A DNA stretch of 64,000 nucleotides from Methylorubrum populi. GTDB taxonomy: Bacteria; Pseudomonadota; Alphaproteobacteria; Rhizobiales; Beijerinckiaceae. A program made the position numbers and the translations under genes. The notes under the pieces were generated by a model. That model saw only the letters and a program-made list of their open reading frames with translations. It made no database searches and was not told the origin of the DNA. Positions 1-64,000 of this stretch are shown here, piece after piece (position 1 is the stretch's first letter; each line of letters opens with the position of its first letter). Location of the stretch: assembly GCA_036946625.1 (NCBI GenBank), contig JAQIIU010000002.1:744001-808000 (forward strand), written 5' to 3'.

Positions 1-94
1 CGAGTAGGTCGATCCCGGCGACCGCAGGACCGGCCTGATGAATTTCCGTATCTACGTTTATTGACCCCTGCCGAAAGGCCTGCGATCCTCCGCG

Positions 95-367
95 ATGACG
101 ATCACCTTCGACCCGGCCAAGCGGGCCAAGGCCCTGGCCGAACGTGGCCTGGATTTCCAGGCGGCCGAGGCTGTGTTCGCCGGTCCGGTCCACGAGTTCG
201 AGGACACCCGGGCCGATTACGGCGAGACCCGCATCATTACGGTCGGCCTCCTGCGAGGGCGCATGGTGATCGTCGGCTGGACCCCGCGTGGCGCGGATCG
301 CCACGTCTTCACGATGAGGAAGGCCAATGACCGCGAACAGGTTCGCTACGCCCCGCTTCTCCGCTGA
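95..367 (+). CDS. brnT: BrnT family type II toxin
   Basis: 90 aa. BrnT is a ribonuclease toxin of the RelE fold. The family pattern is visible: the ITFDPAKRAKALAERGLDF start, the DYGETRIITVG core strand, the GRMVIVGWTPRG strand and the RHVFTMRKANDRE tail that carries the basic catalytic residues. Length matches the family. The start is the only ATG in frame before the conserved N-terminus. The 3' end overlaps brnA by 41 nt, the usual BrnT-BrnA layout. BrnTA operons are normally repressed by the BrnA-BrnT complex; the short AT-richer stretch at 40-62 is the likely promoter. A paralogous pair lies at 58.2 kb. Confidence 0.93.
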   Translation: MTITFDPAKRAKALAERGLDFQAAEAVFAGPVHEFEDTRADYGETRIITVGLLRGRMVIVGWTPRGADRHVFTMRKANDREQVRYAPLLR

Positions 368-662
368 CGCCATAGGGGAGACCGACTTCGCCAAGGTCGA
401 TGCGCACGTCATCACGGCCGAGGAATACGAGGAACTGCCCGAACTCACCGACGCGATGATGGACCGGGCCGACTTCCTCGTGGGCGGCAGGCTGGTGCGG
501 CGCGGACGCCCGGCCAAGCCCGACGCCAAGGAGCCCGTATCGCTGCGGCTCTCGCCGAGCGTGCTGGCGCATTTCCGCGCCGGCGGGCCGGGCTGGCAGA
601 CCCGGATCGACGCGGTGCTGCTCGAAGCGGTCGAGCGGGAGAAGGCCGGCTCGCGGGGCTGA
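327..662 (+). CDS. brnA: BrnA family antitoxin
   Basis: 111 aa partner of the upstream BrnT. The N-terminal half (DFAKVDAHVITAEEYEELPE) is the BrnA signature that wraps the toxin. The C-terminal third (KEPVSLRLSPSVLAHFRAGG) is a ribbon-helix-helix DNA-binding domain for autoregulation. The start at 327 lies inside brnT, giving translational coupling. Directly downstream (663-688) lies the convergent end of the broken phage gene at 689. It looks intact and, with brnT, could stabilise the prophage left end. Confidence 0.92.
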   Translation: MTANRFATPRFSADAIGETDFAKVDAHVITAEEYEELPELTDAMMDRADFLVGGRLVRRGRPAKPDAKEPVSLRLSPSVLAHFRAGGPGWQTRIDAVLLEAVEREKAGSRG

Positions 663-789
663 GCGGAGGGGATGGTGACGGCCATCGCTCAAGCCCCCTC
701 CCCGGCATAGAGCGCCGCGGTCTCTTCCGGCGTCAGCGCACGAAACTCCCACGCCGGCTCGTGGACGTCCTGAAGATACTGTCGGCGAA

Positions 790-1353
790 TCAGGCGGCCT
801 GTGCCAAGGCTGCGAAGCGTGTCGTGCGCGTCCTGGCTCGCGGCACTGCCGCCAACCAGTGTACGACCCGCGCGGCGTTCATCGCTGCGGCCACGCACAC
901 CTGCTGCAGTCCGGTCCTGGCTTGGCCGATGTATCGGCTCCTGCGTAGTCCGAAGGCCCGCACGCCCTGCGAGAGCGTGCCTTCGATCCCGGCGCGGATG
1001 CGATACCGCTGCTTCCAGGCTGGATCCTGCATCCGGTCTCGAGCGGCGTTCAGCGCCTCGTATTCCGGGCGCGGCAGGAAGTAGACGGAGCGGCGCGCCT
1101 CCTTCGACGCGGTGCAAAGCGCTCGCGTCGCGCAGGCGCCGCAATCGGTCCGGCTGAACACCGCCTGGAAGCGCGGGGCACCGACCTCGTCGCGGGTAGC
1201 GCGCCACGTCACTGACGTCTTGCCCTGGGGACAGGTGACCCGCTCGCCTTCCCAGTCGATTGCGAAGTGGCGCTGTTCATAGGTCTGCTCAGCCTGCGTC
1301 GCCCGCCTCGGCATGGCGCGGACCGGCCCTTCCAACGCGACGTCATGGTCGCG
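790..1353 (-). pseudogene. IS1182 transposase, C-terminal part
   Basis: 187 codons from the breakpoint (reads RDHDVALEGPVRAMP) to the stop at 790. It contains the IS1182 cysteine cluster (SRTDCGACATRALCT) and the C-terminal DDE glutamate region (YRIRAGIEGTLSQGVRAFG). It differs from the copy at 16513 by one substitution (MPRRATQ versus MPRQATQ). The N-terminal part is at 1474-2562 on the other strand, so no functional transposase is made here. Confidence 0.85.
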
Positions 1354-1473
1354 TCAAGGCCAACGCCGATTTCCGCGACGCCGTGGAGCACTACTGCGTC
1401 CAGCTCGGCGCCGCCGTTCAGGAGATACTGTCGGCGAATCAGATGGTCGGGGGTGTTGGCACGGAGGTGCGCG

Positions 1474-2562
1474 ATGAGCCTGCGACCGGAACCGATCGGC
1501 GCGATCCCCGTCGAGACGGCGCGCGTGGCGCGCGCGGCTTTCCCCAAAGGGACGGTCGCGACGCGGTTGCGCGATGAGTTCAGCGCCCTCTACCAGGACG
1601 AGGACTTCCGCGATCTCTATCCGACCCGCGGCCAGCCCGGTCTTGCGCCCTGGCGGCTGGCCCTGGTCACGGTCCTCCAGTTCTCCGAGCACCTGAGCGA
1701 CCGTCAAGCGGCCGACGCCGTACGTGCACGCATCGACTGGAAGTACGCGCTCGGTCTCGAATTGACCGATCCGGGCTTCCACTTCAGCGTGCTGACCGAG
1801 TTCCGTGCCCGTCTCATTGCCGGCGGCGGCGAGCAGTTGCTGCTGGACCGGATGCTCGCCCGCTTCAAGGCTCGGGGGCTGGTCAAAGCGCGCGGCAAGC
1901 AGCGCACCGACAGCACGCACGTGCTGGCTGCCGTTCACGATCTGCACCTCCTTGAACTGGTCGCCGAGACCCTGCGCGCTGCGCTCGACGATCTCGCTGC
2001 CGTCGCTCCGGACTGGCTGCGCGGCATCGCTCGACCGGTCTGGTTCGAGCGCTATGGACGCCGGGTGGAGGACTATCGCCTGCCCAGGGCTCGGACGGAA
2101 CGCGAGGCACTCGCTCTTGCGATCGGTACGGACGGGTTTGCCCTACTCGAAGCGCTGGACGCGCCGGCGGCACCGCCTGAGGTGCGGGCCGTGCCGATGG
2201 TGGGAACGCTGCGCGATGTATGGCGAGTGCATTATGCCCGCGAGGGAAGCGGGCCGCCACGGTGGCGCAGCGGCGCCGAGTTGCCGCCGGTCGGCGAGCG
2301 ACTGCAGTCTCCCTACGACCCGGAGGTCCACTACAGCACCAAGCGGCAGATGGAATGGTCGGGTTACAAGGTACACGTCACCGAAGTCTGCGATGCGGAC
2401 GCGGCCCATCTGATCACAAACGTGATGACCTGTCCGGCGATGCAGCCGGACATGGCGAGCACGGCCGCGATCCACGAGCAGCTGGCGGCAAAGAACCTTC
2501 TGCCGGCCGAGCACTTCGTGGATGCCGGCTACGTCGATGCGGGACTGCTGGTCGGTAGCCGA
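1474..2562 (+). pseudogene. IS1182 transposase, N-terminal part
   Basis: 363 codons, starting MSLRPEPIGAIP, 51 nt inside the terminal repeat. It holds the N-terminal domain (TRGQPGLAPWRLALVTVLQF, LSDRQAADAVRARIDWKYAL), the first catalytic region with the DST motif (KQRTDSTHVLAAV) and the second (MEWSGYKVHVTEV, with the DAGY motif near its end). It breaks off after LLVGSR at 2562 and runs on in frame only as noise. With the 187 aa on the minus strand the full protein would be 550 aa, normal for IS1182. Confidence 0.87.
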
Positions 2563-2751
2563 AGCGCGCCGACATCTCGATCAGGGCCGCCATCGCCGCC
2601 TCGGTCGGCGGCGTGTCGCCGCTCAGGCCGAACAGCAGGCTCGGCCCGGCGACCCGGCAGAAGTGGACGGAGACCTCGATGCCGCCGTCGGCGGCGGTGT
2701 CCATCAGCCTCTCGGCCCGGCGGGGCTCGGGAAACATCTCGATGACGTCGC

Positions 2752-3141
2752 TCATAGGGTCTCTCCGTAGCGGGGCGTATCCGCGCCTCGATCGACCAGC
2801 ATCGACAGACGGCGCATGGCCACTGCGATGGCCGCGATGGCATCGGACAGATGCCGGCATTCAATGGCGTAGACGCCGGCAGCCACGTCGCTCCGGCCGT
2901 AGGCGTGGAGGCTGGCCACGTAATCGGCGAAGGCTTGGAGGTCGCCCGGAGAGGCGATCAGACGGGCGCTGCGCACCAGACCATCGGTGGCACCCTCGTA
3001 GGCCTCGCGGGCGGTCTGGTATTCATGCCAGTGCTGGCCGCGGTGACGGCTGGCCCTGGCGTGGAACGAGCGCGCCTCGGGGCAGAAGTCGGCCCAGGCC
3101 TTGCGGTGCGCGTCGATCGCGGCGGAGACCGACCCGCTCAT
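2752..3141 (-). CDS. Hypothetical phage early protein, 129 aa
   Basis: I do not recognise the family. The product is soluble and mostly helical, starting MSGSVSAAIDAHRKAWADFC and ending RGADTPRYGETL. The start at 3141 overlaps the stop of the antirepressor (ATGA), and its own stop overlaps the start of the next gene by the same ATGA. Translational coupling with both neighbours argues that it is real and expressed from the early-left promoter. With the antirepressor split upstream by IS481 its transcription is probably reduced or taken over by the IS. Confidence 0.7.
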   Translation of the reverse strand: MSGSVSAAIDAHRKAWADFCPEARSFHARASRHRGQHWHEYQTAREAYEGATDGLVRSARLIASPGDLQAFADYVASLHAYGRSDVAAGVYAIECRHLSDAIAAIAVAMRRLSMLVDRGADTPRYGETL

Positions 3142-3220
3142 GACAAGGCCCCCGCCGGGATCTCGATCGCGTACGCCTCGCGCCACACCTCGGCGTGATA
3201 GGCTTTCACGGTTCCATAGT

Positions 3221-4264
3221 TGTTTGATCCCAGGGTTTGATGGTGCACTCTTCACGTTGGAGTGGAGGGACGCGCTATGGGCCAAGTTCTTCACGGCAGC
3301 GCCACCACGACGGAGGCAGTCCGTCGAGCGATCCAGCATAGTCAAGCGAGCCTGAGGGCGCTCTCGAAGCGCTACGGGATCAACCGGAAGACGGTCGCCA
3401 AGTGGCGGCAGCGGACCTCGGTCGCCGATCAGCGCACGGGTCCGAAGGATCCCCGCTCGACGGTGCTGTCACAGGAGGACGAGGCGGTCGTCGTCGCCTT
3501 TCGCCGCCATACGCTCCTGCCGTTGGACGACTGCCTCTACGCGCTCCAGGCGACGATCCCGCACCTGACCCGTTCGTCGCTGCATCGGTGCCTGCAGCGC
3601 CACGGCATCAGCCGACTGCCGGAGGTCGACGGTGACAAGCCCAAGCGGTCACGCTTCAAGACCTGCCCGCTCGGCTATTTCCACATCGATCTGGCCGAGG
3701 TTCACACAGCCGAAGGGCGACTCTACCTGCTCGTCGCTATCGACCGCACGACCAAGTTCGCCTTCGTTGAGCTCCACGAGAAGGCCACGCGGCGGGTCGC
3801 AGGTGACTTCCTCCGCCATCTCATCGAGGCCGTGCCTTACAAGGTGCACACGGTGCTCACCGACAACGGCACCCACTTCACCACGCCCGGCAACGTCGCC
3901 TCGGCCGCTTCCGTCATCAAGGAGGCGATTGTAGCCGGCGAGACCTTCCGAGCCCACAGCTTCGAACTTGCCTGCGCCCGCAACGATATCGACCATCGGC
4001 TGACCAAACCGCGCCACCCCTGGACGAACGGTCAGGTCGAGCGGATGAACCGCACGATCAAGGACGCGACGGTCAAGCGCTACCATTACGACAGCCACGC
4101 GCAACTCCGTGCGCACTTGGCCGACTTTGTCAGCGCCTACAACTTCGCACGCCGTTTGAAGACCCTGCGCGGCCTCACGCCCTACGAAGCCATCTGCAAG
4201 GCATGGTCCGCTGAGCCCGGCCGCTTCAGGTCAAACCCGCTCCACCAAATGCCGGGACCAAACA
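3221..4264 (+). mobile_element. Complete IS481-family element with 6-bp target duplication
   Basis: 1,044 bp. The left end reads TGTTTGATCCCAGGGTTTGA; the reverse complement of the right end reads TGTTTGGTCCCGGCATTTGG, an imperfect terminal repeat. Flanking CATAGT at 3215-3220 and 4265-4270 is the target duplication. The element lies antisense within the antirepressor. A 194-bp left-end piece of the same element occurs at 39428-39621, identical over the part I compared. Confidence 0.92.
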
Positions 4265-4269
4265 CATAG
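3277..4269 (+). CDS. IS481-family transposase
   Basis: 330 aa. An N-terminal HTH (residues about 12-45, ASLRALSKRYGINRKTVAKW) is followed by an rve-type DDE core: first Asp in GYFHIDLAEVHT, second in VHTVLTDNGTHFT, and Glu in PRHPWTNGQVERMNRTIKDA. A start at MGQVLHGSATTTEAV fits the family better than the in-frame ATG 15 nt upstream. The stop codon TAG (4267-4269) is not in the IS: it is supplied by the duplicated target CATAGT, so the protein's last residue and end depend on where the IS inserted. Confidence 0.93.
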   Translation: MGQVLHGSATTTEAVRRAIQHSQASLRALSKRYGINRKTVAKWRQRTSVADQRTGPKDPRSTVLSQEDEAVVVAFRRHTLLPLDDCLYALQATIPHLTRSSLHRCLQRHGISRLPEVDGDKPKRSRFKTCPLGYFHIDLAEVHTAEGRLYLLVAIDRTTKFAFVELHEKATRRVAGDFLRHLIEAVPYKVHTVLTDNGTHFTTPGNVASAASVIKEAIVAGETFRAHSFELACARNDIDHRLTKPRHPWTNGQVERMNRTIKDATVKRYHYDSHAQLRAHLADFVSAYNFARRLKTLRGLTPYEAICKAWSAEPGRFRSNPLHQMPGPNT

Positions 4270-4922
4270 TTCGCGTCGGGCACCGAAATCGGAAGCCACC
4301 CCTTCTGCTGCGAGATGCGCTTGAGGAGGCGCCAATCGAATTCCCGGCCGCGGTGCAGCGCCTCCATCCGCTTCACCGTCGCGTACTGACCCGAGCGGTC
4401 GAGTTCGATTTCCAGGCGGTTCGCCCTCTGAGCCTCGCGGCTGGCTGTCGCCATGGCCGTTGCCTCGCGGCGCGAGCCGATCTCGGCCTTCCTCCGTTCC
4501 GCCAGTACCCGTGCCTCGTACTGCTCGGCCCAGGCCCTGGCGGCAGCGGCCGGATTGGCGAAGTCGGGGATGGCGTAGGTGCCGGTCCGGCGGATCGCCG
4601 GCAGCACGTCGTGGAACACCCAGCGCTGGAAGCGGGCGATGAAGGCGCGGGTCCCGGCCGGGATCGCGGAGGTGGCGCGGCGCTGGACGATCGCCCGGTA
4701 GAGCCCGGCCTCGGAGATGACCGAGACATCCTGCTCTCCGCCAGGGGTACGCACTCGGTGCGTACCCTTTTCGTCGTCGTCCAGGCTGCGCTTCAGATCG
4801 GCAGCATCACGATGCCCCAGGAACGCGGCGACATCGCCGGCAATGAACCAGGGCTCGTCGCCAAGGAGCAGGCTACGCAGCGTGCGGCCTTCGAAGGCGT
4901 AGGGAACGAGCGCGGCCATGGA

Positions 4923-5009
4923 TCAGGCCCGCCCGTAGACGTGATGGCCGATCAGCCAGAGGCTGGCGCAGGCGAGGATCGGAAGAAACGGGAGGGCGTT
5001 GGCGAGCAT
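4923..5009 (-). CDS. Small membrane protein, 28 aa
   Basis: Reads MLANALPFLPILACASLWLI followed by GHHVYGRA. A single hydrophobic segment covers residues 3-20, with a short polar tail. It lies between the repressor and the antirepressor with only 3 nt to the antirepressor start, so it belongs to the same leftward operon. Tiny hydrophobic proteins are common beside phage repressors, but no function can be read from it. It is supported by position, frame and composition only. Confidence 0.5.
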   Translation of the reverse strand: MLANALPFLPILACASLWLIGHHVYGRA

Positions 5010-5105
5010 GGGAGGGCTCCACCGCGAGGGGCGATGGAGGCAAACTATGGTGGGAAATGTCCCACGTCAATCCAAAAATGGATATTTCCTACTTCTGCTG
5101 TGCCG

Positions 5106-5804
5106 CTATCTTGACAGTTTGCCCGCCACCTTATGGCAAACCGGCCATTCCATCCGTGAAAGTATTAATTCTTTCTCGGGGTTCCACTGCTTTATTGTCC
5201 AGTTTTCATCACTAATATTTGTCAGTATTCCAAATTTAACAGGTGTATACGATCGGCGATTATCACTAAATCCTTTGAATAAGCAGGTATTTCCCTTTAC
5301 GGGAGGAAAGTTTGAGTCTACAAAAGCATTTTCCCCCGGCCGCAGTTCAGGCTCCATATCGCTGTCGTAGACTACAACGCCATAGCTTATTCTATATAGG
5401 CGGAAAAATCCCAGCGTCGGCATAAAGCTGCTAGGGCTTGGCTCGATCAGAGCCTTTCCATCATTGGTTTTAATAATATTGTATACTTCTACTGCCTCCT
5501 GAATTGAGACAATTTCTTCAGAAGAAAATTCCAAATCCGCAGATTTGGGCTCATTTTTATCAACCCAGTCAAGAAGCTCCTGTGACGGGACTGAATTGAG
5601 CGTTTCTTCCACTAATGTTCGCACATCAACTCTGAGGGCACTAGCTAGTTTAATAATATTGCTTCCCCTGACTGTAGACTTCTTTCCTTGCAATATATCA
5701 TTGACAAAGCCTCTCTCGAGGCCAGCGCTCTTTGCTGCTTCAAACGGATTCGTTCCGATTTCAGCGAGTCTGCGCTCGACGAAGGCTTTGAGTGTGCGTT
5801 CCAT
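5106..5804 (-). CDS. CI-like phage repressor, HTH plus S24-type domain
   Basis: 232 aa. The N-terminal HTH-XRE domain (residues about 5-62; NPFEAAKSAGLERGFVNDIL) is followed by a linker and an S24/LexA-like C-terminal domain (VVVYDSDMEPELRPGENAFV), which normally mediates dimerisation and, in cleavable members, RecA-stimulated self-cleavage. I could not find a clear Ala-Gly cleavage site. I chose ATG 5804 because HTH homology begins there; an in-frame GTG lies 15 nt upstream. The gene is clearly more AT-rich than its surroundings, suggesting recent transfer. It is divergent from the gene at 5889. Confidence 0.88.
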   Translation of the reverse strand: MERTLKAFVERRLAEIGTNPFEAAKSAGLERGFVNDILQGKKSTVRGSNIIKLASALRVDVRTLVEETLNSVPSQELLDWVDKNEPKSADLEFSSEEIVSIQEAVEVYNIIKTNDGKALIEPSPSSFMPTLGFFRLYRISYGVVVYDSDMEPELRPGENAFVDSNFPPVKGNTCLFKGFSDNRRSYTPVKFGILTNISDENWTIKQWNPEKELILSRMEWPVCHKVAGKLSR

Positions 5805-5888
5805 GTAGTTTTTTCCCACGTTTCACAGGCCAAAGCGAGTAGGATATTTACACTTGATGGATGGGATTTTTTCTACTAAACTCCCATC
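5805..5888. promoter_or_regulatory. Divergent repressor/early-right control region
   Basis: AT-rich 84-bp interval between the divergent repressor and the 96-aa gene, the position of the lambda OR/PR/PRM region. It holds T-rich and A-rich stretches (GGATATTTACACTTGATGG and a TTTTTT run). I did not find a clean pair of operators by eye, so the exact sites are not called. Confidence 0.5.
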
Positions 5889-6179
5889 ATGGAAGACGAT
5901 CTGCGAGCGCATCTGATGGCTTGTGCCAGGATCTATGGGGACGAAGGGATAAAGCTAACGACAATCGGTCGTGTTTGCGCGCGCGATTGGGGGTTCTTTG
6001 AGCGAATTTCTGACCCAAAAAGGTCATTTATAATAAGGACTTACGACAGCATCATTGGGTGGTTTGATAAAAATTGGCCAAAGGATTTGGCCTGGCCAGA
6101 TGAAGTTGTCCGTCCTAGCGGATCGCGTCGGAACCTAGATATTAGCTCAAATAACTTGGCTCCCGAGGCCCACCCCTAA
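5889..6179 (+). CDS. Cro-position small phage protein, 96 aa
   Basis: First rightward gene opposite the CI-like repressor. It reads MEDDLRAHLMACARIYGDEG, then TTIGRVCARDWGFFERI and a WFDKNWPKDLAWPDEVVRP tail. The WF..NWP..WP ending and layout resemble small regulators found at the cro position of alphaproteobacterial prophages; I infer a Cro-like role. It is AT-rich like the repressor, so the two probably arrived as one immunity cassette. No catalytic motif is seen. Confidence 0.7.
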   Translation: MEDDLRAHLMACARIYGDEGIKLTTIGRVCARDWGFFERISDPKRSFIIRTYDSIIGWFDKNWPKDLAWPDEVVRPSGSRRNLDISSNNLAPEAHP

Positions 6180-6214
6180 TGCCCCCCTCATCCTCCATGA
6201 TGCGCGGGCAACCC

Positions 6215-6460
6215 TCAGGCCTCAAGCCGCATCAGCGCCGCCCCCACGGCCCCCAGCATGGCCGCAGCCTCGCCCCCGAAGGCGCGGCCGTGTCCATCCA
6301 AGCGGTTGGCCACCCGCTCCAAGGCGGCGCTCCGATTGGCCGGATCGATCGCACCGACCACTTCGAACACCACGATCGCCAGGACTTCGGCCAGCCGTGC
6401 GGGCGGCAATTCGGCCGGCGCGGCCGTCACCGTCTGCAACGCGAGGAGGCCTGATCCCAT
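6215..6460 (-). CDS. Possible hypothetical protein, 81 aa
   Basis: A protein-like frame (MGSGLLALQTVTAAPAELPP, then LAEVLAIVVFEVVGAIDPAN and an Ala-rich tail). Its ATG lies in the same CCATGG palindrome as the start of the rightward gene at 6459, so the two would begin back to back with a 2-nt overlap. The rightward start has a GAGGAGG ribosome site and this one has only weak purines, so I give it less weight. No family recognised. Confidence 0.35.
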   Translation of the reverse strand: MGSGLLALQTVTAAPAELPPARLAEVLAIVVFEVVGAIDPANRSAALERVANRLDGHGRAFGGEAAAMLGAVGAALMRLEA

Positions 6461-6683
6461 GGTCTCGCTCAAGCTCTGGATGCGCCGCGAACTCGTCTCC
6501 GACGAGGTAATGGCCGAGCGCATCGGCGGCATCTCCGCCGGCACCGTCCGCAAGCTCCGGTTCCGAGAACGGGGCCCGTCGGTCCGTGTCACCGCCCGCA
6601 TCGAGGCGGTGACGGCCGGCGAGGTCCGCGCGGTCGATTTGCTGCCGAAGGGCGCGCCCGCCGAAGCGGGGGCATGCCCGTGA
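6459..6683 (+). CDS. Small phage HTH-like protein, 74 aa
   Basis: Starts MVSLKLWMRRELVSDEVMAE. Residues about 10-60 (AERIGGISAGTVRKLRFRER, VRVTARIEAVTAGEVRAVDL) have the helix-turn-helix spacing and the terminal 'IEAVTAGEV...DLLP' seen in Cro/CII/YdaS-like phage regulators. A strong GAGGAGG site lies 9 nt before the ATG. It is likely a second early regulator of prophage A; the target is unknown. Confidence 0.6.
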   Translation: MVSLKLWMRRELVSDEVMAERIGGISAGTVRKLRFRERGPSVRVTARIEAVTAGEVRAVDLLPKGAPAEAGACP

Positions 6684-6845
6684 TTGCTCTGTTGATTGCT
6701 CTGTTTCACCCCGGCCCGATTGTGCGGCCGGACGCGCTCGCCTCCTACAGCACCGCGTCCGCCCCCGTTCATCGTGCCCTTCGTGTCCACCTGACGGCCT
6801 CCTGTTCCCTCTGTCGGAATCACTCTGACGGAAAGGTTTTGGGAG

Positions 6846-7235
6846 ATGTCCCAAAAGTCTTGGGAGGCGCGGGTGCCCGCCTTCGTTCTTGAGGCGTCCG
6901 AGGGTCTGCGCGACCTCGCGCTGCCCCTCGTGCCGGGCGACCGGGTCAAGACGCAGATCGCGCGCGCCGCGCGCCGTGCCGGGCTTACGTACTGGCGCGC
7001 CTTCGACCTTTGGTATCGCAAGGCCCATCGCGTCCAGGCCGCAGAGATTGATGCGATCCGCACGGCGCGGACGAGTCGTAGCCGGGAGAGTACCGATGAG
7101 TTGGCGTGCCTGGCTGCCGAGTTCGAAGCGCTTGCGGAACGCGTGTCCGCTCTGGCTGCGCGACCCGCTGGGCCGGAGGCTGAGCGCGCTCGGCTTCTCG
7201 CTGACCGAGTTCGGCGTCTGGCTGCGGGAGACTGA
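6846..7235 (+). CDS. Hypothetical phage early protein, 129 aa
   Basis: Starts MSQKSWEARVPAFVLEASEG, contains RAGLTYWRAFDLWYRKAHRV and ends in a coiled-coil-like stretch (LAAEFEALAERVSALAARPA). The YWRAFDLWYRKA segment looks like a small DNA-binding helix bundle, but I cannot assign a family. A second plausible frame, 7096-7242 (48 aa, MSWRAWLPSSKRLRNACPLW), overlaps its end; only one is likely real. The 160 bp before it (6684-6845) holds no gene. Confidence 0.6.
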   Translation: MSQKSWEARVPAFVLEASEGLRDLALPLVPGDRVKTQIARAARRAGLTYWRAFDLWYRKAHRVQAAEIDAIRTARTSRSRESTDELACLAAEFEALAERVSALAARPAGPEAERARLLADRVRRLAAGD

Positions 7236-7310
7236 CGAATGACCCGCCCCGGCCTCCACGCTCGCGCGCCGCCGTGACCTGATCCGCCCGAACACGGCGC
7301 TCCCGCACCC

Positions 7311-7598
7311 ATGGAGCTTTGGCCGATGCTGACTGCTGACCCGAGATGCCCCGTCGTCGAGCGGGTGACGGCCTATCGCAACACCCTGTTCGAGCGATGG
7401 GTCGAGGCCAAGCGGCACGCCGCGCAGAGCGACGACATCGCCGATCATCAGGCGGCGGCCGAAGCCTACACCCGGTTCATGCGCGCCCACCTCGTGCCCG
7501 ACGAGCGGGCGCATCTCGAACTGGAAGACCGGATTGCCCGGCTGACGGCAGAGAACCAGGGCCTGCGCCAGCGGCTCGGCGAGCACGGCCATGCATGA
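7311..7598 (+). CDS. Hypothetical phage early protein, 95 aa
   Basis: Soluble helical protein (MELWPMLTADPRCPVVERVT start; AYTRFMRAHLVPDERAHLEL; ends in a leucine/arginine coiled coil). No family recognised. It overlaps the next gene by 8 nt, so the two are probably translationally coupled parts of the early-right operon. Codon use matches the local phage genes. Confidence 0.6.
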   Translation: MELWPMLTADPRCPVVERVTAYRNTLFERWVEAKRHAAQSDDIADHQAAAEAYTRFMRAHLVPDERAHLELEDRIARLTAENQGLRQRLGEHGHA

Positions 7599-7869
7599 GG
7601 CCGAAGACCTGCCGGCCGTCGATCAGCAGCGCCTGGATCGACTTCTGCGGTGGCACGAGAGCGTCGCCCGCCACGACAGCGGCCTCGCCCTCAGCCTCGA
7701 AGCCGAAGGGCTGGACGAGGCCGCCCGGCGCAACCGCGTGCGCGCCGAGGCCCACCGGGAGACCGCCCGCCTCCTCGCCCGGCTGCGGGAAGCGCCTCCG
7801 CCGTCCGCAGGCCCGTTCCGCGGGCATCTCGCCCCGAAGCCGACGGCACGTATCCGTGTTCCACCCTGA
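7591..7869 (+). CDS. Hypothetical phage early protein, 92 aa
   Basis: Starts MHEAEDLPAVDQQRLDRLLR; charged helical stretch (RHDSGLALSLEAEGLDEAAR), then a basic proline-rich tail. Unrecognised. Its start overlaps the end of the preceding gene. The 70 bp after it lead to the DUF1376 gene without a visible terminator, consistent with one early transcript. Confidence 0.55.
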   Translation: MHEAEDLPAVDQQRLDRLLRWHESVARHDSGLALSLEAEGLDEAARRNRVRAEAHRETARLLARLREAPPPSAGPFRGHLAPKPTARIRVPP

Positions 7870-7942
7870 ACGTTCCCAAACCCGCCCGCAGTCACAACCC
7901 CCTTCGACCGGCCGCGCCTGCGGTTTCCGGAACGGTGCCGTC

Positions 7943-8461
7943 ATGTCCAGACCTTGGATGCCCCTCTATGTCGCGGATTACCTCGCGGACACGGGCCACC
8001 TGAGCACGATCGAGCACGGCGGCTACCTGCTGCTCATCATGCACTACTGGCAGAACGGCGGCCTCCCACGAGAGGACGCCAAGCTCGCGCGGGTTTGTCG
8101 GTGCTCCCCGCGTGAGTGGTCCTCCATGTGCGACACGCTCGCCGAGTTCTTCGGCGAAGGATGGAGACACGCCAGGATCGATCGGGAGCTTTGCTCTGCC
8201 AAAGCCGCCTATGAGCGGAGGGCAAAGGCAGGCTCGAAGGGTGGCAATGCCAAAGCAATGCTAAAGCAAACGGGTGGCGAAAAGGAAGCTGGGCTCAAGC
8301 AATCACAACCACATTCACAAGATACTCCTAGCCGTAAGGAAGAATCACTGGATGGGAGGGGTGGAGCCACACGTCGCCCGAGGCCGGCACCCCCCGAACC
8401 CGCGGTTTGGGACACCCCCGATCCCTTCGGCCACGACGACGCCGAGGGAGGCGCCCGATGA
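7943..8461 (+). CDS. DUF1376 family protein
   Basis: 172 aa. The first 85 residues are a clear DUF1376 domain (MSRPWMPLYVADYLADTGHL, GGYLLLIMHYWQNGGLPRED, CRCSPREWSSM), found in phage replication regions just before a helicase or replication initiator. The rest is a charged, low-complexity tail rich in K, E and P. The stop overlaps the helicase start (ATGA), which supports a role in phage DNA replication, probably as an initiator or helicase-loader partner (inference). Confidence 0.85.
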   Translation: MSRPWMPLYVADYLADTGHLSTIEHGGYLLLIMHYWQNGGLPREDAKLARVCRCSPREWSSMCDTLAEFFGEGWRHARIDRELCSAKAAYERRAKAGSKGGNAKAMLKQTGGEKEAGLKQSQPHSQDTPSRKEESLDGRGGATRRPRPAPPEPAVWDTPDPFGHDDAEGGAR

Positions 8462-9690
8462 GCCGAGAGCTTCGTCCGCACCAGGCCCGCATCATCGAGC
8501 AACTGCGCCGGTCCCTCAGCACCGGGCACCGCCGTCCGATGGTCCAGGCTCCGACCGGTGCCGGCAAGACCGTGGTGGCCGGCGCGATCGTGAAAGGTGC
8601 CCTCGCCAAGGGGAAGCGGGTGCTGTTCGTGGTCCCGGCCATTGCCCTGATCGACCAGACCGTGCGCTCGTTCTTCGCCGAGGGCATCGAAGACATCGGG
8701 GTGATCCAGGGCAACCACCCGATGACCGACGGCACGAAGCCGGTGCAGGTCGCCTCGATCCAGACCCTTCAGCGCCGGGAGATCCCGCCGTTCGACATCG
8801 TGGTGATCGACGAGGCTCACCGCTGGTTCGAGATGCTGGGGCTGTGGATGGCGGCGCCGGACTGGGCGACCGTCCCGTTCGTCGGCCTCTCGGCGACACC
8901 TTGGACCAAGGGCCTCGGCAAGCACTACGACGACCTGATCCGGGTGACGACGACCGCCGAGCTGATCGCCGCCGGCTACCTCTCGCCGTTCCGGGTCTAC
9001 GCCCCGTCCCATCCCGACCTGTCCGGCGTGCGGACGGTCGCCGGAGACTACCACGAGGGCGACCTCGGCGAGGCGATGAACAAACCGGAATTGGTGGCCG
9101 ACGTGGTGACGACGTGGCGCCAGCGCGGCGAGAACCGCCCGACCTTCGTGTTTGCCGTCGATCGCCCGCACGCCAAGCGGCTGCAAGCCGAGTTCGAGCG
9201 TGCCGGCGTCGCCTGCGGCTACATCGACGCCTACACGAAACCCGACGAGCGTGAGGCGCTGTTCCGGCGCTTCACGGCCGGTGAGCTGCGGGTGATTTCG
9301 AGCGTCGGTTGCCTGACCACCGGCGTCGATCTCGATGTGCGTTGCATCGTCCTGGCTCGGCCGACCAAATCCGAGATGCTGTTCGTGCAGATCATCGGCC
9401 GGGGCCTGCGAACTGCGCCGGGCAAGACGGACTGCCTCGCTCGCGGCATGCTCGTCCTTACCGACCGCGGTGAGGTGCCTATCGAAGACGTGACGCTCGC
9501 TGATCGCGTCTGGGATGGCGTGAACTTCGTCCACCACGCCGGCGCCATCTGCAAGGGCGTGCAGCCCGTAATCACTCACGACGGAATTACCGCAACCCCT
9601 GACCACGAGGTGATGACCGATGAAGGATCGCTCTCGCTCGCGGAAGCGCGTCGTCTTGGCCTGCGGATCGCTCGCACCGGAGTGGGTGGG
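8458..9690 (+). pseudogene. Superfamily 2 helicase interrupted by the N-terminal half of an intein
   Basis: Residues 1-325 are an UvsW/RadD-like DEAD helicase: Walker A APTGAGKTVV, DEAH box, SATPW motif III, and motif VI IIGRGLRTAPGKTD. At Cys326 (codon 9433) the host sequence stops and a Hint domain begins: block A CLARGMLVLTDRGEVPIEDV and block B GITATPDHEVMTDEG. Insertion right after the motif-VI arginine finger loop is a classic intein site. The intein breaks off near 9680-9690, where the reading changes to another phage gene. The intein C-terminus (usual HN plus +1 nucleophile) and the helicase C-terminus are missing, so neither splicing nor helicase activity is expected. The frame itself stays open to 9987. 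Confidence 0.85.
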
Positions 9691-10111
9691 CGCCCGCTTC
9701 GGTTCGCTGACCGTCATCAGCGCCAAGACGGAAGGCTCGACCTGGAACTTGCTGGTGGAAGTGCGGTGCGACCGGTGTTCGCAGACGCACATGGGGCGCT
9801 TTCACAATCTGCGGAAGCGGCCCGGCACGGCAGCGTGCCCCCACTGCAATGGCCGGCAGCCGGTCACGGTGCCGCGATGGCTGTATCAGCGATGCCAGGC
9901 GCAGCAGGTGGTTTTCGGCGACGTCGATCCCGGCTTCGCTGGCCAAGCGGCGGCCTACGCCCTCGCCCAGCGCCTCGCCGCCCGTGATCGTATCGTCCGC
10001 GTCGAGCTGCCTCCGCGCGTGGGAGTCGATTGGAACGACATCCTGTCCGAGAGCGGCGGATCCTCCTCTGACGCCCGTATCGGCGCCATGCTGGCCGGAG
10101 GCGCGCCGTGA
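9684..10111 (+). pseudogene. Chimera: zinc-ribbon phage protein joined to a Toprim C-terminus
   Basis: This frame is open from 9620, but its meaningful part starts near 9684 (EWVGARFGSLTVIS). The first part has two Cys pairs (VRCDRCSQTHMG; AACPHCNGRQ) and the TVPRWLYQRCQAQQ motif of a small phage zinc-ribbon or HNH-associated protein. Near 9905 it passes in frame into VVFGDVDPGFAGQAAAYALA and VRVELPPRVGVDWNDILSE, the tail of a Toprim/primase-like protein. Two unrelated halves in one frame, both missing ends, indicate a deletion fusion. The stop overlaps the next start. Confidence 0.65.
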
Positions 10112-10395
10112 CCGCCGATCTCTCGACCTTCGCCAAGGTCCGCGCCCTCCACGACCGGACCGACAGCCCTGGGGAGAAGGCAGCCGCCGCCGGTCGGATG
10201 GAAGCGATCGCCCGCGCCGCCGGCATGTCGGTAGCGGAGGCGGTGTCCAAAATGGACGATGCGTCTCCGCAGTCGGCGGCGGGCGCGGATTGGTCTGCCT
10301 TCGCGCAGGGCTTTGCGGACGCCTTCCGGGAGACCGAGGAGGCATTCGCGGCCGCGGATGCGCCGGCAGCGCGCCACGAGGCCCTGCGCCGGACC
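10108..10395 (+). pseudogene. DUF2786-like phage protein, C-terminus lost
   Basis: Residues 5-50 (FAKVRALHDRTDSPGEKAAA, MEAIARAAGMSVAEAVSKM) resemble a DUF2786 helical domain seen in phage replication or recombination loci. After about residue 95 (DAPAARHEALRRTT) the frame turns into arginine/serine-rich nonsense, while an adjacent frame becomes coding (10398-10736). This is either a frameshift or a second deletion fusion. The start is coupled to the upstream stop (GTGA). Confidence 0.5.
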
Positions 10396-10397
10396 AC

Positions 10398-10736
10398 CTC
10401 GACGAGGCTCGCCAACAGCAGGGCGTGGCCGAGATCGTCTCTCGGATCGAGGAAGAAGGCGGGCCAGAGGGCAACGTCTCCGGCATGGTGTTGCGCCCCG
10501 CGCGTCTCGATCCCGAACTGCTTCAGCGCTTCGCCGACGCGGTGGCCAAAGGCGAGATCGTAGCGCCCATGGGCGTCAGCGAAGGGGCCAGCGTCGTGGT
10601 GCTCACAGGGCCGTTCGCTAGCTTTCCGGCCGTGGTCGAGAAGATCTTGCCCGGCGATCGGCTGAAACTTGGGGTCAGCATCTTCGGACGGTGCACGCCG
10701 ATCGAACTCGATCTTGCCGACGTCCGCCTCGTGTAA
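10398..10736 (+). pseudogene. NusG-like KOW domain fragment
   Basis: The last 112 codons in the third frame, ending RLV-stop at 10736. GASVVVLTGPFASFPAVVEK and LKLGVSIFGRCTPIELDLAD are the KOW/Tudor-like C-terminal domain of NusG-family elongation factors. A NusG N-terminal NGN domain should precede it but is absent, and no start codon with a ribosome site is seen. Phage and plasmid NusG paralogs act as operon-specific antiterminators; the truncated copy is unlikely to work. The join with the DUF2786-like piece is at about 10396. Confidence 0.55.
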
Positions 10737-10846
10737 TATGTGAGCAGACGCGCAGTAGCCGCTTAATTCTCCCCTCAGCGGGATTGAATGGAGCCGCTAC
10801 GGAGACGGGCGAGACCGCTTCTCCACTTTGTAGGCTGGTCTCCCAG

Positions 10847-10869
10847 ATCGTCCCCCAACAGGGGACGAT
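10847..10869 (+). terminator. Hairpin upstream of the tRNA
   Basis: Perfect 9-bp stem ATCGTCCCC / GGGGACGAT with a CAACA loop, followed by a moderately T-rich TAGCCCTTTCCTTT. It lies 110 bp after the NusG-like frame and 20 bp before the tRNA, so it could end the early operon or mark the tRNA 5' boundary. The T-run is weak. Confidence 0.45.
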
Positions 10870-10888
10870 TAGCCCTTTCCTTTCACGA

Positions 10889-10965
<77 letters not shown>

Positions 10966-11003
10966 GTTTCAGAACGGAAGCGGGGGCCGAAGCCCCTTCC
11001 CTC

Positions 11004-11135
11004 TCAGATCCGGACCGCCTTGAACCGGGTGGTCTGGAAAGCGGCGTTCAGGTGATCCACTCGGATGTGAGCTTCGCGCTCCGAGACCTTGGCGAAGGCC
11101 GTCTTGTTGGTCTTGGTGTCGATGATCTTGAACAC
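11004..11135 (-). CDS. Small hypothetical protein, 43 aa
   Basis: GTG start; reads VFKIIDTKTNKTAFAKVSER, then EAHIRVDHLNAAFQTTRFKA and VRI. It has alternating charged and hydrophobic residues typical of a folded domain, a GAGGCGGAGA purine run upstream and a palindrome with promoter-like hexamers at 11155-11185. Orientation is opposite to the early-right operon. No family recognised. Confidence 0.55.
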   Translation of the reverse strand: MFKIIDTKTNKTAFAKVSEREAHIRVDHLNAAFQTTRFKAVRI

Positions 11136-11163
11136 TTGCTGTCTCCGCCTCTGTCTGTGCTTG

Positions 11164-11179
11164 TAGTTCTACAGAACTA
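11164..11179 (-). promoter_or_regulatory. Palindromic operator/promoter of the 43-aa gene
   Basis: TAGTTCTACAGAACTA has 7-bp perfect arms around a 2-bp centre. On the minus strand a TTGACG box lies 17 nt before a TAGAAC box that is part of the palindrome, so a repressor bound here would block transcription of the 43-aa gene. The sequence resembles a LexA/SOS-type spacing only loosely; I do not assign the binder. Confidence 0.45.
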
Positions 11180-11237
11180 TACTTGAGGCGTCAACAGTAA
11201 AAGCGCAGGTCGGCGCAAGTATTCGCGAGGTCTCGAC

Positions 11238-11477
11238 ATGACGGACTGGCAGAGCGTCGAGACCGCCCCGAAGGACCGCAAGGTCGACCTCTGGGCCAAG
11301 ATCTGGCTCGCGGACGGCGACCGCTTCGTCGGTGAGCGCTTCCCCGACTGCCGGTGGGACGGCGGCGACAGCATGTGCAACCGCCCGGCATCGTGGAGCG
11401 GCCTCCCGAAAGGCTGGCGGGCGACGCACTGGATGGAGCGACCGGACGCGCCCGCGGGTGCGCTGGTGCGCCAGTGA
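11238..11477 (+). CDS. DUF551-like small phage protein
   Basis: 79 aa. MTDWQSVETAPKDRKVDLWA carries the W.S.eTAPkD signature of short DUF551-like phage proteins. The middle has conserved Trp/Asp (DCRWDGGDSMCNRPASW) and the end is WRATHWMERPDAPAG, also typical. The molecular role of the family is unknown. It stands alone between the tRNA block and the convergent higBA operon. Confidence 0.75.
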   Translation: MTDWQSVETAPKDRKVDLWAKIWLADGDRFVGERFPDCRWDGGDSMCNRPASWSGLPKGWRATHWMERPDAPAGALVRQ

Positions 11478-11546
11478 GAATGGCGCGGGATCCTGACACC
11501 AGTCGCTACGGGCTCGGCAGCCTGAAGCCGACAGAAACCTGGCAGG

Positions 11547-11855
11547 TCAGGCGGCCACCGGATCGATCGCGGCAAGTTCCTCCGCCATCTCGGTCTCCAG
11601 CGTGCGCAGGTCGTAATCCCGCTGGAGGTTGACCCAGAACTCGGGGGAGTTCCCGAACAGGCGCCCGAGCCGCAGCGCCATCGCGGGCGTCACGGGCAGC
11701 TTCTCGCCCTCGATGTCGTAGAGGGTCTGCCGAGAGATGCCGAGCCGGCGCGCGACCTCGGTCTTCGACAGCCCGGTGGCCGGTAGGATGTCCTCGCGCA
11801 GCACTTCGCCTGGATGGGTTGGCGCGAGGCCGGAGAGAAGGGGGTTGCCGCTCAT
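11547..11855 (-). CDS. higA: HigA family antitoxin
   Basis: 102 aa. An HTH-XRE domain (residues about 15-70; THPGEVLREDILPATGLSKT, RRLGISRQTLYDIEGEKLPV) followed by the LGRLFGNSPEFWVNLQRDYD signature of HigA/VapI antitoxins. The start overlaps the toxin stop by one base (TGATG), the toxin-first order typical of HigBA. It should bind HigB and repress the operon through the palindrome at 12137-12181. Confidence 0.94.
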   Translation of the reverse strand: MSGNPLLSGLAPTHPGEVLREDILPATGLSKTEVARRLGISRQTLYDIEGEKLPVTPAMALRLGRLFGNSPEFWVNLQRDYDLRTLETEMAEELAAIDPVAA

Positions 11856-12133
11856 CAGTGGTAATCCTCCAGATCGACGTCGATGGCGTCCTGGCCGTTC
11901 CAACGGAAGGTGATGCGGTAGTTGCCGCTGGCGTTGACCGCGTAGGTGCCGGCACGGTCGCCGGTCAGGGCGTGGAAGCGATTGCCCGGCAGGTTCATGT
12001 CCTCAGGCTTCGTCGCCGCGTTGAGCTGGTTCAGGACGCGGGCAACGCGTCCGACGTGCTCGACGCTCAGCTTCTTCGCGTTGCCCGTTTGGGCGAAGAG
12101 GGCGAGGCCCTTGCTGCGGAACGAGCGGATCAT
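11855..12133 (-). CDS. higB: HigB family RelE-fold toxin
   Basis: 92 aa. MIRSFRSKGLALFAQTGNAK, LNAATKPEDMNLPGNRFHAL and the closing YRITFRWNGQDAIDVDLEDY H are the HigB/RelE hallmarks, with the C-terminal YRITFRW strand carrying catalytic residues. An in-frame ATG at 12172 would add 13 aa (MLDRIKVRRYLTT), but that stretch is inside the promoter/operator, so I use 12133. Only 6 nt separate the -10 box from this ATG, so the transcript may be nearly leaderless. Confidence 0.92.
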   Translation of the reverse strand: MIRSFRSKGLALFAQTGNAKKLSVEHVGRVARVLNQLNAATKPEDMNLPGNRFHALTGDRAGTYAVNASGNYRITFRWNGQDAIDVDLEDYH

Positions 12134-12136
12134 GGT

Positions 12137-12181
12137 TGTAAGGTATCGCCTGACTTTGATCCTGTCAAGCATTGCCTTACA
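12137..12181 (-). promoter_or_regulatory. higBA promoter inside a long palindrome
   Basis: Outer arms TGTAAGG and CCTTACA frame a 45-bp imperfect inverted repeat. On the minus strand TTGACA (12168-12163) and TACCTT (12145-12140) are spaced by 17 nt, a good sigma-70 promoter lying wholly within the palindrome. This is the expected autoregulatory operator for HigA. Confidence 0.75.
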
Positions 12182-12311
12182 GTCGAAACCTGCAGGACCG
12201 TGAGGATTCCTTTCGAAGTCGCTCGTACGGCACCGTCAGTGCTATCCTCGTGGATCTCCGCGGCCCGAGGCGCCCCACGGTGCATCGGCGCAGGAGCAGA
12301 AGGCGATCGGC

Positions 12312-12560
12312 ATGGGCCTGTTCAGCATCTTCAGCCGCAAGCGCCGCGACGAGACGCGCCGTCGCCGTGAGGAAGCAGCGCAGGGTCGTCGGTCGCAGTC
12401 CTCGACCATCAGCGATGGCGGCTACAGCCCTGCACTCTACGGTACAGGTTCCAGCGCCGGATCAGATCACCCGTCTTCGCACTGCTCGGGCTCGTCGTTC
12501 TCCGACAGCGGGTCGTCGTGCTCGTCCAGCGACGGTGGTGGTAGAGGTGGTGGGGACTGA
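12312..12560 (+). CDS. Small Ser/Gly-rich protein
   Basis: 82 aa. A basic N-terminus (MGLFSIFSRKRRDETRRRRE) is followed by a serine-, glycine- and cysteine-rich tail ending in SSSDGGGRGGGD. Short proteins with this architecture are common hypotheticals in Rhizobiales. Its stop codon TGA is the first base triplet of the conserved cos-like element, so it directly borders the packaging region. No function known. Confidence 0.6.
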   Translation: MGLFSIFSRKRRDETRRRREEAAQGRRSQSSTISDGGYSPALYGTGSSAGSDHPSSHCSGSSFSDSGSSCSSSDGGGRGGGD

Positions 12561-12653
12561 CCCCGCCCCTCGACCGTCAGGGCCCCTGGGGGCTCCGAAC
12601 GTATACGGGTGGTCGGGGCCCCGGTTGTTTTTAGCGCCAGGGTCCGAAAACCC
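12558..12653 (+). other. Putative cos packaging site, prophage A
   Basis: About 95 bp of GC-rich non-coding DNA directly before terS. It is strongly conserved with the reverse complement of 61857-61951, which sits in the same place before another terS whose protein is only partly similar. Shared blocks are TGACCCCGCCCCT at the start, ACCGTCAG.GCCCCTGGG, TATACGGGTGG and CGGGGCCCCG in the middle, and TAGCGCCAGGGT at the end. Conservation in a non-coding interval between a short gene and terS is what a cohesive-end site should look like. Confidence 0.6.
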
Positions 12654-12669
12654 GTGAACGGTGAACGCA

Positions 12670-13335
12670 ATGGGTGAACGCTCGACAGCCATGGGGCAGG
12701 CCGAGTTCGCCCGGCACCGAGGTGTCTCCAAGGCGGTCGTCACGAAGTGGAAGGGGCAAGGCCTCCTCGTTATGACCGCCGACGGCAAGGTCGATGTCAA
12801 GGCCAGCGAATGGAACCTCGACCAGCGGCCTGCGAACTATCGCGGCGGCACCACGCATCGACCGGTGCGGGCCATTCCGCGAGATGAGGATCTGGTTGGG
12901 AAGCCTGCCCGCCCGGCCTCGCCGCCGCGGCCCGCGGCTCCGGCGCCGCAACCGGTGAACGACGAGGCCGGGGGCGATCCGGTCGAGACCGATTGGGACG
13001 ACCCGAACCTGTCGCTGGCCCAGGCCGCGCAGCGGAAGGAGAACTACCTCGGCCTGCTTCGGAAGCTGGATCATGCGGTCAAGCAGGGCATCCTCGTCGA
13101 GCGCCCCGCCGCGGAGGCCGCTTTCTTCGAGGAGGCCCGCGCCATCCGAGACGCGCTGATCGCGTGGCCGGCGCGCGTGTCGATCGAGATGGCGGAGGAG
13201 ATCCGGATTGATCCTGCCACCGGCAAGGCCGACGCCCGCGAGCTGACCCAGATCTTAGCCGCCTATGTCAACACCCTCCTCACCGAACTCGGCGAGCCCT
13301 CCGACCTCGACCTATCTCGACACCCGCAGTCTTAG
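12670..13335 (+). CDS. Terminase small subunit, Nu1-like
   Basis: 221 aa. N-terminal winged-HTH-like region (MGQAEFARHRGVSKAVVTKW, residues 9-28) that would bind cos DNA, a proline-rich linker, then a helical multimerisation region (LIAWPARVSIEMAEEIRIDP, ATGKADARELTQILAAYV). The IAWPARVSI.MAEEIRIDPATGKAD block is nearly identical in the terS at 61161. A GTG at 12661 is an alternative start. Three GTGAACG words (12654, 12661, 12674) sit at the start, possible terminase-binding iterons. Confidence 0.78.
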   Translation: MGERSTAMGQAEFARHRGVSKAVVTKWKGQGLLVMTADGKVDVKASEWNLDQRPANYRGGTTHRPVRAIPRDEDLVGKPARPASPPRPAAPAPQPVNDEAGGDPVETDWDDPNLSLAQAAQRKENYLGLLRKLDHAVKQGILVERPAAEAAFFEEARAIRDALIAWPARVSIEMAEEIRIDPATGKADARELTQILAAYVNTLLTELGEPSDLDLSRHPQS

Positions 13336-13440
13336 GCGGTCGTGGCGCCGCGGCCTGACCCCACCGCCGAACCTCGACGTAGTGGACTGGGCCGAAAACT
13401 TCCGGCGGCTGAGCAAGGAAAGCTCGAACGGCGGCAAGTT
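13265..13440 (+). pseudogene. Terminase large subunit (GpA), N-terminal stub
   Basis: About 58 codons overlapping the end of terS. LRRSWRRGLTPPPNLDVVDW and AENFRRLSKESSNGGKFIT match the N-terminus of GpA-type large terminases (WAE..R.LS.ESS). After about 13440 this frame becomes random and a different frame takes over, so the ATPase and nuclease domains are lost. The join is the end of the recognisable packaging module of prophage A. Confidence 0.65.
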
Positions 13441-13797
13441 CATCACCGCGCGCCCGAGGTCGTGGCGGCCTACCTCACCGGCCACATGATCGCGACGACG
13501 CTGCCCGGCCTCGACGTGTCGGAGGCAATGCGGAAGATCATCGGTGGCGGCTGGACCGATCGGCGCCTGATCGAGCCGACCGAACACGAGTCGCCCGTGA
13601 AGGCGCTCCTCACCGATCCGATGCGCGAGGCGGCGGCTCAGGTCCGCGCTGGCGAGGCTTCGCCCGACCTGCCGCGCTTCCATCGCCCCGAGCCCGACTT
13701 CACGCCGTCGGTGTCCGAGGTGCAGATCTACGTCCTGACGCCGTTCCGGTACGGGACCGGCGAGGGGCGGATGCCGGCCATCGTCACGCGGACCATC
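13440..13797 (+). pseudogene. Internal fragment of an unrecognised phage protein
   Basis: A protein-like stretch in another frame, from EVVAAYLTGHMIATTLPGLD through AMRKIIGGGWTDRRLIEPTE to SEVQIYVLTPFRYGTGEGRM and IVTRT. Both ends are lost: it begins at the terL stub and is replaced near 13797 by the membrane-protein frame. It may be a structural or tail-region protein by position, but no family is recognised. Confidence 0.4.
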
Positions 13798-13840
13798 GAT
13801 CACGTTCTCCGGCCAGCCGGCCTACATCATCAACAACGCG

Positions 13841-14074
13841 GTGTTCGATTTCTGGATCGTGCTCGGCATCTGCGCGCTGGCGATCGGCGTGACGGTGCCG
13901 GACCTGTTCGGCAAGGACGTGCCGCCGGGCGACAAGCTGCGGCTCGGCGTGTCCTGGCTCGCGATGGCCGGGCTCGTCACCTACCTCGTGTTGGCACAGC
14001 CCGATCTGAGACCTGTCGCCGAGGCGGCGCGCCCCTACATCGACATGGGGCACGACTACCGCGACCCGGACTGA
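13841..14074 (+). CDS. Small membrane protein, phage lysis region?
   Basis: 77 aa from a GTG. Two hydrophobic helices (FWIVLGICALAIGVTVPDLF, residues 4-23; WLAMAGLVTYLVLAQ, about 39-53) separated by GKDVPPGDKLRLGVS, then an acidic tail. The frame is open upstream to about 13799 (ITFSGQPAYIINNAV), so it may be N-terminally cut. Position near the end of the phage segment and before a terminator fits a holin-like or other lysis gene, which is inference only. Confidence 0.5.
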   Translation: MFDFWIVLGICALAIGVTVPDLFGKDVPPGDKLRLGVSWLAMAGLVTYLVLAQPDLRPVAEAARPYIDMGHDYRDPD

Positions 14075-14202
14075 TCGCCCCCACATCGGCCCGGCGATCG
14101 AGCGCATCCGCCCCTGGATCGGGGATTGGTGGCGGACCGGAGCGCTGGGGATGGGCGGGGCGGCGCCGACCTGACCACTGCCCGCCATTGCCGATCATCA
14201 CC

Positions 14203-14236
14203 AAGCCCCGCCCGGTTCGCCGCGGCGGGGTTTTTC
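14203..14236 (+). terminator. Rho-independent terminator, end of prophage A segment
   Basis: GCCCCGCC / GGCGGGG stem with a short CGGTTCGCCGC loop followed by TTTTTCGTTTT. It ends the rightward transcription unit just before the convergent RhuM gene. Confidence 0.8.
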
Positions 14237-14248
14237 GTTTTGGGGCGG

Positions 14249-15343
14249 TCAGGTGTTGGGTGGGATGCGCCGGGCGTCGTCGTAGCGCTCTTGCGCCGTG
14301 CGAGCCCGGAAAAGATCGTACTGTGTTTTCACGTGCGCATCGACTTGCGGCTTGATGTAGGGCCCAACGTAGCCGGGAAACTCCGGTATCTCGTTGAACT
14401 TGAACACCTCGTCGATCTTTGCCAGCAACTGCGCCGTCGTGGCTGTGCGACCGCGCGCGATCATGTTTTCGACGTAGACGAAGAAGGCGTCGCCAGCGAG
14501 CATCTGCAGCCTCAGTTCTTCAGGGCTGAGATAGTTCTTGGCGATCTTCGCATTCGCCAGTGTTGGGCGATTGTTGATCTGGGTCGTCATGCCCACCCGA
14601 TCCTTCGTGGCGTCCGCACGCGTAAGAAGGATCTGCTGTGCTGTCTGCTCACAGGCCGCGAAGTGAAACTTGTCCTGCATGCGGGCGAAGAAGCTGCGCA
14701 CCTGCTCCGATGTGCCGTCGTAGTCGCTGGACACCAGCACCACGCAGTCCCGCACTCGGGCATACAAGTTCTTCTCGTCGTAGCGGATCGCGCGGACCTG
14801 CTCGGCGAGGGACTGGGCGGCCGTCGGGTCGTTCCGCAGCCGCTCCTCATTGAGGACAAATCCGTCGACAACATACCGCTCCAGCTTCTGGGCTGCCCAA
14901 TCGCGGAATTCGGCAGCACGAGGCGAGTGGACCCTGAAACCGACCTTTAGGATTGCGATCAGGTTGTAGTGGGCCACCTGATAGATTTTGCCGTCCGCAT
15001 CAGTCCGTGCAAAATCTGCACAGACTGCGGCCTCGTCTAACTCACCGCTTGCAAACAGGTTTTTGAGGTGGCGGCTGATCACAGACCGGTCGCGGCCGTA
15101 CACTTCTGCGATCTCGTCCTGTGTCCCCCACAGCGTTTGGCGACCAGGATCGACCTGGAAGGGGCTCTTGCGGTTCGCGACCTCGAAGCTCTCAATTGGC
15201 CCCTCGATCCGATCAGCGACATTTCTGAGGGTGCTCGCTGCGGCATTCCTGACACCATCGGCGGCAGAGCGCACTCCATCCGTAAAGCGGCGACCAATCC
15301 CGCGCTTCGATCCGTTGTTTTTCCGCGACAGTTCGAAAACCAT
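14249..15343 (-). CDS. RhuM family protein
   Basis: 364 aa. The RhuM region covers about residues 65-330: TLWGTQDEIAEVYGRDRSVI (helix-turn-helix-like), VCADFARTDADGKIYQVAHY NLIAI (the 'quaYNLdaIisvGYRV' signature), AAEFRDWAAQKLERYVVDGF VLNEERL. First described as a Salmonella island virulence protein, the family is common on islands and prophages and its biochemical role is unknown; the N-terminal part is DNA-binding-like. The N-terminal 60 residues are extra and basic. It is convergent with the prophage A terminator. Confidence 0.85.
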   Translation of the reverse strand: MVFELSRKNNGSKRGIGRRFTDGVRSAADGVRNAAASTLRNVADRIEGPIESFEVANRKSPFQVDPGRQTLWGTQDEIAEVYGRDRSVISRHLKNLFASGELDEAAVCADFARTDADGKIYQVAHYNLIAILKVGFRVHSPRAAEFRDWAAQKLERYVVDGFVLNEERLRNDPTAAQSLAEQVRAIRYDEKNLYARVRDCVVLVSSDYDGTSEQVRSFFARMQDKFHFAACEQTAQQILLTRADATKDRVGMTTQINNRPTLANAKIAKNYLSPEELRLQMLAGDAFFVYVENMIARGRTATTAQLLAKIDEVFKFNEIPEFPGYVGPYIKPQVDAHVKTQYDLFRARTAQERYDDARRIPPNT

Positions 15344-15756
15344 CCCTCAAAAGAGCTCTGAATCGAGCCGACCGAGGGGTGGACGCCATCAACGGATCGT
15401 GGTGATGATCCGCTTGCACAGGTGGTGTCTCGGTCTCGGCCGACCCCTCCGCAAAGCCCGTCCCGAATAACTCGGGGCGGGTTTCGTTTTGGGACAGCCA
15501 GCATCCACGGATCAGGCTTGCGAGTCTGTCACTGGCGGGTGGCACGACGGTGGATATCCACCGTTCTTGTGCGTCCTCATCTACTATCGGTGCACAACTC
15601 GGACTGGCGGTATCCACCGGCAACGGCAAGGCTGGGCTACAGTAGGCCGAAGCTTCAGCCTCCACGCGCCGCCGCGAGCGTCCACTTCCGCACCTCGGCC
15701 ATGCGGTCGTCATCGCTGGCGCCGGCCGCCGCAGCTTCCTGTGGCCTGCTGCCGGT
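15344..15756. other. Gene-free interval with terminator and palindrome
   Basis: I see no credible gene in these 410 bp. It holds a hairpin terminator (15455-15490: CCCGTCCCGA / TCGGGGCGGG then TTTCGTTTT, plus orientation) and an 18-bp perfect palindrome ACGGTGGATATCCACCGT (15547-15564), part of which (GGTATCCACCGG) recurs at 15609-15620. The RhuM promoter must lie at its left end. Confidence 0.55.
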
Positions 15757-15803
15757 TTCACGGACACCCGGTTTGGGTGTGATGATGAGACCGGAGGTAC
15801 AGG

Positions 15804-16094
15804 ATGCAGCGGCGCAAGTTCGGACGTGAGTTCAAGGTCGAGGCGGTTCGGCTGATCCGGGAGCGCGGGGTGAGCGTCGCCCAAGCGGCCCGCGACCTCG
15901 ACGTGCACGAGACGGTGCTGCACCGCTGGGTGAAGCAGGCTGCGGCCGATCCGCAGCACGCCTTCCCCGGCCACGGGCAGATGCGGCCCGAGCAGGCCGA
16001 GATCGACCGGCTGTGCAAGGAGGTCTCCCGGCTGCGGGCGGAGCGTGATATCCTAAAAAAGGCCACCGCGTTCTTCGCGCGGGACGTGCTATGA
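15804..16094 (+). CDS. IS3-family transposase OrfA
   Basis: 96 aa. An HTH domain (KFGREFKVEAVRLIRERGVS, residues 5-24) is followed by a leucine-zipper stretch (IDRLCKEVSRLRAERDILKK), typical of IS3 OrfA. It overlaps orfB by ATGA; the A6G run in the KKA codons allows an OrfAB fusion. It is intact but useless without OrfB. Confidence 0.9.
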   Translation: MQRRKFGREFKVEAVRLIRERGVSVAQAARDLDVHETVLHRWVKQAAADPQHAFPGHGQMRPEQAEIDRLCKEVSRLRAERDILKKATAFFARDVL

Positions 16095-16496
16095 GGTTCG
16101 CCTTCATCGCCAAGCACCGGACGGTCTGGCCGGTGGCCTGGATGTGCGCGGCGCTGAACGTCTCCCGTTCCGGCTTCCACGCTTGGCTCACTCGATCCCC
16201 CAGCCAGCGTGCCCGTGACGACGCGGCGATCCTGACCAAGGTGCACACGAGCTTCGTGGGCAGCGACCGCACCTACGGCGCGAGGCGGGTCTGGCACGAC
16301 GTGCTGGCCGAGGGCGTGGCGTGCGGCCTGCACCGCATTGAGCGGATCATGCGCGAGAACGCGATGCGAGCTCGTCCGCGGCGACGGCGCGGGTTGCCGA
16401 AGGACGAGGGCGTGCGGGCTGCGGCGGCCGCCAACCTCCTGGAGCGGCAGTTCGCGGCCGATGGGCCGAACCGGAAGTGGATCGCCGACTTCACCT
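16091..16496 (+). pseudogene. IS3-family transposase OrfB, truncated
   Basis: 135 codons remain of about 280. They include the HTH-like N-terminal region (MRFAFIAKHRTVWPVAWMCA; YGARRVWHDVLAEGVACGLH RIERIMRE) and stop at GPNRKWIADFT, exactly at the first catalytic Asp of the DDE core. The following TAG belongs to the IS1182 junction. No catalytic domain is left. Confidence 0.88.
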
Positions 16497-17351
16497 AGAT
16501 ACTGTCGGCGAATCAGGCGGCCTGTGCCAAGGCTGCGAAGCGTGTCGTGCGCGTCCTGGCTCGCGGCACTGCCGCCAACCAGTGTACGACCCGCGCGGCG
16601 TTCATCGCTGCGGCCACGCACACCTGCTGCAGTCCGGTCCTGGCTTGGCCGATGTATCGGCTCCTGCGTAGTCCGAAGGCCCGCACGCCCTGCGAGAGCG
16701 TGCCTTCGATCCCGGCGCGGATGCGATACCGCTGCTTCCAGGCTGGATCCTGCATCCGGTCTCGAGCGGCGTTCAGCGCCTCGTATTCCGGGCGCGGCAG
16801 GAAGTAGACGGAGCGGCGCGCCTCCTTCGACGCGGTGCAAAGCGCTCGCGTCGCGCAGGCGCCGCAATCGGTCCGGCTGAACACCGCCTGGAAGCGCGGG
16901 GCACCGACCTCGTCGCGGGTAGCGCGCCACGTCACTGACGTCTTGCCCTGGGGACAGGTGACCCGCTCGCCTTCCCAGTCGATTGCGAAGTGGCGCTGTT
17001 CATAGGTCTGCTCAGCCTGCGTCGCCTGCCTCGGCATGGCGCGGACCGGCCCTTCCAACGCGACGTCATGGTCGCGTCGGCTACCGACCAGCAGTCCCGC
17101 ATCGACGTAGCCGGCATCCACGAAGTGCTCGGCCGGCAGAAGGTTCTTTGCCGCCAGCTGCTCGTGGATCGCGGCCGTGCTCGCCATGTCCGGCTGCATC
17201 GCCGGACAGGTCATCACGTTTGTGATCAGATGGGCCGCGTCCGCATCGCAGACTTCGGTGACGTGTACCTTGTAACCCGACCATTCCATCTGCCGCTTGG
17301 TGCTGTAGTGGACCTCCGGGTCGTAGGGAGACTGCAGTCGCTCGCCGACCG
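16497..17351 (-). mobile_element. IS1182-family element, 5' part deleted
   Basis: The 3' terminal sequence AGATACTGTCGGCGAATCAG at 16497-16516 abuts the IS3 OrfB. Similarity to the 774-2562 element runs to 17351 (GCTCGCCGACCG), where a recombinase gene takes over, so the 5' half and its terminal repeat are gone. It covers the inversion breakpoint of the other copy and serves as the reference across it. Confidence 0.85.
16513..17351 (-). pseudogene. IS1182 transposase, C-terminal 279 residues
   Basis: Reads from GERLQSPYDPEVHYSTKRQM to the stop, including WSGYKVHVTEV, VDAGYVDAGLLV, the cysteine cluster and the C-terminal IRAGIEGTLSQGVRAFG. The frame is open about 29 codons further up, but that part is antisense to the recombinase. 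The first catalytic region (DST) is missing. Confidence 0.88.
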
Positions 17352-17824
17352 TGTTGGAAAGCGACCTGATGCCCGACGGTTTGCTGATCCGCGAGACCAA
17401 GTTCCATAAAACCCGGCTCGTTCCCATCGAGCCGAGCACCCGAAGCGCGCTGAGTAATTATCTCGCGCTGAGGCGGTGCATGGGTGGTCCTGACCCACAT
17501 CTGTTTGTGCTCTCGACGGGTAACCCGCCTAGTCGTGTCAGAGTCACGTGCGCTTTCATAAAGCTTTCAAGGCGGCTCGGCTTACGTGGGCCGCAAGGTG
17601 AGCGCGGACCCAGACTACACGATCTCCGGCATAGCTTCGCTGTTCGCGCGCTCGAACAGTGCGGCAACGATCGGGCCACGATCAACCGGCATATGCTCGC
17701 GCTCAGCACCTATCTTGGACACGCCTGTCTCTCCGACACCTACTGGTACCTGGAGGCGACGCCGGTGTTGATCCGCCAGATCGCTGAAGCAACCGAGGCG
17801 TTCCAGAAAGGCGGTGCAGCATGA
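17352..17824 (+). pseudogene. Tyrosine recombinase of a RIT-type trio, N-terminus lost
   Basis: The C-terminal 157 codons: DGLLIRETKFHKTRLVPIEP (first catalytic Arg region is nearby), HDLRHSFAVRALEQC (H-x-x-R), LGHACLSDTYWYLEATP (His and nucleophile Tyr). Typical wording for the second member of RIT recombinase-in-trio elements. The N-terminal domain was removed when the IS1182 fragment and this element were joined at 17351/17352. The stop overlaps the next recombinase start (ATGA), the usual RIT coupling. Confidence 0.75.
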
Positions 17825-18822
17825 CCGCGCTCGCACCATACCTCAGCACCTATCTGCTGGAGCATCTGCCGCGTGACCGTGGCGCGAGCCGTCACACGAT
17901 CGACAGCTATGCCTACAGCTTCCAGTTGCTCGTCGACTTTGCGGCCAAACGGCTGAAGGTCCGTCCTTCGGACCTGCAGATCGAGCAGATCGACGGTGGG
18001 CTGCTCCTCGACTTCCTGGACCATATCGAGGCGGATCGTGCGAACACACCTCGGACCCGCAATGCCCGGCTCGCAGCAATCCGCTCGTTCTTCCGGTTTC
18101 TGGAATACCGCGCGCCGGCTTGTCTCAATGTGGCCATGCAGGCGCAAGCGATCCCCGCCAAGCGCGTCGAGCACCCCCTCGTGGATTATTTGACCCGCGC
18201 CGAGTTGCAAGCAGTGCTCGACGCACCGGATCGGCGAACCCGGTCGGGTGTGCGTGACCGAGCGATGCTGCACCTTGCCTATGCCTGCGGCCTGCGCGTA
18301 TCCGAGCTTACCGGCCTCCAGCTCGGAGATGTTAACCGCCCCGCGACGGATGTAATCCATGTGCTCGGCAAGGGCCGCCGGCAGCGCGTTCTGCCTCTCT
18401 GGAAGGAAACCCAGACGGTTCTGCGGGACTGGTTGCGCATCAGGCCATCCAGCCAGGATGACGCCGTGTTCCTCAATGCGCGTGGCGAAGCCATTGGTCG
18501 CCATGGCTTCGCCAGTCGCCTGACGACCCACGTCAAAATAGCGCAACGGTCGGTCCCCAGTCTCGCACGCAAGAAGGTTACGCCGCATGTTCTTCGGCAT
18601 ACTTGTGCGGTTCATACGCTCGAAGCGACCGGCGACATCAGGCGAGTAGCACTCTGGCTCGGTCATAGCAGCGTCACCAGCACAGAGATCTACCTCCGGA
18701 TCGATCCTGCCGAGAAGCTCGATATCCTCGACGCAGGGACTGCCCCGCAAATCAGGAGAGGCACTTTCACTGGCGTATCCGATCGCCTGCTGGCTATGTT
18801 GAAGGCCGTCCATGACCAATAG
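17821..18822 (+). CDS. Tyrosine recombinase, third gene of a RIT-type trio
   Basis: 333 aa, apparently intact. A SAM-like core-binding domain (residues 1-100; RGASRHTIDSYAYSFQLLVD) precedes a catalytic domain with CGLRVSELTGLQL (Arg), HVLGKGRRQRVLPLWKET (Lys), TPHVLRHTCAVHTLEATG (H-x-x-R), LGHSSVTSTEIYLRIDP (His, Tyr). RIT elements carry three such genes in overlapping order; here the first is missing and the second is truncated, so the element is a remnant. Confidence 0.85.
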   Translation: MTALAPYLSTYLLEHLPRDRGASRHTIDSYAYSFQLLVDFAAKRLKVRPSDLQIEQIDGGLLLDFLDHIEADRANTPRTRNARLAAIRSFFRFLEYRAPACLNVAMQAQAIPAKRVEHPLVDYLTRAELQAVLDAPDRRTRSGVRDRAMLHLAYACGLRVSELTGLQLGDVNRPATDVIHVLGKGRRQRVLPLWKETQTVLRDWLRIRPSSQDDAVFLNARGEAIGRHGFASRLTTHVKIAQRSVPSLARKKVTPHVLRHTCAVHTLEATGDIRRVALWLGHSSVTSTEIYLRIDPAEKLDILDAGTAPQIRRGTFTGVSDRLLAMLKAVHDQ

Positions 18823-18908
18823 TTATGGGAAGTAATCCATGCCTAGCGCTGCGAAAAGCGGCGCTAGGACGCCTCAAAACAACATAACTCCGAGCTCTAC
18901 ATAATGCG
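18823..18908 (+). other. RIT element right end with hairpin
   Basis: Non-coding end after the last recombinase. It contains a strong hairpin (CCTAGCGCTGC / GCGGCGCTAGG around GAAAA) and short inverted words AGTTATG and CATAACT at 18824 and 18884. RIT elements end shortly after the third recombinase, so the terminus is probably within this stretch or at TAATGCGGTG. The left end is lost and cannot be compared. Confidence 0.5.
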
Positions 18909-19360
18909 GTGTCTGATCCTCTCCGCATCCCGGTCGCGTTCGCGCCGATCGGGCGGGACGAACTCAACGCCTGCTTCCTCGCCGGAACCATCGTATGGGG
19001 CCGGTGCGGCGCCCGACGCGGGGATGGTCGCATGGGCTGCGGCACGACGGCGGACTCGTCGCCGGCTTCGACCGGCGCGAGGCGATCGAGCTCTCGTGCC
19101 TCTGCGCGTCCCGGCCCGATCTCTGCCGCGTGGCGCTACGGCTCTGGCGCGCCTTCGTCTTCCCCGCGCTCGGCGAGACGCACGGCATCCGCTGGGCCTT
19201 GAGCTACCAGGACGCCGCGCTGCATTCCGGCGATCTCTATCGCTTCGACGGCTGGGTGCGGATGGGGTGCTCGCGCAGCGGCGTCGATCCGCGCACCGGC
19301 CGGAAGGGTCACGCCAAGGTCATCTGGGGCTGGTGCGACGATGCGGGCGAACGGCGAGAG
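18909..19360 (+). pseudogene. Mom-like DNA-modification protein gene, frameshifted
   Basis: Two frames form one protein. 18909-18990 reads LRIPVAFAPIGRDELNACFL; from about 18995 the next frame reads RRPTRGWSHGLRHDGGLVAG, ALSYQDAALHSGDLYRFDGW and SRSGVDPRTGRKGHAKVIWG W. The SY.D.alh.GdLYrf.GW and R.gr.k..w pattern resembles the GNAT-like Mom family, which modifies adenine in phage DNA against restriction. A frameshift near 18990 separates the N-terminus, and the C-terminus fades after 19360. The GTG start lies just past the RIT end, so the 5' end may also be altered. Confidence 0.55.
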
Positions 19361-19609
19361 CGTTCGTCGCGGCCGGAAGCAACCCGTCTTGCGGGCGGCC
19401 GCCGCGCGTCCGGGTGGCCGGGCCTTGCGATTTCGTTCGAGCCACGTCGCGTTCCGGGCCCGGGAGCGCCGGAGGACGATCTTCGCGTTCCTCGATCACG
19501 ATGCGAGCGGAGCGGTCGCTGGAGCCTCGGGCCCTCCGGCTTCAGCCGGGAAGGATCGGCTGTCGGTCCCGCCACTCTCGCCAGGCTGTGCGGGCGTTCT
19601 CGACGGGGG
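19360..19609. other. Gene-free interval before the DUF736 leader repeat
   Basis: Very GC-rich DNA with several open but arginine/proline-rich frames on both strands. I see no protein family, start with ribosome site or RNA. It leads into the repeated leader at 19610. Confidence 0.5.
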
Positions 19610-20091
19610 CGGCTGAAGGGAGAGCGGCGGTTCTCGTCGTCTGGCGGGCGATCTCTGGCGTGGCTGGCCGGCCGGGTGGCGCGGCGAGGGGATGCTGGGG
19701 CGCCGGGATGCGCTGTTGTGTTGCGCGGGGAGGGGAGCCGGGGCGCAGTTGTCCCGCGTCCTTCGCGGTGGTGCGATCGGCGCCCGGGGCGGGTCTCGAC
19801 GGGGCCTGTCTGACCGAAGGGCGCCGGCAGGCCGGCTCGATCGGCGCCGCAACGCCCGCTGGCGACTTTCTTCCCCTGCTTCGCTGCGCTCGCATTCCTC
19901 GCGAACCAAGAAAGCCGCCTCTGGCCGTCCTCCACTGGCGTTCCGGCCCCTGTCGGGGTGCGGGCCGCCCGCCTCCGGTCTCACGACAGCCATCGAGACC
20001 GCGACGGGCGCGGTCCGGACAAGCGAAAGGACCAAGACCATGGCGACCATCGGCAGCTTCACCTCCACCGACAACGGCTTCACCGGCACGA
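19610..20091 (+). repeat. 480-bp direct repeat, copy 1 (DUF736 leader)
   Basis: Nearly identical to 24998-25477, from GGCTGAAGGGAGAGCGGCGG to the first 17 codons of a DUF736 gene (CACCGGCACGA). Differences are single bases and short indels, mostly near the ribosome site. It contains no gene of its own apart from the 5' end it gives to the downstream chimera. The two copies lie 5.4 kb apart in direct orientation around the AbiE, Fic-remnant and PIN genes. Confidence 0.9.
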
Positions 20092-20384
20092 GCGCCGCAA
20101 TGGCAAGAGTTCTCAACGCCCGCATCGTCGGCCGCCGCGCCGGACCGGGTCAACGCTACATCGGTCGCCCGGATCCGCTCGGCAATCCGTTCGTCATCGG
20201 CCGCGACGGCACACGCGCCGAGGTGATTGCGAAATATGCGGAATGGGCGCCGAGGCAGCCGCACATCATGGCCGCACTGCCGGATCTGGTCGATACCGAT
20301 TTCATCTGCTGGTGCGCGCCCTTGCCGTGCCACGGCGACGTGCTGCTGGACATGGTGCGGCGGTACGTCTGCGAAGAAGTCTGA
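20040..20384 (+). CDS. Chimeric DUF736 N-terminus plus DUF4326 protein
   Basis: 114 aa. The first 17 residues ([17 protein letters not shown]) are those of DUF736 and come with the repeated leader. Residues 21-114 are a whole DUF4326 domain (ARVLNARIVGRRAGPGQRYI, GRPDPLGNPFVIGRDGTRAE, CWCAPLPCHGDVLLDMV). The natural DUF4326 start is probably ATG 20100, which has no ribosome site. Translation likely begins at 20040 behind AAAGGACC. Function of DUF4326 is unknown. Confidence 0.78.
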   Translation: MATIGSFTSTDNGFTGTSAAMARVLNARIVGRRAGPGQRYIGRPDPLGNPFVIGRDGTRAEVIAKYAEWAPRQPHIMAALPDLVDTDFICWCAPLPCHGDVLLDMVRRYVCEEV

Positions 20385-20520
20385 GAGACAGTGGTGGAGC
20401 GGGCCTCGAGTCCGCTCCTTGAACCGAGCGGGTGGCGGTGCCGCAGACCACACTTTGGGACGGATTCGTCCACCGGCTCTACGCCGTATCATGGCTGCCC
20501 CGCGCGGGAGGGCCGAGCGT

Positions 20521-20778
20521 TCAAGGCCGCCATCCGCTGAGCGTCGATCCAGGCGAGAAGACTGTCCGACGAAGCTCCGCAGCGAGCGCGGCGATGGCCG
20601 CGGTTCCCTCGGCGGGAAACCCGATCGACATGCCGGTCTCCAGCGAGAAGCGGCCATGGCGGAGATCGCCCTGGGTCAGGAACTGTTCGGCTTCGGCGCC
20701 CACGAGTAGGTAGTCGGGGTGCTTGTTGCGAATGATCGAGGCGACGTCCTTTTGGAAAAGAGAGATTGGATCGATCAT
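20521..20778 (-). CDS. Hypothetical protein behind the AbiE pair, 85 aa
   Basis: Starts MIDPISLFQKDVASIIRNKH and contains PDYLLVGAEAEQFLTQGDLR. Its start overlaps the AbiEii stop (ATGA), so it is a third gene of that operon. Unrecognised; acidic-helical, no catalytic motif. An accessory gene in this position is not standard for AbiE. The interval 20385-20520 on its 3' side holds no gene. Confidence 0.6.
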   Translation of the reverse strand: MIDPISLFQKDVASIIRNKHPDYLLVGAEAEQFLTQGDLRHGRFSLETGMSIGFPAEGTAAIAALAAELRRTVFSPGSTLSGWRP

Positions 20779-21821
20779 GCGGCATGGTCGTTCGCAGCCG
20801 CCTCGAGCTGCCGCACGGAATCAAGAATGGCGTCGAAGGCCGGGGGCTCTCCGAAGATCATGCCCGCGGTGTTGGCGTAATCGCGGCGCAGGGCATCGGT
20901 CATGCCTTCGACTGGCGCAAGGGCAAAGCTGCCGGGTTGCGCCGATGCAAGGTCGTAATCCGGCCGGTCAAAGAACATTCGCGCGTGCCGGACGCAGTCC
21001 TGCGCAAGGTCCAGGTCGGCCAGGGCTGCTCGCCCGACCTCAGAGCCAAGGAGCTGGTGGAGGTCGTAGTAGTGGCGGGAGATGCGCTGGCCCTCCTGGC
21101 GCAGAACGCCGCGCCGCTCGTACCAGCGTCTCAGGCCGTGAGCGATCACCACCTTGTCCCAGAAGGTCCGGCCGGCTTCGATGGTAGTCACGTCCGGGAC
21201 CGACAGATCGAGATCGGGCGTTTCTTCGGCGATGTAGGGTCGCAGCGTGACCGGCCGGTTGGGATCGAGCGCGGATTTCGCGCCGGACTCGATCCGCACG
21301 GCCGGGCGCACATAGGTATCGTCCCGTGGTTCGACTTCAGGATACCAGACGAGCAGCGTTTGCCGGTCCGGGTCGGCCGCATCGACCTCGACGCGACCGG
21401 CCCCTTCTGTGGTGTCGGCGAGGAGTGCGGCGAGGCTCTCCCGGAGAGGTCCCGTGACATAATCGCGGCAGGCGTCGCGAATCGCATCGAGCCGCGCTCG
21501 GCGCCTCTTCCCCGACAGCGCCTCGAGCTCTTCGACGCTCGCGGCCCGATCGAGATCGTCGCGGAAGACCGTGACGTCGATATCCTCGGAGAAGCGCTCG
21601 ATCAGGCCGTAGGCCTTCGAGAGCGATGTGCCGCCCTTGAAGAGGAGACGCGGCCGGTCGACCGGGAGGCGCTTGTAGAGCGCGTCGAGCGTCCAGCAGA
21701 CCCAGAAGTCTTTCTCGACGTTGCCGACAGGTGCGCCGAGCCGGTTGGCCGTGCTGAGGAAGAGGTCGAGACGATCCCGCGCCGGGGCGCGAACGACGGT
21801 GGTGTAGGCTTCGGCCGTCAT
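20775..21821 (-). CDS. AbiEii/MenT-type nucleotidyltransferase toxin
   Basis: 348 aa. The nucleotidyltransferase core is clear: LLFKGGTSLSKAYGLIERFS EDIDVTVF gives GG-T-S and the D-x-D pair (residues about 60-85). A C-terminal helical region follows (RTFWDKVVIAHGLRRWYERR, SRHYYDLHQLL). AbiEii toxins add nucleotides to tRNA or GTP-dependent targets and act in phage abortive infection. It is coupled by ATGA overlap to the antitoxin upstream and to an 85-aa gene downstream. Confidence 0.88.
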   Translation of the reverse strand: MTAEAYTTVVRAPARDRLDLFLSTANRLGAPVGNVEKDFWVCWTLDALYKRLPVDRPRLLFKGGTSLSKAYGLIERFSEDIDVTVFRDDLDRAASVEELEALSGKRRRARLDAIRDACRDYVTGPLRESLAALLADTTEGAGRVEVDAADPDRQTLLVWYPEVEPRDDTYVRPAVRIESGAKSALDPNRPVTLRPYIAEETPDLDLSVPDVTTIEAGRTFWDKVVIAHGLRRWYERRGVLRQEGQRISRHYYDLHQLLGSEVGRAALADLDLAQDCVRHARMFFDRPDYDLASAQPGSFALAPVEGMTDALRRDYANTAGMIFGEPPAFDAILDSVRQLEAAANDHAA

Positions 21822-22483
21822 GGGGGCGGGCCCTCGCCGACGATCATTGGCCGAAGAAACTCCTGCATCCAGATGGGCAGCGCCGACAGGCCGTCGCGTA
21901 GATCGTCGCGAATCGCCCGACCGTGCTTCGGATCTGCGAACAGACTGCGAAGGATCTCGGTGACGCGGGTGCGTTCGTCGTCGTGGCTCAAGACGTCCTG
22001 CAGCCAGTGAAGGGCCTGGACCACCCGCATCGCTGGCCGCCCGGCCCAGTAGAGCCGGCTCGCGGCGGCGGGCTTGAAGTGGATTTCCTGCTTGCCGAGT
22101 TGGATGGGCTTGAGGCGAGCATCGACGAGGACCTCGATGCGTGCGGGAACGGCGGTGGTGAGGCCGAGGTCGTTTGCGGCGGTCATGCCGTCGACAATGA
22201 AGCGGGCCTTGTCGCGGCGGGCGACGGCACGGGTCACGGCACGATAGTCAGGAACGGTGGGCCGGGCGGTCAAGCTGTTGATGCCGGGGCGGTCATAGAG
22301 GCCGCGGTCGATACGCCGGAGTTCGCCAGCAGCAGTCAGGCGCTGGAGGGCCTTGTCGATCGCATCCCGGCTGGCGAGATCGGCGAAATCGCTGGGCGTC
22401 CAGACATCGCCGGGCTGCTCTGCGATGCGGGCGAGCAATCGGCTGCGCAGATCAGGTTGGGCTTGGGCGGCAAGCGACGGCAT
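21818..22483 (-). CDS. AbiEi-like antitoxin (DUF6088 type)
   Basis: 221 aa. The N-terminal winged HTH (residues about 10-65; RLLARIAEQPGDVWTPSDFA, RRIDRGLYDRPG) and the following FIVDGMTAANDLGLTTAVPA segment are the DUF6088/AbiEi layout. AbiEi antitoxins repress their own operon by binding inverted repeats upstream; two such repeats are present at 22483-22550. The gene is first in the operon, as usual. Confidence 0.85.
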   Translation of the reverse strand: MPSLAAQAQPDLRSRLLARIAEQPGDVWTPSDFADLASRDAIDKALQRLTAAGELRRIDRGLYDRPGINSLTARPTVPDYRAVTRAVARRDKARFIVDGMTAANDLGLTTAVPARIEVLVDARLKPIQLGKQEIHFKPAAASRLYWAGRPAMRVVQALHWLQDVLSHDDERTRVTEILRSLFADPKHGRAIRDDLRDGLSALPIWMQEFLRPMIVGEGPPP

Positions 22484-22550
22484 GTCCGAAGTATGCCGTA
22501 TTCTTCGGACAAATGAAAGTCTGTCCGAAACATGCTACATTTTTCGGACT
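22483..22550 (-). promoter_or_regulatory. Two palindromic operators of the AbiE operon
   Basis: Site 1 (22483-22511) has arms TGTCCGAAG and CTTCGGACA around TATGCCGTATT; site 2 (22522-22550) has arms GTCCGAAA and TTTTCGGAC around a similar ATGCTACAT centre. They share the pattern GTCCGAA-n-ATGC-n-AT-n-TTCGGAC, are 39 bp apart centre to centre, and site 1 starts at the antitoxin ATG. Cooperative repression by the AbiEi antitoxin is the obvious reading. Confidence 0.75.
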
Positions 22551-22559
22551 CATCCGGTT

Positions 22560-23122
22560 GCGAATCCAGCTTGACCTCGGCCCGGCCAAGGGTCACGGGG
22601 AAGACATGCTCACCCGATCCAGCCGCTTCGGGACCGAAAATGCAATGTCGCGCCATTCGCCAAAAATGGACGTCGCGCAGGGCCGGGACAAGCAGCGCTC
22701 CGGCTTCGAACCCCCTCGCTTTGGCTGGGCGGGCCGCTCGTTCCGAGCGGACGGCTCTATGCGCTGACGCGACCGAACCCGCTGGCGCGGTTTCGTCCGA
22801 TGCCGGTGACGATCCTCCCGCGGAGAAGCGGCACCGTCGCGGTTCGCCGGCGAACGGAGGCGGCCGCCGCACCGCCGCAGGGCCGGCGGGCGCCGGCAAG
22901 CGGACCTCGCCCTTCGGGCTCGGGGTCTCTTCTCTCTGACGGCCCATTGTGCACCCGCCGCTCCGGCGTCAAGGACGGGCGGTGCCCCCAATTTCGCCTG
23001 CGCTGCGCTCCGACGAAATCGGCTCCTCCACCCGTCGGCGCTGCCGGTCGCTGCCGCGATCCCTGACCCCTCGCGGCTACGGTGCGGCCCTCCTTCCGTC
23101 AGAAAGACGAAAGGAGAGTTTG
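22560..23122. other. Gene-free interval
   Basis: 560 bp between the AbiE operators and the gene at 23123. Frames on both strands are open but composed of Arg/Ala/Pro-rich sequence without homology I can see. A ribosome site AAGGAGAG appears only at its right end for the next gene. Similar long GC-rich leaders occur elsewhere in this island. Confidence 0.5.
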
Positions 23123-23557
23123 ATGTCCAATGTCGATTTCCTCGGGCTCCACGCGAGCGCCGCCGGCTTCCGGATCATGGTGCTGGCCAACCGCCTCGGT
23201 TGCACGGACGAACGAGAGCGTGCGCTGCACGACTGGCTGGAACGGCAGCTCGCCGAATTCATCGGCTTCGCCCGTGCCGCTCTCGCGGCGGAACGCCGGT
23301 TCATCCTCAACACCGATCCCGGCAAGGCGCAGGCGCTGGGCGAGGACGTCTGGTACTACGAGGAGACCTTCATACCCTACTGGTGCGAGGGTGCCTTCGA
23401 TCTTCGCGATCGCGTGCCCGTGGAGATGCAGGCACTGCACGGCATCCTCGACCGGATCGACCAGGAGCTCGGCATCTTCGTCACCGCGAGAAACCTGATC
23501 CTCCCGGGCGACCCGCGCCCGGTATACCCGGACTGGTTCGATGAAGACGAGGACTGA
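23123..23557 (+). CDS. Hypothetical protein, 144 aa, island type
   Basis: Starts MSNVDFLGLHASAAGFRIMV with an AAGGAGAG site 5 nt upstream. It is acidic and helical (ALHDWLERQLAEFIGFARAA; VPVEMQALHGILDRIDQELG) and ends in DWFDEDED. No family recognised. The good start, composition and codon use make it a credible gene, perhaps a conserved plasmid/island protein. Confidence 0.7.
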   Translation: MSNVDFLGLHASAAGFRIMVLANRLGCTDERERALHDWLERQLAEFIGFARAALAAERRFILNTDPGKAQALGEDVWYYEETFIPYWCEGAFDLRDRVPVEMQALHGILDRIDQELGIFVTARNLILPGDPRPVYPDWFDEDED

Positions 23558-23718
23558 AGATCTGAACGACAGGCGGCGCTCGCCGCCTGTCGTCCTTTCC
23601 GTCCGAAGCAGGGCCGGCCGGATCGACCGCTCGGCCTTGCTGCCGAAGGGAGGGCCGCGTCGCCCCTCTCGCCGGCGACGGCATCGCAATCCGTCTCCGC
23701 ATCTAGCGCGCCGTTCGG

Positions 23719-23895
23719 ATGGAAATGGATGGATTATCGGTGGTCTCGCTCAACACGGCGACCTTGCGCATCACGCTGGAGATCCTGGCCCTCATCGCCG
23801 TGATCAACGGGGTTCGAGGGCCTATGGCGCGCTCGGCCGGATCGCGCCCGAACGCCTGTCGAGCCTGCGCCGTCCGATCGCCGTGCGACGACGGA
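23719..23895 (+). pseudogene. Remnant of a Fic-family protein N-terminus
   Basis: Frame 1 reads TATLRITLEILALIAVINGV RG; the adjacent frame then reads AYGALGRIAPERLSSLRRPI AV. Together they match the LRITPEILaLIAEIDeFrGaWraLG.iaPERLs.LRrva start of Fic/DOC adenylyltransferase proteins. A frameshift divides them near 23815, and the Fic core (HPFxxGNGR) is absent. The convergent PIN gene ends at 23896, where the remnant stops. Confidence 0.5.
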
Positions 23896-24465
23896 TCAGG
23901 GATCCTGGCGGTAGAAGAGCACGCGGCCGGTCGGTACGAGCTGCTCGACGAGGTCGAGATCCGCGATGTTGCGCGAAAGCAGGGTGAAGCCGCTTTCCAT
24001 GGCCTGAAGGTACAGCACGACATCGTTGAAGAGAGGCTGGCGATCGGTTTTCGCCGTTCCGCGCAGGCGGGCGAGAATGCCGGTGACGATCCCTGCTTCC
24101 GCCAGCACGCGCACACTCGGTGCGGTCAGGCGCCGGGCTGGAACGGCCAGGATGGTCGCCTTGATCGAAGAGATGACGGTCGCCGTCTCGGGATGAGCTG
24201 GATCGAGGCGGCCGAGGGGATGAGCCAGTTCGGCCAGCGCGACGGCCGAGTGATTGACCTGCCGGGAGATCAGCAGGGCCGTCACGACCGGCGGCAGGCG
24301 GTCCTGCAGCGCGTCGATGTACACGGTCGTGTCGAGCAGGAGCGCCGGGCCGGCTGCAGGCGCGGACGCTGCAAATGCCAGTTCGTCGTCATCCCGCCGG
24401 GCAAGCGCATCGACGCGCTTCTCGGGCTTCAGCCGGCGCAGCGCGCCGGCAAGATCAAAACTCAA
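23896..24465 (-). CDS. PIN-domain toxin, VapC-like
   Basis: 189 aa. An N-terminal extension (MSFDLAGALRRLKPEKRVDA) precedes the PIN core from about residue 42: LLLDTTVYIDALQDRLPPVV (first Asp), SAVALAELAHPLG (Glu), then KTDRQPLFNDVVLYLQAMES and LLSRNIADLDLV (C-terminal acidic residues). These form the metal site of PIN ribonucleases. The start overlaps the partner upstream by 11 nt. The extension before the PIN domain is longer than in standard VapC. Confidence 0.82.
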   Translation of the reverse strand: MSFDLAGALRRLKPEKRVDALARRDDDELAFAASAPAAGPALLLDTTVYIDALQDRLPPVVTALLISRQVNHSAVALAELAHPLGRLDPAHPETATVISSIKATILAVPARRLTAPSVRVLAEAGIVTGILARLRGTAKTDRQPLFNDVVLYLQAMESGFTLLSRNIADLDLVEQLVPTGRVLFYRQDP

Positions 24466-24754
24466 GGTCGACGTCTTTGGCGATCGAGCCCTTCAGCGCG
24501 AGGAGCCGCTCGGTGAAATCGTCTTCGAGAGCGACTTTCGCGAGCGCATATTCGAGCAGGTCGTTGCCATCAAGGCCGGAGCGCGCGGCAGCGGCGGCGA
24601 ACAACTGGTCGTGCGCCCGCCCCGAGATGCGCTTTCCTTTACGACCGGACAGCAACCCCGCAGAGGCCACGGTGTCGAGGGTCGCCGCGACCCGGCGGGC
24701 CACGATCTCACGCGAAACGGGCGGTACCACGACCTTTGGGTCGCTCTCATGCAT
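24455..24754 (-). CDS. Antitoxin-like partner of the PIN protein
   Basis: 99 aa. MHESDPKVVVPPVSREIVAR begins a likely DNA-binding N-terminus; the rest (GRAHDQLFAAAAARSGLDGN; LEYALAKVALEDDFTERLLA) is helical and would wrap the toxin. Overlap with the PIN gene and size support a VapB-like role. I do not recognise the exact antitoxin family. An in-frame ATG nine codons upstream is an alternative start. Confidence 0.65.
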   Translation of the reverse strand: MHESDPKVVVPPVSREIVARRVAATLDTVASAGLLSGRKGKRISGRAHDQLFAAAAARSGLDGNDLLEYALAKVALEDDFTERLLALKGSIAKDVDLEF

Positions 24755-24997
24755 GTCCCTGGTCTCCAACATAGTCTCCATGTGTGCAGGACAAATAGGC
24801 GATAGTGTCATGCAGCGCAAGGCGGCTCGCTGGCTCGCCGGCTCGGTTGCGGACTCGTGATCTGCGGGATGGCCGCGCCTCGAACTCCATCGGGATGGGC
24901 GGAACGTCGCCGGGGTGAGGACCGGCCCAGCGTGGCGAGGGATGGGATCGTCGCGTCGTTTCCCTTCGCTTTTCGACCTCGACCTGCTCGACGGGGC

Positions 24998-25477
24998 CGG
25001 CTGAAGGGAGAGCGGCGGTTCTCGTCGTCTGGCGGGCGATCTCTGGCGTGGCTGGCCGGCCGGGTGGCGCGGCGAGGGGATGCTGGGGCGCCGGGATGCG
25101 CTGTTGTGTTGCGCGGGGAGGGGAGCCGGGGCGCAGTTGTCCCGCGTCCTTCGCGGTGGTGCGATCGGCGCCCGGGGCGGGCCTCGACGGGGCATGTCTG
25201 ACCGAAGTCCGCCGGCAGGCCGGCTCGATCGGCGCCGCAACGCCCGCCGGCGACTTTCTTCCCCTGCTCGCTGCGCTCGCATTCCTCGCGAACCAAGAAA
25301 GCCGCCTCTGGCCGTCCTCCACTGGCGTTCCGGCCCCTGTCGGGGTGCGGGCCGCCCGCCTCCGGTCTCACGACAGCCATCGAGACCGCGACGGGCGCGG
25401 TCCGGAACGCGAAAGGCACAGGACCATGGCGACCATCGGCAGCTTCACCTCCACCGACAACGGCTTCACCGGCACGA
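24998..25477 (+). repeat. 480-bp direct repeat, copy 2 (DUF736 leader)
   Basis: Partner of 19610-20091. Here the leader is in its natural place, in front of a complete DUF736 gene. The 240 bp before it (24755-24997) hold no gene. The repeat could recombine to delete the 5.4-kb AbiE-PIN segment. Confidence 0.9.
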
Positions 25478-25740
25478 TCCGCACCCTCACCCTCAACGTC
25501 CGGGTCAAGCTGGTGCGCATCGAGCGGCCCTCGGACCGCGGCCTGCACTTCCGCGTCTTCGCGGCGGGCAACGTCGAGCTCGGGGCCGGCTGGCAGCGCC
25601 AGAGCGAGGAAACGGGCCGGGACTACGTCTCGATCAAGCTGGACGACCCGAGCTTCCCGGCGCCGATCTACGCCAACCTCGTCGAGGTGGAGGGTGAGGA
25701 CGCCATGCAGCTGATCTGGTCTCGCCCGAACCGGGATTGA
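25426..25740 (+). CDS. DUF736 family protein
   Basis: 104 aa, full length. [20 protein letters not shown] begins the family, followed by [40 protein letters not shown] and [12 protein letters not shown]736 proteins are small conserved proteins of alphaproteobacterial plasmids and conjugative elements, with unknown function. Its presence supports a plasmid or integrated-element origin for 18.9-25.8 kb. No transfer genes accompany it here. Confidence 0.93.
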
Positions 25741-25854
25741 GCCGAGGCGTAGCATCAGGCGGCGGAGACCGACGTCACCGCCGTCTCCGTCTCAACTTCG
25801 ACGTGTTCTTAACGATGCGCGTGTTTCGTGGGCATCAGCGCAGAGCGTTCGGCA

Positions 25855-27310
25855 CTCAGAGCTATGCCTTTTAAGGTTCGTTTATATTAACTATATCCTT
25901 GCAATGAGCGAAGCATTGCAAGGATCCGATCCAGTCTGGTCTGCCGTCATTGAACGGTTCGAGAACTATGCGCCGACGAGCCTGATGGCCCGCACGGCCT
26001 TGGAACACGCGCTGCCGGCCGGCTGGATCGACGAGGTGTTCGAGCAGCATCGCCAGCGGCAATACACGCGGGAGTTGCTGTTCTCCACTGTCGTCAGGCT
26101 GACGATGCTCGTCGCTCTCGGCCTGCGCTCGTCGTTGCACGCCGCTGCGCGCGAAGCCGAAGACCTGACCGTCTCGCTGCCCGCCCTCTACGACAAGGTC
26201 AACCGCACCGAGCCCGACCTGCTGCGCGCCCTCGTGCGCGGCAGCGCGACCCGACTGGCCCCGGTGATGACCGCGGCGGGCACCGGCCATCCGAGCCTGC
26301 CGGGCTACGCACTGCGCGTGCTGGACGGCAACCATCTGCCCGGCAGCGACAAGCGCCTGAAGCCTCTGCGCGCGCATCGCGGCGCCGCCCTGCCGGGGCA
26401 GACCCTGGTCGTCTACGATCCCGATACCGGCCTGGCCGTCGATCTGGTGGCGGCCGAAGATGCTTATGCCGACGAACGGGCGCTGGCCCGGGCCCTCCTG
26501 GACGCTGCCGCGCCCGGTCAGGTCTGGGTCGCCGATCGGCACTTCTGTGTCCGGACCTGGCTGCAGGGTCTGGTTGAGGCAGGCAGCCACTTCGTGGTGC
26601 GTCGGCACGGCAACCATCCCCGCCTGGGCGCGCAGGGGGATTGGCAGGCGTGCGGCTCCTGCGAGACCGGCACACTGTGTGAGCAGAGCATTACGCTGGA
26701 GGGGAGCGGCGATGCGTGGCGGCGCATCGCGCTGAGCTTGACGGCGCCAACGACGGAGGGAGACCGGACGATCTGGCTGTGGAGCAACCTGCCGGCGAGC
26801 GTCAGTGCGGCGCAGATCGCGCAGGTGTATCGGCGACGCTGGCGGATCGAGGGTCTGTTCCTGCAGATGGAACGGGTGCTGCACAGCGAGGCCGGTCGCC
26901 TGGGTCGTCCGCGGGCGGCCCTGCTGGGGTTTGCCGCTGCCGTTCTGGCCCACAACGTGCTGAGCCTGCTGAGCGCGTGCATCGAGCAGGTGCACGGGCC
27001 CGAGCCGCGGGTCTCGGTGTTCCACCTGAGCCGTCAGATCGGTGCCGGCTACGAGGGGCTGATGGTGGCGCTCGGACACGGCTCTGTGTTGACGGGCCAG
27101 GAGGATGCGGCGAGCGTCGCGGCCCGCTTGCTCGCCTTGGCGGAGCGGGTCGACCCAGGGCGGATTGCAACCAGCCCGCGTGGTCCCAAGCGCAAGGTCG
27201 ACAAGCCCTATGTAGCGGCGGCTACGGCCCGAAAACACGTCGCCACCGCCAGGGTCCTCGAAAAGGCCAAGCTAATGGCTAAGAAAACACCTTAAAAGGC
27301 ATGGCTCTCA
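25855..27310 (+). mobile_element. IS4-family element, right tip invaded by IS5
   Basis: Terminal repeats: left CTCAGAGCTATGCCTTTTAA, reverse complement of the right end CTGAGAGCCATGCCTTTTAA, continuing AGGT. The right tip ends in the TCA that was duplicated by the IS5 insertion at 27311, so the IS4 end is split at its last bases. I could not find a clear target duplication for the IS4 element. Confidence 0.8.
25904..27295 (+). CDS. IS4-family transposase
   Basis: 463 aa. DDE regions: RVLDGNHLPGSDKRLKPLRA (first Asp), WVADRHFCVRTWLQGLVEAG (second Asp, the D-R-H/F form), and the YRRRWRIEGLFLQMERVLHS motif (Y-x2-R-x3-E) diagnostic of IS4. Length is normal and no stop interrupts it, so this copy may still be active, although IS5 has split the right terminal repeat. 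The ATG at 25904 lies 40 nt inside the left end. Confidence 0.93.
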   Translation: MSEALQGSDPVWSAVIERFENYAPTSLMARTALEHALPAGWIDEVFEQHRQRQYTRELLFSTVVRLTMLVALGLRSSLHAAAREAEDLTVSLPALYDKVNRTEPDLLRALVRGSATRLAPVMTAAGTGHPSLPGYALRVLDGNHLPGSDKRLKPLRAHRGAALPGQTLVVYDPDTGLAVDLVAAEDAYADERALARALLDAAAPGQVWVADRHFCVRTWLQGLVEAGSHFVVRRHGNHPRLGAQGDWQACGSCETGTLCEQSITLEGSGDAWRRIALSLTAPTTEGDRTIWLWSNLPASVSAAQIAQVYRRRWRIEGLFLQMERVLHSEAGRLGRPRAALLGFAAAVLAHNVLSLLSACIEQVHGPEPRVSVFHLSRQIGAGYEGLMVALGHGSVLTGQEDAASVAARLLALAERVDPGRIATSPRGPKRKVDKPYVAAATARKHVATARVLEKAKLMAKKTP

Positions 27311-28217
27311 GAGCCCGTCCGAGAATGGGTTGAGTGATCGGGGCGAGGCTGATTCCAGAAGGTATCTGACGCCTGATCTGGAAGCGCCATGTGGACCCCG
27401 ACCACCCGATGGCAGCATAGCCGCAACCACTTGCGATACGAAACCGACCTGACGGATGCCGAATGGGCGATCGTCGAGCCCATGTTGCCGACAGGATGTT
27501 CGCGAGGTCGTCGCCCGGCCTGGCCAACGCGCGAGATCCTGAACGCGATCTTCTACGTCCTGCGGGGCGGCATTCCCTGGCGGTTGATCCCCAAAGACTT
27601 GCCGCCCAAGAGCACGGTGTTCGATCATTTCAGCCGTTGGCGCGACGCAGGCGTGTTCGTTGGCATCAACCACCGCCTCGTCATGATGGACCGCGAGCGG
27701 GTCGGGCGCGAGGCCTCGCCCAGCGCTGCCGTGATCGACAGCCAGAGCGTGAAGACCACCGAAGCCGGCAGGCCGAGAGGGTATGATGCTGGAAAGAAGG
27801 TGAAAGGCCGCAAGCGCCAGGTCATGGTCGATACGGACGGACGCGCCCTTGTTCTCGATCCTCAACCCGCCAGCGTCCAGGATCGCGACGGTGCCATTCC
27901 GCTCTTGCGCCTGTCGCGGCGTTCTTTCCCTTTCGTGACGAAGGCTTTTGCCGATGCGGGCTTTGCCGGTGAGAGGCCACGTACCGCCACGCTGATCGAC
28001 ATTGAGATTGTGCGGAAGGCACCAGATCAGGTCGGCTTCGCCGTCCATCCAAGACGCTGGGTCGTGGAGCGCTTCTTCGCATGGATCAGCCGCAACCGGC
28101 GCCTTTGGAAGGATGCCGAGGCCACCCTCGCATCCGCCGCGGCCTTCCTCTACGCCGCCTCCGTCATGACCCTTCTGCGCCGTATCGCTCGGGCACCATG
28201 AATTCCCGGACGGACTC
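27311..28217 (+). mobile_element. IS5-family element with 3-bp target duplication TCA
   Basis: 907 bp. Left end GAGCCCGTCCGAGAATGGGT; reverse complement of the right end GAGTCCGTCCGGGAATTCAT. Flanked by TCA at 27308-27310 and 28218-28220, fitting the TNA target preference of the IS427-like subgroup. It lies in the last bases of the IS4 right end, so it inserted after the IS4. Confidence 0.88.
27389..28201 (+). CDS. IS5-family transposase
   Basis: 270 aa. The N-terminal DUF4096-like region (RYETDLTDAEWAIVEPMLPT, GGIPWRLIPKDLPPKSTVFD) and DDE_Tnp_1 core: AAVIDSQSVKTTE (first Asp), KAFADAGFAG (second), HPRRWVVERFFAWISRNRRL (Glu). One uninterrupted frame, whereas many IS5/IS427 members need a frameshift. 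Probably functional. Confidence 0.93.
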   Translation: MWTPTTRWQHSRNHLRYETDLTDAEWAIVEPMLPTGCSRGRRPAWPTREILNAIFYVLRGGIPWRLIPKDLPPKSTVFDHFSRWRDAGVFVGINHRLVMMDRERVGREASPSAAVIDSQSVKTTEAGRPRGYDAGKKVKGRKRQVMVDTDGRALVLDPQPASVQDRDGAIPLLRLSRRSFPFVTKAFADAGFAGERPRTATLIDIEIVRKAPDQVGFAVHPRRWVVERFFAWISRNRRLWKDAEATLASAAAFLYAASVMTLLRRIARAP

Positions 28218-28273
28218 TCAGGCGCCATGCGACCTGTTCAAATGACGTAATTCTACAAGAAAAAGAGGCTGCT

Positions 28274-29779
28274 TTGAGTTCCGCTGCCAGTTTGACCGAC
28301 AGCGACATCGGCCTGATCATGGGAATGATTTCTACATATCCCGAGCTGTCCAACCAGGAAATCCTGTCGTATTTCACCCGACCGGGCCGCGATATCAATC
28401 ACCGCGTCATCGCCGAAATTCGAGGCGGCGGCCACCGACGTCCTGGGGTCCATCCGGCCATCGGGGTGGAAGTCGATCTGTTCATATCGGACTCGCTCAA
28501 CCATCCTTGGCTGAGTCCGTCTGTCTTCGTTCACCGGTCCATCCGCCTGCCCGCCTCGCCATGGCGCCTGATGCTGAACTGGTGGCCGGTCGGGCAGGGC
28601 CTCTTCTCCTCGGGGGCGGTCGTCGGCGAGCGAGGACCACCTCTCAACTGGGTCTACGATTGCGGAACGACCTCGACCAAAGCACTGTTGGACAAGGCGC
28701 TTCGCAACTTCTTGCGGCAGCAGGACGCGATCGGGGCTTCACGGAACCGATTGTGCGTGCTCTCGCACTTCGATCAGGATCACGTGAGCGGGATTGTCCG
28801 CCTCATCGACCGTATGCCGGTGACGACCCTGCTCCTGCCGTACGTCCCCCTGTGGCAGCGGCTGGTGATCGCCCTGGAGCAGGGCATCGAAGCTGACGAT
28901 CCTTTCTTCGACTTTTTCCTGGATCCGGTTGCCTATCTTGCCGGTGGTGGTCGAGAGGGCCGCATCGGGGAGATCGTCTTCGTGCCGGGTTCGGGGCCGG
29001 ACGACTTGCCGTCGCCCGAACCGGAGGATTTCGAAGGGGGACCCTCAGGCGGCGAGATCGATCTGAAGGTGGAGCAGGGAGACCCGCCGGAGGATGCATC
29101 GAGTGACCCCGCAGCGACCTCGCATGCCGGTGTTCATGTCCGCTTCTTGCGCCCGGGCGGGCGGGTTCTCGCGCTGCTCCTGTGGGAGTTCGTTCCGTAC
29201 AACGATGCCAGTCTGTCTCCCAGGGCGACGCCGGCCTTCCTGGCTGCGGCAGCCCCTCTTGTCACGACCCTGCGTGATGATCCGGCCAACCGTGCGCAGG
29301 CCTTGTCCGACCTCAAAACGCTCTACGATCGCCATTTCGGATCGACGTCGGAGCTTCGCAACTTGATCTCCTTGTTTCTGTATTCCGGCCCCCTTGGGAG
29401 ACTACGCCCACAGTCCGGTCTTCTCGAAGGGCAAAAGGCAACCCAATCCTCGCAGTTCGGTCGATGCGCTCAGATCTACACGGGCGATGGAACGCTGGAT
29501 GCCGGCCCGCGCTTCGATGCGTTCGAGCGCTTCTTTTCCAGAGGCGGAAGGTTGGCCCGCACGGCGTTCTTTCAGGTCATGCATCACGGGTCGAAGCGCA
29601 ACTGGCATCGGGGGATTGCCGCGAAGGTCCAGCCGTCCATCAGTCTCTTTTCCTCCGATCCAGCACACCGAAGTTTCCGCCATCCGCATGCCGAAGTGCT
29701 CCGGGACTTCTGGCCGTATGGGGCTGTCCAGATCGATCGGGAGCGGGGCTACCGCTTCGATTGCTGGATGTCGGCTTGA
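28274..29779 (+). CDS. HTH plus ComEC-like metallo-beta-lactamase fold protein
   Basis: 501 aa from a TTG. Residues 7-50 (LTDSDIGLIMGMISTYPELS; EILSYFTRPGRDINHRVIAE IR) form a small HTH-like domain that recurs at the start of unrelated island proteins. The rest is an MBL hydrolase: LCVLSHFDQDHVSG (H165, D167, D169, H170), FQVMHHGSKRNW and SLFSSDPAHRSFRHPH supply the metal ligands, in the ComEC/Rec2 style. No signal peptide or membrane helix, so it is cytosolic, unlike ComEC. It probably cleaves a phosphodiester or nucleotide substrate. It stands alone after IS5 and before a DUF433-VapC pair; a defence or toxin role is inference. Confidence 0.8.
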   Translation: MSSAASLTDSDIGLIMGMISTYPELSNQEILSYFTRPGRDINHRVIAEIRGGGHRRPGVHPAIGVEVDLFISDSLNHPWLSPSVFVHRSIRLPASPWRLMLNWWPVGQGLFSSGAVVGERGPPLNWVYDCGTTSTKALLDKALRNFLRQQDAIGASRNRLCVLSHFDQDHVSGIVRLIDRMPVTTLLLPYVPLWQRLVIALEQGIEADDPFFDFFLDPVAYLAGGGREGRIGEIVFVPGSGPDDLPSPEPEDFEGGPSGGEIDLKVEQGDPPEDASSDPAATSHAGVHVRFLRPGGRVLALLLWEFVPYNDASLSPRATPAFLAAAAPLVTTLRDDPANRAQALSDLKTLYDRHFGSTSELRNLISLFLYSGPLGRLRPQSGLLEGQKATQSSQFGRCAQIYTGDGTLDAGPRFDAFERFFSRGGRLARTAFFQVMHHGSKRNWHRGIAAKVQPSISLFSSDPAHRSFRHPHAEVLRDFWPYGAVQIDRERGYRFDCWMSA

Positions 29780-29889
29780 GGGCCGAGGCCGGTCATGACG
29801 CGGCATCGATGGCGGGCAAGGGAGGCGCCCCGCTGCTTGACGAAGCCCTAATCCAACCCCAATGTATGGGTCGAATTGAGGGAGTTGCT

Positions 29890-30501
29890 ATGGCCGAGCT
29901 CGCATTCACCGCAGCCGAAGCGGCCTTCGTTCTCCGTGAGCCTCTGAGGCAGGTCAAGAAGGCTCTGGACGCCGGGCCCGTCCAGGCGAAGCTCGTGCGA
30001 AAGGCGGGAGGATCGGTTCGAGCCGTCGAATGGACGGATTTGATCTACCTGTATGCCGTTCGCGCGCTTCGCGAGGAGTTGACGCCGAAGGCGAGGAACG
30101 AGTTCTACCATGCCCTCTGGCAGTTGCCCGTCGAGGACGCCCGCGAGGTTCGCTTCGGACATCTCAGCATCTCGATCGGCGAGTTCAAAGCGGAGCTCGA
30201 GGCCCGAACACATGAACTCGCCGTGCTGGCAGAGAGGGTCGAGTTCCGCGTCAATGGCGACGCCGTGCTGAAGGAAAGCGGCGTCGAGGTCCATCGGATC
30301 GCAGCGCTTCTTGGCGGAGGGATGAGCCCCGATGAGATCCGTGAGGACTACCCCTCTCTGACCCTCGAGGCGATCGCCGCTGCGAAGGCCTATGCCGATG
30401 CTCACCCGAAGCCTGGTCGCCCCTATCCGGGTATGACGGCCAAACGCGCCTTGCGCGGAGCGGGCCTCGAAGCCCTCGACGAGGTGCTCGACGAGGCATG
30501 A
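29890..30501 (+). CDS. DUF433 family antitoxin (VapB45-like)
   Basis: 203 aa. The N-terminal part (MAELAFTAAEAAFVLREPLR QVKKALDAG) is a MerR-like helix region; the C-terminal DUF433 part has the usual EVHRIAALLGGGMSPDEIRE DYPSLTLEAIAAAKAYADAH P pattern. Such proteins pair with PIN toxins of the VapC45 type. Its stop overlaps the start of a PIN gene (ATGA at 30498), confirming the pairing. The toxin is destroyed, so this antitoxin is orphaned. Confidence 0.85.
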   Translation: MAELAFTAAEAAFVLREPLRQVKKALDAGPVQAKLVRKAGGSVRAVEWTDLIYLYAVRALREELTPKARNEFYHALWQLPVEDAREVRFGHLSISIGEFKAELEARTHELAVLAERVEFRVNGDAVLKESGVEVHRIAALLGGGMSPDEIREDYPSLTLEAIAAAKAYADAHPKPGRPYPGMTAKRALRGAGLEALDEVLDEA

Positions 30502-30557
30502 GATACCTCCTCGACACCAATGTCTTTCGCGAGATCGGCAAGACCGAGCCGCATAAG
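30498..30557 (+). pseudogene. VapC PIN toxin, first 20 codons only
   Basis: Reads MRYLLDTNVFREIGKTEPHK, the start of a PIN-domain toxin with the first metal-binding Asp (LLDTNV). At 30558 the sequence switches to the 3' end of an IS5-family element. The rest of the toxin is not in the window. Confidence 0.8.
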
Positions 30558-31308
30558 ATCGCCTCACAGAACCGTCTGATCTGGTTGAGCGTGATGAGGC
30601 TGGCAGCAAGGCTGGTGAAGGCTTCGTAGATGTCGGCTCGGCGCTCGTATCGGATGGGCAGGCGGCGGAAGCGGTTGAACCAAGCGTGGGTGCGCTCCAC
30701 GACCCAGCGGTGGCGGCCGAGCCTTTCACTGCTCTCGATGCCCTTGCGGGCGATGCGGGGCACGATCCCGCGCGCCCGGCATTCCTGCCGACGCGCCTTG
30801 GCGTCGCAGGCCTTGTCGGCATGCAGCTTGTTGGGGCGTCGGCGCGGTCGGCCGCGCCGGCCCGTGCTCAGCGGCGGGATGGCATCGAGGGTCGGCGCCA
30901 TCTGCGGGCTGTCGTGCCGGTTGGCACCCGTCAGCCTCAGGCCGACCGGCGTGCCGCGGGCGTCGGTGACGAGGTGGCGCTTCGTGCCCGGCTTGCCCCG
31001 ATCCGTCGGGTTCGGGCCGGTGGCAGTCCCCCCTTTTTAGCCGGGACAGAGGCACTGTCCAGGCTCGCCCGCCGCCAGTCGATCTCGCCGGCCGCGTGCA
31101 AGCGCTCCAGCAGCACCTGATGCAATTGCGCCCACACGCCGGCCTCCTGCCAATCGCGCAGGCGGCGCCAGCACCTCATGCCGCAGCCGCAGCCCATCTC
31201 GGCCGGCAGCATCTCCCACGGCAGGCCCGACCGCAGCACGAACAGGAGGCCGCTGAGCGCGGCACGGTTCTCGATCGGAGGCCGGCCCCCTTTCGGGCGC
31301 GGAAACGG
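30558..31308 (-). pseudogene. IS5-family element fragment (transposase, two frames)
   Basis: One frame carries GGRPPIENRAALSGLLFVLR and GLPWEMLPAEMGCGCGMRCW; the next carries GTKRHLVTDARGTPVGLRLT and HRWVVERTHAWFNRFRRLPI RYERRADIYEAF with the catalytic Glu. This is the two-frame IS427 layout, read right to left, with a frame change near 31040. Its 5' end is cut at about 31308, where a monooxygenase gene begins, and its 3' end joins the VapC stub. It is a different IS5 from the one at 27311. Confidence 0.8.
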
Positions 31309-31910
31309 GACGTGTCGGGATCGTCCACCATGTCGAGGACGATCCAGTCCTGCGAGTAGGTGTTGCCCGACATGGCGATGCCGAGACCCTCGCGAATGGG
31401 GCTGCGGCCGCCGTCGCAGGCGAGCATCCAATCGGCGGCGATCTCGCGTGTGCGTCCCTGGGGGTCGGTGACGTGGACCACCGCCCCGTCCCTGGACCTG
31501 CCGACCCTTGCGACATCGCTGCCGAAGAGGAGGCTGTCGGGCGCCTGCTCCTCCAGCCGGTCCCGCAGCGCCTTCTCCAGCTCGGGCTGGTAGATGTACT
31601 GCCGCTTGGCGAAGCCGTAGGTCTGCGGCCCGGCTCCGGTCTCGGCGATGCAACGGCCGGCATCGTCGAGATACTTCGAACCGACCGCCTTCATCGTGGA
31701 AGCGACGTAGCTCTTGTCGAGACCGAAGGTCTGAAGGGTGCGCGCGCCCTCGTCGTCCAGCACGATCGCCCGCGGCAGGTTCATCGGACCGGGCTCGCGG
31801 TCGAGCACCACGAAGTCGATGCCGTAGGTCGCCATGAGGTTCGCCGCCGTCAAACTGGTTGGGCCCGCCCCGACGATGGCGACCTTCGTGCGGGAAGGGT
31901 AGGTTGGCAT
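31309..31910 (-). pseudogene. FAD-dependent aromatic monooxygenase, N-terminal 200 residues
   Basis: PHBH-fold hydroxylase start: VAIVGAGPTSLTAANLMATY (GxGxxx FAD motif at residues 13-18) and the DWMLACDGGRSPIREGLGIA (DG motif) near 165-185. The GD motif and the C-terminal half, needed for FAD and substrate binding, are replaced by the IS5 fragment at 31308. Close in type to MhpA-like hydroxylases. It is the last gene of the leftward catabolic operon, 130 bp behind the NAD(P)-binding gene. Confidence 0.85.
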
Positions 31911-32040
31911 CCTGCGAGCGTCCTCTGCCTGCTTTCGCTGGCAAGGAACCTGAAACGGCAGGCGGCATTCCGTCTACGCGGTGCGCGAAGCCGTCCGGCA
32001 TGCGGACAGGCCGGCATGGAGGCTCGACGGTATCGAGCGC

Positions 32041-32763
32041 CTACGGCTGCTTCCGGTGCGTCGCGTTTCCGGGAAGCGCGATCCCGACCCGCCGCCCGGA
32101 ATATGCGCCCTTCGTCGCGAGGTGATCCACGATCACCCTGGCGGCGTCCTCGTAGAAGATCGTCATCCGCGGCACCGAGCGGGCGAAGTTCAGCGAGGTG
32201 ACGATGTCGGGGAGAAGGCGAGCCAGCGGCCAGCGGCGCACCGGCCAGGTCTCCGCCGAAAGGGTCAGGCCCCGCGTCGGCTCGCCGTCCGGCGCGTCGG
32301 TCATGGGGCCTGGGCAGAGCACCGACCAGTCGAGCACGGTCCGGCGGACGCGGTCGTAATTGATGCGATGTGCCCGATACATCGGAGGGACCTTCGGATA
32401 GGACAGCGTCATCCGGCCGGTGCCCGGAACGTCGAGGAGGGCGGCGCCGGCCATCATCCAGAAACGTCCGCCGCGGCCGAGGCTCGTCTCGGCCGCCTCG
32501 ACGACGCGGTCGACCAACTCGATGTAGCCTGGATCGGTCAGGTAGCCCGCCGTGCCCACCGCCGCGTCGTGCCCGTCGATCGCCTCTGCGAGCGCGCGCG
32601 GGCAAGCGTGGTCCGCGACGCGCACCTCCACGCGGTCGGCCAGCGCCGGCGGCAGCCGCGAGGCCTCGCGCAGCACCGCGGTCACCGTGTGACCTTCGGC
32701 GAGCGCACGCGCCGCCACCCTCCGGCCGACATTGCCGCTCGCACCCAGAACACAGACCTTCAT
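32041..32763 (-). CDS. NAD(P)-binding protein, NmrA/atypical SDR type
   Basis: 240 aa. MKVCVLGASGNVGRRVAARA (GxxGxxG, residues 7-13) is the Rossmann dinucleotide site. The sequence VGTAGYLTDPGYIELVDRVV and RFWMMAGAALLDVPGTGRM follow the NmrA-like/atypical SDR pattern, with no classic YxxxK. Its start overlaps the upstream monooxygenase stop (ATGA), so it is in the same operon. It probably reduces or rearranges an intermediate of ring oxidation; the substrate is unknown. Confidence 0.78.
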   Translation of the reverse strand: MKVCVLGASGNVGRRVAARALAEGHTVTAVLREASRLPPALADRVEVRVADHACPRALAEAIDGHDAAVGTAGYLTDPGYIELVDRVVEAAETSLGRGGRFWMMAGAALLDVPGTGRMTLSYPKVPPMYRAHRINYDRVRRTVLDWSVLCPGPMTDAPDGEPTRGLTLSAETWPVRRWPLARLLPDIVTSLNFARSVPRMTIFYEDAARVIVDHLATKGAYSGRRVGIALPGNATHRKQP

Positions 32764-34382
32764 CCTCGCGTCTCCGCCGTTCCGTCCCGCATCATCCGCT
32801 CCGCGTCCAGCAACATGGCCCGCGTGCCGGCGGCCGTTCCCGCGCACATCACGACGCGGTCGGGCCGCAGCAACACCACCGATCCCGCGGCGAGCCTGCC
32901 TTCGAGCGCATCGTCCGCATCCCGATAGCCGGCGGGCGGGCATCGGGCGTGCGCCGGGACGATTTCGACGATCTCCGCCCCCAGTCGCGCCGCGAGAGTC
33001 CGGCCATCCGCATCCAGCATGACCGAGGGATCGCATCGGTAGCCGAGGCAGACGAGCCACGGACCGAACGCGTCGTCGCTCCGGACGCGGTCGCCGCCGG
33101 CGTCGCGCAACCAGACTTGCGGAAACGCTTCGCCGGCCCGCACCCGGCCGCTTCGCGATCCGCGCCGGAAGAGGCCTCGCGCGAACCGCGCGGGCGGACG
33201 CATTCCGAGCTGGTCGAGGTAGCGCCTCGCCGTCGGAAGAAGCCGCGCTCCCTTCAAGAGTCCGTGGACGACGATCCCCCCGAGGCGGCTGCGCGGGACG
33301 ACGATCGCTCCGATCCGCCGGGCGAAGTCGATCATCGCCCTTGCGTGCGGGCGCCGCTCGGCATCGTAGCTGTCGAGGATGGCCTCCGGCGCCCGTCCGT
33401 GGACCACCGCGGCGAGCTTCCAAGCTAGATTGTGGCTGTCGCGCAGGCCCGAGATCAGGCCCTGGCCGACGAAGGGCGGCGTCACATGGGCGGCGTCGCC
33501 GGCGATCATGATCCGCCCCTTGCGGTAGGTCGAAGCCGAGCGGGCCTGGAACCGGTAGACCGCGCGGCGGTGGATGCGCACCTTCGCCAGGCCGCCCCAC
33601 GGGGCGAGCACCCGGTCGACGGCCTCGTCGCGCTCCATCGCGGCGCGGGTCTCGCCGGGGCGCAGCTTGAACTCCCATCGCTGGCGGCCCATCGGCGCCG
33701 GCATGTGGGGTGTCGGACGACGCGGATCGCAGAGGAACTCGACATGGTCGATCCCGCCGTCCGGATTGTCCGCGTCGATCACCAGCCAGTCGTCGTCGTA
33801 GCTGCGGCCCCGGAAATCGATCCCGGCAGCCTTGCGCATGACGGAGTTCGCCCCGTCGCAGCCGACGACGCAGGACGGCGAAACGGCATAGTCGCCTCCG
33901 GGGCCCCGGAGGCGGACGGTGAGCTTACCCTCATCCTCTTCGTAGCCGAGAAGAGTGGTCCCGAGGCGAAGGTCGATCCGGTCGGGGTGATCGCGCAGAC
34001 GCCGACGCAGCGCATCTTCCAGATCGGGCTGGTGGAAGGTGCTCTGTGCGGGATGGGTGTCGCGCTCGAAGCGCATGTCGGCGTCCGCCAGCAGGCCGAA
34101 CCAGGGCGATCGAAGCCGGATGCGCGGAACGGCGACGGTGGCGAAATCGTCGCGCCCGATCCCGATCGACTGGAGGATGCGGAAGGCGTCGCTGTCGAAG
34201 GCGATGGCGCGGGGCAGTGGGTAGATGCCGGCCTCGCGCTCGATCAGGAGCACCCTGACGCCGAGGCGCGCGAGCATCAGCGCGAGCGTCGCGCCCACCG
34301 GCCCGCACCCCACCACCATCACCGGACAGGACCATCCGCGCTGCGACACCCGACGATTCCGATCCCTGTTGACCCTGATCAT
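32760..34382 (-). CDS. FAD-dependent monooxygenase, MhpA-like
   Basis: 540 aa. FAD motif MVVGCGPVGATLALMLARLG near residues 22-41, DG motif CVVGCDGANSVMRKAAGIDF, GD motif IMIAGDAAHVTPPFVGQGLI SGLRD, and a thioredoxin-like C-terminal domain (WLVCLGYRCDPSVMLDADGR). The layout is that of 3-(3-hydroxyphenyl)propionate-type ring hydroxylases. First gene of the leftward catabolic arm, behind a promoter shared with the TetR gene. Together with the truncated gene at 31309 it implies two hydroxylation steps. Confidence 0.87.
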   Translation of the reverse strand: MIRVNRDRNRRVSQRGWSCPVMVVGCGPVGATLALMLARLGVRVLLIEREAGIYPLPRAIAFDSDAFRILQSIGIGRDDFATVAVPRIRLRSPWFGLLADADMRFERDTHPAQSTFHQPDLEDALRRRLRDHPDRIDLRLGTTLLGYEEDEGKLTVRLRGPGGDYAVSPSCVVGCDGANSVMRKAAGIDFRGRSYDDDWLVIDADNPDGGIDHVEFLCDPRRPTPHMPAPMGRQRWEFKLRPGETRAAMERDEAVDRVLAPWGGLAKVRIHRRAVYRFQARSASTYRKGRIMIAGDAAHVTPPFVGQGLISGLRDSHNLAWKLAAVVHGRAPEAILDSYDAERRPHARAMIDFARRIGAIVVPRSRLGGIVVHGLLKGARLLPTARRYLDQLGMRPPARFARGLFRRGSRSGRVRAGEAFPQVWLRDAGGDRVRSDDAFGPWLVCLGYRCDPSVMLDADGRTLAARLGAEIVEIVPAHARCPPAGYRDADDALEGRLAAGSVVLLRPDRVVMCAGTAAGTRAMLLDAERMMRDGTAETRG

Positions 34383-34393
34383 GATCGGGTCTA

Positions 34394-34421
34394 TTTATAC
34401 ATCAATGTCTAATTCGGTCAA
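34394..34421 (-). promoter_or_regulatory. Promoter/operator between monooxygenase and TetR genes
   Basis: On the minus strand TTGACC (34421-34416) and TATAAA (34399-34394) are 16 nt apart, a good sigma-70 promoter for the monooxygenase. Between and over the -10 lies ACATCAATGT with inverted ACAT/ATGT arms, a plausible TetR operator. The 57-bp interval is shared by the divergent TetR gene. Confidence 0.6.
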
Positions 34422-34439
34422 CGACTGAGGAGTGCGGCC

Positions 34440-35051
34440 ATGGTCGAGATGCCGCATGTCCTGCCGCGCAAGATCGCGGATGCCGCGTTGCGCGTGTTCG
34501 CCGAGCGGGGATCGGAACAGGCGTCGGTCAGCGAACTGGCGCGAGCCGCCAGCGTGACGCGGGCGACGATCTACAACAATTGTCCAGAGCCCGGCGCCAT
34601 CTTCCAGATGGTGGCACGTCAGCTCGCGACGGAACTCCAGCAGAGCATCGCTTTCGCGAACCGCCCGGTCGAGGACCCCGCCGCCCGCCTTTCGGCCGGA
34701 ATCGGGCATTTCCTGCGACGCGCCCACAAGGAGCCGGCCTGGGGAGGCTTCCTCGTCCGCTTCGCCCTGACCACAGAGGCCCTGCGCCCGATGCTCCTCG
34801 GGCAGCCGGCGCGCGACGTGATGGAGGGAATCGAGACAAGGCGGTTCACGATCGGCGCCGACCAGGTGCCCGCCGCCCTCGCCATGATCGGCGGCTCGGT
34901 CCTGTCGCATATCGCCCTGATGCAGGACGGCATGGTGCCCTGGCGCAAGGCCGCGGCCGACCTGTCGGAGTTCGTCTTGCGCTCGCTCGGGCTCGATGCC
35001 CGGGAGGCGCGCGAGATCGCACGGCGCGACCTGCCGGAGTTGGGGCTGTGA
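34440..35051 (+). CDS. TetR family regulator
   Basis: 203 aa. The N-terminal HTH (residues 8-55; KIADAALRVFAERGSEQASV, ARAASVTRATIYNN) is canonical; the C-terminal ligand domain is unique. A GAGGAG site precedes the ATG. It is divergent from the monooxygenase operon and leads the synthetase-FAH-VOC operon, its stop overlapping the synthetase start, so it probably controls both arms in response to the ring-containing acid or its CoA ester. Confidence 0.9.
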   Translation: MVEMPHVLPRKIADAALRVFAERGSEQASVSELARAASVTRATIYNNCPEPGAIFQMVARQLATELQQSIAFANRPVEDPAARLSAGIGHFLRRAHKEPAWGGFLVRFALTTEALRPMLLGQPARDVMEGIETRRFTIGADQVPAALAMIGGSVLSHIALMQDGMVPWRKAAADLSEFVLRSLGLDAREAREIARRDLPELGL

Positions 35052-37000
35052 CGGGCGGCAGCGCGGCTCCGGCGGCGGCCGGCGTGCCGGCGCTTCGCAC
35101 CCTCGCCGACATCAAGCGCTTCGAGGAGGTCCCGCTTGCGGCGCGCCGGCTTCCCTCCTCGACCTACGAGATGCTGAAACGCGGCGCGGCCATCGCCCCC
35201 GACGCGCCGGCGCTGTCGTTCTTCCTGTCGGCCGACGAGTACCGCAGCCCGTTCGTGCTCACGCATCGCGAGCTGATGTCGCGGATCACCCGCACGGCCA
35301 ACGCGCTGCGCCGGCTGGGGATCGGGCGCACCGACGTCGTGGCCTACATCCTGCCGAACCTCCCCGAGACCCACGACATCATCTGGGGCGGCGAGGCGGC
35401 GGGGATCGTGCTGGCCATCAACCCGCTGCTCGAAGCCGCGCAGATGCGCGAGCTGCTCGTCGCCGCCGGCGCGAAATGGCTGGTGACGCTGGAGCCGGCG
35501 CCCGGAACCGACATCTGGCAGAAGGCGAGCGCTGCGGCGGCGGACGCTCCCTCGCTGCAAGGCGTCCTAACGGTGAGCGTCGGTCCGTACCTCAAAGGGG
35601 TCAAGGGCGTGGCGTTCCGCCTCATCTCGCGTCTGCGCCGGCTCCGGGCGGGGAGGCTGGACGTGCGCCCGCTTGCCCGGGAGGTCGCCGGCGCGCTGGC
35701 CGACCGCCTGTCCTTCGCCGCGCCGGCATCGGGCGATGTCAGCTCGTACTTCTGCACCGGCGGAACGACGGGCCTGCCGAAGATCGCCCGACGCACCCAC
35801 GGGTCGGAGGTCTACGACGCCTGGGCCGCCAGCGTCTTCGCCGGCGAGCTTCTCGGCCCCGGCCTCTCGGTGCTCTGCGGCCTGCCGCTCTTCCACGTGA
35901 ACGGGCAGCTCGTGACGGGCCTTCTGCCCTGGTCGCGAGGCGCGGCGGTGGTGATGGCGACGCCGCAAGGCTATCGGGGCAAGAACGTCTTTGCCCGCTT
36001 CTGGCGGATCGTGGAGCGCTACCGCGTCTACTCCTTCTCCGGCGTGCCCACCGTCTATTCGGCCCTCCTGAACCAGCCGGTGGAAGGGGCCGACATCTCG
36101 AGCCTGCGCTTCGGCTTCTGCGGCGCGGCGCCGATGCCGGTGGAACTGTTCCGCCGGTTCGAGCGGGAGACGGGCATCCGGATCGTGGAGGCCTACGGCC
36201 TCACCGAAGCGGCGTGCGTCTCCTCCACCAACCCGCCGGAAGGCGAGTCCCGCATCGGCTCGATCGGGCTTCGCCTTCCCTATCAGGAGATGCGCGTCGT
36301 CCGGCTCGACGCCGAGGGCGCCTTCGCAGGCTTCGCGGCGCCCGAGGAGCCCGGCACGATCGCCGTCCGCGGCCCGAACGTCTTCGCCGGCTATGTCGAG
36401 AAGGCCCACGACGCCGGTCTCTGGATCGAGATCGAGGGCGAGCGCTGGCTGAACACCGGCGATCTCGGGCGGCAGGATGGCGACGGCTATTTCTGGCTGA
36501 CCGGCCGCCGGAAGGAACTCATCATCCGCGGCGGCCACAACATCGATCCGCGCGTGATCGAGGATGCCGTACAGGACCATCCCGCCGTCGCGCTCGCGGC
36601 CGCCGTCGGCCGGCCCGACGCGCACGCAGGCGAGGTGCCGGTCCTTGTCGTCCAGTTGCGTCCGGGCGCCGCAGCCAATCCCGCCGGCCTGCTGGCGCAT
36701 GCGGCATCCCGCATCTCCGAGCGAGCGGCGCACCCGCGCGAGGTGCTCGTCGTGCCCGCCATGCCGCTGACGCCGGTGGGCAAGATCTTCAAGCCGGCCC
36801 TGGTGATGGCCGAGATCGAACGGGTCGTGCGGGCCGAGGCGGCGGCGAACTCGGTCGAGTTGGCCGCCGTCGCGGTCGAGATGGACCGCCGCCGCGGCAT
36901 GGTCGCGCGCGTCTCGGCCATCGGCGACCCCGCGAGGTTGAAGGCCGCTCTCGGGCGCTATTCGTTCGCCGTCGACCTCCAACCCGCAGAAGGCAGGTGA
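35048..37000 (+). CDS. Acyl-CoA synthetase (AMP-binding)
   Basis: 650 aa from a GTG overlapping the TetR stop (GTGA). ANL-superfamily motifs in order: YFCTGGTTGLPKIARRTHGS (P-loop), FGFCGAAPMP, IVEAYGLTEAACVSSTNPPE, GERWLNTGDLGRQDGDGYFW LTGR, RKELIIRGGHNIDP and the catalytic-lysine end TPVGKIFKPAL. An extra C-terminal segment of about 70 residues follows. It should activate a carboxylic acid as its CoA thioester in the cytoplasm, the entry or an early step of this pathway. Confidence 0.9.
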   Translation: MTGGSAAPAAAGVPALRTLADIKRFEEVPLAARRLPSSTYEMLKRGAAIAPDAPALSFFLSADEYRSPFVLTHRELMSRITRTANALRRLGIGRTDVVAYILPNLPETHDIIWGGEAAGIVLAINPLLEAAQMRELLVAAGAKWLVTLEPAPGTDIWQKASAAAADAPSLQGVLTVSVGPYLKGVKGVAFRLISRLRRLRAGRLDVRPLAREVAGALADRLSFAAPASGDVSSYFCTGGTTGLPKIARRTHGSEVYDAWAASVFAGELLGPGLSVLCGLPLFHVNGQLVTGLLPWSRGAAVVMATPQGYRGKNVFARFWRIVERYRVYSFSGVPTVYSALLNQPVEGADISSLRFGFCGAAPMPVELFRRFERETGIRIVEAYGLTEAACVSSTNPPEGESRIGSIGLRLPYQEMRVVRLDAEGAFAGFAAPEEPGTIAVRGPNVFAGYVEKAHDAGLWIEIEGERWLNTGDLGRQDGDGYFWLTGRRKELIIRGGHNIDPRVIEDAVQDHPAVALAAAVGRPDAHAGEVPVLVVQLRPGAAANPAGLLAHAASRISERAAHPREVLVVPAMPLTPVGKIFKPALVMAEIERVVRAEAAANSVELAAVAVEMDRRRGMVARVSAIGDPARLKAALGRYSFAVDLQPAEGR

Positions 37001-37004
37001 CGCC

Positions 37005-38390
37005 ATGGCCATCAATGTCCTGCGCTACCGCCATGGTCCGGACGTGCACTGGGGTGTCGTGCGCGCCGACGGCATCGTGCCTCTGGACGGGCGCTACGCC
37101 ACCACAGGCGATCTTGCGCGAGAGGGTCGCGAAGACATCCGCGCGGCGGTGGCGCGGCCCGCGCTCCTCTCGTGCGACGCCGTCGAGACCCTCTCGCCGG
37201 TCACCGCGCCGGCCCGCATCCTGTGCCAGGGCGCCAACTACCGCCAGCACATGATCGAGTCCGGGATGGACCCGGACGAGAAGACCTTCAACATGTTCTT
37301 CGAGAAGTCGGACTGCACGCTGAACGACCCGTTCGGTACGGTCCGCCGCCCTGCGCACGTGCGCGCGCTGGACTACGAGATCGAGCTCGCCATCGTCTTC
37401 GGCAAGGCGATCCGGGAACCCGTGACGGTGACCGCGGAGAAACTCGCCGACTACGTCTTCGCGATCGCGGTCGCCAACGACGTGTCCGCACGCGACATCC
37501 AGATCCCGGAGACGCAGTTCTTCAAGGGCAAGAGCTATCGCGGCTTCTGCCCGGTCGGTCCGCACCTGACCGTTCTCGAACCCGGCGAGATCGATATCCT
37601 GAACCGTCTCGACCTCGAACTGAAGGTCAACGGCGCGCTCCGCCAGCACGACACGACGGCGAACCTCGTCTTCAAGCCGGCGGAGACGATCACCGAACTC
37701 TCGACCTTCTCCGACATCGCACCGGGCGACCTTCTCCTGACCGGCACGCCGAGCGGCTGCGCGCTCCGCGTGCCGCCGCCCTTCCTGCGCAAGCTCCTGC
37801 AGCTCGTCCTGCCGGAGAAGACGCTCTGGCGGATGTTCCGCGACGGGCAGGCCCGGCGTCCCGGCTATCTGCGGCCCGGCGACGTCGTCACGGCCTCGAT
37901 CCGCAGCCCGGACGGGCGCGTCGATCTCGGCGAGCAGCGCGTGACGATTGCCGAGGCGAACCCGCCGGTCGACCGGATCGTGGCCTCGAAGCTGCAGCAC
38001 CACGTCTTCTACGTCACCGACCTGGAACGATCGAAGGCCTTCTACCTCGACCTTCTCGACGTCCAGTTCTCGGCCCTGAACCACCCGGACAGCAGCGCGG
38101 CCATGCGTCTGTCCCATCAGCAGATGCACTTCTTCTCCTTCGGCCACTACCACCACGACATCTGTCTCGTGAAGCATCACCGGCTGACTCCGGACAACGG
38201 CTCGATGCTGTCCTTCTCGGTGGTCGCCCGCGACGCCGCGGCCTACTCCGCTATCCGGGAACGGGCGGCCGGAATGGGCCTTGCGATGCGGGAGGGACGA
38301 CTTCTCGCCTCCGCCCGTTCGGCCGACGCCGCCTTTAGCGTGATGGACCCCGACGGCCACGCGGTCGAGATCCTACGGGAGGCCGCATGA
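37005..38390 (+). CDS. Fusion of FAH hydrolase and VOC dioxygenase domains
   Basis: 461 aa. Residues about 65-310 are a fumarylacetoacetate-hydrolase domain (ILCQGANYRQHMIESGMDPD; DYEIELAIVFGKAIREPVTV with the metal-binding E-x-E; FAIAVANDVSARDIQ; GDLLLTGTPSGCALR). Residues about 325-461 are a VOC/extradiol-type domain (KLQHHVFYVTDLERSKAFYL; FSFGHYHHDICLVKHH; MDPDGHAVEILREA), with two His and a Glu in metal-ligand positions. One protein could cleave a ring and hydrolyse the product. It lies 4 nt after the synthetase. Confidence 0.85.
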   Translation: MAINVLRYRHGPDVHWGVVRADGIVPLDGRYATTGDLAREGREDIRAAVARPALLSCDAVETLSPVTAPARILCQGANYRQHMIESGMDPDEKTFNMFFEKSDCTLNDPFGTVRRPAHVRALDYEIELAIVFGKAIREPVTVTAEKLADYVFAIAVANDVSARDIQIPETQFFKGKSYRGFCPVGPHLTVLEPGEIDILNRLDLELKVNGALRQHDTTANLVFKPAETITELSTFSDIAPGDLLLTGTPSGCALRVPPPFLRKLLQLVLPEKTLWRMFRDGQARRPGYLRPGDVVTASIRSPDGRVDLGEQRVTIAEANPPVDRIVASKLQHHVFYVTDLERSKAFYLDLLDVQFSALNHPDSSAAMRLSHQQMHFFSFGHYHHDICLVKHHRLTPDNGSMLSFSVVARDAAAYSAIRERAAGMGLAMREGRLLASARSADAAFSVMDPDGHAVEILREAA

Positions 38391-39064
38391 CCGCCCGCTC
38401 CGCCCCGCCCGCCAACGTCCTGCCGCGCATCGCGCAGCGCCTGTCGCCGCTCCTGAAGAGGCGGTGGGTGCGCGAGGCCATCCTCCTCTGGCCGACTCTG
38501 ACCGGACGACGCTTCTCCAACAAGGCGAAGGACTATGGCGTCTTCGCGCCGTCGCGCGTCGAACGGCTCGGGCAGCTCGCGATCTACGTGCGCAGCATCG
38601 ATCGCTCCCGCGCCTGGTACGAGCGCACGGCCGGCCTCGTCCACAGCCGCACCTGCGAGCCCGAGCCGCATCCGCTGAAGGCCGGCTGGACGGTGCGCGC
38701 CTGCTACATGAGCGCCCGCGACCACGCCGAATGCCTCGTGCTCCTGGAGGAGGCCGACCCGCAGGGACGCGTCTCGACGCCCACCGCGATGAGCTTCTTC
38801 CACACCGCCTTCGAACTCGCCGGCAACGGGACGGCCGACGTTCTCGCGTTCGCGCAGGAGCGCGTGAAGGCCGGCCAGGAACTGAATTACGGCCCCGTGC
38901 GCCACGACAACGAGCCGCCGCTCGGCGACGGCGAGACCGGCGGCAATGTCGCCTGCTACCTCTACGATCCGGACTGGAACAACGTCGAGTTCTGCGGCGC
39001 GATGGACACGATCGAGAACTATTGCTCGCGTTCTGGGGATCGGAAGGGCGAAGAGCGTACTTGA
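38387..39064 (+). CDS. VOC family protein (extradiol dioxygenase-like)
   Basis: 225 aa, coupled to the preceding gene by ATGA. An N-terminal 60-residue extension leads to a VOC domain: LGQLAIYVRSIDRSRAWYER, FFHTAFELAGNGTADVLAFA, DPDWNNVEFCGAMDTIENY. The second His and the Glu ligands are in place, but the first ligand position (usually G-H-x-x-L) reads G-Q-L-A-I. It may be a partner domain, an isomerase-like VOC, or an inactive paralog of the fusion upstream. Confidence 0.78.
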   Translation: MTARSAPPANVLPRIAQRLSPLLKRRWVREAILLWPTLTGRRFSNKAKDYGVFAPSRVERLGQLAIYVRSIDRSRAWYERTAGLVHSRTCEPEPHPLKAGWTVRACYMSARDHAECLVLLEEADPQGRVSTPTAMSFFHTAFELAGNGTADVLAFAQERVKAGQELNYGPVRHDNEPPLGDGETGGNVACYLYDPDWNNVEFCGAMDTIENYCSRSGDRKGEERT

Positions 39065-39124
39065 TGGCAGGAACGGCGGCGGCCTGCTGGGCGACCCCTT
39101 CGACAGCATACGCAATCAGACCCG

Positions 39125-39427
39125 ATGTTCGACTTCTTTTCCAGGCTCCCTCTGCAGGGACCCGGGACGGACGCCGACATGATCGCCGCTCTCGACATGA
39201 TCGCACGCGATCTTCCCGATCGACCGACGAGGTCGATTTCGGCTGCGGCACCGGACGCTCGACCTTCGCGCTGGCGGATGCGCTGCCGGTCTCCCGCCTC
39301 TTCGGCCTCGACGCCACCCAAGTATTCGTCGATGCCATGAAGCGAGCGATCGCGGCGCGGGGCCTCTCGCACAGGATGGAGGCCCATGTCCGCCGCGTCC
39401 CGCAGCGCGTCGCACGCCATCGCCTGA
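39125..39427 (+). pseudogene. SAM-dependent methyltransferase remnant
   Basis: MFDFFSRLPLQGPGTDADMI and ALDMIARDLPDRPT in one frame continue in the next as VDFGCGTGRSTFALADALPV (SAM motif I) and LFGLDATQVFVDAMKRAIAA RGL. A frameshift near 39232 and truncation by the IS481 piece at 39428 leave about 95 codons of a protein normally near 250 aa. It stands at the end of the catabolic operon, probably unrelated to it. Confidence 0.7.
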
Positions 39428-39621
39428 TGTTTGATCCCAGGGTTTGATGGTGCACTCTTCACGTTGGAGTGGAGGGACGCGCTATGGGCCAAGTTCTTCA
39501 CGGCAGCGCCACCACGACGGAGGCAGTCCGTCGAGCGATCCAGCATAGTCAAGCGAGCCTGAGGGCGCTCTCGAAGCGCTACGGGATCAACCGGAAGACG
39601 GTCGCCAAGTGGCGGCAGCGG
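39428..39621 (+). mobile_element. IS481-family left-end fragment
   Basis: 194 bp matching 3221-3414: terminal TGTTTGATCCCAGGG and the first 47 codons of the transposase (MGQVLHGSATTTEAVRRAIQ). It breaks off after KWRQR, where a phage S49 peptidase gene begins. It marks the junction between the catabolic cluster and the prophage block. Confidence 0.92.
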
Positions 39622-40117
39622 CCGATGCGATCCAGTAGGCGGCGGATGCCGCGTAGCCCGAGACATGGGCGAGCACGCGTTTCCGTCCCCGCATCGCGTA
39701 GATCTGGTCTGCGAGCGCGTTGATGCCGGTCGGCGAGCCGCCGGGTGAATCCACCAGCAGCATCACCGCACCGACGTTCGGGTCGGCCAAGGCGAGCCGG
39801 AGGTCGTTGGCGAGCATGGCCGCGGAGACGCCACAAGAGAACTCGGTGATGAGGTTGGCGCGCGGGAAGATCGGGCCGACGATCGGCACGATGGCAACGC
39901 CGTCGGCGGTCGTCACGGCATAGCGGGCGCCGTCGAGGCGACGGGCGGGGCCGCCGATGGTCGCATCAAGGTCGCGCTTGAACCACGCCTCCCCCTCGGC
40001 TGCACGCCGATCGGAGCGCTCCCCGCGGTCCAGGGTCACGATGCTCGCCAGGACGTGGAGGTAGTCGGGCCGGATCGCCCAGGGCTCGGCCAGAAGGGCG
40101 CGGTAGGCGCTGCTCAT
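39622..40117 (-). pseudogene. S49-family head peptidase, C-terminus lost
   Basis: 165 codons. Starts MSSAYRALLAEPWAIRPDYL; has GVAIVPIVGPIFPRANLITE (first SppA-like strand), MLLVDSPGGSPTGINALADQ and VLAHVSGYAASAAYWIASA (the S-A-A-Y-W catalytic-serine motif). S49 peptidases with this start are phage capsid-maturation proteases located after the portal gene. The C-terminal half is removed by the IS481 fragment. A second S49 N-terminus lies at 41297-41806. Confidence 0.85.
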
Positions 40118-40305
40118 GACCGGTCGCCTTCCGCGCTCGCATGCCCGAGGGCGAAGCGTGCGGCCTTGTAGGCCTGGATCGCACCAACGAGCGCATCGAA
40201 CTCGGCGCTCTCGGCGTCGCTGAAGGAGCGGGTACGCACCACTTCCGTCATCTCGTCGAGGCGGGCGAGGGCCTGACGGTGTTCAGCGTCGTTTCGGATC
40301 GTCAT
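40114..40305 (-). CDS. Small phage protein, 63 aa
   Basis: MTIRNDAEHRQALARLDEMT, then VVRTRSFSDAESAEFDALVG AIQAYKAA. Its stop overlaps the S49 start (ATGA). The E.R.ALARLDEM....F.D.E..EFDALV..I..YE pattern resembles small antitoxin-like or head-region proteins with a HigA-type coiled stretch; no firm family. Acidic and helical. Confidence 0.6.
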   Translation of the reverse strand: MTIRNDAEHRQALARLDEMTEVVRTRSFSDAESAEFDALVGAIQAYKAARFALGHASAEGDRS

Positions 40306-40407
40306 CGAAGCCTCGCTATGAAAGGGGGCGGCCGCGGCCCGGCCATACCCAGATCCAGGCCGCAGGCGCCTCGCCGAAGGGGAAGGACACCCTCCGACGA
40401 TCTCGGG

Positions 40408-40576
40408 TCAGGCAGCCTGCCGACCTTGCTCGGCCAGCCATGCGGCGCGGCGACGGGCAACCTCTTCCGCTTTCCATTCCGCGAGGTCGAAGCCGAGATC
40501 GTGGAAGTCGAAGACGTTGATGCCGACGGTCGCGGCCGGTCGCCGCGCGCGAAGGTCCGTGAGGTTCCGCGGCTCA
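40408..40576 (-). CDS. Short phage frame without a clear start
   Basis: The frame before the stop at 40408 reads RNLTDLRARRPAATVGINVF then DFHDLGFDLAEWKAEEVARR RAAWLAEQGRQAA, convincingly protein-like. It begins where the 103-aa membrane gene ends, but no ATG, GTG or TTG sits at a sensible place, so it is either a C-terminal remnant joined here by deletion or uses an unusual start. The interval 40306-40407 holds no gene. Confidence 0.4.
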
Positions 40577-40885
40577 GCCTCGGAGGCGAGCCCCCAGGCA
40601 CCGGAGCCGCCACAGCGTCGCCACGGCCATGTTGAGGACGTAGGACGCGCAGCCCAGCCACACCATCAGCGCGTAGAGCAGTTCGCCCGGCGGCCAGCCG
40701 CGCGAGAGGATCGCCCGCCGGGCCGGACGCCAGTACGCGACCATGCCCCAGAACGACAGCACGAGGAACACGCCCCGCAGGCCCGTCCCGCGGGCATGGT
40801 AAGGCGTCGTCAGCACCAGGGCCGTGTAGCCCAGGACGACCGAGACGAGGGCCCACGCCGCCCGGAATTCGAACACGCGACGCAT
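40574..40885 (-). CDS. Phage membrane protein, 103 aa
   Basis: Three to four hydrophobic helices: WALVSVVLGYTALVLTT, GVFLVLSFWGMVAYW, LLYALMVWLGCASYVLNMAV. Basic loops between. Start and stop are packed against neighbours (start overlaps the stop of the 105-aa gene). Position among phage lysis/structural genes suggests a holin or lysis accessory role, not demonstrable from sequence. Confidence 0.65.
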   Translation of the reverse strand: MRRVFEFRAAWALVSVVLGYTALVLTTPYHARGTGLRGVFLVLSFWGMVAYWRPARRAILSRGWPPGELLYALMVWLGCASYVLNMAVATLWRLRCLGARLRG

Positions 40886-41202
40886 CAGGTACTGCCCCTC
40901 CTGGCCCGGCCGGTCTCGGCGCGCAGACGCTCGAAATAGTCCATCATGCGGTCTTCCGCGGCCGTGGCCGCCCGGGCTTGGCGGCGGGTCTCCTGCGCCT
41001 GGATGCGGCGGCGGGAGCCCTCCTCGATCCGGCGGGCGGATTCCCGTGTCCGGTCGGCCGAGACACGCAGGTCGCGCGCGGCCCGCGCGGTCTCCTCGCT
41101 CGCGTCGAGGGCGCCGCTCACCGCGGCGTCGAGCCGGCGCTGCGCGGCGGTGGGGTCGGCGTGCGGCAACAGCCACGACATGAGGCGCCTCCATCCGGTC
41201 AT
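40885..41202 (-). CDS. Coiled-coil phage protein, 105 aa
   Basis: A short hydrophobic N-terminus (MTGWRRLMSWLLPHADP) is followed by a long charged coiled coil (AAQRRLDAAVSGALDASEET; RESARRIEEGSRRRIQAQET). One N-terminal anchor plus a coiled coil is the general plan of spanin-like proteins, but the anchor is short, so I leave the role open. Coupled to both neighbours by 4-nt or shorter overlaps. Confidence 0.6.
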   Translation of the reverse strand: MTGWRRLMSWLLPHADPTAAQRRLDAAVSGALDASEETARAARDLRVSADRTRESARRIEEGSRRRIQAQETRRQARAATAAEDRMMDYFERLRAETGRARRGST

Positions 41203-41300
41203 GCACGCCCCCGGATCAGTTCCCTGAGCGCCTCCGCCACCGCGTTGACGGAGGTTTGAAGCCCGGCGATGCCGTGCCGATCGGGACCGAACAGGATCAC
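41199..41300 (-). CDS. Very small phage protein, 33 aa
   Basis: GTG start overlapping the preceding stop (GTGA); reads VILFGPDRHGIAGLQTSVNA then VAEALRELIRGRA. Its stop overlaps the coiled-coil gene. Amphipathic helix, no family. Retained because of tight coupling on both sides. Confidence 0.45.
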   Translation of the reverse strand: MILFGPDRHGIAGLQTSVNAVAEALRELIRGRA

Positions 41301-41806
41301 GAGAGAGCTCCCACGGTCAGGGTGAACGCGGCCGGCAGATAGGGGAACGCCTCCACCGTCACGGTGTAGGTGCCCGGGACGGTCCAACCCACCACGAGAT
41401 CGCCGCCCTCGTGCTCGTGTCGCCCCCTCACCGGCCCCTCGAACGTCACCACGGCCGCCGGCAGGTCGGTCAGCGTCGCCGCCTCCCGCACGGCGATCCC
41501 GGTCTTGTCGAAGCGACCGGTGCCGGACATCTCGGTCATCAGGTTGGCGCGCGGGAAGATCGGGCCGACCACCGGGACGATCGCCATGCCCTCGCGGGTG
41601 AGCATGGCGTAGCGCGCGCCCTCCAGGCGCTGTGCGGTCGGGCCCGCCGCAGCGGCGAGGTCGAGCCGGAACCAGTCCTCGCCCTCGGCGGAGCGGCGAT
41701 CGGCGCGGCCGTCGCGGTCGAGGCTCGCGAGCGAGGCCATGAAGTGCAGGTAGTCGGGACGGATCGCCCACGGCTCGGCCGTCAGGGCGCGCAGGGCGCT
41801 GGTCAT
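41297..41806 (-). pseudogene. Chimera: S49 peptidase N-terminus joined to another phage protein
   Basis: Residues 1-94 (MTSALRALTAEPWAIRPDYL to VVGPIFPRANLMTEMSGT) match the start of the S49 gene at 39622. From about residue 95 the sequence becomes GRFDKTGIAVREAATLTDLP and TVPGTYTVTVEAFPYLPAAF TLTV, a beta-rich ending typical of small tail-assembly proteins. The join is in frame. It indicates a deletion from the protease gene into a downstream tail-region gene. The catalytic core is absent. Confidence 0.65.
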
Positions 41807-42672
41807 TGCGGCTCCTTCGGGGGGGGCGGCTTCATCTTGCCTTCGACGTCCTGCACCGGGTGGATGTAGGCCCAGGCCTGCGGCACCCACTCGACCGCGT
41901 AGGCCTGCTGCCGGGTCATGCCGGTGGGCAGTTTCAGCGCGCCGGAGAGCAGGGCGAGGTCGATCCAGCGGCGCCAAACCGGCCGGCAGAACTGGAACAC
42001 GACGAGGTGGTGCTGCCAGCGCTCGACGGAGCGGCGGAAGCCGTTGAGGGCGGCGCGCAGCGTGCGGTCGTCCATCTGGTTGTAGTCGCCGCTCAGTTCC
42101 TCGTAGAGCAGCCCCACCGCCGCCGCGACGCTGCGCTTGGCCTCGCGCACGAACGGCTCGAAGTTCGCCCCGACGTCGGTGGGCGCGCACATCTCGACGT
42201 CTTCGCCGTCGGCGAGCACCTGCACCGTGCCGGGCTCCATCTCGACGACGGCCACGCCCTCGTCGTCGGCCGGGTCGGAGCCCATCGGCCCGCCGCCGGG
42301 TTCGTCGTCGCCCTCGTCGTCGAGCTTCTTCTTGATGAAGGCGACGAGGCGGGCGGCGTTCTTCTTCCGCACCAGTTCGGCGTCGAAATACTGGTCGAGG
42401 TCGTAGAGGGTGCGCATCGCCCGCGCGAGCCATGGCTCGCCCCGGTCCTGGCCGGGCCGGCGGGGCCGGTAGAGGTGGCAGATGTCGCCGGCCGGCACGA
42501 GGGTTTCCTCGAAGCCGGTGTCGGTGATGATGCCGTCACCGGGGTGCTCGCGACGCATCCAGTAGCCGGTGCGCGCGCCGATCGCGTTGAACTGGATGCC
42601 CTGACGGATGCGGTTGGTGGCGTCCGTCTTCAGATGGTCGCAGTGGTCGCCTTCCAGCACCTGCAGCTTGAT
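41803..42672 (-). pseudogene. Lambda-type portal protein, N-terminus lost
   Basis: C-terminal 285 residues: LQVLEGDHCDHLKTD, GIQFNAIGARTGYWMRREHP, DICHLYRPRRPGQDRGEPWL, ELSGDYNQMDDRTLRAALNG, VEWVPQAWAYIHPVQDVEGK. These are the hallmarks of the lambda gpB-type portal. The N-terminal half is missing: an integrase gene ends only 15 bp beyond the break at about 42672. The stop overlaps the S49 start (ATGA), the standard portal-protease order. Confidence 0.85.
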
Positions 42673-42686
42673 AGAACGACCGTAAG

Positions 42687-43901
42687 TTACTGCCTGATAA
42701 GTGCTATTTGGGGGGTGCTCTGTTCATGTCGCGTCTGTGTCGCAAGGAGCGACGCCGCAACTTCGTCGGCTGCCTTTTTGATGGCTCCGTCTGCGGGGAA
42801 AAGGTGCCCGTAGACATCGAGCGTTGTGGTCACCGACGCGTGCCCCATCATGGTCTTGATGTGCAGCGGCGAAAGGCCTTGGTCAATCAGCAGACTTGCC
42901 GCTGTGTGCCGGAGATCGTGCAGCCGGTAGAGCGGCTTGCCGTCCGGTTTCACGAGACCGGCACGCAAGATCAGCGGATGCCAATAGTCGGAGTATACCG
43001 AGCACCCCTGAAGCCCAAGGCCGGTGCCCGTGCGGATCACGAAGGCGTCTGGGGTGCGCTCGTGCTGGACGTAGCTGGGCAAGCCGCGCAGCGCCTCGGC
43101 AATTGGCAGAACAAGGGGCACCTCGCGTACGCCCGCGGCCGTTTTCGTACTCTTGATCCCGTCGAGGCGGGAGACGCTGCGGCGGATGCGCATTGTGCCA
43201 CGCTCGAAATCGACGTCACCCCGCTTCAGTCCTGCGATCTCACCGCGCCGCAATCCGCCGAAGAGTGCGAGCGTCGCGATGGCGACCCGAATGCGTCGGG
43301 CCGCTTCCTTCTCGTGCGGTGCCCGTTTGCAGGCGACCTGTAGCAGGTGGCGCAGCTCGTCCTTCGACGGGATGTGGACGATCTTGCGTGCCGGTGGCAG
43401 CACAAGCTTCTTCGTATCAATTGGATTGAGCCTGAGCCATTGGCGCTCGATTGCAAAATCGAACACCATCCGGGTAGTGCGGATCGTGTGGCGCACGCTC
43501 GCGCCCGACAAGCCGGCGGTGCACAGCGCGTCGGTCACCGCCTGGATATCGGCGAGCCTGACTTTGGTGATGAGCTTTTGCCCGATGTGCGGCAAAGCGC
43601 GCCGGATTGCGATGTCGTACATTTCGACGCCAGAGCGTGAGAGTCCCGCCATCCGCTCGGCTCGCTTGCGGCAGTGCTCCAGCCAGTCAGCGGTCGCAGC
43701 CTCGAAGATGACGGAGTTGCCATCCGCGACGAACGTGCCAACTTCGATTTGCTGCTGCGTCTTCTGAAGGAATGCGTCGGCCGCCTTCTTCATGGTGAAG
43801 GTCTTGAGTGCGCGCTTCCCCCGCTCGTCCTTAAAGTCAACGACCCAAGCGCTCTTCTTTTTGCCGTCCCGCGTCCATTCTCTCTTGCGCACGCTCGCCA
43901 T
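42687..43901 (-). CDS. Phage integrase (tyrosine recombinase) 1
   Basis: 404 aa, intact. N-terminal arm-binding start (MASVRKREWTRDGKKKSAWV), core-binding domain (residues about 60-165), catalytic domain with ALFGGLRRGEIAGLKRGDVD (Arg), HDLRHTAASLLIDQGLSPLH (H-x-x-R), MMGHASVTTTLDVYGHLFP (His, Tyr). It would recombine at an att site probably close to its 3' end, yet what lies there is a decapitated portal gene. A P22-type antirepressor follows upstream at 43971, as in the second module at 54.4 kb. Confidence 0.92.
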   Translation of the reverse strand: MASVRKREWTRDGKKKSAWVVDFKDERGKRALKTFTMKKAADAFLQKTQQQIEVGTFVADGNSVIFEAATADWLEHCRKRAERMAGLSRSGVEMYDIAIRRALPHIGQKLITKVRLADIQAVTDALCTAGLSGASVRHTIRTTRMVFDFAIERQWLRLNPIDTKKLVLPPARKIVHIPSKDELRHLLQVACKRAPHEKEAARRIRVAIATLALFGGLRRGEIAGLKRGDVDFERGTMRIRRSVSRLDGIKSTKTAAGVREVPLVLPIAEALRGLPSYVQHERTPDAFVIRTGTGLGLQGCSVYSDYWHPLILRAGLVKPDGKPLYRLHDLRHTAASLLIDQGLSPLHIKTMMGHASVTTTLDVYGHLFPADGAIKKAADEVAASLLATQTRHEQSTPQIALIRQ

Positions 43902-43970
43902 GAGTTAGGTTCCTCTTCCTGTCGATAGGATAGCACACCCGGCCGAGACGATCCCGGCCGGGACGGTGGG

Positions 43971-44570
43971 TCAGGCGGGGCCGGAGCCCGGCGGGCGGGG
44001 CGGGGTCGGGATCGCGGTGTAGGTGAAGCCGAAATCGCCCTGCGGCGGCGGGGCGTGCATCTCGGGCACGATCGGCAGGCCGAGCGCGAACCAGAGGCGC
44101 CCGGCGGCGCGCTCGCCGAAGACGTGCCGCGCCTCGGTCACAAGCTGCCGGCGGACGCGGACAGGCTCCTCCCGCGCGGCGTTCGGCAGGGGGCCGCCCA
44201 TCATGGTCGGCCCCTCGGCGGTGGGGGCGCCGTAGAAGTGCCGGAACAGCACCTCGAAGCACTCGCGCTTGTAGGCGAGCACCCGGTCGCGGGCCTCCGG
44301 CTTCACGCGGGACTCGTCGATCCCGAACAGCCAGCCAGGGAGAAGCTGAAGCCGGAGGATGGTCGTCTCTTGCGGACCGCCGGGCGAAGGCATCACCATC
44401 ATGGTGATACCTTCCGACAGCACCGGGTCGCGCTTCATCCGCTCATGCTGCTTGCGCCACTCGATGCCGAGCGCGTCGCAGATGGGCTTGGGGGCGACGA
44501 AGATCCCGTCCGGCCGTTCGGCCGCAAACAGGGTGTCGTCGTGGAACTCGACGGTGACGAGCTTGGTCAT
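43971..44570 (-). CDS. P22 antirepress-N domain protein 1
   Basis: 199 aa. MTKLVTVEFHDDTLFAAERP, FVAPKPICDALGIEWRKQHE RMKRDPVL, TTILRLQLLPGWLFGIDESR VKPEARDRVLAYKRECFEVL are the P22_AR_N signature. Such proteins antagonise phage repressors. The C-terminal part (VFGERAAGRLWFALGLPIVP) is shared with the paralog at 55600. Divergence between the two is high outside these blocks, so they come from different phages. Confidence 0.88.
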   Translation of the reverse strand: MTKLVTVEFHDDTLFAAERPDGIFVAPKPICDALGIEWRKQHERMKRDPVLSEGITMMVMPSPGGPQETTILRLQLLPGWLFGIDESRVKPEARDRVLAYKRECFEVLFRHFYGAPTAEGPTMMGGPLPNAAREEPVRVRRQLVTEARHVFGERAAGRLWFALGLPIVPEMHAPPPQGDFGFTYTAIPTPPRPPGSGPA

Positions 44571-44677
44571 GGATGCACCTCACGAAATGGGCCGCCCGCA
44601 CGGGATTGCGCGGGCGGCGGTCGTGAGGCTCGGCCGGGCCGTAGCGCTCTGACCGCACGGGGCGGCCGGGCCGGGTG
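44571..44677 (-). promoter_or_regulatory. Leader with hairpin before the antirepressor
   Basis: 107 bp without a gene. It holds inverted GGCCGCCCGCACGG / CGCGGGCGGCGG words that can form a long GC hairpin and a CCTCACGA...TCGTGAGG outer pair. The same CCTCAC words recur before the antirepressor at 56188 and before the Arc gene end at 57170, so they may be a shared phage leader or antitermination feature. Confidence 0.4.
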
Positions 44678-44848
44678 TCAGGTGGCGGCGAAGCCCGCGC
44701 GCGTGGCGGCGGCGGTCGAGTGCTCCCGGTGGGCGTGCGCCCGGTCGAGAGCCGCGTCCGCCTCGCGCTGGTAGAAGTCGCTGCGCGCGACTTCCCAGGC
44801 GGCCCACCGCAGATGCGCCAAGGCGAGGAGTCCGAAGATCACGCGCAT
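44678..44848 (-). CDS. Small phage protein, 56 aa
   Basis: MRVIFGLLALAHLRWAAWEV then ARSDFYQREADAALDRAHAH. A hydrophobic N-terminal helix could be a membrane anchor or weak signal; the rest is a charged helix. Overlaps the next gene upstream by 10 nt. Unrecognised. Confidence 0.5.
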   Translation of the reverse strand: MRVIFGLLALAHLRWAAWEVARSDFYQREADAALDRAHAHREHSTAAATRAGFAAT

Positions 44849-45171
44849 AGCGTGCCCTCCTCGGCCATCTCGCAGTAGCGGACCAACAGGGCGGTGCGCA
44901 TCGCGGCGGGCACTTCGATACAGACCTCCCGCACCATGGCGCGGGTCAGCGTCGGGTCGCCCTGGTGTGTCACCCGCATGAGCGACTGCAACAACGCCTC
45001 GATCTGTCGTGCTCGATCGTCTGCCTTCTCCGCCTCGGCCCGAATGCTGGTGATGCAACGCCGGAGCCGGGCAATCTCCATGTCCGGCCGGGCCGCCGCC
45101 CGCCGCACCTTCGACAGCCTCGACCGCTTCGTGACGGCCTTGCCGTTCTCGGTGATGAGGGTCGGCTTCAT
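44839..45171 (-). CDS. Phage early protein, 110 aa
   Basis: MKPTLITENGKAVTKRSRLS, then a coiled-coil-like IARLRRCITSIRAEAEKADD and LMRVTHQGDPTLTRAMVREV. Start overlaps the stop of the Tat-signal gene (ATGA). Unrecognised; a basic N-terminus hints at nucleic-acid contact. Confidence 0.55.
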   Translation of the reverse strand: MKPTLITENGKAVTKRSRLSKVRRAAARPDMEIARLRRCITSIRAEAEKADDRARQIEALLQSLMRVTHQGDPTLTRAMVREVCIEVPAAMRTALLVRYCEMAEEGTLCA

Positions 45172-45545
45172 CGGCCGCCCTCCCGCCAGTCGCAGCCGAC
45201 CGCGCTCAGGACGAGGGCGGCGCGGGTCGAGGGGTTGGTGTGGATGTCGTGGAAGCTTCCGGCCGGCCCCAAGAGGGAGACCTGATCGCATCGCTGGCCA
45301 GTGAGGCGATCCGTGAGCAGGAAGCGGTCATCGCACCCGAGGTCGGCGCCAGTTGAGGTGTTGAACCGCTCGTAGCGCAGGAACCGCCGCTCGTAGAACA
45401 GCCACGTGTCATAGGCGGCAAGCAGGTCGGGGGTGACGGGTGCTGCCACAGCGGACGGCGCGCCGATGAGGGCCACGCCGCCGCCGATGAGCGGAAGCGT
45501 GGTGAGGCCGCGGAGGAAGCCGCGGCGGGAGGCGGGGATGGTCAT
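45168..45545 (-). CDS. Exported protein with Tat-type signal, 125 aa
   Basis: MTIPASRRGFLRGLTTLPLI then GGGVALIGAPSAVAAPVTPD: the twin-arginine S-R-R-G-F-L motif, a hydrophobic core and an A-V-A-A cleavage region near residue 34 form a good Tat signal. The mature part is short (about 90 aa; DTWLFYERRFLRYERFNTST). A Tat substrate in a phage early cluster is unusual; it may act in the periplasm of the lysogen. Coupled to both neighbours by overlaps. Confidence 0.65.
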   Translation of the reverse strand: MTIPASRRGFLRGLTTLPLIGGGVALIGAPSAVAAPVTPDLLAAYDTWLFYERRFLRYERFNTSTGADLGCDDRFLLTDRLTGQRCDQVSLLGPAGSFHDIHTNPSTRAALVLSAVGCDWREGGR

Positions 45546-45988
45546 CGGCCCGCCTCCGCGTTGGCGACGGCGTGCGACGCAATGGCAACGGCCAGCCGAT
45601 CCAGCGCGAGATGCGCCAAGTCGGAGTAGGCGCGCAACGTGTCGCCGGTGCTGGCCATCGCCTCCGCAATGTCGCGGAGGGTTCCATCATCAAGGCCGGC
45701 GACTGCCTCTACGAGGTCCGGCTTTCCGAGCCGAAGTATTCCAGCCGCGATGCGGAGAGACACCAGCGGGCTTTTCCGCCCGGCCCAATCAGTGTCGGCC
45801 GGCACGAGGTTGAGCACGTCGATGGGCTCGAAGCCCATGCCAGCCATCTCCCGCACCTCGGCGTCATCCGCGCCGGCATCGCTCCCGCATTGCAGGAGCG
45901 GCGTCGGCATGGTCGGATGCATCGGCGGCTCGATCGGGCCGCGGAGGATGCGCGCGAAGACGCTGCCGTCGAGTGTGGGCCGGGTCAT
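45542..45988 (-). CDS. Phage early protein, 148 aa
   Basis: MTRPTLDGSVFARILRGPIE; helical C-terminus (LVSLRIAAGILRLGKPDLVE; DLAHLALDRLAVAIASHAVA). Overlaps both neighbours by 4 nt. No family recognised. Similar in style to the 137-aa gene at 60192 of the right-hand prophage, but without clear sequence identity. Confidence 0.55.
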   Translation of the reverse strand: MTRPTLDGSVFARILRGPIEPPMHPTMPTPLLQCGSDAGADDAEVREMAGMGFEPIDVLNLVPADTDWAGRKSPLVSLRIAAGILRLGKPDLVEAVAGLDDGTLRDIAEAMASTGDTLRAYSDLAHLALDRLAVAIASHAVANAEAGR

Positions 45989-46272
45989 GCCGCGCCTCCC
46001 TCGATCCCGGCCCAGCGGGACTGCGACTCGCCGCCGACGAGCGCGGCCATCGCCGGCTCGGCGTCGCCGCCGTCCTCGAAATCGGGATCGCCGTCGATCG
46101 CGTCGAGCAAGGCGAGATCCGCCTCGATCCGGTCGGAGATGGCCTTCCGCAGTTCGAGGAGGCGCGTGTAGTCGCTGGCCGGCTCGTCGGCGCGCATGGC
46201 GCGGATCGCGGCGGATACAGGCCCGCCGGGCGCGACGAGGCGCGCGGGCGGCAACAGTTTGTGGGGTCGCAT
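45985..46272 (-). CDS. Phage early protein, 95 aa
   Basis: MRPHKLLPPARLVAPGGPVS; then a coiled stretch DYTRLLELRKAISDRIEADL ALLDAIDGDPDFED. First gene of the cluster that ends with the integrase. Unrecognised. Its promoter should lie in the long gene-free region to the right. Confidence 0.55.
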   Translation of the reverse strand: MRPHKLLPPARLVAPGGPVSAAIRAMRADEPASDYTRLLELRKAISDRIEADLALLDAIDGDPDFEDGGDAEPAMAALVGGESQSRWAGIEGGAA

Positions 46273-46769
46273 TTCGGTTCTCTGTGTTCGAACCGGCTTT
46301 CGAGGGCCGGGGCCGTCAGCCTTTCGAGGGGCCTTCAGCCATGCCAGCGGACGGCGCTGGCACCGGGAGTCTCGAAACACGCCACAGAGAACGTGCGCCG
46401 CAGCCTTCACCCGAAGGTTGTTGTATCGCCGCCCTGCGTTGCCGCTTGACGGTGCTACGGCACTCCCGGCATAGTGAGCCGGTCGCGCTCACCGGGAGGT
46501 GAGCACGCTCATTACGGGGCCGATCACCCGGCAAGGTGTTGGGCTTCCGTCTGTGGCTGTGACGCTATCCCCGGCAAGGGACCGTCACGGGAGTTTCGAG
46601 GCTCCACAGAAATCATGACACGCGAACCCCGCGCCCGGCAAGGTGTTCGGGGTTTTTGCGTTTCCGTCCTGTTCTGGTCAATTCGGTCGCACATGCGCTG
46701 TCGATGCTGACGCATCGCCCGGCCTGCGCTATCATCACCGCCTCGGGCCGCCGCCGTGCCCACCTTGCC
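46273..46769. other. Gene-free interval with terminator
   Basis: I see no gene in these 500 bp. The word CCCGGCAAGGTGTT occurs at 46528-46541 and 46632-46645. A plus-strand terminator with AACCCCG / CGGGGTT arms followed by a T run lies at 46625-46657. The promoter of the leftward cluster is expected here; no clean -35/-10 pair stood out. Confidence 0.5.
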
Positions 46770-47135
46770 CCGGATTTGGGGGGATTGGGGGGATGTTTCA
46801 AGCGCATGCGCGATCGTTCGGGTGATGCGTCTAGCAGTTCAAAAATCCCCCCCAATCCCCCCCAATGAAATCGGCCGCGCCCCACCTGCCCCACCTCGGT
46901 TCGAAGGTGGGGCGCCGGTAAGTCCCTGATTTCAAAGGGCGCGCCCCACCTGCCCCACCTTTCGCGCGCGTATGGAAAAATCCGCGCGGTCTCGGCGCGC
47001 CCCGCATGTGCTTCGAAATTACTCTAACCCTCGAAAAAGGTGGGGCAGGTGGGGCAGGTGGGGCAACAACAATAAAATCAGACACTTACACGCGCCCCAC
47101 CTCGACTTGCAGGTGGGGCAAGGTGGGGCGCAGCG
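46770..47135. repeat. Short-word repeat and hairpin array, candidate phage origin
   Basis: Three kinds of G/C-tract words in one non-coding stretch. GGGGGGATTGGGGGGAT (46779-46795) and its inverse ATCCCCCCCAATCCCCCC (46845-46862) face each other across 50 bp. CGCCCCACCTGCCCCACCT occurs at about 46878 and 46942. The reverse word, GGTGGGGCAGGTGGGGCAGG continuing TGGGGC, is at 47039-47064 and GGTGGGGCAAGGTGGGGC at 47112. An AT-richer segment (CAACAACAATAAAATCAGAC) sits between. Iterated words plus an AT-rich patch resemble an iteron-type origin or strong regulatory array. Confidence 0.55.
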
Positions 47136-47174
47136 CCGTTTGCAATCCGGCCCGCGCGCCGCATATCATCCGGC

Positions 47175-47447
47175 ATGGCCGACCGGCTCCTCACCCTCTG
47201 GCGCGATGATCGCCAATCCGCTCAGCGCGGCCCGACGCTTGCGGAGTTCCGCGAGCTTGATCGCGTGCGTGTGACGGAGGAGATCGAGGGCGAGGACGGC
47301 GAGCGCGTTCCGGCCGGGAGTGAGGGCACCGTCGTCGCGATATGGGGCAACGGCGCGGCGTTCGAGGTCGAGTTCATGCGCCCCGTCGAGACCCTGGCCG
47401 CGATTCGGCCGGACGCGCTGCGGCTTGTCGAGCGCGCCGCCGATTGA
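47175..47447 (+). CDS. DUF4926 family protein
   Basis: 90 aa. LDRVRVTEEIEGEDGERVPA GSEGTVVAI and FEVEFMRPVETLAAIRPDAL are the SH3-like DUF4926 core, here with an extra 25-residue N-terminus. These proteins are often found next to DUF6883 proteins, as here, where the stop overlaps the next start (TTGA). I infer a paired module, with this the likely binding or immunity partner. Confidence 0.75.
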   Translation: MADRLLTLWRDDRQSAQRGPTLAEFRELDRVRVTEEIEGEDGERVPAGSEGTVVAIWGNGAAFEVEFMRPVETLAAIRPDALRLVERAAD

Positions 47448-47809
47448 CCGGCTTCATCAGCTACCCGGCGCAGTTCCGAATCGATGACGACAAGGTGCGC
47501 AAGTACCTGCTCGATCCGCACCATCGGGAGGGCGGGCCGAAATGCGCCTTCCTGCTCAGCGTCGGCTTCAGCGTGTCCGACCCGGTGACGCTGATGGCGG
47601 CACTCGCGCAGCATCCGGCTCCCGAGCGGTTGACGCGGGCCGTGCCGGTGCCGTTCGGCCTCCGCTACCACTTCGAAGGGCTGCTGCTGTGCCCCGGCGG
47701 GCGCCTCGCCAACGTCCGCACCGTCTGGCAGATGGACAGCGAGCCGGGGCTTCACGCCGCACGGTTCATCACCCTCAAGCCGCTGCCAAGGCTGCGGCTC
47801 GGCGTGTAG
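47444..47809 (+). CDS. DUF6883 family protein
   Basis: 121 aa from TTG 47444, coupled to DUF4926. FISYPAQFRIDDDKVRKYLL DPHHREGGPKCAFLLSVGF, VPVPFGLRYHFEGLLLCPGG and LANVRTVWQMD follow the DUF6883 pattern (K..YLL...H..G..KA.FF...GF; G..Y...G.L..P.G....v.tVW). The family also occurs as the C-terminal toxin domain of polymorphic toxins, so a toxin-like role is possible. No signal peptide. Confidence 0.75.
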   Translation: MTGFISYPAQFRIDDDKVRKYLLDPHHREGGPKCAFLLSVGFSVSDPVTLMAALAQHPAPERLTRAVPVPFGLRYHFEGLLLCPGGRLANVRTVWQMDSEPGLHAARFITLKPLPRLRLGV

Positions 47810-47847
47810 CCGCAACCGGCACGTCCTGCCGGTTGATCCCGAAACGC

Positions 47848-47882
47848 GAAAAGCCCCGCCCAGCCGAGGCCGGGCGGGGCGG
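47848..47882 (-). terminator. Rho-independent terminator of the small-terminase transcript
   Basis: GCCCCGCCCGGCC / GGCTGGGCGGGGC stem followed, on the minus strand, by TTTTCGCGTTT. It lies 64 bp after the stop of the terS-like gene and faces it, and also ends the convergent DUF6883 transcript region. Confidence 0.75.
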
Positions 47883-47945
47883 TGCATTTCAAGGCATGTG
47901 CTTCAGGATGCCGGACTGCCCCGCTCCGGCGGCGGGGCGGCCGGC

Positions 47946-48455
47946 TCAGTCGTCGTCTTCGTCGTCGGGCGCGGCTTCGGACGGATCGCTTCCGCCATCC
48001 GCTCGTAGAGCCGCGCCGCATTTTTCGATGCCGTTGGCCACTGCGTGGAAGGCGTCATCGATCTTCTCCTGGAGCTTATCGCGCACATCAAGTTCCCGCG
48101 AGAAGCGCGCTGGGACGTTGTTGAATTCGAGGCGGATGAGGCCGACGAGTTCTGAGATAAGAAACTCGGCATCTTCTAGCGGAAGGAGCTTGCGTACCTC
48201 CACGTCGTTCTTCCGGCGCTCTCGCTGGATGCGGAGCCGCTTGAGTTCATCGTCGGCGCTGCGTGTGGCGCTACGCTCTTCAGCCCGCATGAACTGAAGG
48301 TAGCCATGGAGCAGCGGCAGGGCCGGGTAGCGGCCCCGTTCCGGCTTCGGCGCGTGCCCGCCCTTGGTCAGTTGCTGAAGGCGCCGCGGTGACAGCATGA
48401 ACGCTGCGGCGGCCTCTTCCAGTGAGAGCGTGATGTCATCCAGGGGGTTCGGCAT
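47946..48455 (-). CDS. Small terminase subunit-like protein (Nu1/DUF1441 type)
   Basis: 169 aa. N-terminal helix-turn-helix (LSLEEAAAAFMLSPRRLQQL TKGGHAP), then ERSATRSADDELKRLRIQRE RRKNDVEVRKLLPLEDAEFL ISELVGLIRLEFNNVPARF, the long helix pair typical of phage packaging Nu1-like proteins, and an acidic tail. It differs from the terS genes at 12670 and 61161, so it comes from a third phage. It follows the RepA-like ATPase, as small terminase genes often do in these prophages. The expected terL is not next to it. Confidence 0.75.
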   Translation of the reverse strand: MPNPLDDITLSLEEAAAAFMLSPRRLQQLTKGGHAPKPERGRYPALPLLHGYLQFMRAEERSATRSADDELKRLRIQRERRKNDVEVRKLLPLEDAEFLISELVGLIRLEFNNVPARFSRELDVRDKLQEKIDDAFHAVANGIEKCGAALRADGGSDPSEAAPDDEDDD

Positions 48456-48623
48456 GATGCCTCCAAAGCGAAACGAAATGAGGTTTTGAAAAACCGAAAA
48501 ATGCTCGAAACCCGGGGTCTCCCGCCCGCACCGGGCCTCCCCCCGGGGAAGGACCCGCCGGGTTCCATTCGTTGCCTGAATGCAACATTCGACCTCGGCC
48601 CCTCTCCGGCCTTGCTCGTCCAC

Positions 48624-48725
48624 CCGGACAAACCGGACAAACCGGACACCTGTCCGGGTCGTCCACCCGTCCGCCGCCGGACGGACAGGACAAGGACACT
48701 AGGAGTGTCCTGTCTGTCCGGTCCC
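48624..48725. repeat. GGACAAACC repeats and inverted repeat upstream of terS-like gene
   Basis: CCGGACAAACCGGACAAACC continues as GGACACCTGTCCGG (48624-48657), a direct word repeated three times that ends in a hairpin. At 48679-48718, GGACGGACAGGACAAGGACA, CTAG, GAGTGTCCTGTCTGTCC form a long imperfect inverted repeat. The stretch is non-coding, between the ATPase stop (48736) and the terS-like start. It may be an origin, a terminase-binding site or an operator. The same word recurs at 60852. Confidence 0.55.
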
Positions 48726-48735
48726 GGATGTCCGC

Positions 48736-49980
48736 TCAGTCCGCGTCCGGCTTGAGCCAGATGTGATCCAGGCCGTGAAGCTCGACGGAGCCGATGAGGT
48801 CTCGAGCCGTGACGGCGCGGACGAACGCCTTACGCTTGGCGTCGGCGCGCTTGGCCTCGTCCTCGCCCTCGGCGGGATAGAGGTCCGCGAACCGGGTCCG
48901 CACGCTGGCGAGCCGAACGGCGCGCACCTCGGCGCCCTCGGTGCCGAACGGCCACGCCCGAATGCCGTCGGCTTCCAGGCCGTCGAACAGCACTTGCCGG
49001 AAGACGCGGAGCGAGGCGGGCCAGCCCTGGCGCTTCAGGGCAGCGGGCTGCGCCTCACGGTCCGTTTCCCACCGGACCACGCACGTCGTGATCGGGTCAC
49101 CGTAGCGGTCCTCTCCGATCTCCACCACGTCGAGGCTGTAGGGCGTCTGCATACCGATCCGCCCGCCCCGGAGCTTGCGCAGCGCCATGCGGGTGTTGCT
49201 GATGGCGCCGGCCGCATCACGATCGGCAAGCATGGCGAGCACTACGTCGGCGGCGGCCTCCTTCGCAGAGGAGCCGCGTGTGCCAGTGTCCGCCGCCTTG
49301 CCGAAATGATCCACGCCCAGGACGAAGGCGCCCGTGCGATGGCTCAAGGTCTCAAGCGCGTTCATGGCCTTCTGCGTCTCGGCCGCGCTGTTCTCGTCAT
49401 CAAAGCCCGCGCCCGCCGCGATGGTGTCGATGACGATGAGGGCGAGCGGCAGGCCGTAGAGGTCGCGCATGTCGGCGGCGGCCTGCTCCGCGACGGCGGC
49501 GAGCACTTCGACGGCGCCGGACTCCACCAGCCGCGGGCACTCCTCGATCCAGGCGAAGGGGAGGTCCGCCGGATCAACCGCGGGGCCTTCCTCAGGTGCG
49601 ATCGGCACGCCGCCGGGCGCCACCTTGCCGGCGACGATGCCGCGCAGGCGAATGGGGATCTCGAATGCGCCCTCGGGGGCGACGAAGAGGATGCCACCCC
49701 GCCGCATCACGCGCCGTCCGGCGAAGGGCTGGCCGGTGACGACGGAGGCAGCGAGGTCGAGGGCGCCGAAGGTCTTGCCTGCGCCCCACTGGCCGGAGAG
49801 GAGCCCCTTGCCGGTCTCGAAGATCAGGTCTCGCACCAGCCACGCGCGATCGGCGCTGGGGTCCGCGTCGCGATGCCATCGCAGGCGAATCGGCTGGCGC
49901 GTCGCCGTGGGCTCGCCCTCGCCCTCGCCCTCGCCGTCGTCGGGCCAGCGTCCGGGCCGGTCTTGCTCGGCGAGCGTCAT
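48736..49980 (-). CDS. RepA-like AAA ATPase (phage replicative helicase)
   Basis: 414 aa. AAA_25/RecA-like core: KGLLSGQWGAGKTFGALDLA (Walker A, G-A-G-K-T), ILFVAPEGA, PLALIVIDTIAAGAGF (Walker B, with D), GVDHFGKAADTGTRGSSAKE (the G-x-SAk loop). The family includes RepA hexameric helicases of plasmids and phage. The start overlaps the stop of the 83-aa gene (ATGA). C-terminal 120 residues are a winged-helix-like region. Confidence 0.85.
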   Translation of the reverse strand: MTLAEQDRPGRWPDDGEGEGEGEPTATRQPIRLRWHRDADPSADRAWLVRDLIFETGKGLLSGQWGAGKTFGALDLAASVVTGQPFAGRRVMRRGGILFVAPEGAFEIPIRLRGIVAGKVAPGGVPIAPEEGPAVDPADLPFAWIEECPRLVESGAVEVLAAVAEQAAADMRDLYGLPLALIVIDTIAAGAGFDDENSAAETQKAMNALETLSHRTGAFVLGVDHFGKAADTGTRGSSAKEAAADVVLAMLADRDAAGAISNTRMALRKLRGGRIGMQTPYSLDVVEIGEDRYGDPITTCVVRWETDREAQPAALKRQGWPASLRVFRQVLFDGLEADGIRAWPFGTEGAEVRAVRLASVRTRFADLYPAEGEDEAKRADAKRKAFVRAVTARDLIGSVELHGLDHIWLKPDAD

Positions 49981-50228
49981 TCGGCGAGCGCCCGCGCCGC
50001 GGCGCGCATGGCCGCATCTTGCCGCGCAGCCTCGGCGAGCATCGGCAACGTCTCGGCGGCCTTCACCGCGCAAACCGTCATCATCCGCACGGCGCGGTGC
50101 AAGCCGGTGTCGTCGCCGAGTTGAGCGTAGCTCGCGACGTGCTCGGCGTAGGCTGCGGCTCGCTCGGCTGTCTCGGCAATGAAGGAGCGGAAATCGTCGG
50201 GCGATCCGCTGGCCGGTGGCACGTTCAT
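49977..50228 (-). CDS. Phage early protein, 83 aa
   Basis: MNVPPASGSPDDFRSFIAET then ERAAAYAEHVASYAQLGDDT and VRMMTVCAVKAAETLPMLAE. All-helical, coupled to the ATPase by ATGA. Likely helicase partner or loader by position; no family recognised. Confidence 0.55.
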   Translation of the reverse strand: MNVPPASGSPDDFRSFIAETAERAAAYAEHVASYAQLGDDTGLHRAVRMMTVCAVKAAETLPMLAEAARQDAAMRAAARALAE

Positions 50229-50298
50229 GTCGCGGTTCCCCGGAGAAAGGCGGTGCGGGCCGGGGCATCCCCGGCCCGGCTTCCCTCTGGCGAGGGCG

Positions 50299-50628
50299 TC
50301 AGGCTTCGTCGCTGCGCTCGGGCTCGCCGGGAGGCACGCGGCCCCACGCCTGGGCGTTGCCGATGGCGGCGCCGAGCTGGGCTTGGAGGCGCACGGCCTG
50401 CCGGTAGGGGATGCGCAGGCGCATGGTCGGGACGTTGCCGCCCGGCTGGCCGGGGCACAGCTCTATCCCGACTTCGATCACCGGGGGCGAGCCCGGCCCG
50501 CCGCCCAGCACGCGCGCGAAGAACGGCCGGGCATCCGGCCCGCCTCGCGGCGGGCGCGGCGGCCGGGCCTCGCCGAGATCGGGGGAGGCGCCGCGATCCC
50601 GCGACGCCTCCTGCTCTGGCGCGGCCAT
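50299..50628 (-). CDS. Phage protein, 109 aa
   Basis: A proline/arginine-rich N-terminus and a folded C-terminal half (VPTMRLRIPYRQAVRLQAQL GAAIGNAQAWGRV). Its start overlaps the natural end of the capsid gene (ATGA), while its downstream neighbours are replication genes, so a late-to-early junction lies on one side of it. Unrecognised. Confidence 0.5.
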   Translation of the reverse strand: MAAPEQEASRDRGASPDLGEARPPRPPRGGPDARPFFARVLGGGPGSPPVIEVGIELCPGQPGGNVPTMRLRIPYRQAVRLQAQLGAAIGNAQAWGRVPPGEPERSDEA

Positions 50629-52481
50629 CAGCCGGGGCTCTTCCAGGCGCCGCGATAGTCCACCGCGCCGGCACCGCAGTGCCAGGTGACGCGGTAGCTC
50701 GTCCCGATCTTCCTGAATTCCTGCTCCACCTCGAGGCGCGGCCCCTCGAAGCCCTGAAGCGTGAGGAAGCGGATCACGGGGTAGAGCGCCGGGTCGGCGA
50801 ACAGATATCAGGGCGCTACCTCCGACAGCCGGGGCTCCACCAGCACCTCCAGCTTGCCGGCGAACGGGTTGGTGTCCTCGCCCCGCGTCGGGGAGATCGG
50901 CGCGACGAGCCGGTCCGCTGCGGTCTCCAACTCGTTCGGGACGAGGATGAATTTCGGCGAGATGCCGAGCTTCGTCCGCTTGTCCAGGGCGGTCTGGTTG
51001 CGCATGGCGAGGCGGCCGGCGCCGGCCGCATCGATGGAGATCGGGCCGGTGAGCCCGAGATTGCCGTGGTCGGCATGGAAGACGGTCTTGCCGTCCGACA
51101 GCTTGGCCGCGAGCGCCGCGAGGATGAGCTTGGACTTCAACTCGCCGGTCGCGAAGCCGATGTCGCGGATGGAGCGGTCCACCGCGCCCAGATCGTCGTT
51201 GACCAGGACCTGGAACGTGACGCCGATGCCCTTGCCGTAGCTGGCGATGGCGATGGACTCGCCGCTCTCGTCCAGCGTGCCGAACTTGATCTCGCCGTGC
51301 TCGTTCACCTTTTCCAGTTCGGGGAAAGACGACAGCCGGCCCTCGTTCTGCGGCCGGAAGTCCTTCGCCGTGCCCGGTGCAGCGATGCGGGCGGCGCCGC
51401 CCTCCGCGGCCTTGAACAGGTCGAGCAGGCGCCGGTTCATGACGTTGCCGAGCATCAGCGGGAAGTCGCCCGTGCCGTGCATCCCGCCGCGCTCCATCAT
51501 GCCGGTGGCGATGCGGTCGGGCCGGGCGAGGTCCACACGCTCCCCGCGCGCGCGGAGCAGGTCAGCGCCGATGTCGAGCAGGCGCTTGCCCATGAACTCG
51601 CGGGCCGCGCCCTCGGGCGCCGCCCCGCTCATGCGGGAGAACAGGGCGCCCTCGATGGACCGGGCCATGAAGTCGGGGTTGTCCAGGCTCTCGTTCTGGA
51701 AGTGGCTGCGGGCCGTGGCGCCGGTCGGGGTGCCCTCGGCGCGGCGGGCCATCGCGTCCAATGCCTGGGCCCGGAAGTCCTCGACGCTCGTGCCGCCGTC
51801 GATGGCCGCCTGAAGCACGGCCGGTCCGAGCCGGCCGCGCGTGGCGATGTCCGTGATGGTGCCGACGCGGAGCCGCTCGGCGCGGGTCTGCACGTCGAGC
51901 GCCGGGCGGTTCGCGGGCGGGTCCTGCGGGGCGCTGCGGGTCTGGATGTCGTCGTTCTCGGGTTCCATGTGTCCTCCTGCGGAGCGGATGAAGGCGTTGG
52001 GATCGGCGGGCATGGGGACGAGGCTCAGCTCGTAGGGCTCCCAATCCACGTGGGTGACGGTCCGGCGGCCCTTCGCCGGGGTCTTCTCGTCGGAGGCGTA
52101 GGCGCGGTAGCCCACGGAGACGTTGCGGATGACGCCGGCCGCGAGGTCGGCGCCGATCGACGCGACCTCGGCGCGCTCGGAGAACTGGCCGGTGACGATG
52201 AGCTCGCCGCCCTCGATCCTGGCTCCGGTCACCACGCCGATCTGGTCGGCGAGCGTGCCGGACCGGTGCGCGTTGAGGATCGGGGCGCGGCCGGAGGCGA
52301 AGCGGGCGAGCCGGATCGCCTGGGCCGAGATGGAGAGGCATTCGTCGTAGGTGCCGCCCTCGAAATAGTCGGGGCGAGAGACCGGCGTGCCGGTCGCGGC
52401 GACGGCGGTGAAGGTTCGCGTCTCGGGGTCGTATGAGCCGGCCGAGACGCTGGCGCGGCGGGTCACAAGGTCGGGGGGCAT
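50628..52481 (-). pseudogene. Prohead protease-major capsid fusion with a nonsense codon
   Basis: Reading 618 codons from ATG 52481. Residues 1-190 are a ClpP-like/HK97-type prohead protease (GRAPILNAHRSGTLADQIGV, EPYELSLVPMPADPNAFI); a scaffold-like linker follows; residues about 300-617 are a Mu gpT-like major capsid (EHGEIKFGTLDESGESIAIA SYGKGIGVT; GISPKFILVPNELETAADRL). At 50810-50808 an in-frame TGA replaces an expected Trp (VAP-stop-YLFADPALYPVI), and the frame then runs 59 codons to a natural stop at 50628 (DYRGAWKSPG). A single TGG-to-TGA change explains it. The 557-aa product lacks the capsid C-terminus. Confidence 0.82.
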
Positions 52482-52647
52482 GTTACTTTCGCCTCCTGGC
52501 GAGCGAATGCTGCAAACACCTCTCCAGCAATTGATATTGCGGAGAATGCATCGCGGATGCATTGTTCATGTCGATCAAGACCTGCAAATAAAAGCAGGGA
52601 TCAACAAAAGGGGTGCAAGGTGGCCGAAGCTCTTCCTTCGCTGCCGA

Positions 52648-52905
52648 TCAGCGCGCGAGCGCGGCGTAGCTCGCCAAGACGCGGCGGCGGTCGAGTGGTT
52701 CGAGGCGCATCAGGGCGGCCAGCGCGTCACCGGCCCGGCCGGCGTCGCCTTCGGCCGCGCGGAGTTCCGCTTCCGCCGCTCGGCCTCGATCCCCGCAGCA
52801 CAGCCGAAGGATAGCCCGCAAGCCGCGGAGCCGGGCGACGCGTTCGGTCTCGGCGAGGCCGGGGGCGAAGGGGCCCCACTGGTCCACCGACGCGAGGCCG
52901 GACAC
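52648..52905 (-). CDS. Phage protein, 85 aa
   Basis: GTG start 1 nt after the HTH gene stop. Reads VSGLASVDQWGPFAPGLAET; helical Ala/Arg-rich body (LRAAEGDAGRAGDALAALMR, LEPLDRRRVLASYAALAR). Unrecognised. The 166 bp to the capsid start (52482-52647) hold only its AGGAGGCGAAAG ribosome site. Confidence 0.5.
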   Translation of the reverse strand: MSGLASVDQWGPFAPGLAETERVARLRGLRAILRLCCGDRGRAAEAELRAAEGDAGRAGDALAALMRLEPLDRRRVLASYAALAR

Positions 52906-52906
52906 G

Positions 52907-53116
52907 TCAGGCCGCCGGGCGATGGATCGCGGCGGCCTCGGCGGCAGCGAGCCACGAAGTCAACGAGGACTCGCGCGCGCAGACGGTACGCCCGATCTTG
53001 AAGGTCGGAATTTCACCTGTCAGGGCGCGGTGCCGCACCTGCCTCGGCGTCATCCGGAGATACTTCGCGATGGCTTCGACGCCGTTCAGAAGGTCGGTTG
53101 TCGTTGTGTCGCTCAC
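52907..53116 (-). CDS. Excisionase/MerR-like HTH protein, 69 aa
   Basis: MSDTTTTDLLNGVEAIAKYL then RMTPRQVRHRALTGEIPTFK IGRTVCARESSLTSWLA: a winged helix of the excisionase/HTH_17 type. Could be an excisionase or a small terminase-like DNA binder. The upstream interval has direct words TGCAACATG (two at 53136-53160), possible binding sites. Confidence 0.7.
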   Translation of the reverse strand: MSDTTTTDLLNGVEAIAKYLRMTPRQVRHRALTGEIPTFKIGRTVCARESSLTSWLAAAEAAAIHRPAA

Positions 53117-53233
53117 TGGTTTTCCCTGTCGCTCATGTTGCAGCCATGTTGCATGCGCGCGCCGGTCCGCTTTGTCGGTCTGTGTAAAATCAATGGCTTG
53201 GCGCGGCGGGGACGGCTCTCGGACCGCCACATG

Positions 53234-53257
53234 AAAAAGCCGCCCGAAGGCGGCTTT
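53234..53257 (-). terminator. Terminator after the terL fragment
   Basis: GCCGCC-TTCG-GGCGGC hairpin with AAAGCC flank, followed on the minus strand by TTTTTCATG. It lies 20 bp after the terL stop and ends that leftward transcript. Confidence 0.75.
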
Positions 53258-53276
53258 CGCATTTGAAGACAATGAC

Positions 53277-54366
53277 TTACGCGGTGGCCGCGATTTCCCT
53301 ATTAAGCACCTGCAACTGCAGCGGCACGGTGAGGCCGTCGGACAGGAGGCGGGTGCGCAGGCGGGTGAAGCTCTCGCCGCCCTCGACCATGCCGGTGACC
53401 GCGATGGCCTGCAGCCCGTAGAAGTCGTGCGCCCCGACCGAATCGGCCTCATCGGTCCAGGCCAGGAACAGGCTCTGCAGGGCGGCGCGGAACGCCGCGT
53501 CCTCCTGCCGAACCCGCTTGGCCTGCTCCTCGCTTAAGCCCGCGACCGGGCGTGCCGCGATCGAGCGCGGCACGATGCCGGTGCCGATGCGCCCGAAGCC
53601 CCAGATCGAGACCTCAAGGCGATCCTTCTGCACGTTGACACCGGCGAACAGGATCAGCGCGCCGTGCGAGACCGTGCCGGACAGGTAGTCGTCGCGCCGG
53701 GCGTAGACGTCCTTCCACTCAGGGACGTCGACACCCTCTTTCCACGTCCGGGCAAGCTGCGTGTTGAAGAACGCCCGCAATGCTTCCGGTCCCCGCTTCA
53801 GCGCCCGCGCGAACTTCGCGACCGTCTCCCTGATGGTCTGCTTCGGGGCGTAGAGCTTGGACGCCTGCCCGCCCGCGTGCTCGTTCGACACCGCCAGGGT
53901 GCCGCAGCACCGGCACAGCGCCCGCCGCACCCCGTGCGCCAGGGGCGCCCACTGCTCCGGCACCTGCTTCTCACCGCAGCAGGTGAACGGCCTGGTCTGG
54001 CGCCACTCGATCCGGCGGAGCGCCGCGAGCCGCTGCGCCGGGCTCCACGGCCGCTCGCAGGCGACGCACTCGTAGCGCGCCGAGGCGGTGATGATCTTGC
54101 CGTCCTCGTCCTTGTCGAACCTGACCTGCTCCCACTCCATCGCCTGCCACGCCGAGCAGTGCGGACAGCAGACGAAGGGCTTGCGCTGGTCGCTTTCCTC
54201 ATAGCTCGCCTCGATCGCCGAGCGCCCGGCCACGGTCGGCGAGCACGCGAGCACGGTCAGGCTGTTGGCCTTGAACTCGGCCTGCCGCTCCTCGGCGAGG
54301 TCGATCGGCGGGCCCTCGCCGCCGGCCGAGAGCGGATACTTGTCGATCTCGTCGCAGACGAAATCA
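53277..54366 (-). pseudogene. Terminase large subunit (GpA), N-terminus lost
   Basis: About 363 codons. VCDEIDKYPLSAGGEGPPID (Walker B region of the ATPase), SNTPTV-like NSLTVLACSPTVAGRSAI, the zinc cluster FVCCPHCSAWQ, YECVACERPWSP, CCGEKQ, and the nuclease domain (HGALILFAGVNVQKDRLEVS IWGF). The N-terminal third with Walker A is missing; at about 54366 the sequence changes and 55 bp later an integrase gene ends. Cannot package DNA. A different terL stub is at 13265. Confidence 0.85.
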
Positions 54367-54421
54367 GTATCGTTTCAGAGCAATGACTTAGGTCGCTATG
54401 TCGCGCCCTTGTCGCGCAGGA

Positions 54422-55597
54422 TCACCCCGCCAAGTCGCGTCCGATCTTCGTCATGGCGTTCTGCACGGCTTCCGGATCTTCGAAGAGATGACCGTAGCGG
54501 TCGAACGTCATGCTGATCGAGGCGTGGCCCATGATGGCCTGAATGCGCTTGGGTGGAAGCCCGGCCTTGATGAGGAGGCTGGCGCAGACGTGCCGCAAGG
54601 CATGGAAGTGGTAGCGCTCGCGCGGCTGCACGGTCTGGCCCTTCCCAGCGGTGAGGATGCGCCGCTGGAGCCGGTGCCAACTGCGATCGATGGCAGCCGG
54701 CTGCACCATCGTTCCGCGCTCCCCGGCGAACACGAGGTTGCCAGAGTTTGCCCGGGAAGCCAGCTTCCACGTCTTCAGTTCGACGGCGAGGCGCGGCGCC
54801 AGGGGGACGTCGCGGATACCGGCGGCCGACTTGGGCTCATCGACGTGCCCGAGGTTGTCGGCGGCAACGCGGACGCGGATGACACCCGACTCGAAGTCGA
54901 TATGGTCCCACCGCAGGGCGCGCAGTTCGCCCTGGCGCAGCCCGGCAAACACCGCCGTGTGCAGCATGGCGCGGAGGTACTTGGCGACGCCGCCCCGGCC
55001 GGTCACGGTGCCGCTGGCGTCGAGCATCCTCCGGATCTCGATCTTCGACGGGATGTCGATGCGCACCGTCTTGCGGCCAGGGATGTGCAGATCCTCGTCC
55101 CTCAGCACGTTCTTGCCGACGAGCCCCTTATGCACCGCGTGTTTCAGGGTGAGGCTCAGGCATCCCGCAGCGTTGCGCAGGGTTTGGAAACCACGCGGAG
55201 CCTCCTTGTCAAAGGCCAGTTCATCGACCCACGCTTGGAGCGACCGGAAGGTCAGATCGGTCAGCCTGCGCTTGCCAAGTTGCGGCCGAACATGGTTCTC
55301 GACGGTGCATCGGAAGTTCCGCACCGTCCGCGCGCGGATGCGATCCCTGGCCTGAACCCGCGCATCGCAGTTCGTCAGCCAGAGGTCCAGGGCCTCGCCG
55401 ACCGTGACGCTCTGCGAGGCGGCGACGTGGGTGCCGGCCTCTATCTCGGTTTCCACCTTGGTCCGGTAGCGGTCGGCATCCTTCTTCTTGTCGAAGGTCT
55501 TGAGCCGCCGCTTTCCGCCCTGGTCGGTGTAGCGGACCACCCATGCGACCTTCGTTTCGTTCTTGTGGGTCCATTCGCGCTTTGCGACGCTCGCCAT
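54422..55597 (-). CDS. Phage integrase (tyrosine recombinase) 2
   Basis: 391 aa, intact. MASVAKREWTHKNETKVAWV start like integrase 1, core-binding region, then VFAGLRQGELRALRWDHIDF (Arg), SAAGIRDVPL (Lys nearby), YHFHALRHVCASLLIKAGLP (H-x-x-R), IMGHASISMTFDRYGHLFED (His, Tyr). The overall identity to integrase 1 is moderate. It abuts a decapitated terL instead of a bacterial gene. Two nucleotides separate it from the antirepressor. Confidence 0.92.
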   Translation of the reverse strand: MASVAKREWTHKNETKVAWVVRYTDQGGKRRLKTFDKKKDADRYRTKVETEIEAGTHVAASQSVTVGEALDLWLTNCDARVQARDRIRARTVRNFRCTVENHVRPQLGKRRLTDLTFRSLQAWVDELAFDKEAPRGFQTLRNAAGCLSLTLKHAVHKGLVGKNVLRDEDLHIPGRKTVRIDIPSKIEIRRMLDASGTVTGRGGVAKYLRAMLHTAVFAGLRQGELRALRWDHIDFESGVIRVRVAADNLGHVDEPKSAAGIRDVPLAPRLAVELKTWKLASRANSGNLVFAGERGTMVQPAAIDRSWHRLQRRILTAGKGQTVQPRERYHFHALRHVCASLLIKAGLPPKRIQAIMGHASISMTFDRYGHLFEDPEAVQNAMTKIGRDLAG

Positions 55598-55599
55598 GG

Positions 55600-56187
55600 T
55601 CAGGCACTCCTCTCGGGGGCGGCGGGGACGGCGGTGTAGGTGAAGCCGAATGCGCCCTGGCGCCCGCCGTCGCGCATCTCGGGGACGATCGGCAGGCCGA
55701 GGGCGAACCAGAGCGAGCCGGCCGCGCGGGTGCCGAAGGTCTGGCGGGCTTCCTTGACGAGGCCGTGCCGCACGGAGACGGACTCCTCGCGGACGGGGCT
55801 GGCGGGCAGGGTGTGGTCGTGATGACCATCCCTTTCGCCGGGCGCTCCGAAGAACCGCCGGAACAGGGTGGCGTGGCACTCACGCTGGTAGGTGAGCACC
55901 AGGGGGCGGGCCTCCGGCTTCACCTGATTGGCCGAGATGCCGAACAGCCAGCCGGGCAGGAGGTCGAGTTGCAGGCAGGTGGCATCCTGCGAGCCGCCCG
56001 GCGAAGGCATTGCCATTATGGCAATACCCTCAGCCAGAATGGCGTCGCGCTTGGTCCGGCGGTACTGCGCCGACCAATCGAGGCCGAGCCGGTCGGTGAT
56101 GGGCTTGAGCGCGACGCGGACCTCGGCGCCGTCGCGGACAGCGAACAGCGTGTCCCCGTGGAAGGGGACGGTGACGAGTTGGGACAT
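55600..56187 (-). CDS. P22 antirepress-N domain protein 2
   Basis: 195 aa. MSQLVTVPFHGDTLFAVRDG, VALKPITDRLGLDWSAQYRR TKRDAIL, TCLQLDLLPGWLFGISANQV KPEARPLVLTYQRECHATLF. Start chosen at ATG 56187 by alignment with the paralog at 43971; five extra codons are possible. Same operon position behind an integrase. Upstream 56188-56340 has CCTCACGGG and GC-rich leader words but no gene. Confidence 0.88.
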   Translation of the reverse strand: MSQLVTVPFHGDTLFAVRDGAEVRVALKPITDRLGLDWSAQYRRTKRDAILAEGIAIMAMPSPGGSQDATCLQLDLLPGWLFGISANQVKPEARPLVLTYQRECHATLFRRFFGAPGERDGHHDHTLPASPVREESVSVRHGLVKEARQTFGTRAAGSLWFALGLPIVPEMRDGGRQGAFGFTYTAVPAAPERSA

Positions 56188-56340
56188 GAAGGGATTCCTC
56201 ACGGGAGGGGCCGCGTTGAGGGCGTCGCGGATAACGTCGGATTTTCCGATGTTTCGGAGCGGCGGCAGTGAGGCCCGGCCGGGCGGGGCGAGCGTTCCAG
56301 GCAGGAACGGTGGGCCGACGCGGCGGCCGGGCCGAGAGGA

Positions 56341-56514
56341 TCAGCGGGAAAGGACGACGCGGCCGGTGGCGATGTCGGTCTCGATGCGATCCAGGCAGGC
56401 CGTCACGCGCCGGCTGTGGGCTTCTGAGGCCAGCCATAGGCGGCGGGCTTCCTCGGCGTGATGGCAAGCCCGCCAGAGCAGGGCGCGGGTGCGGAGGTAG
56501 GTCAGCAGGGTCAT
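56341..56514 (-). CDS. Small phage early protein, 57 aa
   Basis: MTLLTYLRTRALLWRACHHA EEARRLWLASEAHSRRVTAC LDRIETDIATGRVVLSR in spaced blocks: one amphipathic helix followed by a coiled stretch. It overlaps the next gene upstream by 4 nt. Similar in size and place to the 56-aa gene of the first module. Unrecognised. Confidence 0.55.
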   Translation of the reverse strand: MTLLTYLRTRALLWRACHHAEEARRLWLASEAHSRRVTACLDRIETDIATGRVVLSR

Positions 56515-56960
56515 GACCGCTCCTCCAGGGTGAACCGCAGCAGGTCGGCCCGGATGCCGGCCAGCATCACCAGCTCGCGGTTGTCGGTCCAGTTCGTGCC
56601 GTCGTCGCCAAGGTAGTGCTCCAGCACCTGCAGCTTGTAGAGGACCATCCACGGCACGGCCGCCGGTGTTGTGGTGATGAGGCGAGCCAGTTCGTCCTCA
56701 CGGTCGCTGTGCGTGAACGGGATCTCCTCGTCATCGACGCCGAGCAAGGACTGCGCGCGGCTGCGCAGCCACTCGGCGAACAGAGCCGTGAACCGGTCGT
56801 ATGCGGCGTCCTTGCGCGCTTTCCTCTCGGCCGCGATCGTGTCACCGATCGCCTTGATCTGCGCGGGGGAGGCCGGCGCTCCCGGCTCGGGCGTGAACGG
56901 CGCGCCGCGATGGATGCCGGGACGCGGGCCGAAGGGCGGGGTGGTGTCGAGACGTGCCAT
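56511..56960 (-). CDS. Phage early protein, 149 aa
   Basis: MARLDTTPPFGPRPGIHRGA start; helical body (DAAYDRFTALFAEWLRSRAQ, EIPFTHSDREDELARLITTT) and a C-terminus WMVLYKLQVLEHYLG. No family recognised. A GGAGGGAACC purine run lies before the ATG. Confidence 0.6.
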   Translation of the reverse strand: MARLDTTPPFGPRPGIHRGAPFTPEPGAPASPAQIKAIGDTIAAERKARKDAAYDRFTALFAEWLRSRAQSLLGVDDEEIPFTHSDREDELARLITTTPAAVPWMVLYKLQVLEHYLGDDGTNWTDNRELVMLAGIRADLLRFTLEERS

Positions 56961-56971
56961 GGTTCCCTCCT

Positions 56972-57163
56972 TCACGCGGCGCGGGCGACGACGGTGCCGG
57001 TCTCGGCATCGGTCGCGGTGGTGGCGGGGAGCGGCGCGTCGAAATCGACGGTCAGGCCCATCTCGGCGAAGTGCCGTTCCAGCGCGGCGCGCAGGGCGGC
57101 GATGGGATCGGCGGTTCCGCACAGGGGCGGGTTCGTGGTATGCTGGTTTCCAACCTGAGACAT
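56972..57163 (-). CDS. Phage early protein, 63 aa
   Basis: MSQVGNQHTTNPPLCGTADP IAALRAALERHFAEMGLTVD FDAPLPAT, then an Ala/Thr tail. One amphipathic helix. First of the short genes behind the Arc gene; no family. The 57164-57173 gap is only 10 bp. Confidence 0.5.
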   Translation of the reverse strand: MSQVGNQHTTNPPLCGTADPIAALRAALERHFAEMGLTVDFDAPLPATTATDAETGTVVARAA

Positions 57164-57173
57164 GGGTGACCTC

Positions 57174-57389
57174 TCACGCTTCGGGTGAGGCCCCGGCCGG
57201 CGCTGTAACGCCTGTCGGGGCCGTTTTGTTTGTGTTCCTCTGGGAGGCCATGGCCTGCTCAAGATGAAACACGATTTCGCTGTTCATGGAGCGGCGGTTT
57301 GACTTCGCCATTTCCGCGATAGTCGAGCGCATACCTTCGGGAAGACGGACGACGAACTTGTCGGGCTCCCGCAAGGGGTGGGGTTGCAT
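57174..57389 (-). CDS. Arc-family ribbon-helix-helix repressor, leftward
   Basis: 71 aa. [40 protein letters not shown] is the Arc/Mnt fold (beta strand FVVRLP, helices, S-M-N-S-E-I). It is divergent from a second Arc protein at 57513 and should bind the three operators between them. Its C-terminal 20 residues are unstructured. Confidence 0.85.
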
Positions 57390-57424
57390 TGGCGATTTGT
57401 CCCTGAACGGTGATCGCAGGATCA

Positions 57425-57500
57425 AAGTGGCACTGTGCCATCTGCCTGTCAACGATAAAAGTGGCATCGTGCCACCATTCAAGAAGTGGCTCCGTGCCAG
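57425..57500. promoter_or_regulatory. Three operators between divergent Arc genes
   Basis: AAGTGGCACTGTGCCAT (57425-57441), AAGTGGCATCGTGCCAC (57459-57475) and AAGTGGCTCCGTGCCAG (57484-57500). Each is an inverted repeat TGGCA-n-TGCCA or a close variant (consensus AAGTGGCANCGTGCCA), centres 34 and 25 bp apart. The arrangement is that of a phage immunity switch with Arc/Mnt-type repressors. Confidence 0.82.
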
Positions 57501-57512
57501 TATGGATGCGGC

Positions 57513-57863
57513 ATGGCCGACGAAACACCCGCCCGAGAACAAGACAAGTTCGTCCTCCGCCTGCCGGATGGCATGCGCGACCGCCTCAAGGCCGAAGCCG
57601 AGGCGAACGGTCGATCCATGAACGCGGAGATTATTGCGAGACTTCAGGTAAGTCTCAGCACGCAACACTATTTTGATTATAGCCTAGATACACTTCATAA
57701 GTTCGCAAACAATATGAACCCAGGCGAGCTACCAAGAGAAGAGTGGCAAAGGCAATTCGATAGTTTTGCTGGATTTTTTCGGCGGTTGGCCGGAGATATT
57801 GAGAAAATTGCGGAAAAGGTTGAAGCTCATTACGGCGAAAACGGAAAAGACAGCAAAAAATAA
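57513..57863 (+). CDS. Arc-family repressor with C-terminal helical domain, rightward
   Basis: 116 aa. The N-terminal RHH ([35 protein letters not shown], residues 11-45) is followed by an AT-rich-coded helical domain ([40 protein letters not shown]). The 3' half of the gene is notably AT-rich compared with its surroundings, a sign of a recombined domain. Likely the maintenance repressor of this phage. Confidence 0.82.
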
Positions 57864-57948
57864 CCGAAGTAGTCCCTTGTCTCGCCAAATGCCCTCTACA
57901 AGGGGATTTTATAAGAAAGCGCCGGCCGCGCCCGCCTGAGAGGTTGGG

Positions 57949-58131
57949 CCGCCGGGCTTCGTGGATCGCCTTGCGGGTCAGACCGAGGTTGGCGACCGTG
58001 GCCTTGGCGTTCCCATTGGAAACGCCAGCACCAGGGCCGTCACGACCCGAGGCGACCTCGCCCCGATCTTGTGCCGCGTCGTACTCGTCTGCGAGGCGGC
58101 GCTTGGCCCGTTTCCCATCTATTTTTGGCAC
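57949..58131 (-). pseudogene. Truncated phage/plasmid replication or partition-type gene
   Basis: 61 codons: MPKIDGKRAKRRLADEYDAA, QDRGEVASGRDGPGAGVSNG, ATVANLGLTRKAIHEARR. The LADEYDAAQ.RGEVA...LGLTRK.IHEAR pattern starts proteins with a ParB-like or replication role in alphaproteobacterial phage, but most of the protein is missing. After 57949 the frame is random. It is divergent from brnT at 58179. Confidence 0.5.
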
Positions 58132-58178
58132 GCCATTTATTCATTGACGCCTCTGTTTTCTGGCGTTACGAAAAACCC

Positions 58179-58451
58179 ATGGCGATCACCTTTCACCCCG
58201 CGAAGCGAGACCAGACCCTCCGGGAGCGGGGTATCGACTTCGCGAGCGCGGCGCTCGTGTTCGCCGGCCCGTGCGTCACCATCGAGGATGATCGCCACGA
58301 CTACGGCGAGACCCGCCTCCTGACGGTCGGGTTCCTCGCGGGCCGCATGGTCATCGTGTGCTGGACGCCGCGCGGGGATGATCGCCACGTTATTTCGATG
58401 AGGAAGGCCAATGACCGCGAGCAAAAGAAGTATGGACCGGCCCTCGACTGA
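58179..58451 (+). CDS. brnT: BrnT family type II toxin, second copy
   Basis: 90 aa. MAITFHPAKRDQTLRERGID, DYGETRLLTVGFLAGRMVIV CWTPRG, DRHVISMRKANDREQKKY. Same length and 41-nt overlap with brnA as the pair at 95, with perhaps 60% identical residues, so they are separate acquisitions or old duplicates. Start ATG 58179 matches the conserved N-terminus; the frame is open further upstream. Confidence 0.93.
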   Translation: MAITFHPAKRDQTLRERGIDFASAALVFAGPCVTIEDDRHDYGETRLLTVGFLAGRMVIVCWTPRGDDRHVISMRKANDREQKKYGPALD

Positions 58452-58731
58452 GGGCCTTGGCGAGACTGATCTTGCCAAGATGGACGCCCACGAGATCACG
58501 ACTGAAGAATACGAGGAAATCCCCGAACTGACCGATGAGATGATGGCGCGCGCGGTGCCGGGCGACGGGGCGGAACTCGCGCGCCGCAGCCGCGGACGGC
58601 CTCGTGCGGACAGCCCGAAGCAGCAGGTGACGTTGCGGCTCGATGCCGACGTGATCGACGCCATGCGGGCGAGCGGCCCCGGCTGGCAGGTGCGGGCGAA
58701 CGAGGCGCTGCGGGACCGGTTCAAGCGGTGA
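58411..58731 (+). CDS. brnA: BrnA family antitoxin, second copy
   Basis: 106 aa. DLAKMDAHEITTEEYEEIPE LTDEMM is the BrnA signature; the C-terminal PKQQVTLRLDADVIDAMRAS GPGWQVRANEALR is the ribbon-helix-helix. Convergent with the phage gene that ends at 58760. Both BrnTA copies sit near prophage junctions. Confidence 0.92.
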   Translation: MTASKRSMDRPSTEGLGETDLAKMDAHEITTEEYEEIPELTDEMMARAVPGDGAELARRSRGRPRADSPKQQVTLRLDADVIDAMRASGPGWQVRANEALRDRFKR

Positions 58732-58759
58732 GCCGGCCCCGCCATTCGGCGTAGGCGCG

Positions 58760-59764
58760 TCAGGCCGCGACCCGCACCTGCAGCACCGCCTCGGGGCTGG
58801 CGTCCGGCCGGCGCTCGACCGGGATGCCGTCCTCGGCGACGGCGCGGATGATGGCCTCCTCCTCGCGCTCGATCGCCAGCATCTCGGCGGCCAGGGCTTC
58901 CAGGCGCTCGGCGCGGCCCTCGGTCGGGATGGCGCGGTCGTCCTTCGCCTCGGCGTCGATCTGCGCTTCCAGGGCCTTCAGCATGGCCGGGCCGTGCAGC
59001 CACGCCGTGAGGCCGACGGCATCGAAGTTGAAGCCCGCCGCCGCGACCTGATGGTGGCCTCCATCCGTCCACACGGGGTGTTGCGAGTGGTAGGCGAGGT
59101 GCGGCCAATCGGGCTTGTTCTCGCCCCGCAGCAGCGGCGCCACGTCGGGGCGGCCGGCAAACGCCATGTGCTCGATGAACGCCTTCGCGGCGGCCTTCGC
59201 CTCGGCGGCCGGGATCGGGGCGCGCTCGATGCGGCCCGCCTCCTGCCGGATCTCGGCGACCCTCTTGCGCAGGCGGCCGATGGCGTCGAGCGGCTTCTCG
59301 TTGCGGGCGAGCTTCGGCGCCGGGCCGGCGAACGGCTCGATCATGTCGCCCGCGTGATCGACGCGCCATTTGGCGATGCTGGTGACGAGACCGTTCAGCG
59401 GTTGCCAACGGGCCTGCACCCGGCCGTGGCGCTCTTGAAGCGCGGCTACACGCTCCCGCGATGCCTGCAACTGCTTCTGCGCGACGACGTACACTTTGTC
59501 GTCTCGCCGCAGTTGCGGGTGACGCTCCATCTCTTGAATGTGCGCGCGGATACGGTCGCGCTCGACCCTCTCATCCAGAAACGACTCATGCGATGCGTTG
59601 ACCGCCGCGTTGAGTTCGTCGTTCGTCATCTCCAATTCGTCGATGAATTGGGCGACGTGCTTCGGAAGCTGGCCGGGAAGCTGTCCGCGATCCTCGTAGG
59701 GCTGCTCGAATGCATGGGCCAACCCGCCGCCCGATCCGGTGGCGTCGTGAAATCCGCTCGTCAT
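58760..59764 (-). CDS. Phage early protein, 334 aa, coiled coil plus C-terminal domain
   Basis: MTSGFHDATGSGGGLAHAFE start, long coiled coil (residues about 40-130; ELEMTNDELNAAVNASHESF, ERDRIRAHIQEMERHPQLRR), then a folded region (PDWPHLAYHSQHPVWTDGGH HQVAAAGFNFDAVGLTAWL). No family recognised. Its size and place among early genes next to terS suggest a phage recombination, packaging or scaffold role, which is speculation. Confidence 0.6.
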   Translation of the reverse strand: MTSGFHDATGSGGGLAHAFEQPYEDRGQLPGQLPKHVAQFIDELEMTNDELNAAVNASHESFLDERVERDRIRAHIQEMERHPQLRRDDKVYVVAQKQLQASRERVAALQERHGRVQARWQPLNGLVTSIAKWRVDHAGDMIEPFAGPAPKLARNEKPLDAIGRLRKRVAEIRQEAGRIERAPIPAAEAKAAAKAFIEHMAFAGRPDVAPLLRGENKPDWPHLAYHSQHPVWTDGGHHQVAAAGFNFDAVGLTAWLHGPAMLKALEAQIDAEAKDDRAIPTEGRAERLEALAAEMLAIEREEEAIIRAVAEDGIPVERRPDASPEAVLQVRVAA

Positions 59765-59831
59765 GGCGATGCTCCGGTGTGCGTTGGCCAGCGAGGCGGG
59801 CGTGTGCGACGGCGCTGGCGGGTGGGGGCGG

Positions 59832-60195
59832 TCAGGGCCACCGGCCCGGCCGGTTCGAGGCCCGCATGGCGGTCAGCACGGCGTCGCGGGGGTCGGCGGT
59901 GCGAGGTGCCGCCGCCTCGATGGGCTCGGCCGGCTCGGGGAAGACGGCTGAGAGCCCGATGGAGCGGCGGCGGCGGTTGTCGTCTCGGTAGTGCGCCACG
60001 CGGACCTTGGCTTGCTCATCGCCGGCCCGCGCCTGGCGATAGTCGAACGCGAAGATCTCGTTGAAACGGGCATCGACTTCCTGCTCGGCGGCAGGGGTTT
60101 CGGACCAGTGGCCGCCGCCCCGGATGGTGTGCATCAGCGTGTCGATGCGCGCGCGATGCGGTGCGCTCCGCCTCGGTGCGAACCTCGTAGCTCAT
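59832..60195 (-). pseudogene. Phage early protein with a GC-slippage frameshift
   Basis: From ATG 60195 frame 1 reads MSYEVRTEAERTASRA, then at the CGCGCGCGC tract the meaningful sequence moves to the next frame: RIDTLMHTIRGGGHWSETPA, EVDARFNEIFAFDYRQARAG, ending RPGRWP at 59832. Adding one GC unit restores a single 122-aa frame, so a 2-bp slippage loss explains it. The start is coupled to the upstream gene (ATGA). Initiation at the internal Met (60134) could still give a 100-aa product. Confidence 0.6.
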
Positions 60196-60605
60196 CGTCC
60201 GGTCCTCGATACGGGCTCCAGGCCCTTGGCGCGCAGCTCGCGTTCCATGCTCGCCCGCGACGCCGTCCGCTGATGGTCCGCCTCGCTCATGGGCAACGGC
60301 GTGTGGCTGTTGATCTCGCCGACCGCATCCTCGGCAGCGACGATGTATTCGAACAATGCCGTGCGGATCTGCTCGATGTTCTTGCCCTGAGCCAGCATGT
60401 CCGTTGCCAGCCCGGCGGGAATGCTTGGGTCTTTCCGGCGCGCGATGGCCATGATCTCCATGGCGGTGCCGACGATGCTGATGCGGGTCTTGGCCACGTC
60501 CAGGCTCACGCCCTCGGCGAGAAGGCTGGCCGCCATGTGCGGCACCCCGCAATCGGTGCAGAGCGCGGCGATGGCTGCGGCTTCGTCGGCGTCGTAGTCG
60601 GCCAC
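60192..60605 (-). CDS. Phage early protein, 137 aa
   Basis: MADYDADEAAAIAALCTDCG VPHMAASLLAEGVSLDVAKT, SIVGTAMEIMAIARRKDPSI, LEPVSRTGR end. The beginning resembles the DUF/Clp-protease-adjacent helical region that follows S49 peptidases in some phage head genes (ALC..cG.p..A..Ll..G.s...A). No firm family. Overlaps the next start by 4 nt. Confidence 0.55.
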   Translation of the reverse strand: MADYDADEAAAIAALCTDCGVPHMAASLLAEGVSLDVAKTRISIVGTAMEIMAIARRKDPSIPAGLATDMLAQGKNIEQIRTALFEYIVAAEDAVGEINSHTPLPMSEADHQRTASRASMERELRAKGLEPVSRTGR

Positions 60606-60608
60606 GGC

Positions 60609-60818
60609 TCAGTGCTCCCCGATCCGGGTGTTGCGGTCGCGGGCGAGGTCGAGCGGCGCCGTGCCTTCCGCACCATCGAGGCGGAGCCGGTCGCCGAGGG
60701 CGCGGAGCGCGTCGCCGGCCGCGGACACGCGCGGGTCGGGGGAGCGACGGGCGGCATCGGCCAGGGCTTGCGGCAGGTAGGCGAGCGAGCGGGCAGCGGG
60801 GGGAAGATCGTCGAACAT
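60609..60818 (-). CDS. Phage early protein, 69 aa
   Basis: MFDDLPPAARSLAYLPQALA then DAARRSPDPRVSAAGDALRA LGDRLRL. Three nucleotides before the next gene. Helical, unrecognised. Directly upstream (60819-60911) are the GGACAAACC words. Confidence 0.5.
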   Translation of the reverse strand: MFDDLPPAARSLAYLPQALADAARRSPDPRVSAAGDALRALGDRLRLDGAEGTAPLDLARDRNTRIGEH

Positions 60819-60851
60819 CCCCAGAGGATGCGCCTACCGGCCGGCGCGGGG

Positions 60852-60896
60852 GAGTGGACAAAACCGGACACCGGGGGTGGACAAACCGGACACCTC
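60852..60896. repeat. Two GTGGACAAACCGGACAC words
   Basis: GTGGACAAAACCGGACACC and GTGGACAAACCGGACACC lie 23 bp apart in a non-coding gap. The word matches the GGACAAACC array at 48624 of a different prophage piece. Confidence 0.6.
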
Positions 60897-60911
60897 CGCG
60901 CCGGCCGGGGC

Positions 60912-61109
60912 TCAGACGGGCGATTCCGGCTCGTCAGTCTCGAGCCTGCGGTCGCGCGGGGCGGGTGGCGCGTCGTTGTCCCGATCCGGCATGAGGCCCC
61001 GGCGCCATGCGGCGCGCAGGCTGGTCGTATCGAGGCACGATGCGGGCACCGCGGCGGTCGCGGAAGTCTTCGCGGGAGCCTTGGTGTCAGCAGACTTTTG
61101 TGTCGTCAT
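60912..61109 (-). CDS. Small phage protein after terS, 65 aa
   Basis: MTTQKSADTKAPAKTSATAA start, low complexity, then CLDTTSLRAAWRRGLMPDRD and an acidic tail. The LRAAWRRGL words echo the LRRSWRRGL near the terL start at 13300, so this may be a terL N-terminal relic, but the rest does not follow. Weak evidence for a gene. Confidence 0.4.
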   Translation of the reverse strand: MTTQKSADTKAPAKTSATAAVPASCLDTTSLRAAWRRGLMPDRDNDAPPAPRDRRLETDEPESPV

Positions 61110-61160
61110 AGTCAGTCTCCCGTCAAGCAATCGAGATCGATTGTCCTGTCTACGTGATGT

Positions 61161-61856
61161 TCAGGCTGGCGATTTCCAATCAGGCTCGTCCGGCTCGCCC
61201 ATCTCGTCAAGATGTTCGCGGACGTACTTGGCGAGCACGCTGGTTAGAACGCGCTCGTCGGCCTTGCCGGTGGCAGGGTCAATCCGGATCTCCTCCGCCA
61301 TCAGGATCGACACGCGCGCCGGCCAAGCGATCCAGGCATCGCGATGGACGCGGCCTTGCTCGAAGAAGTCCCGATGGGCCTCGGCCCGGTCGATCACCTT
61401 CCCGCGCTTGATGTCCAGTTGGAGTTCGGCTGCCAGCGCGAGGCAGGTTTCCTTCAGCGTCAGCGCCTCGGCCCTCGTCATGGTCCGGCCATCAACGGTG
61501 ACCGTGTTGGGCGCCTCATCGGCCTCCACGTCCGCGGTTTCGCCTGCATCAGCATTTCGTGCATCAGACCGTGCATCAACTGATGCACGACTTGATGCAC
61601 GGGGTGATGCACGCTGCGGCGTCCGGGCCTTCTGAGCGGGCTCCGATTGCCCCTTGCTGCGGCCGGAGCGGGTCAGGTCGATGTTGGCGGCGCGGTCCGC
61701 TAACACCTCGGAAAACCTCACTTTTCCGCGATAGCTGCGGACCGCGCCGCTCTTGGCCTGCCGGGACAGCACGCTGCGGTCAATGCCAAGCCGGGTGGCC
61801 GCTTCGGCGATCGAAATCAGGGGGTCGGACGGGGAATCGTGCATCAAGTCGTGCAT
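61161..61856 (-). CDS. Terminase small subunit, right-hand prophage
   Basis: 231 aa. N-terminal HTH (LISIAEAATRLGIDRSVLSR QAKSGAVRSYRGKVRF), a linker with the repeated RASxxA-type words, then DAWIAWPARVSILMAEEIRI DPATGKADERVLTSVLAKYV, nearly identical to the block in the terS at 12670. The linker is encoded by five GTGCATCA/TGATGCAC words spaced 10 or 12 bp apart (61559-61612), and two more lie at the start codon. The cos-like element follows directly upstream. Confidence 0.78.
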   Translation of the reverse strand: MHDLMHDSPSDPLISIAEAATRLGIDRSVLSRQAKSGAVRSYRGKVRFSEVLADRAANIDLTRSGRSKGQSEPAQKARTPQRASPRASSRASVDARSDARNADAGETADVEADEAPNTVTVDGRTMTRAEALTLKETCLALAAELQLDIKRGKVIDRAEAHRDFFEQGRVHRDAWIAWPARVSILMAEEIRIDPATGKADERVLTSVLAKYVREHLDEMGEPDEPDWKSPA

Positions 61857-61951
61857 CAGTTTTGAACCCTGGCGCTAGAAATGAACGGGGCCCCGCCCAC
61901 CCGTATAGGTCCGACGGTCCCAGGGGCTCTGACGGTTCAGGGGCGGGGTCA
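61857..61951 (-). other. Putative cos packaging site, right-hand prophage
   Basis: Reverse-complement counterpart of 12558-12653. Shared blocks (minus strand): TGACCCCGCCCCTGAACCGT, GAGCCCCTGGG, TATACGGGTGGGCGGGGCCC (minus-strand core at 61907-61897 onward) and TAGCGCCAGGGTT. As in prophage A it starts at the stop codon of a short gene and ends at terS. About 75-80% of positions agree by eye although the flanking genes differ. Confidence 0.6.
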
Positions 61952-62260
61952 GGGTGCCGCCCCCGGCACATCGGGGGAGATCCGATCCCGGTACTCGTCG
62001 ATCACCAGGAAGGCCCGATGTGCCTCCTTCGGGTCGATGCCGTCGCGGACCACCAGCGTGTTGAAGTCGATGAACAGCATGGCGAGGCGCTGCCACTCGG
62101 GCATGTCGTGCAGTTCGCTGAAGCAAGCGCCGACGTGGGAACTGTAGCGACGGCTCCAACCGGTCCTGTCCGGCCACGGTCCGACCTCCACCCGACCCCG
62201 CGTCTCCGAGTGCTCGTATCCAGCGGGCGTCCAAGCGATCATGCATTCAAGCTGCCTCAT
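61949..62260 (-). CDS. Phage protein before cos, 103 aa
   Basis: MRQLECMIAWTPAGYEHSET; WSRRYSSHVGACFSELHDMP; IDFNTLVVRDGIDPKEAHRA FLVIDEYRDRI. Mixed alpha/beta, no family. Its TGA stop is the first triplet of the conserved cos-like element. It is coupled closely to the 122-aa gene upstream (5 nt). Confidence 0.6.
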   Translation of the reverse strand: MRQLECMIAWTPAGYEHSETRGRVEVGPWPDRTGWSRRYSSHVGACFSELHDMPEWQRLAMLFIDFNTLVVRDGIDPKEAHRAFLVIDEYRDRISPDVPGAAP

Positions 62261-62265
62261 CGCTG

Positions 62266-62634
62266 TCATCCTCTCAACGCTTGGTCGATGAAATGTCGCC
62301 GAGCGCCGTTCTCGTCTTTTAGTTCGGGACCATCCGGCCAAGACCACTTACCATCCGGTGACACAAGATAAGTGTCGCCGCCGTTGATGATTCCGTCCGG
62401 CGTGACCGGGTACGTTGTGGCTCCAAGTACGGACAGACCATCGGCAGTATCCTCGCCATATGGCTGAACGATCCATGCGATGACAGGATCGAAGCCTATC
62501 CAAAGCTCTTCTGGCTTGGTGTCCGCGGTGACTGGCCTATCGTCCGGAGGAGAAATGTAGCCCACCCGATATCCGAGCGGTGCCGCGACGACGGTGGGCT
62601 CCAGCGTCCGGATCGTGTTCTTGGTCGGAGGCAT
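62266..62634 (-). CDS. Phage protein, 122 aa
   Basis: MPPTKNTIRTLEPTVVAAPL GYRVGYISPPDDRPVTADTK, then AWIVQPYGEDTADGLSVLGA and YLVSPDGKWSWPDGPELKDE. Beta-rich, no family. It is the first gene after the inverted-repeat interval. Confidence 0.6.
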   Translation of the reverse strand: MPPTKNTIRTLEPTVVAAPLGYRVGYISPPDDRPVTADTKPEELWIGFDPVIAWIVQPYGEDTADGLSVLGATTYPVTPDGIINGGDTYLVSPDGKWSWPDGPELKDENGARRHFIDQALRG

Positions 62635-62645
62635 TCGGCGGCTCC

Positions 62646-62802
62646 TGTAAGGGTGACGGATGACGCATGGTGACGGACTTTTCCATATAGGTCGCTGTCC
62701 ATGTGCGCAGGCGCGCGATCATGTGTGCGCGATCATGTGTGTCTGCGCGCGCGTTGCGCCCTCGTTAGGGAAATGCGTCACCATGCGTCATCCGTCACCC
62801 TT
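62646..62802. repeat. Long inverted repeat in the VapE-side intergenic region
   Basis: GGGTGACGGATGACGCATGG-TGACG at 62650-62674 is the exact reverse complement of CGTCACCATGCGTCATCCGTCACCC (written in parts: CGTCACCATGCGTC, ATCCGTCACCC) at 62776-62800. Each arm is itself built from GTGACG/GATGACG words. The 100-bp spacer holds CGCGATCATGTGTG twice (62716 and 62729 region) and many GCGCGC words. Non-coding, next to the VapE replication gene, so a replication origin or operator is likely. Confidence 0.6.
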
Positions 62803-62812
62803 TTTGGACCGA

Positions 62813-63895
62813 TCACTCGGCGGCCGCCGCCCGTCCGAAGTCGCCGTAATCGTCTTGCACAACTCTGATGTAGGGTCGTTCATTCTTCCTCCTCTTGCCG
62901 GCTTCCCAGCCCAACCGTTGCAGAGACGCGATGATGCGACGTTGTTCCGAAACACCGATCTTCGGAAGATCGATGTGAAGTCCTTCGCGAGCTACCTCCG
63001 TCACCGTCACGCGGCTCTTTCCGATCAGATAGACTGAAATCGCCTCCTCCCAGGCGTCCGCCTCGAACCTGGCGTCCTGCTCCGGCCGGATATGGCGTTC
63101 CTCGAACGCGGCATCCGGCCACCAGCGCGTGCCCTCGCGGTAATGCGCCACCGCCTCCGCGAAGAGCTGGTCCCTGTCACGGGTGAGCGCATCGGTGTCG
63201 ATCCGGCTGACCTTCACGGGCCAGTACCGACGCCCGCCGGTCTCGTCGCGCAGGTAAGCCGATTTGTTGGTCGTGCCGATGAAGACGCATTGGCGCGGCT
63301 GGATGACCTCTTTGCGCCCGTAGCTTGGTCGGTAGCGCTCCACCGGGCGGCTGATGAAAGCCTTCAGCGCGGCGTCCTCGACCTTGGACATGGCGCTCAT
63401 CTCGGCGATCTCGATCAACCACTTGCCCGGCAGGTGCTGCGCCACGTCCTTCCCGGTCGTCACGTCCGGCAGGTTGTCGGAGAACCACTGCCCGCCGAGG
63501 ATGGCGCACGCGGTCGACTTGCGAGCGCCCTGCGGCCCCTCCAGCACCATCATGTAGTCGGCCTTGCAGCCGGGCTCGAAGATGCGGGCCACCATGGCAA
63601 TCAAGAACATCTCGCCGATGCCCGACGTGTAGGCGGTAGCCTCGGCGCCGAGATAGGTCGTGAGCCACGACCCCAACCGCTCGCGGGCATCCCAGCGCAG
63701 GCTGTCGAGGTAGTCACGCAGGGGATGGAACGCGCGCTCGTGGGCCCGCATGTCTACTGCCTGATGCGCCACATCCTTGCCGAGACGCTGCAAGCCGCCC
63801 CGCTGCAACCATTCCTGCGCTCGGCCGACGTCGTTGTCCGTGGCGGGCCGGATTGCGATGGGCTCGGTGACGCTGCCGCCGGGGTCATGGCGTCG
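62813..63895 (-). CDS. VapE-family phage replication ATPase, N-terminally cut
   Basis: The frame reads from about 63895 ([20 protein letters not shown]) through [40 protein letters not shown] (Walker A-like), [20 protein letters not shown] (Walker B), [27 protein letters not shown], to [13 protein letters not shown]. This is the superfamily-3-type helicase of virulence-associated E proteins used in phage replication. The N-terminal primase region is missing: at about 63896 it is joined to an integrase tail. The first ATG in frame is internal (63808 is GTG/ATG-like), so expression is doubtful. Confidence 0.82.
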
Positions 63896-64000
63896 GCGAA
63901 GTCGCGCCGGATCTCGTCGCCGCCGATGGCGTGAGCATAGACGCGCAGGGTCATATCGACCTTGCTGTGGCCGATCCGCTTGGCGACCTCGGGCAGCGGC
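63896..64000 (-). pseudogene. Tyrosine integrase C-terminus, runs off the window
   Basis: Minus-strand reading from the edge: [37 protein letters not shown], the last box of a phage integrase (G-H and the catalytic Tyr). Only the final 35 codons are visible; after DFADAM the natural ending is replaced by VapE DNA in another frame and the integrase frame runs on to a stop at 63754. A deletion joins integrase and vapE here. Confidence 0.78.

Follow-up and report, generated by a model that had tools for sequence, protein, structure and literature searches.

An IS1182-family insertion followed by an inversion accounts for a scrambled element and its interrupted host gene in Methylorubrum populi

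The window, the whole 64,000-nucleotide stretch analysed here, corresponds to positions 744001–808000 of contig C2 in a 4.79-Mb Methylorubrum populi genome (G000) assembled into three contigs. Near its left end, next to a brnT–brnA pair named by Pfam, lie three pieces of a small host gene interleaved with two parts of an IS1182-family element. The 3′ end of the host gene (689–768, reverse strand; the last 80 bases including the stop codon, matching the C-terminus of homologues) is followed by CCTGA (769–773), one copy of a 5-bp target duplication that has kept its orientation, and then by the 3′ part of the element (774–1355, reverse strand; IS 1139–1720, with one terminal inverted repeat). 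Beyond a left inversion junction at 1354–1356 comes the middle piece of the gene, flipped and 67 bp long (1356–1422, forward strand), which matches the middle of the homologues and holds the second copy of the duplication, now inverted and reading TCAGG (1418–1422). The 5′ part of the element (1423–2560, forward strand; IS 1–1138, transposase start at 1474) stands in the opposite orientation to the 3′ part and ends at a right inversion junction at 2560–2562. Finally, the 5′ part of the host gene (2561–2755, reverse strand; 195 bp) comprises its first 65 of 113 codons, with the ATG at 2755. The two borders have TC (1354–1355) and GA (2561–2562) in common, so that the placement of the inverted segment is ambiguous by 2 bp: it can be written as 1356–2560 (1,205 bp) or, equivalently, as 1355–2561 or 1354–2562.

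When this inversion is undone in silico, the two parts join into a 1,720-bp IS that agrees at 1720/1720 bases with an intact copy at another site in the genome (C2:1116519–1118238), the 3′ part contributing 582/582 identical bases, and that is bordered by CCTGA at either end. Removal of the element together with one CCTGA then yields a 113-residue frame with its stop codon, the three gene pieces (195 bp from 2755–2561, 67 bp from 1356–1422 and 80 bp from 768–689) adding up to 342 bp. Breakpoints of IS and gene alike fit together, as does the 5-bp duplication, without a base lost or gained, a fit far beyond chance. A preliminary description, made from the sequence alone, had read the two opposite half-elements as one IS and had proposed one 1.2-kb inversion and one insertion with a TCAGG duplication; the identity of the rebuilt element to the intact copy bears out the first proposal, and the pieces fall where it had placed them, with coordinates slightly refined.

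The intact copy has an open stretch of 567 codons from its first base, or 550 codons from an ATG, and its transposase (L022 544–2185) scores 312.6 bits against NF033551 (cut-off 270), which places it in the IS1182 family; the two window halves, taken alone, match the same model partially at 199.6 and 100 bits, under the cut-off, and carry DUF772 and DDE_Tnp_1_6 domains. As is typical of the family, the element has terminal inverted repeats, the first 20 bases being the same at both ends. In the intact copy these identical ends form inverted repeats; in the window copy they are direct repeats. At least eight near-identical copies were found in the genome with probes from both window halves (40 of 248 and 40 of 204 candidates were scored, and the counts are lower bounds): the intact copy, the window copy, one comprising IS 218–1719, a fragment of IS 866–1720 at window positions 16497–17351, and a derivative lacking 313 bp internally, which is present as three complete copies and one ending at IS 1132. 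Two separate matches are weaker (C3:205541, 86%; C2:398057, 80%). Some match to the IS occurs in 53 of 111 genomes of the genus, a set with one genome per species.

A more distant relative lies on pMR68 of Pseudomonas sp. K-62 (CDS NC_019309.1 25421–27073), which is 84.9% identical over a 1,721-bp alignment covering IS 1–1720, with the same ends; unlike the window copy, it is uninterrupted and has an annotated full-length transposase gene. The preliminary description had noted that a natural junction in a related IS at the point of the inversion would speak against its reading. None was seen: IS 1138/1139 is continuous in six of the eight near-identical copies, the others being the window copy and the one ending at 1132, and it is likewise continuous in pMR68 and in a relative in genome G101 that runs uninterrupted over IS 959–1720 (82%); continuity was read from these sequences.

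Duplications of 5 bp flank the element at four independent sites: CCTGA in the window, TCTCC at the intact copy, CACCT/AGGTG at the deletion derivative (L025 and L027) and CAAGG on pMR68. L023 and L026, where the flanks have been rearranged, show no duplication. The IS1182 family also contains the staphylococcal element IS1272. The 5-bp duplications at these four sites appear to set the present group apart from IS1272, for which one report describes a mode of insertion that replaces inverted repeats and leaves no target duplication (PMC5678879). A literature search combining the IS1182 family with Methylobacterium found nothing.

Two further observations concern the surroundings of these copies. 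The 313-bp deletion of the derivative has a 2-bp overlap and abolishes the frame. Its four copies (L024, L025, L026 and L027) share a common flank at the IS 5′ end, in a gene that is presumably an IS3-family transposase; this shared flank suggests that the derivative was carried along as a passenger when it spread. At the 3′ end, L026 has a different flank, and the window fragment at 16497–17351 has that of L025 and L027.

The second observation is an IS481-family element in the window (3221–4264, within 3215–4270; transposase frame 3262–4269; NF033577 287 bits, cut-off 224). It is flanked on either side by a 6-bp duplication, CATAGT, lies at the 3′ end of an antirepressor-like frame (4182–4919, reverse strand) and has at least 15 copies in the genome that cover at least 1,044 of 1,059 probe bases (over the searches for both elements, 40 of 155–248 candidates were scored). 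At L024 (2179–4041) and L023 (1320–3865), IS481 abuts truncated IS1182-family copies at IS 1132 and IS 218, respectively, with no duplication visible, as if it had made adjacent deletions there. On pMR68 (L046 1540–4207), an IS481-family gene adjoins the IS1182-family gene and overlaps its annotated start, a neighbourhood that recalls the IS481 copies beside this IS in the genome analysed here.

The interrupted gene is present in three of the 111 genus genomes, including the one analysed here; the other two are probably Methylobacterium sp. Leaf117 and Leaf123, in which relatives occur. Neither of the two homologues (L021 and L020) is interrupted; with 62% and 67% identity to the rebuilt protein, they run through all three pieces in the same order, in agreement with the earlier claims that the 67-bp piece and the 3′ end at 768–689 complete the gene starting at 2755, and that a single 113-residue frame results. 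At L021 (genome G051), the neighbours brnT and brnA have their relatives as well, in an uninterrupted brnT–brnA–gene arrangement. The rebuilt empty site aligns collinearly with this locus over 1,014 bp (84.8%, four gap openings); from the unedited window (first 3,500 bases), only 40–761 aligns, together with one weak 65-bp match.

The interrupted gene itself had been called a phage gene, a label suggested by its neighbours, repressor and antirepressor genes. Neither Pfam nor PHROG returned a significant family for it, nor did NCBIfam, searched with one homologue; the intact homologues matched 0 PHROGs at E values up to 0.05. A Pfam match to DUF5804 (E 0.098, in one of three members) was disregarded, and the first 64 residues, those of the N-terminal piece in the window, had no match among 50,697 phage records. 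At all three loci, the same strand carries a phage-type repressor upstream (window 5106–5819; L029 2872–3858; L030 2931–3755), and in the window an antirepressor gene stands between repressor and interrupted gene. Among the matches listed, this antirepressor gene accounts for 19 of the best 20 of 57 phage records. A phage origin of the interrupted gene is therefore plausible, on the circumstantial ground of association with these neighbours. The scan covered 28 distinct window proteins. Just upstream of the broken gene, a 129-residue frame (2755–3141) has no Pfam or PHROG family and is represented in 8 of 99 genomes of the genus, its own included; it is a small, patchily distributed family. 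Phage structural genes lie toward the right of the window, among them one for a prohead protease/major capsid fusion protein (50811–52562; NF045541 519.7 bits, slightly below the cut-off of 525).

We regard the anatomy of the locus, both events and their order as established, and we consider it very probable that two successive events, an insertion and then an illegitimate inversion, explain the arrangement. As proposed earlier, the order follows from one breakpoint lying inside the element: insertion must have come before inversion. The 1,720-bp element would have entered the 113-codon gene beside brnT–brnA by ordinary transposition, duplicating CCTGA. A 1,205-bp segment, from the element interior to 67 bp past its end, would then have been inverted by illegitimate recombination with a 2-bp overlap, which would have split the transposase gene, turned the element ends into direct repeats and scattered the gene in three. 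On account of these three changes, the element has probably lost its mobility and the gene its function. As the window copy does not differ from the intact one at any base, insertion and inversion are both likely to be recent.

As to how the inversion was joined, the overlap of only 2 bp between the borders speaks against homologous recombination and against any known type of site-specific switch; inverted repeats at the borders, of the kind an invertible switch has for its recombinase, were not found beyond these 2 bp. A transposase reaction at the element ends is disfavoured as well, because both IS ends keep their duplications and neither lies at a junction. The joining would have been made by end joining or by template switching during replication, and not by a site-specific enzyme. 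Although the GA/TC overlap noted in the preliminary description is real, it has little weight as evidence of mechanism: among 200,000 simulated pairs of cuts, one in the IS and the other between the IS end and the gene start, 20.7% share at least 2 bp. A search for the Ku gene (PF02735) found none in the genome (0 of 1; 99.99% complete), and the control search over 14 named genomes was positive in one, Bacillus subtilis. Since none was found, Ku-dependent end joining is not favoured, and Ku-independent end joining or template switching would be the preferred routes. Small illegitimate inversions with microhomology are a familiar kind of event. The present inversion resembles them in its lack of long inverted repeats at the borders and in its 2-bp overlap, which is itself within chance. 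No close bacterial parallel was seen in the portions of the literature that a search returned.

A string spanning the left junction, allowed up to two mismatches, was found in 13 of the 111 genus genomes at 16 places, of which one, in the genome itself, is exact and 15 carry two mismatches. A control string read backwards matches 12 genomes, and the 15 inexact matches are therefore treated as chance. The exact string does not occur in viral contigs, and the inverted junction comes from a single assembly.

A local breakage hotspot at IS ~1132–1139, within a 13-base hairpin (GTCGGTAGCCGAC; IS 1129–1141), was also considered. The idea stems from the inversion break at 1138/1139 and from the copy in the same genome that is ended at 1132 by IS481. 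Break points among copies of the IS fall at 218, 298, 612, 866, 1132 and 1138; by a rough estimate, two of six would lie within 6 bp of each other by chance in about one case in ten, and hairpins of that size cover 14% of IS positions. We think such a hotspot distinctly improbable and mention it as a weak lead only.

The alternative accounts fare worse. A three-contig assembly with at least eight near-identical IS copies and at least 15 IS481 copies offers occasion for error, and a misassembly or chimeric read could in principle have produced the inverted order. Repeat-driven misassembly joins sequences at repeat ends; here, however, a 67-bp stretch of host gene is flipped along with part of the element, and the overlap at the junction is 2 bp. 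We therefore give this account very little credence. An artefact of assembly, or a mixed culture, is likewise unlikely, because the junctions do not lie in repeats of a length that would lead an assembler astray. It is less probable still that the transposase made an adjacent inversion by intramolecular transposition. The identity of the element to the intact copy suggests recency and a transposase that was probably active at the time, but adjacent inversions put an IS end at the junction, with an inverted target duplication, and here one junction is at IS 1138/1139 and the other 67 bp past the element, whose ends keep their original flanks. Finally, although truncated copies of the same IS do exist in the genome (IS 218–1719, 866–1720 and one ending at 1132), the chance that two copies, truncated independently, came to lie head to head is next to nil: both truncation points meet in the IS without loss of a base, the gene pieces, all three, likewise join in frame without loss and match homologues, the outer flanks of both halves bear the same 5-bp duplication, and the collinear match of the empty site to L021 together with the 1720/1720 identity already refutes this reading.

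Insertion followed by illegitimate inversion is an event of an ordinary, familiar kind, and the locus is a clean case of IS decay that leaves the general view unchanged. It is fully solvable, and the inversion end within the new insertion fixes the order of events. Insertion and gene loss are probably irreversible here, since precise excision of the element can no longer restore the gene. More widely, annotated remnants of insertion sequences that lie head to head may represent one scrambled element.
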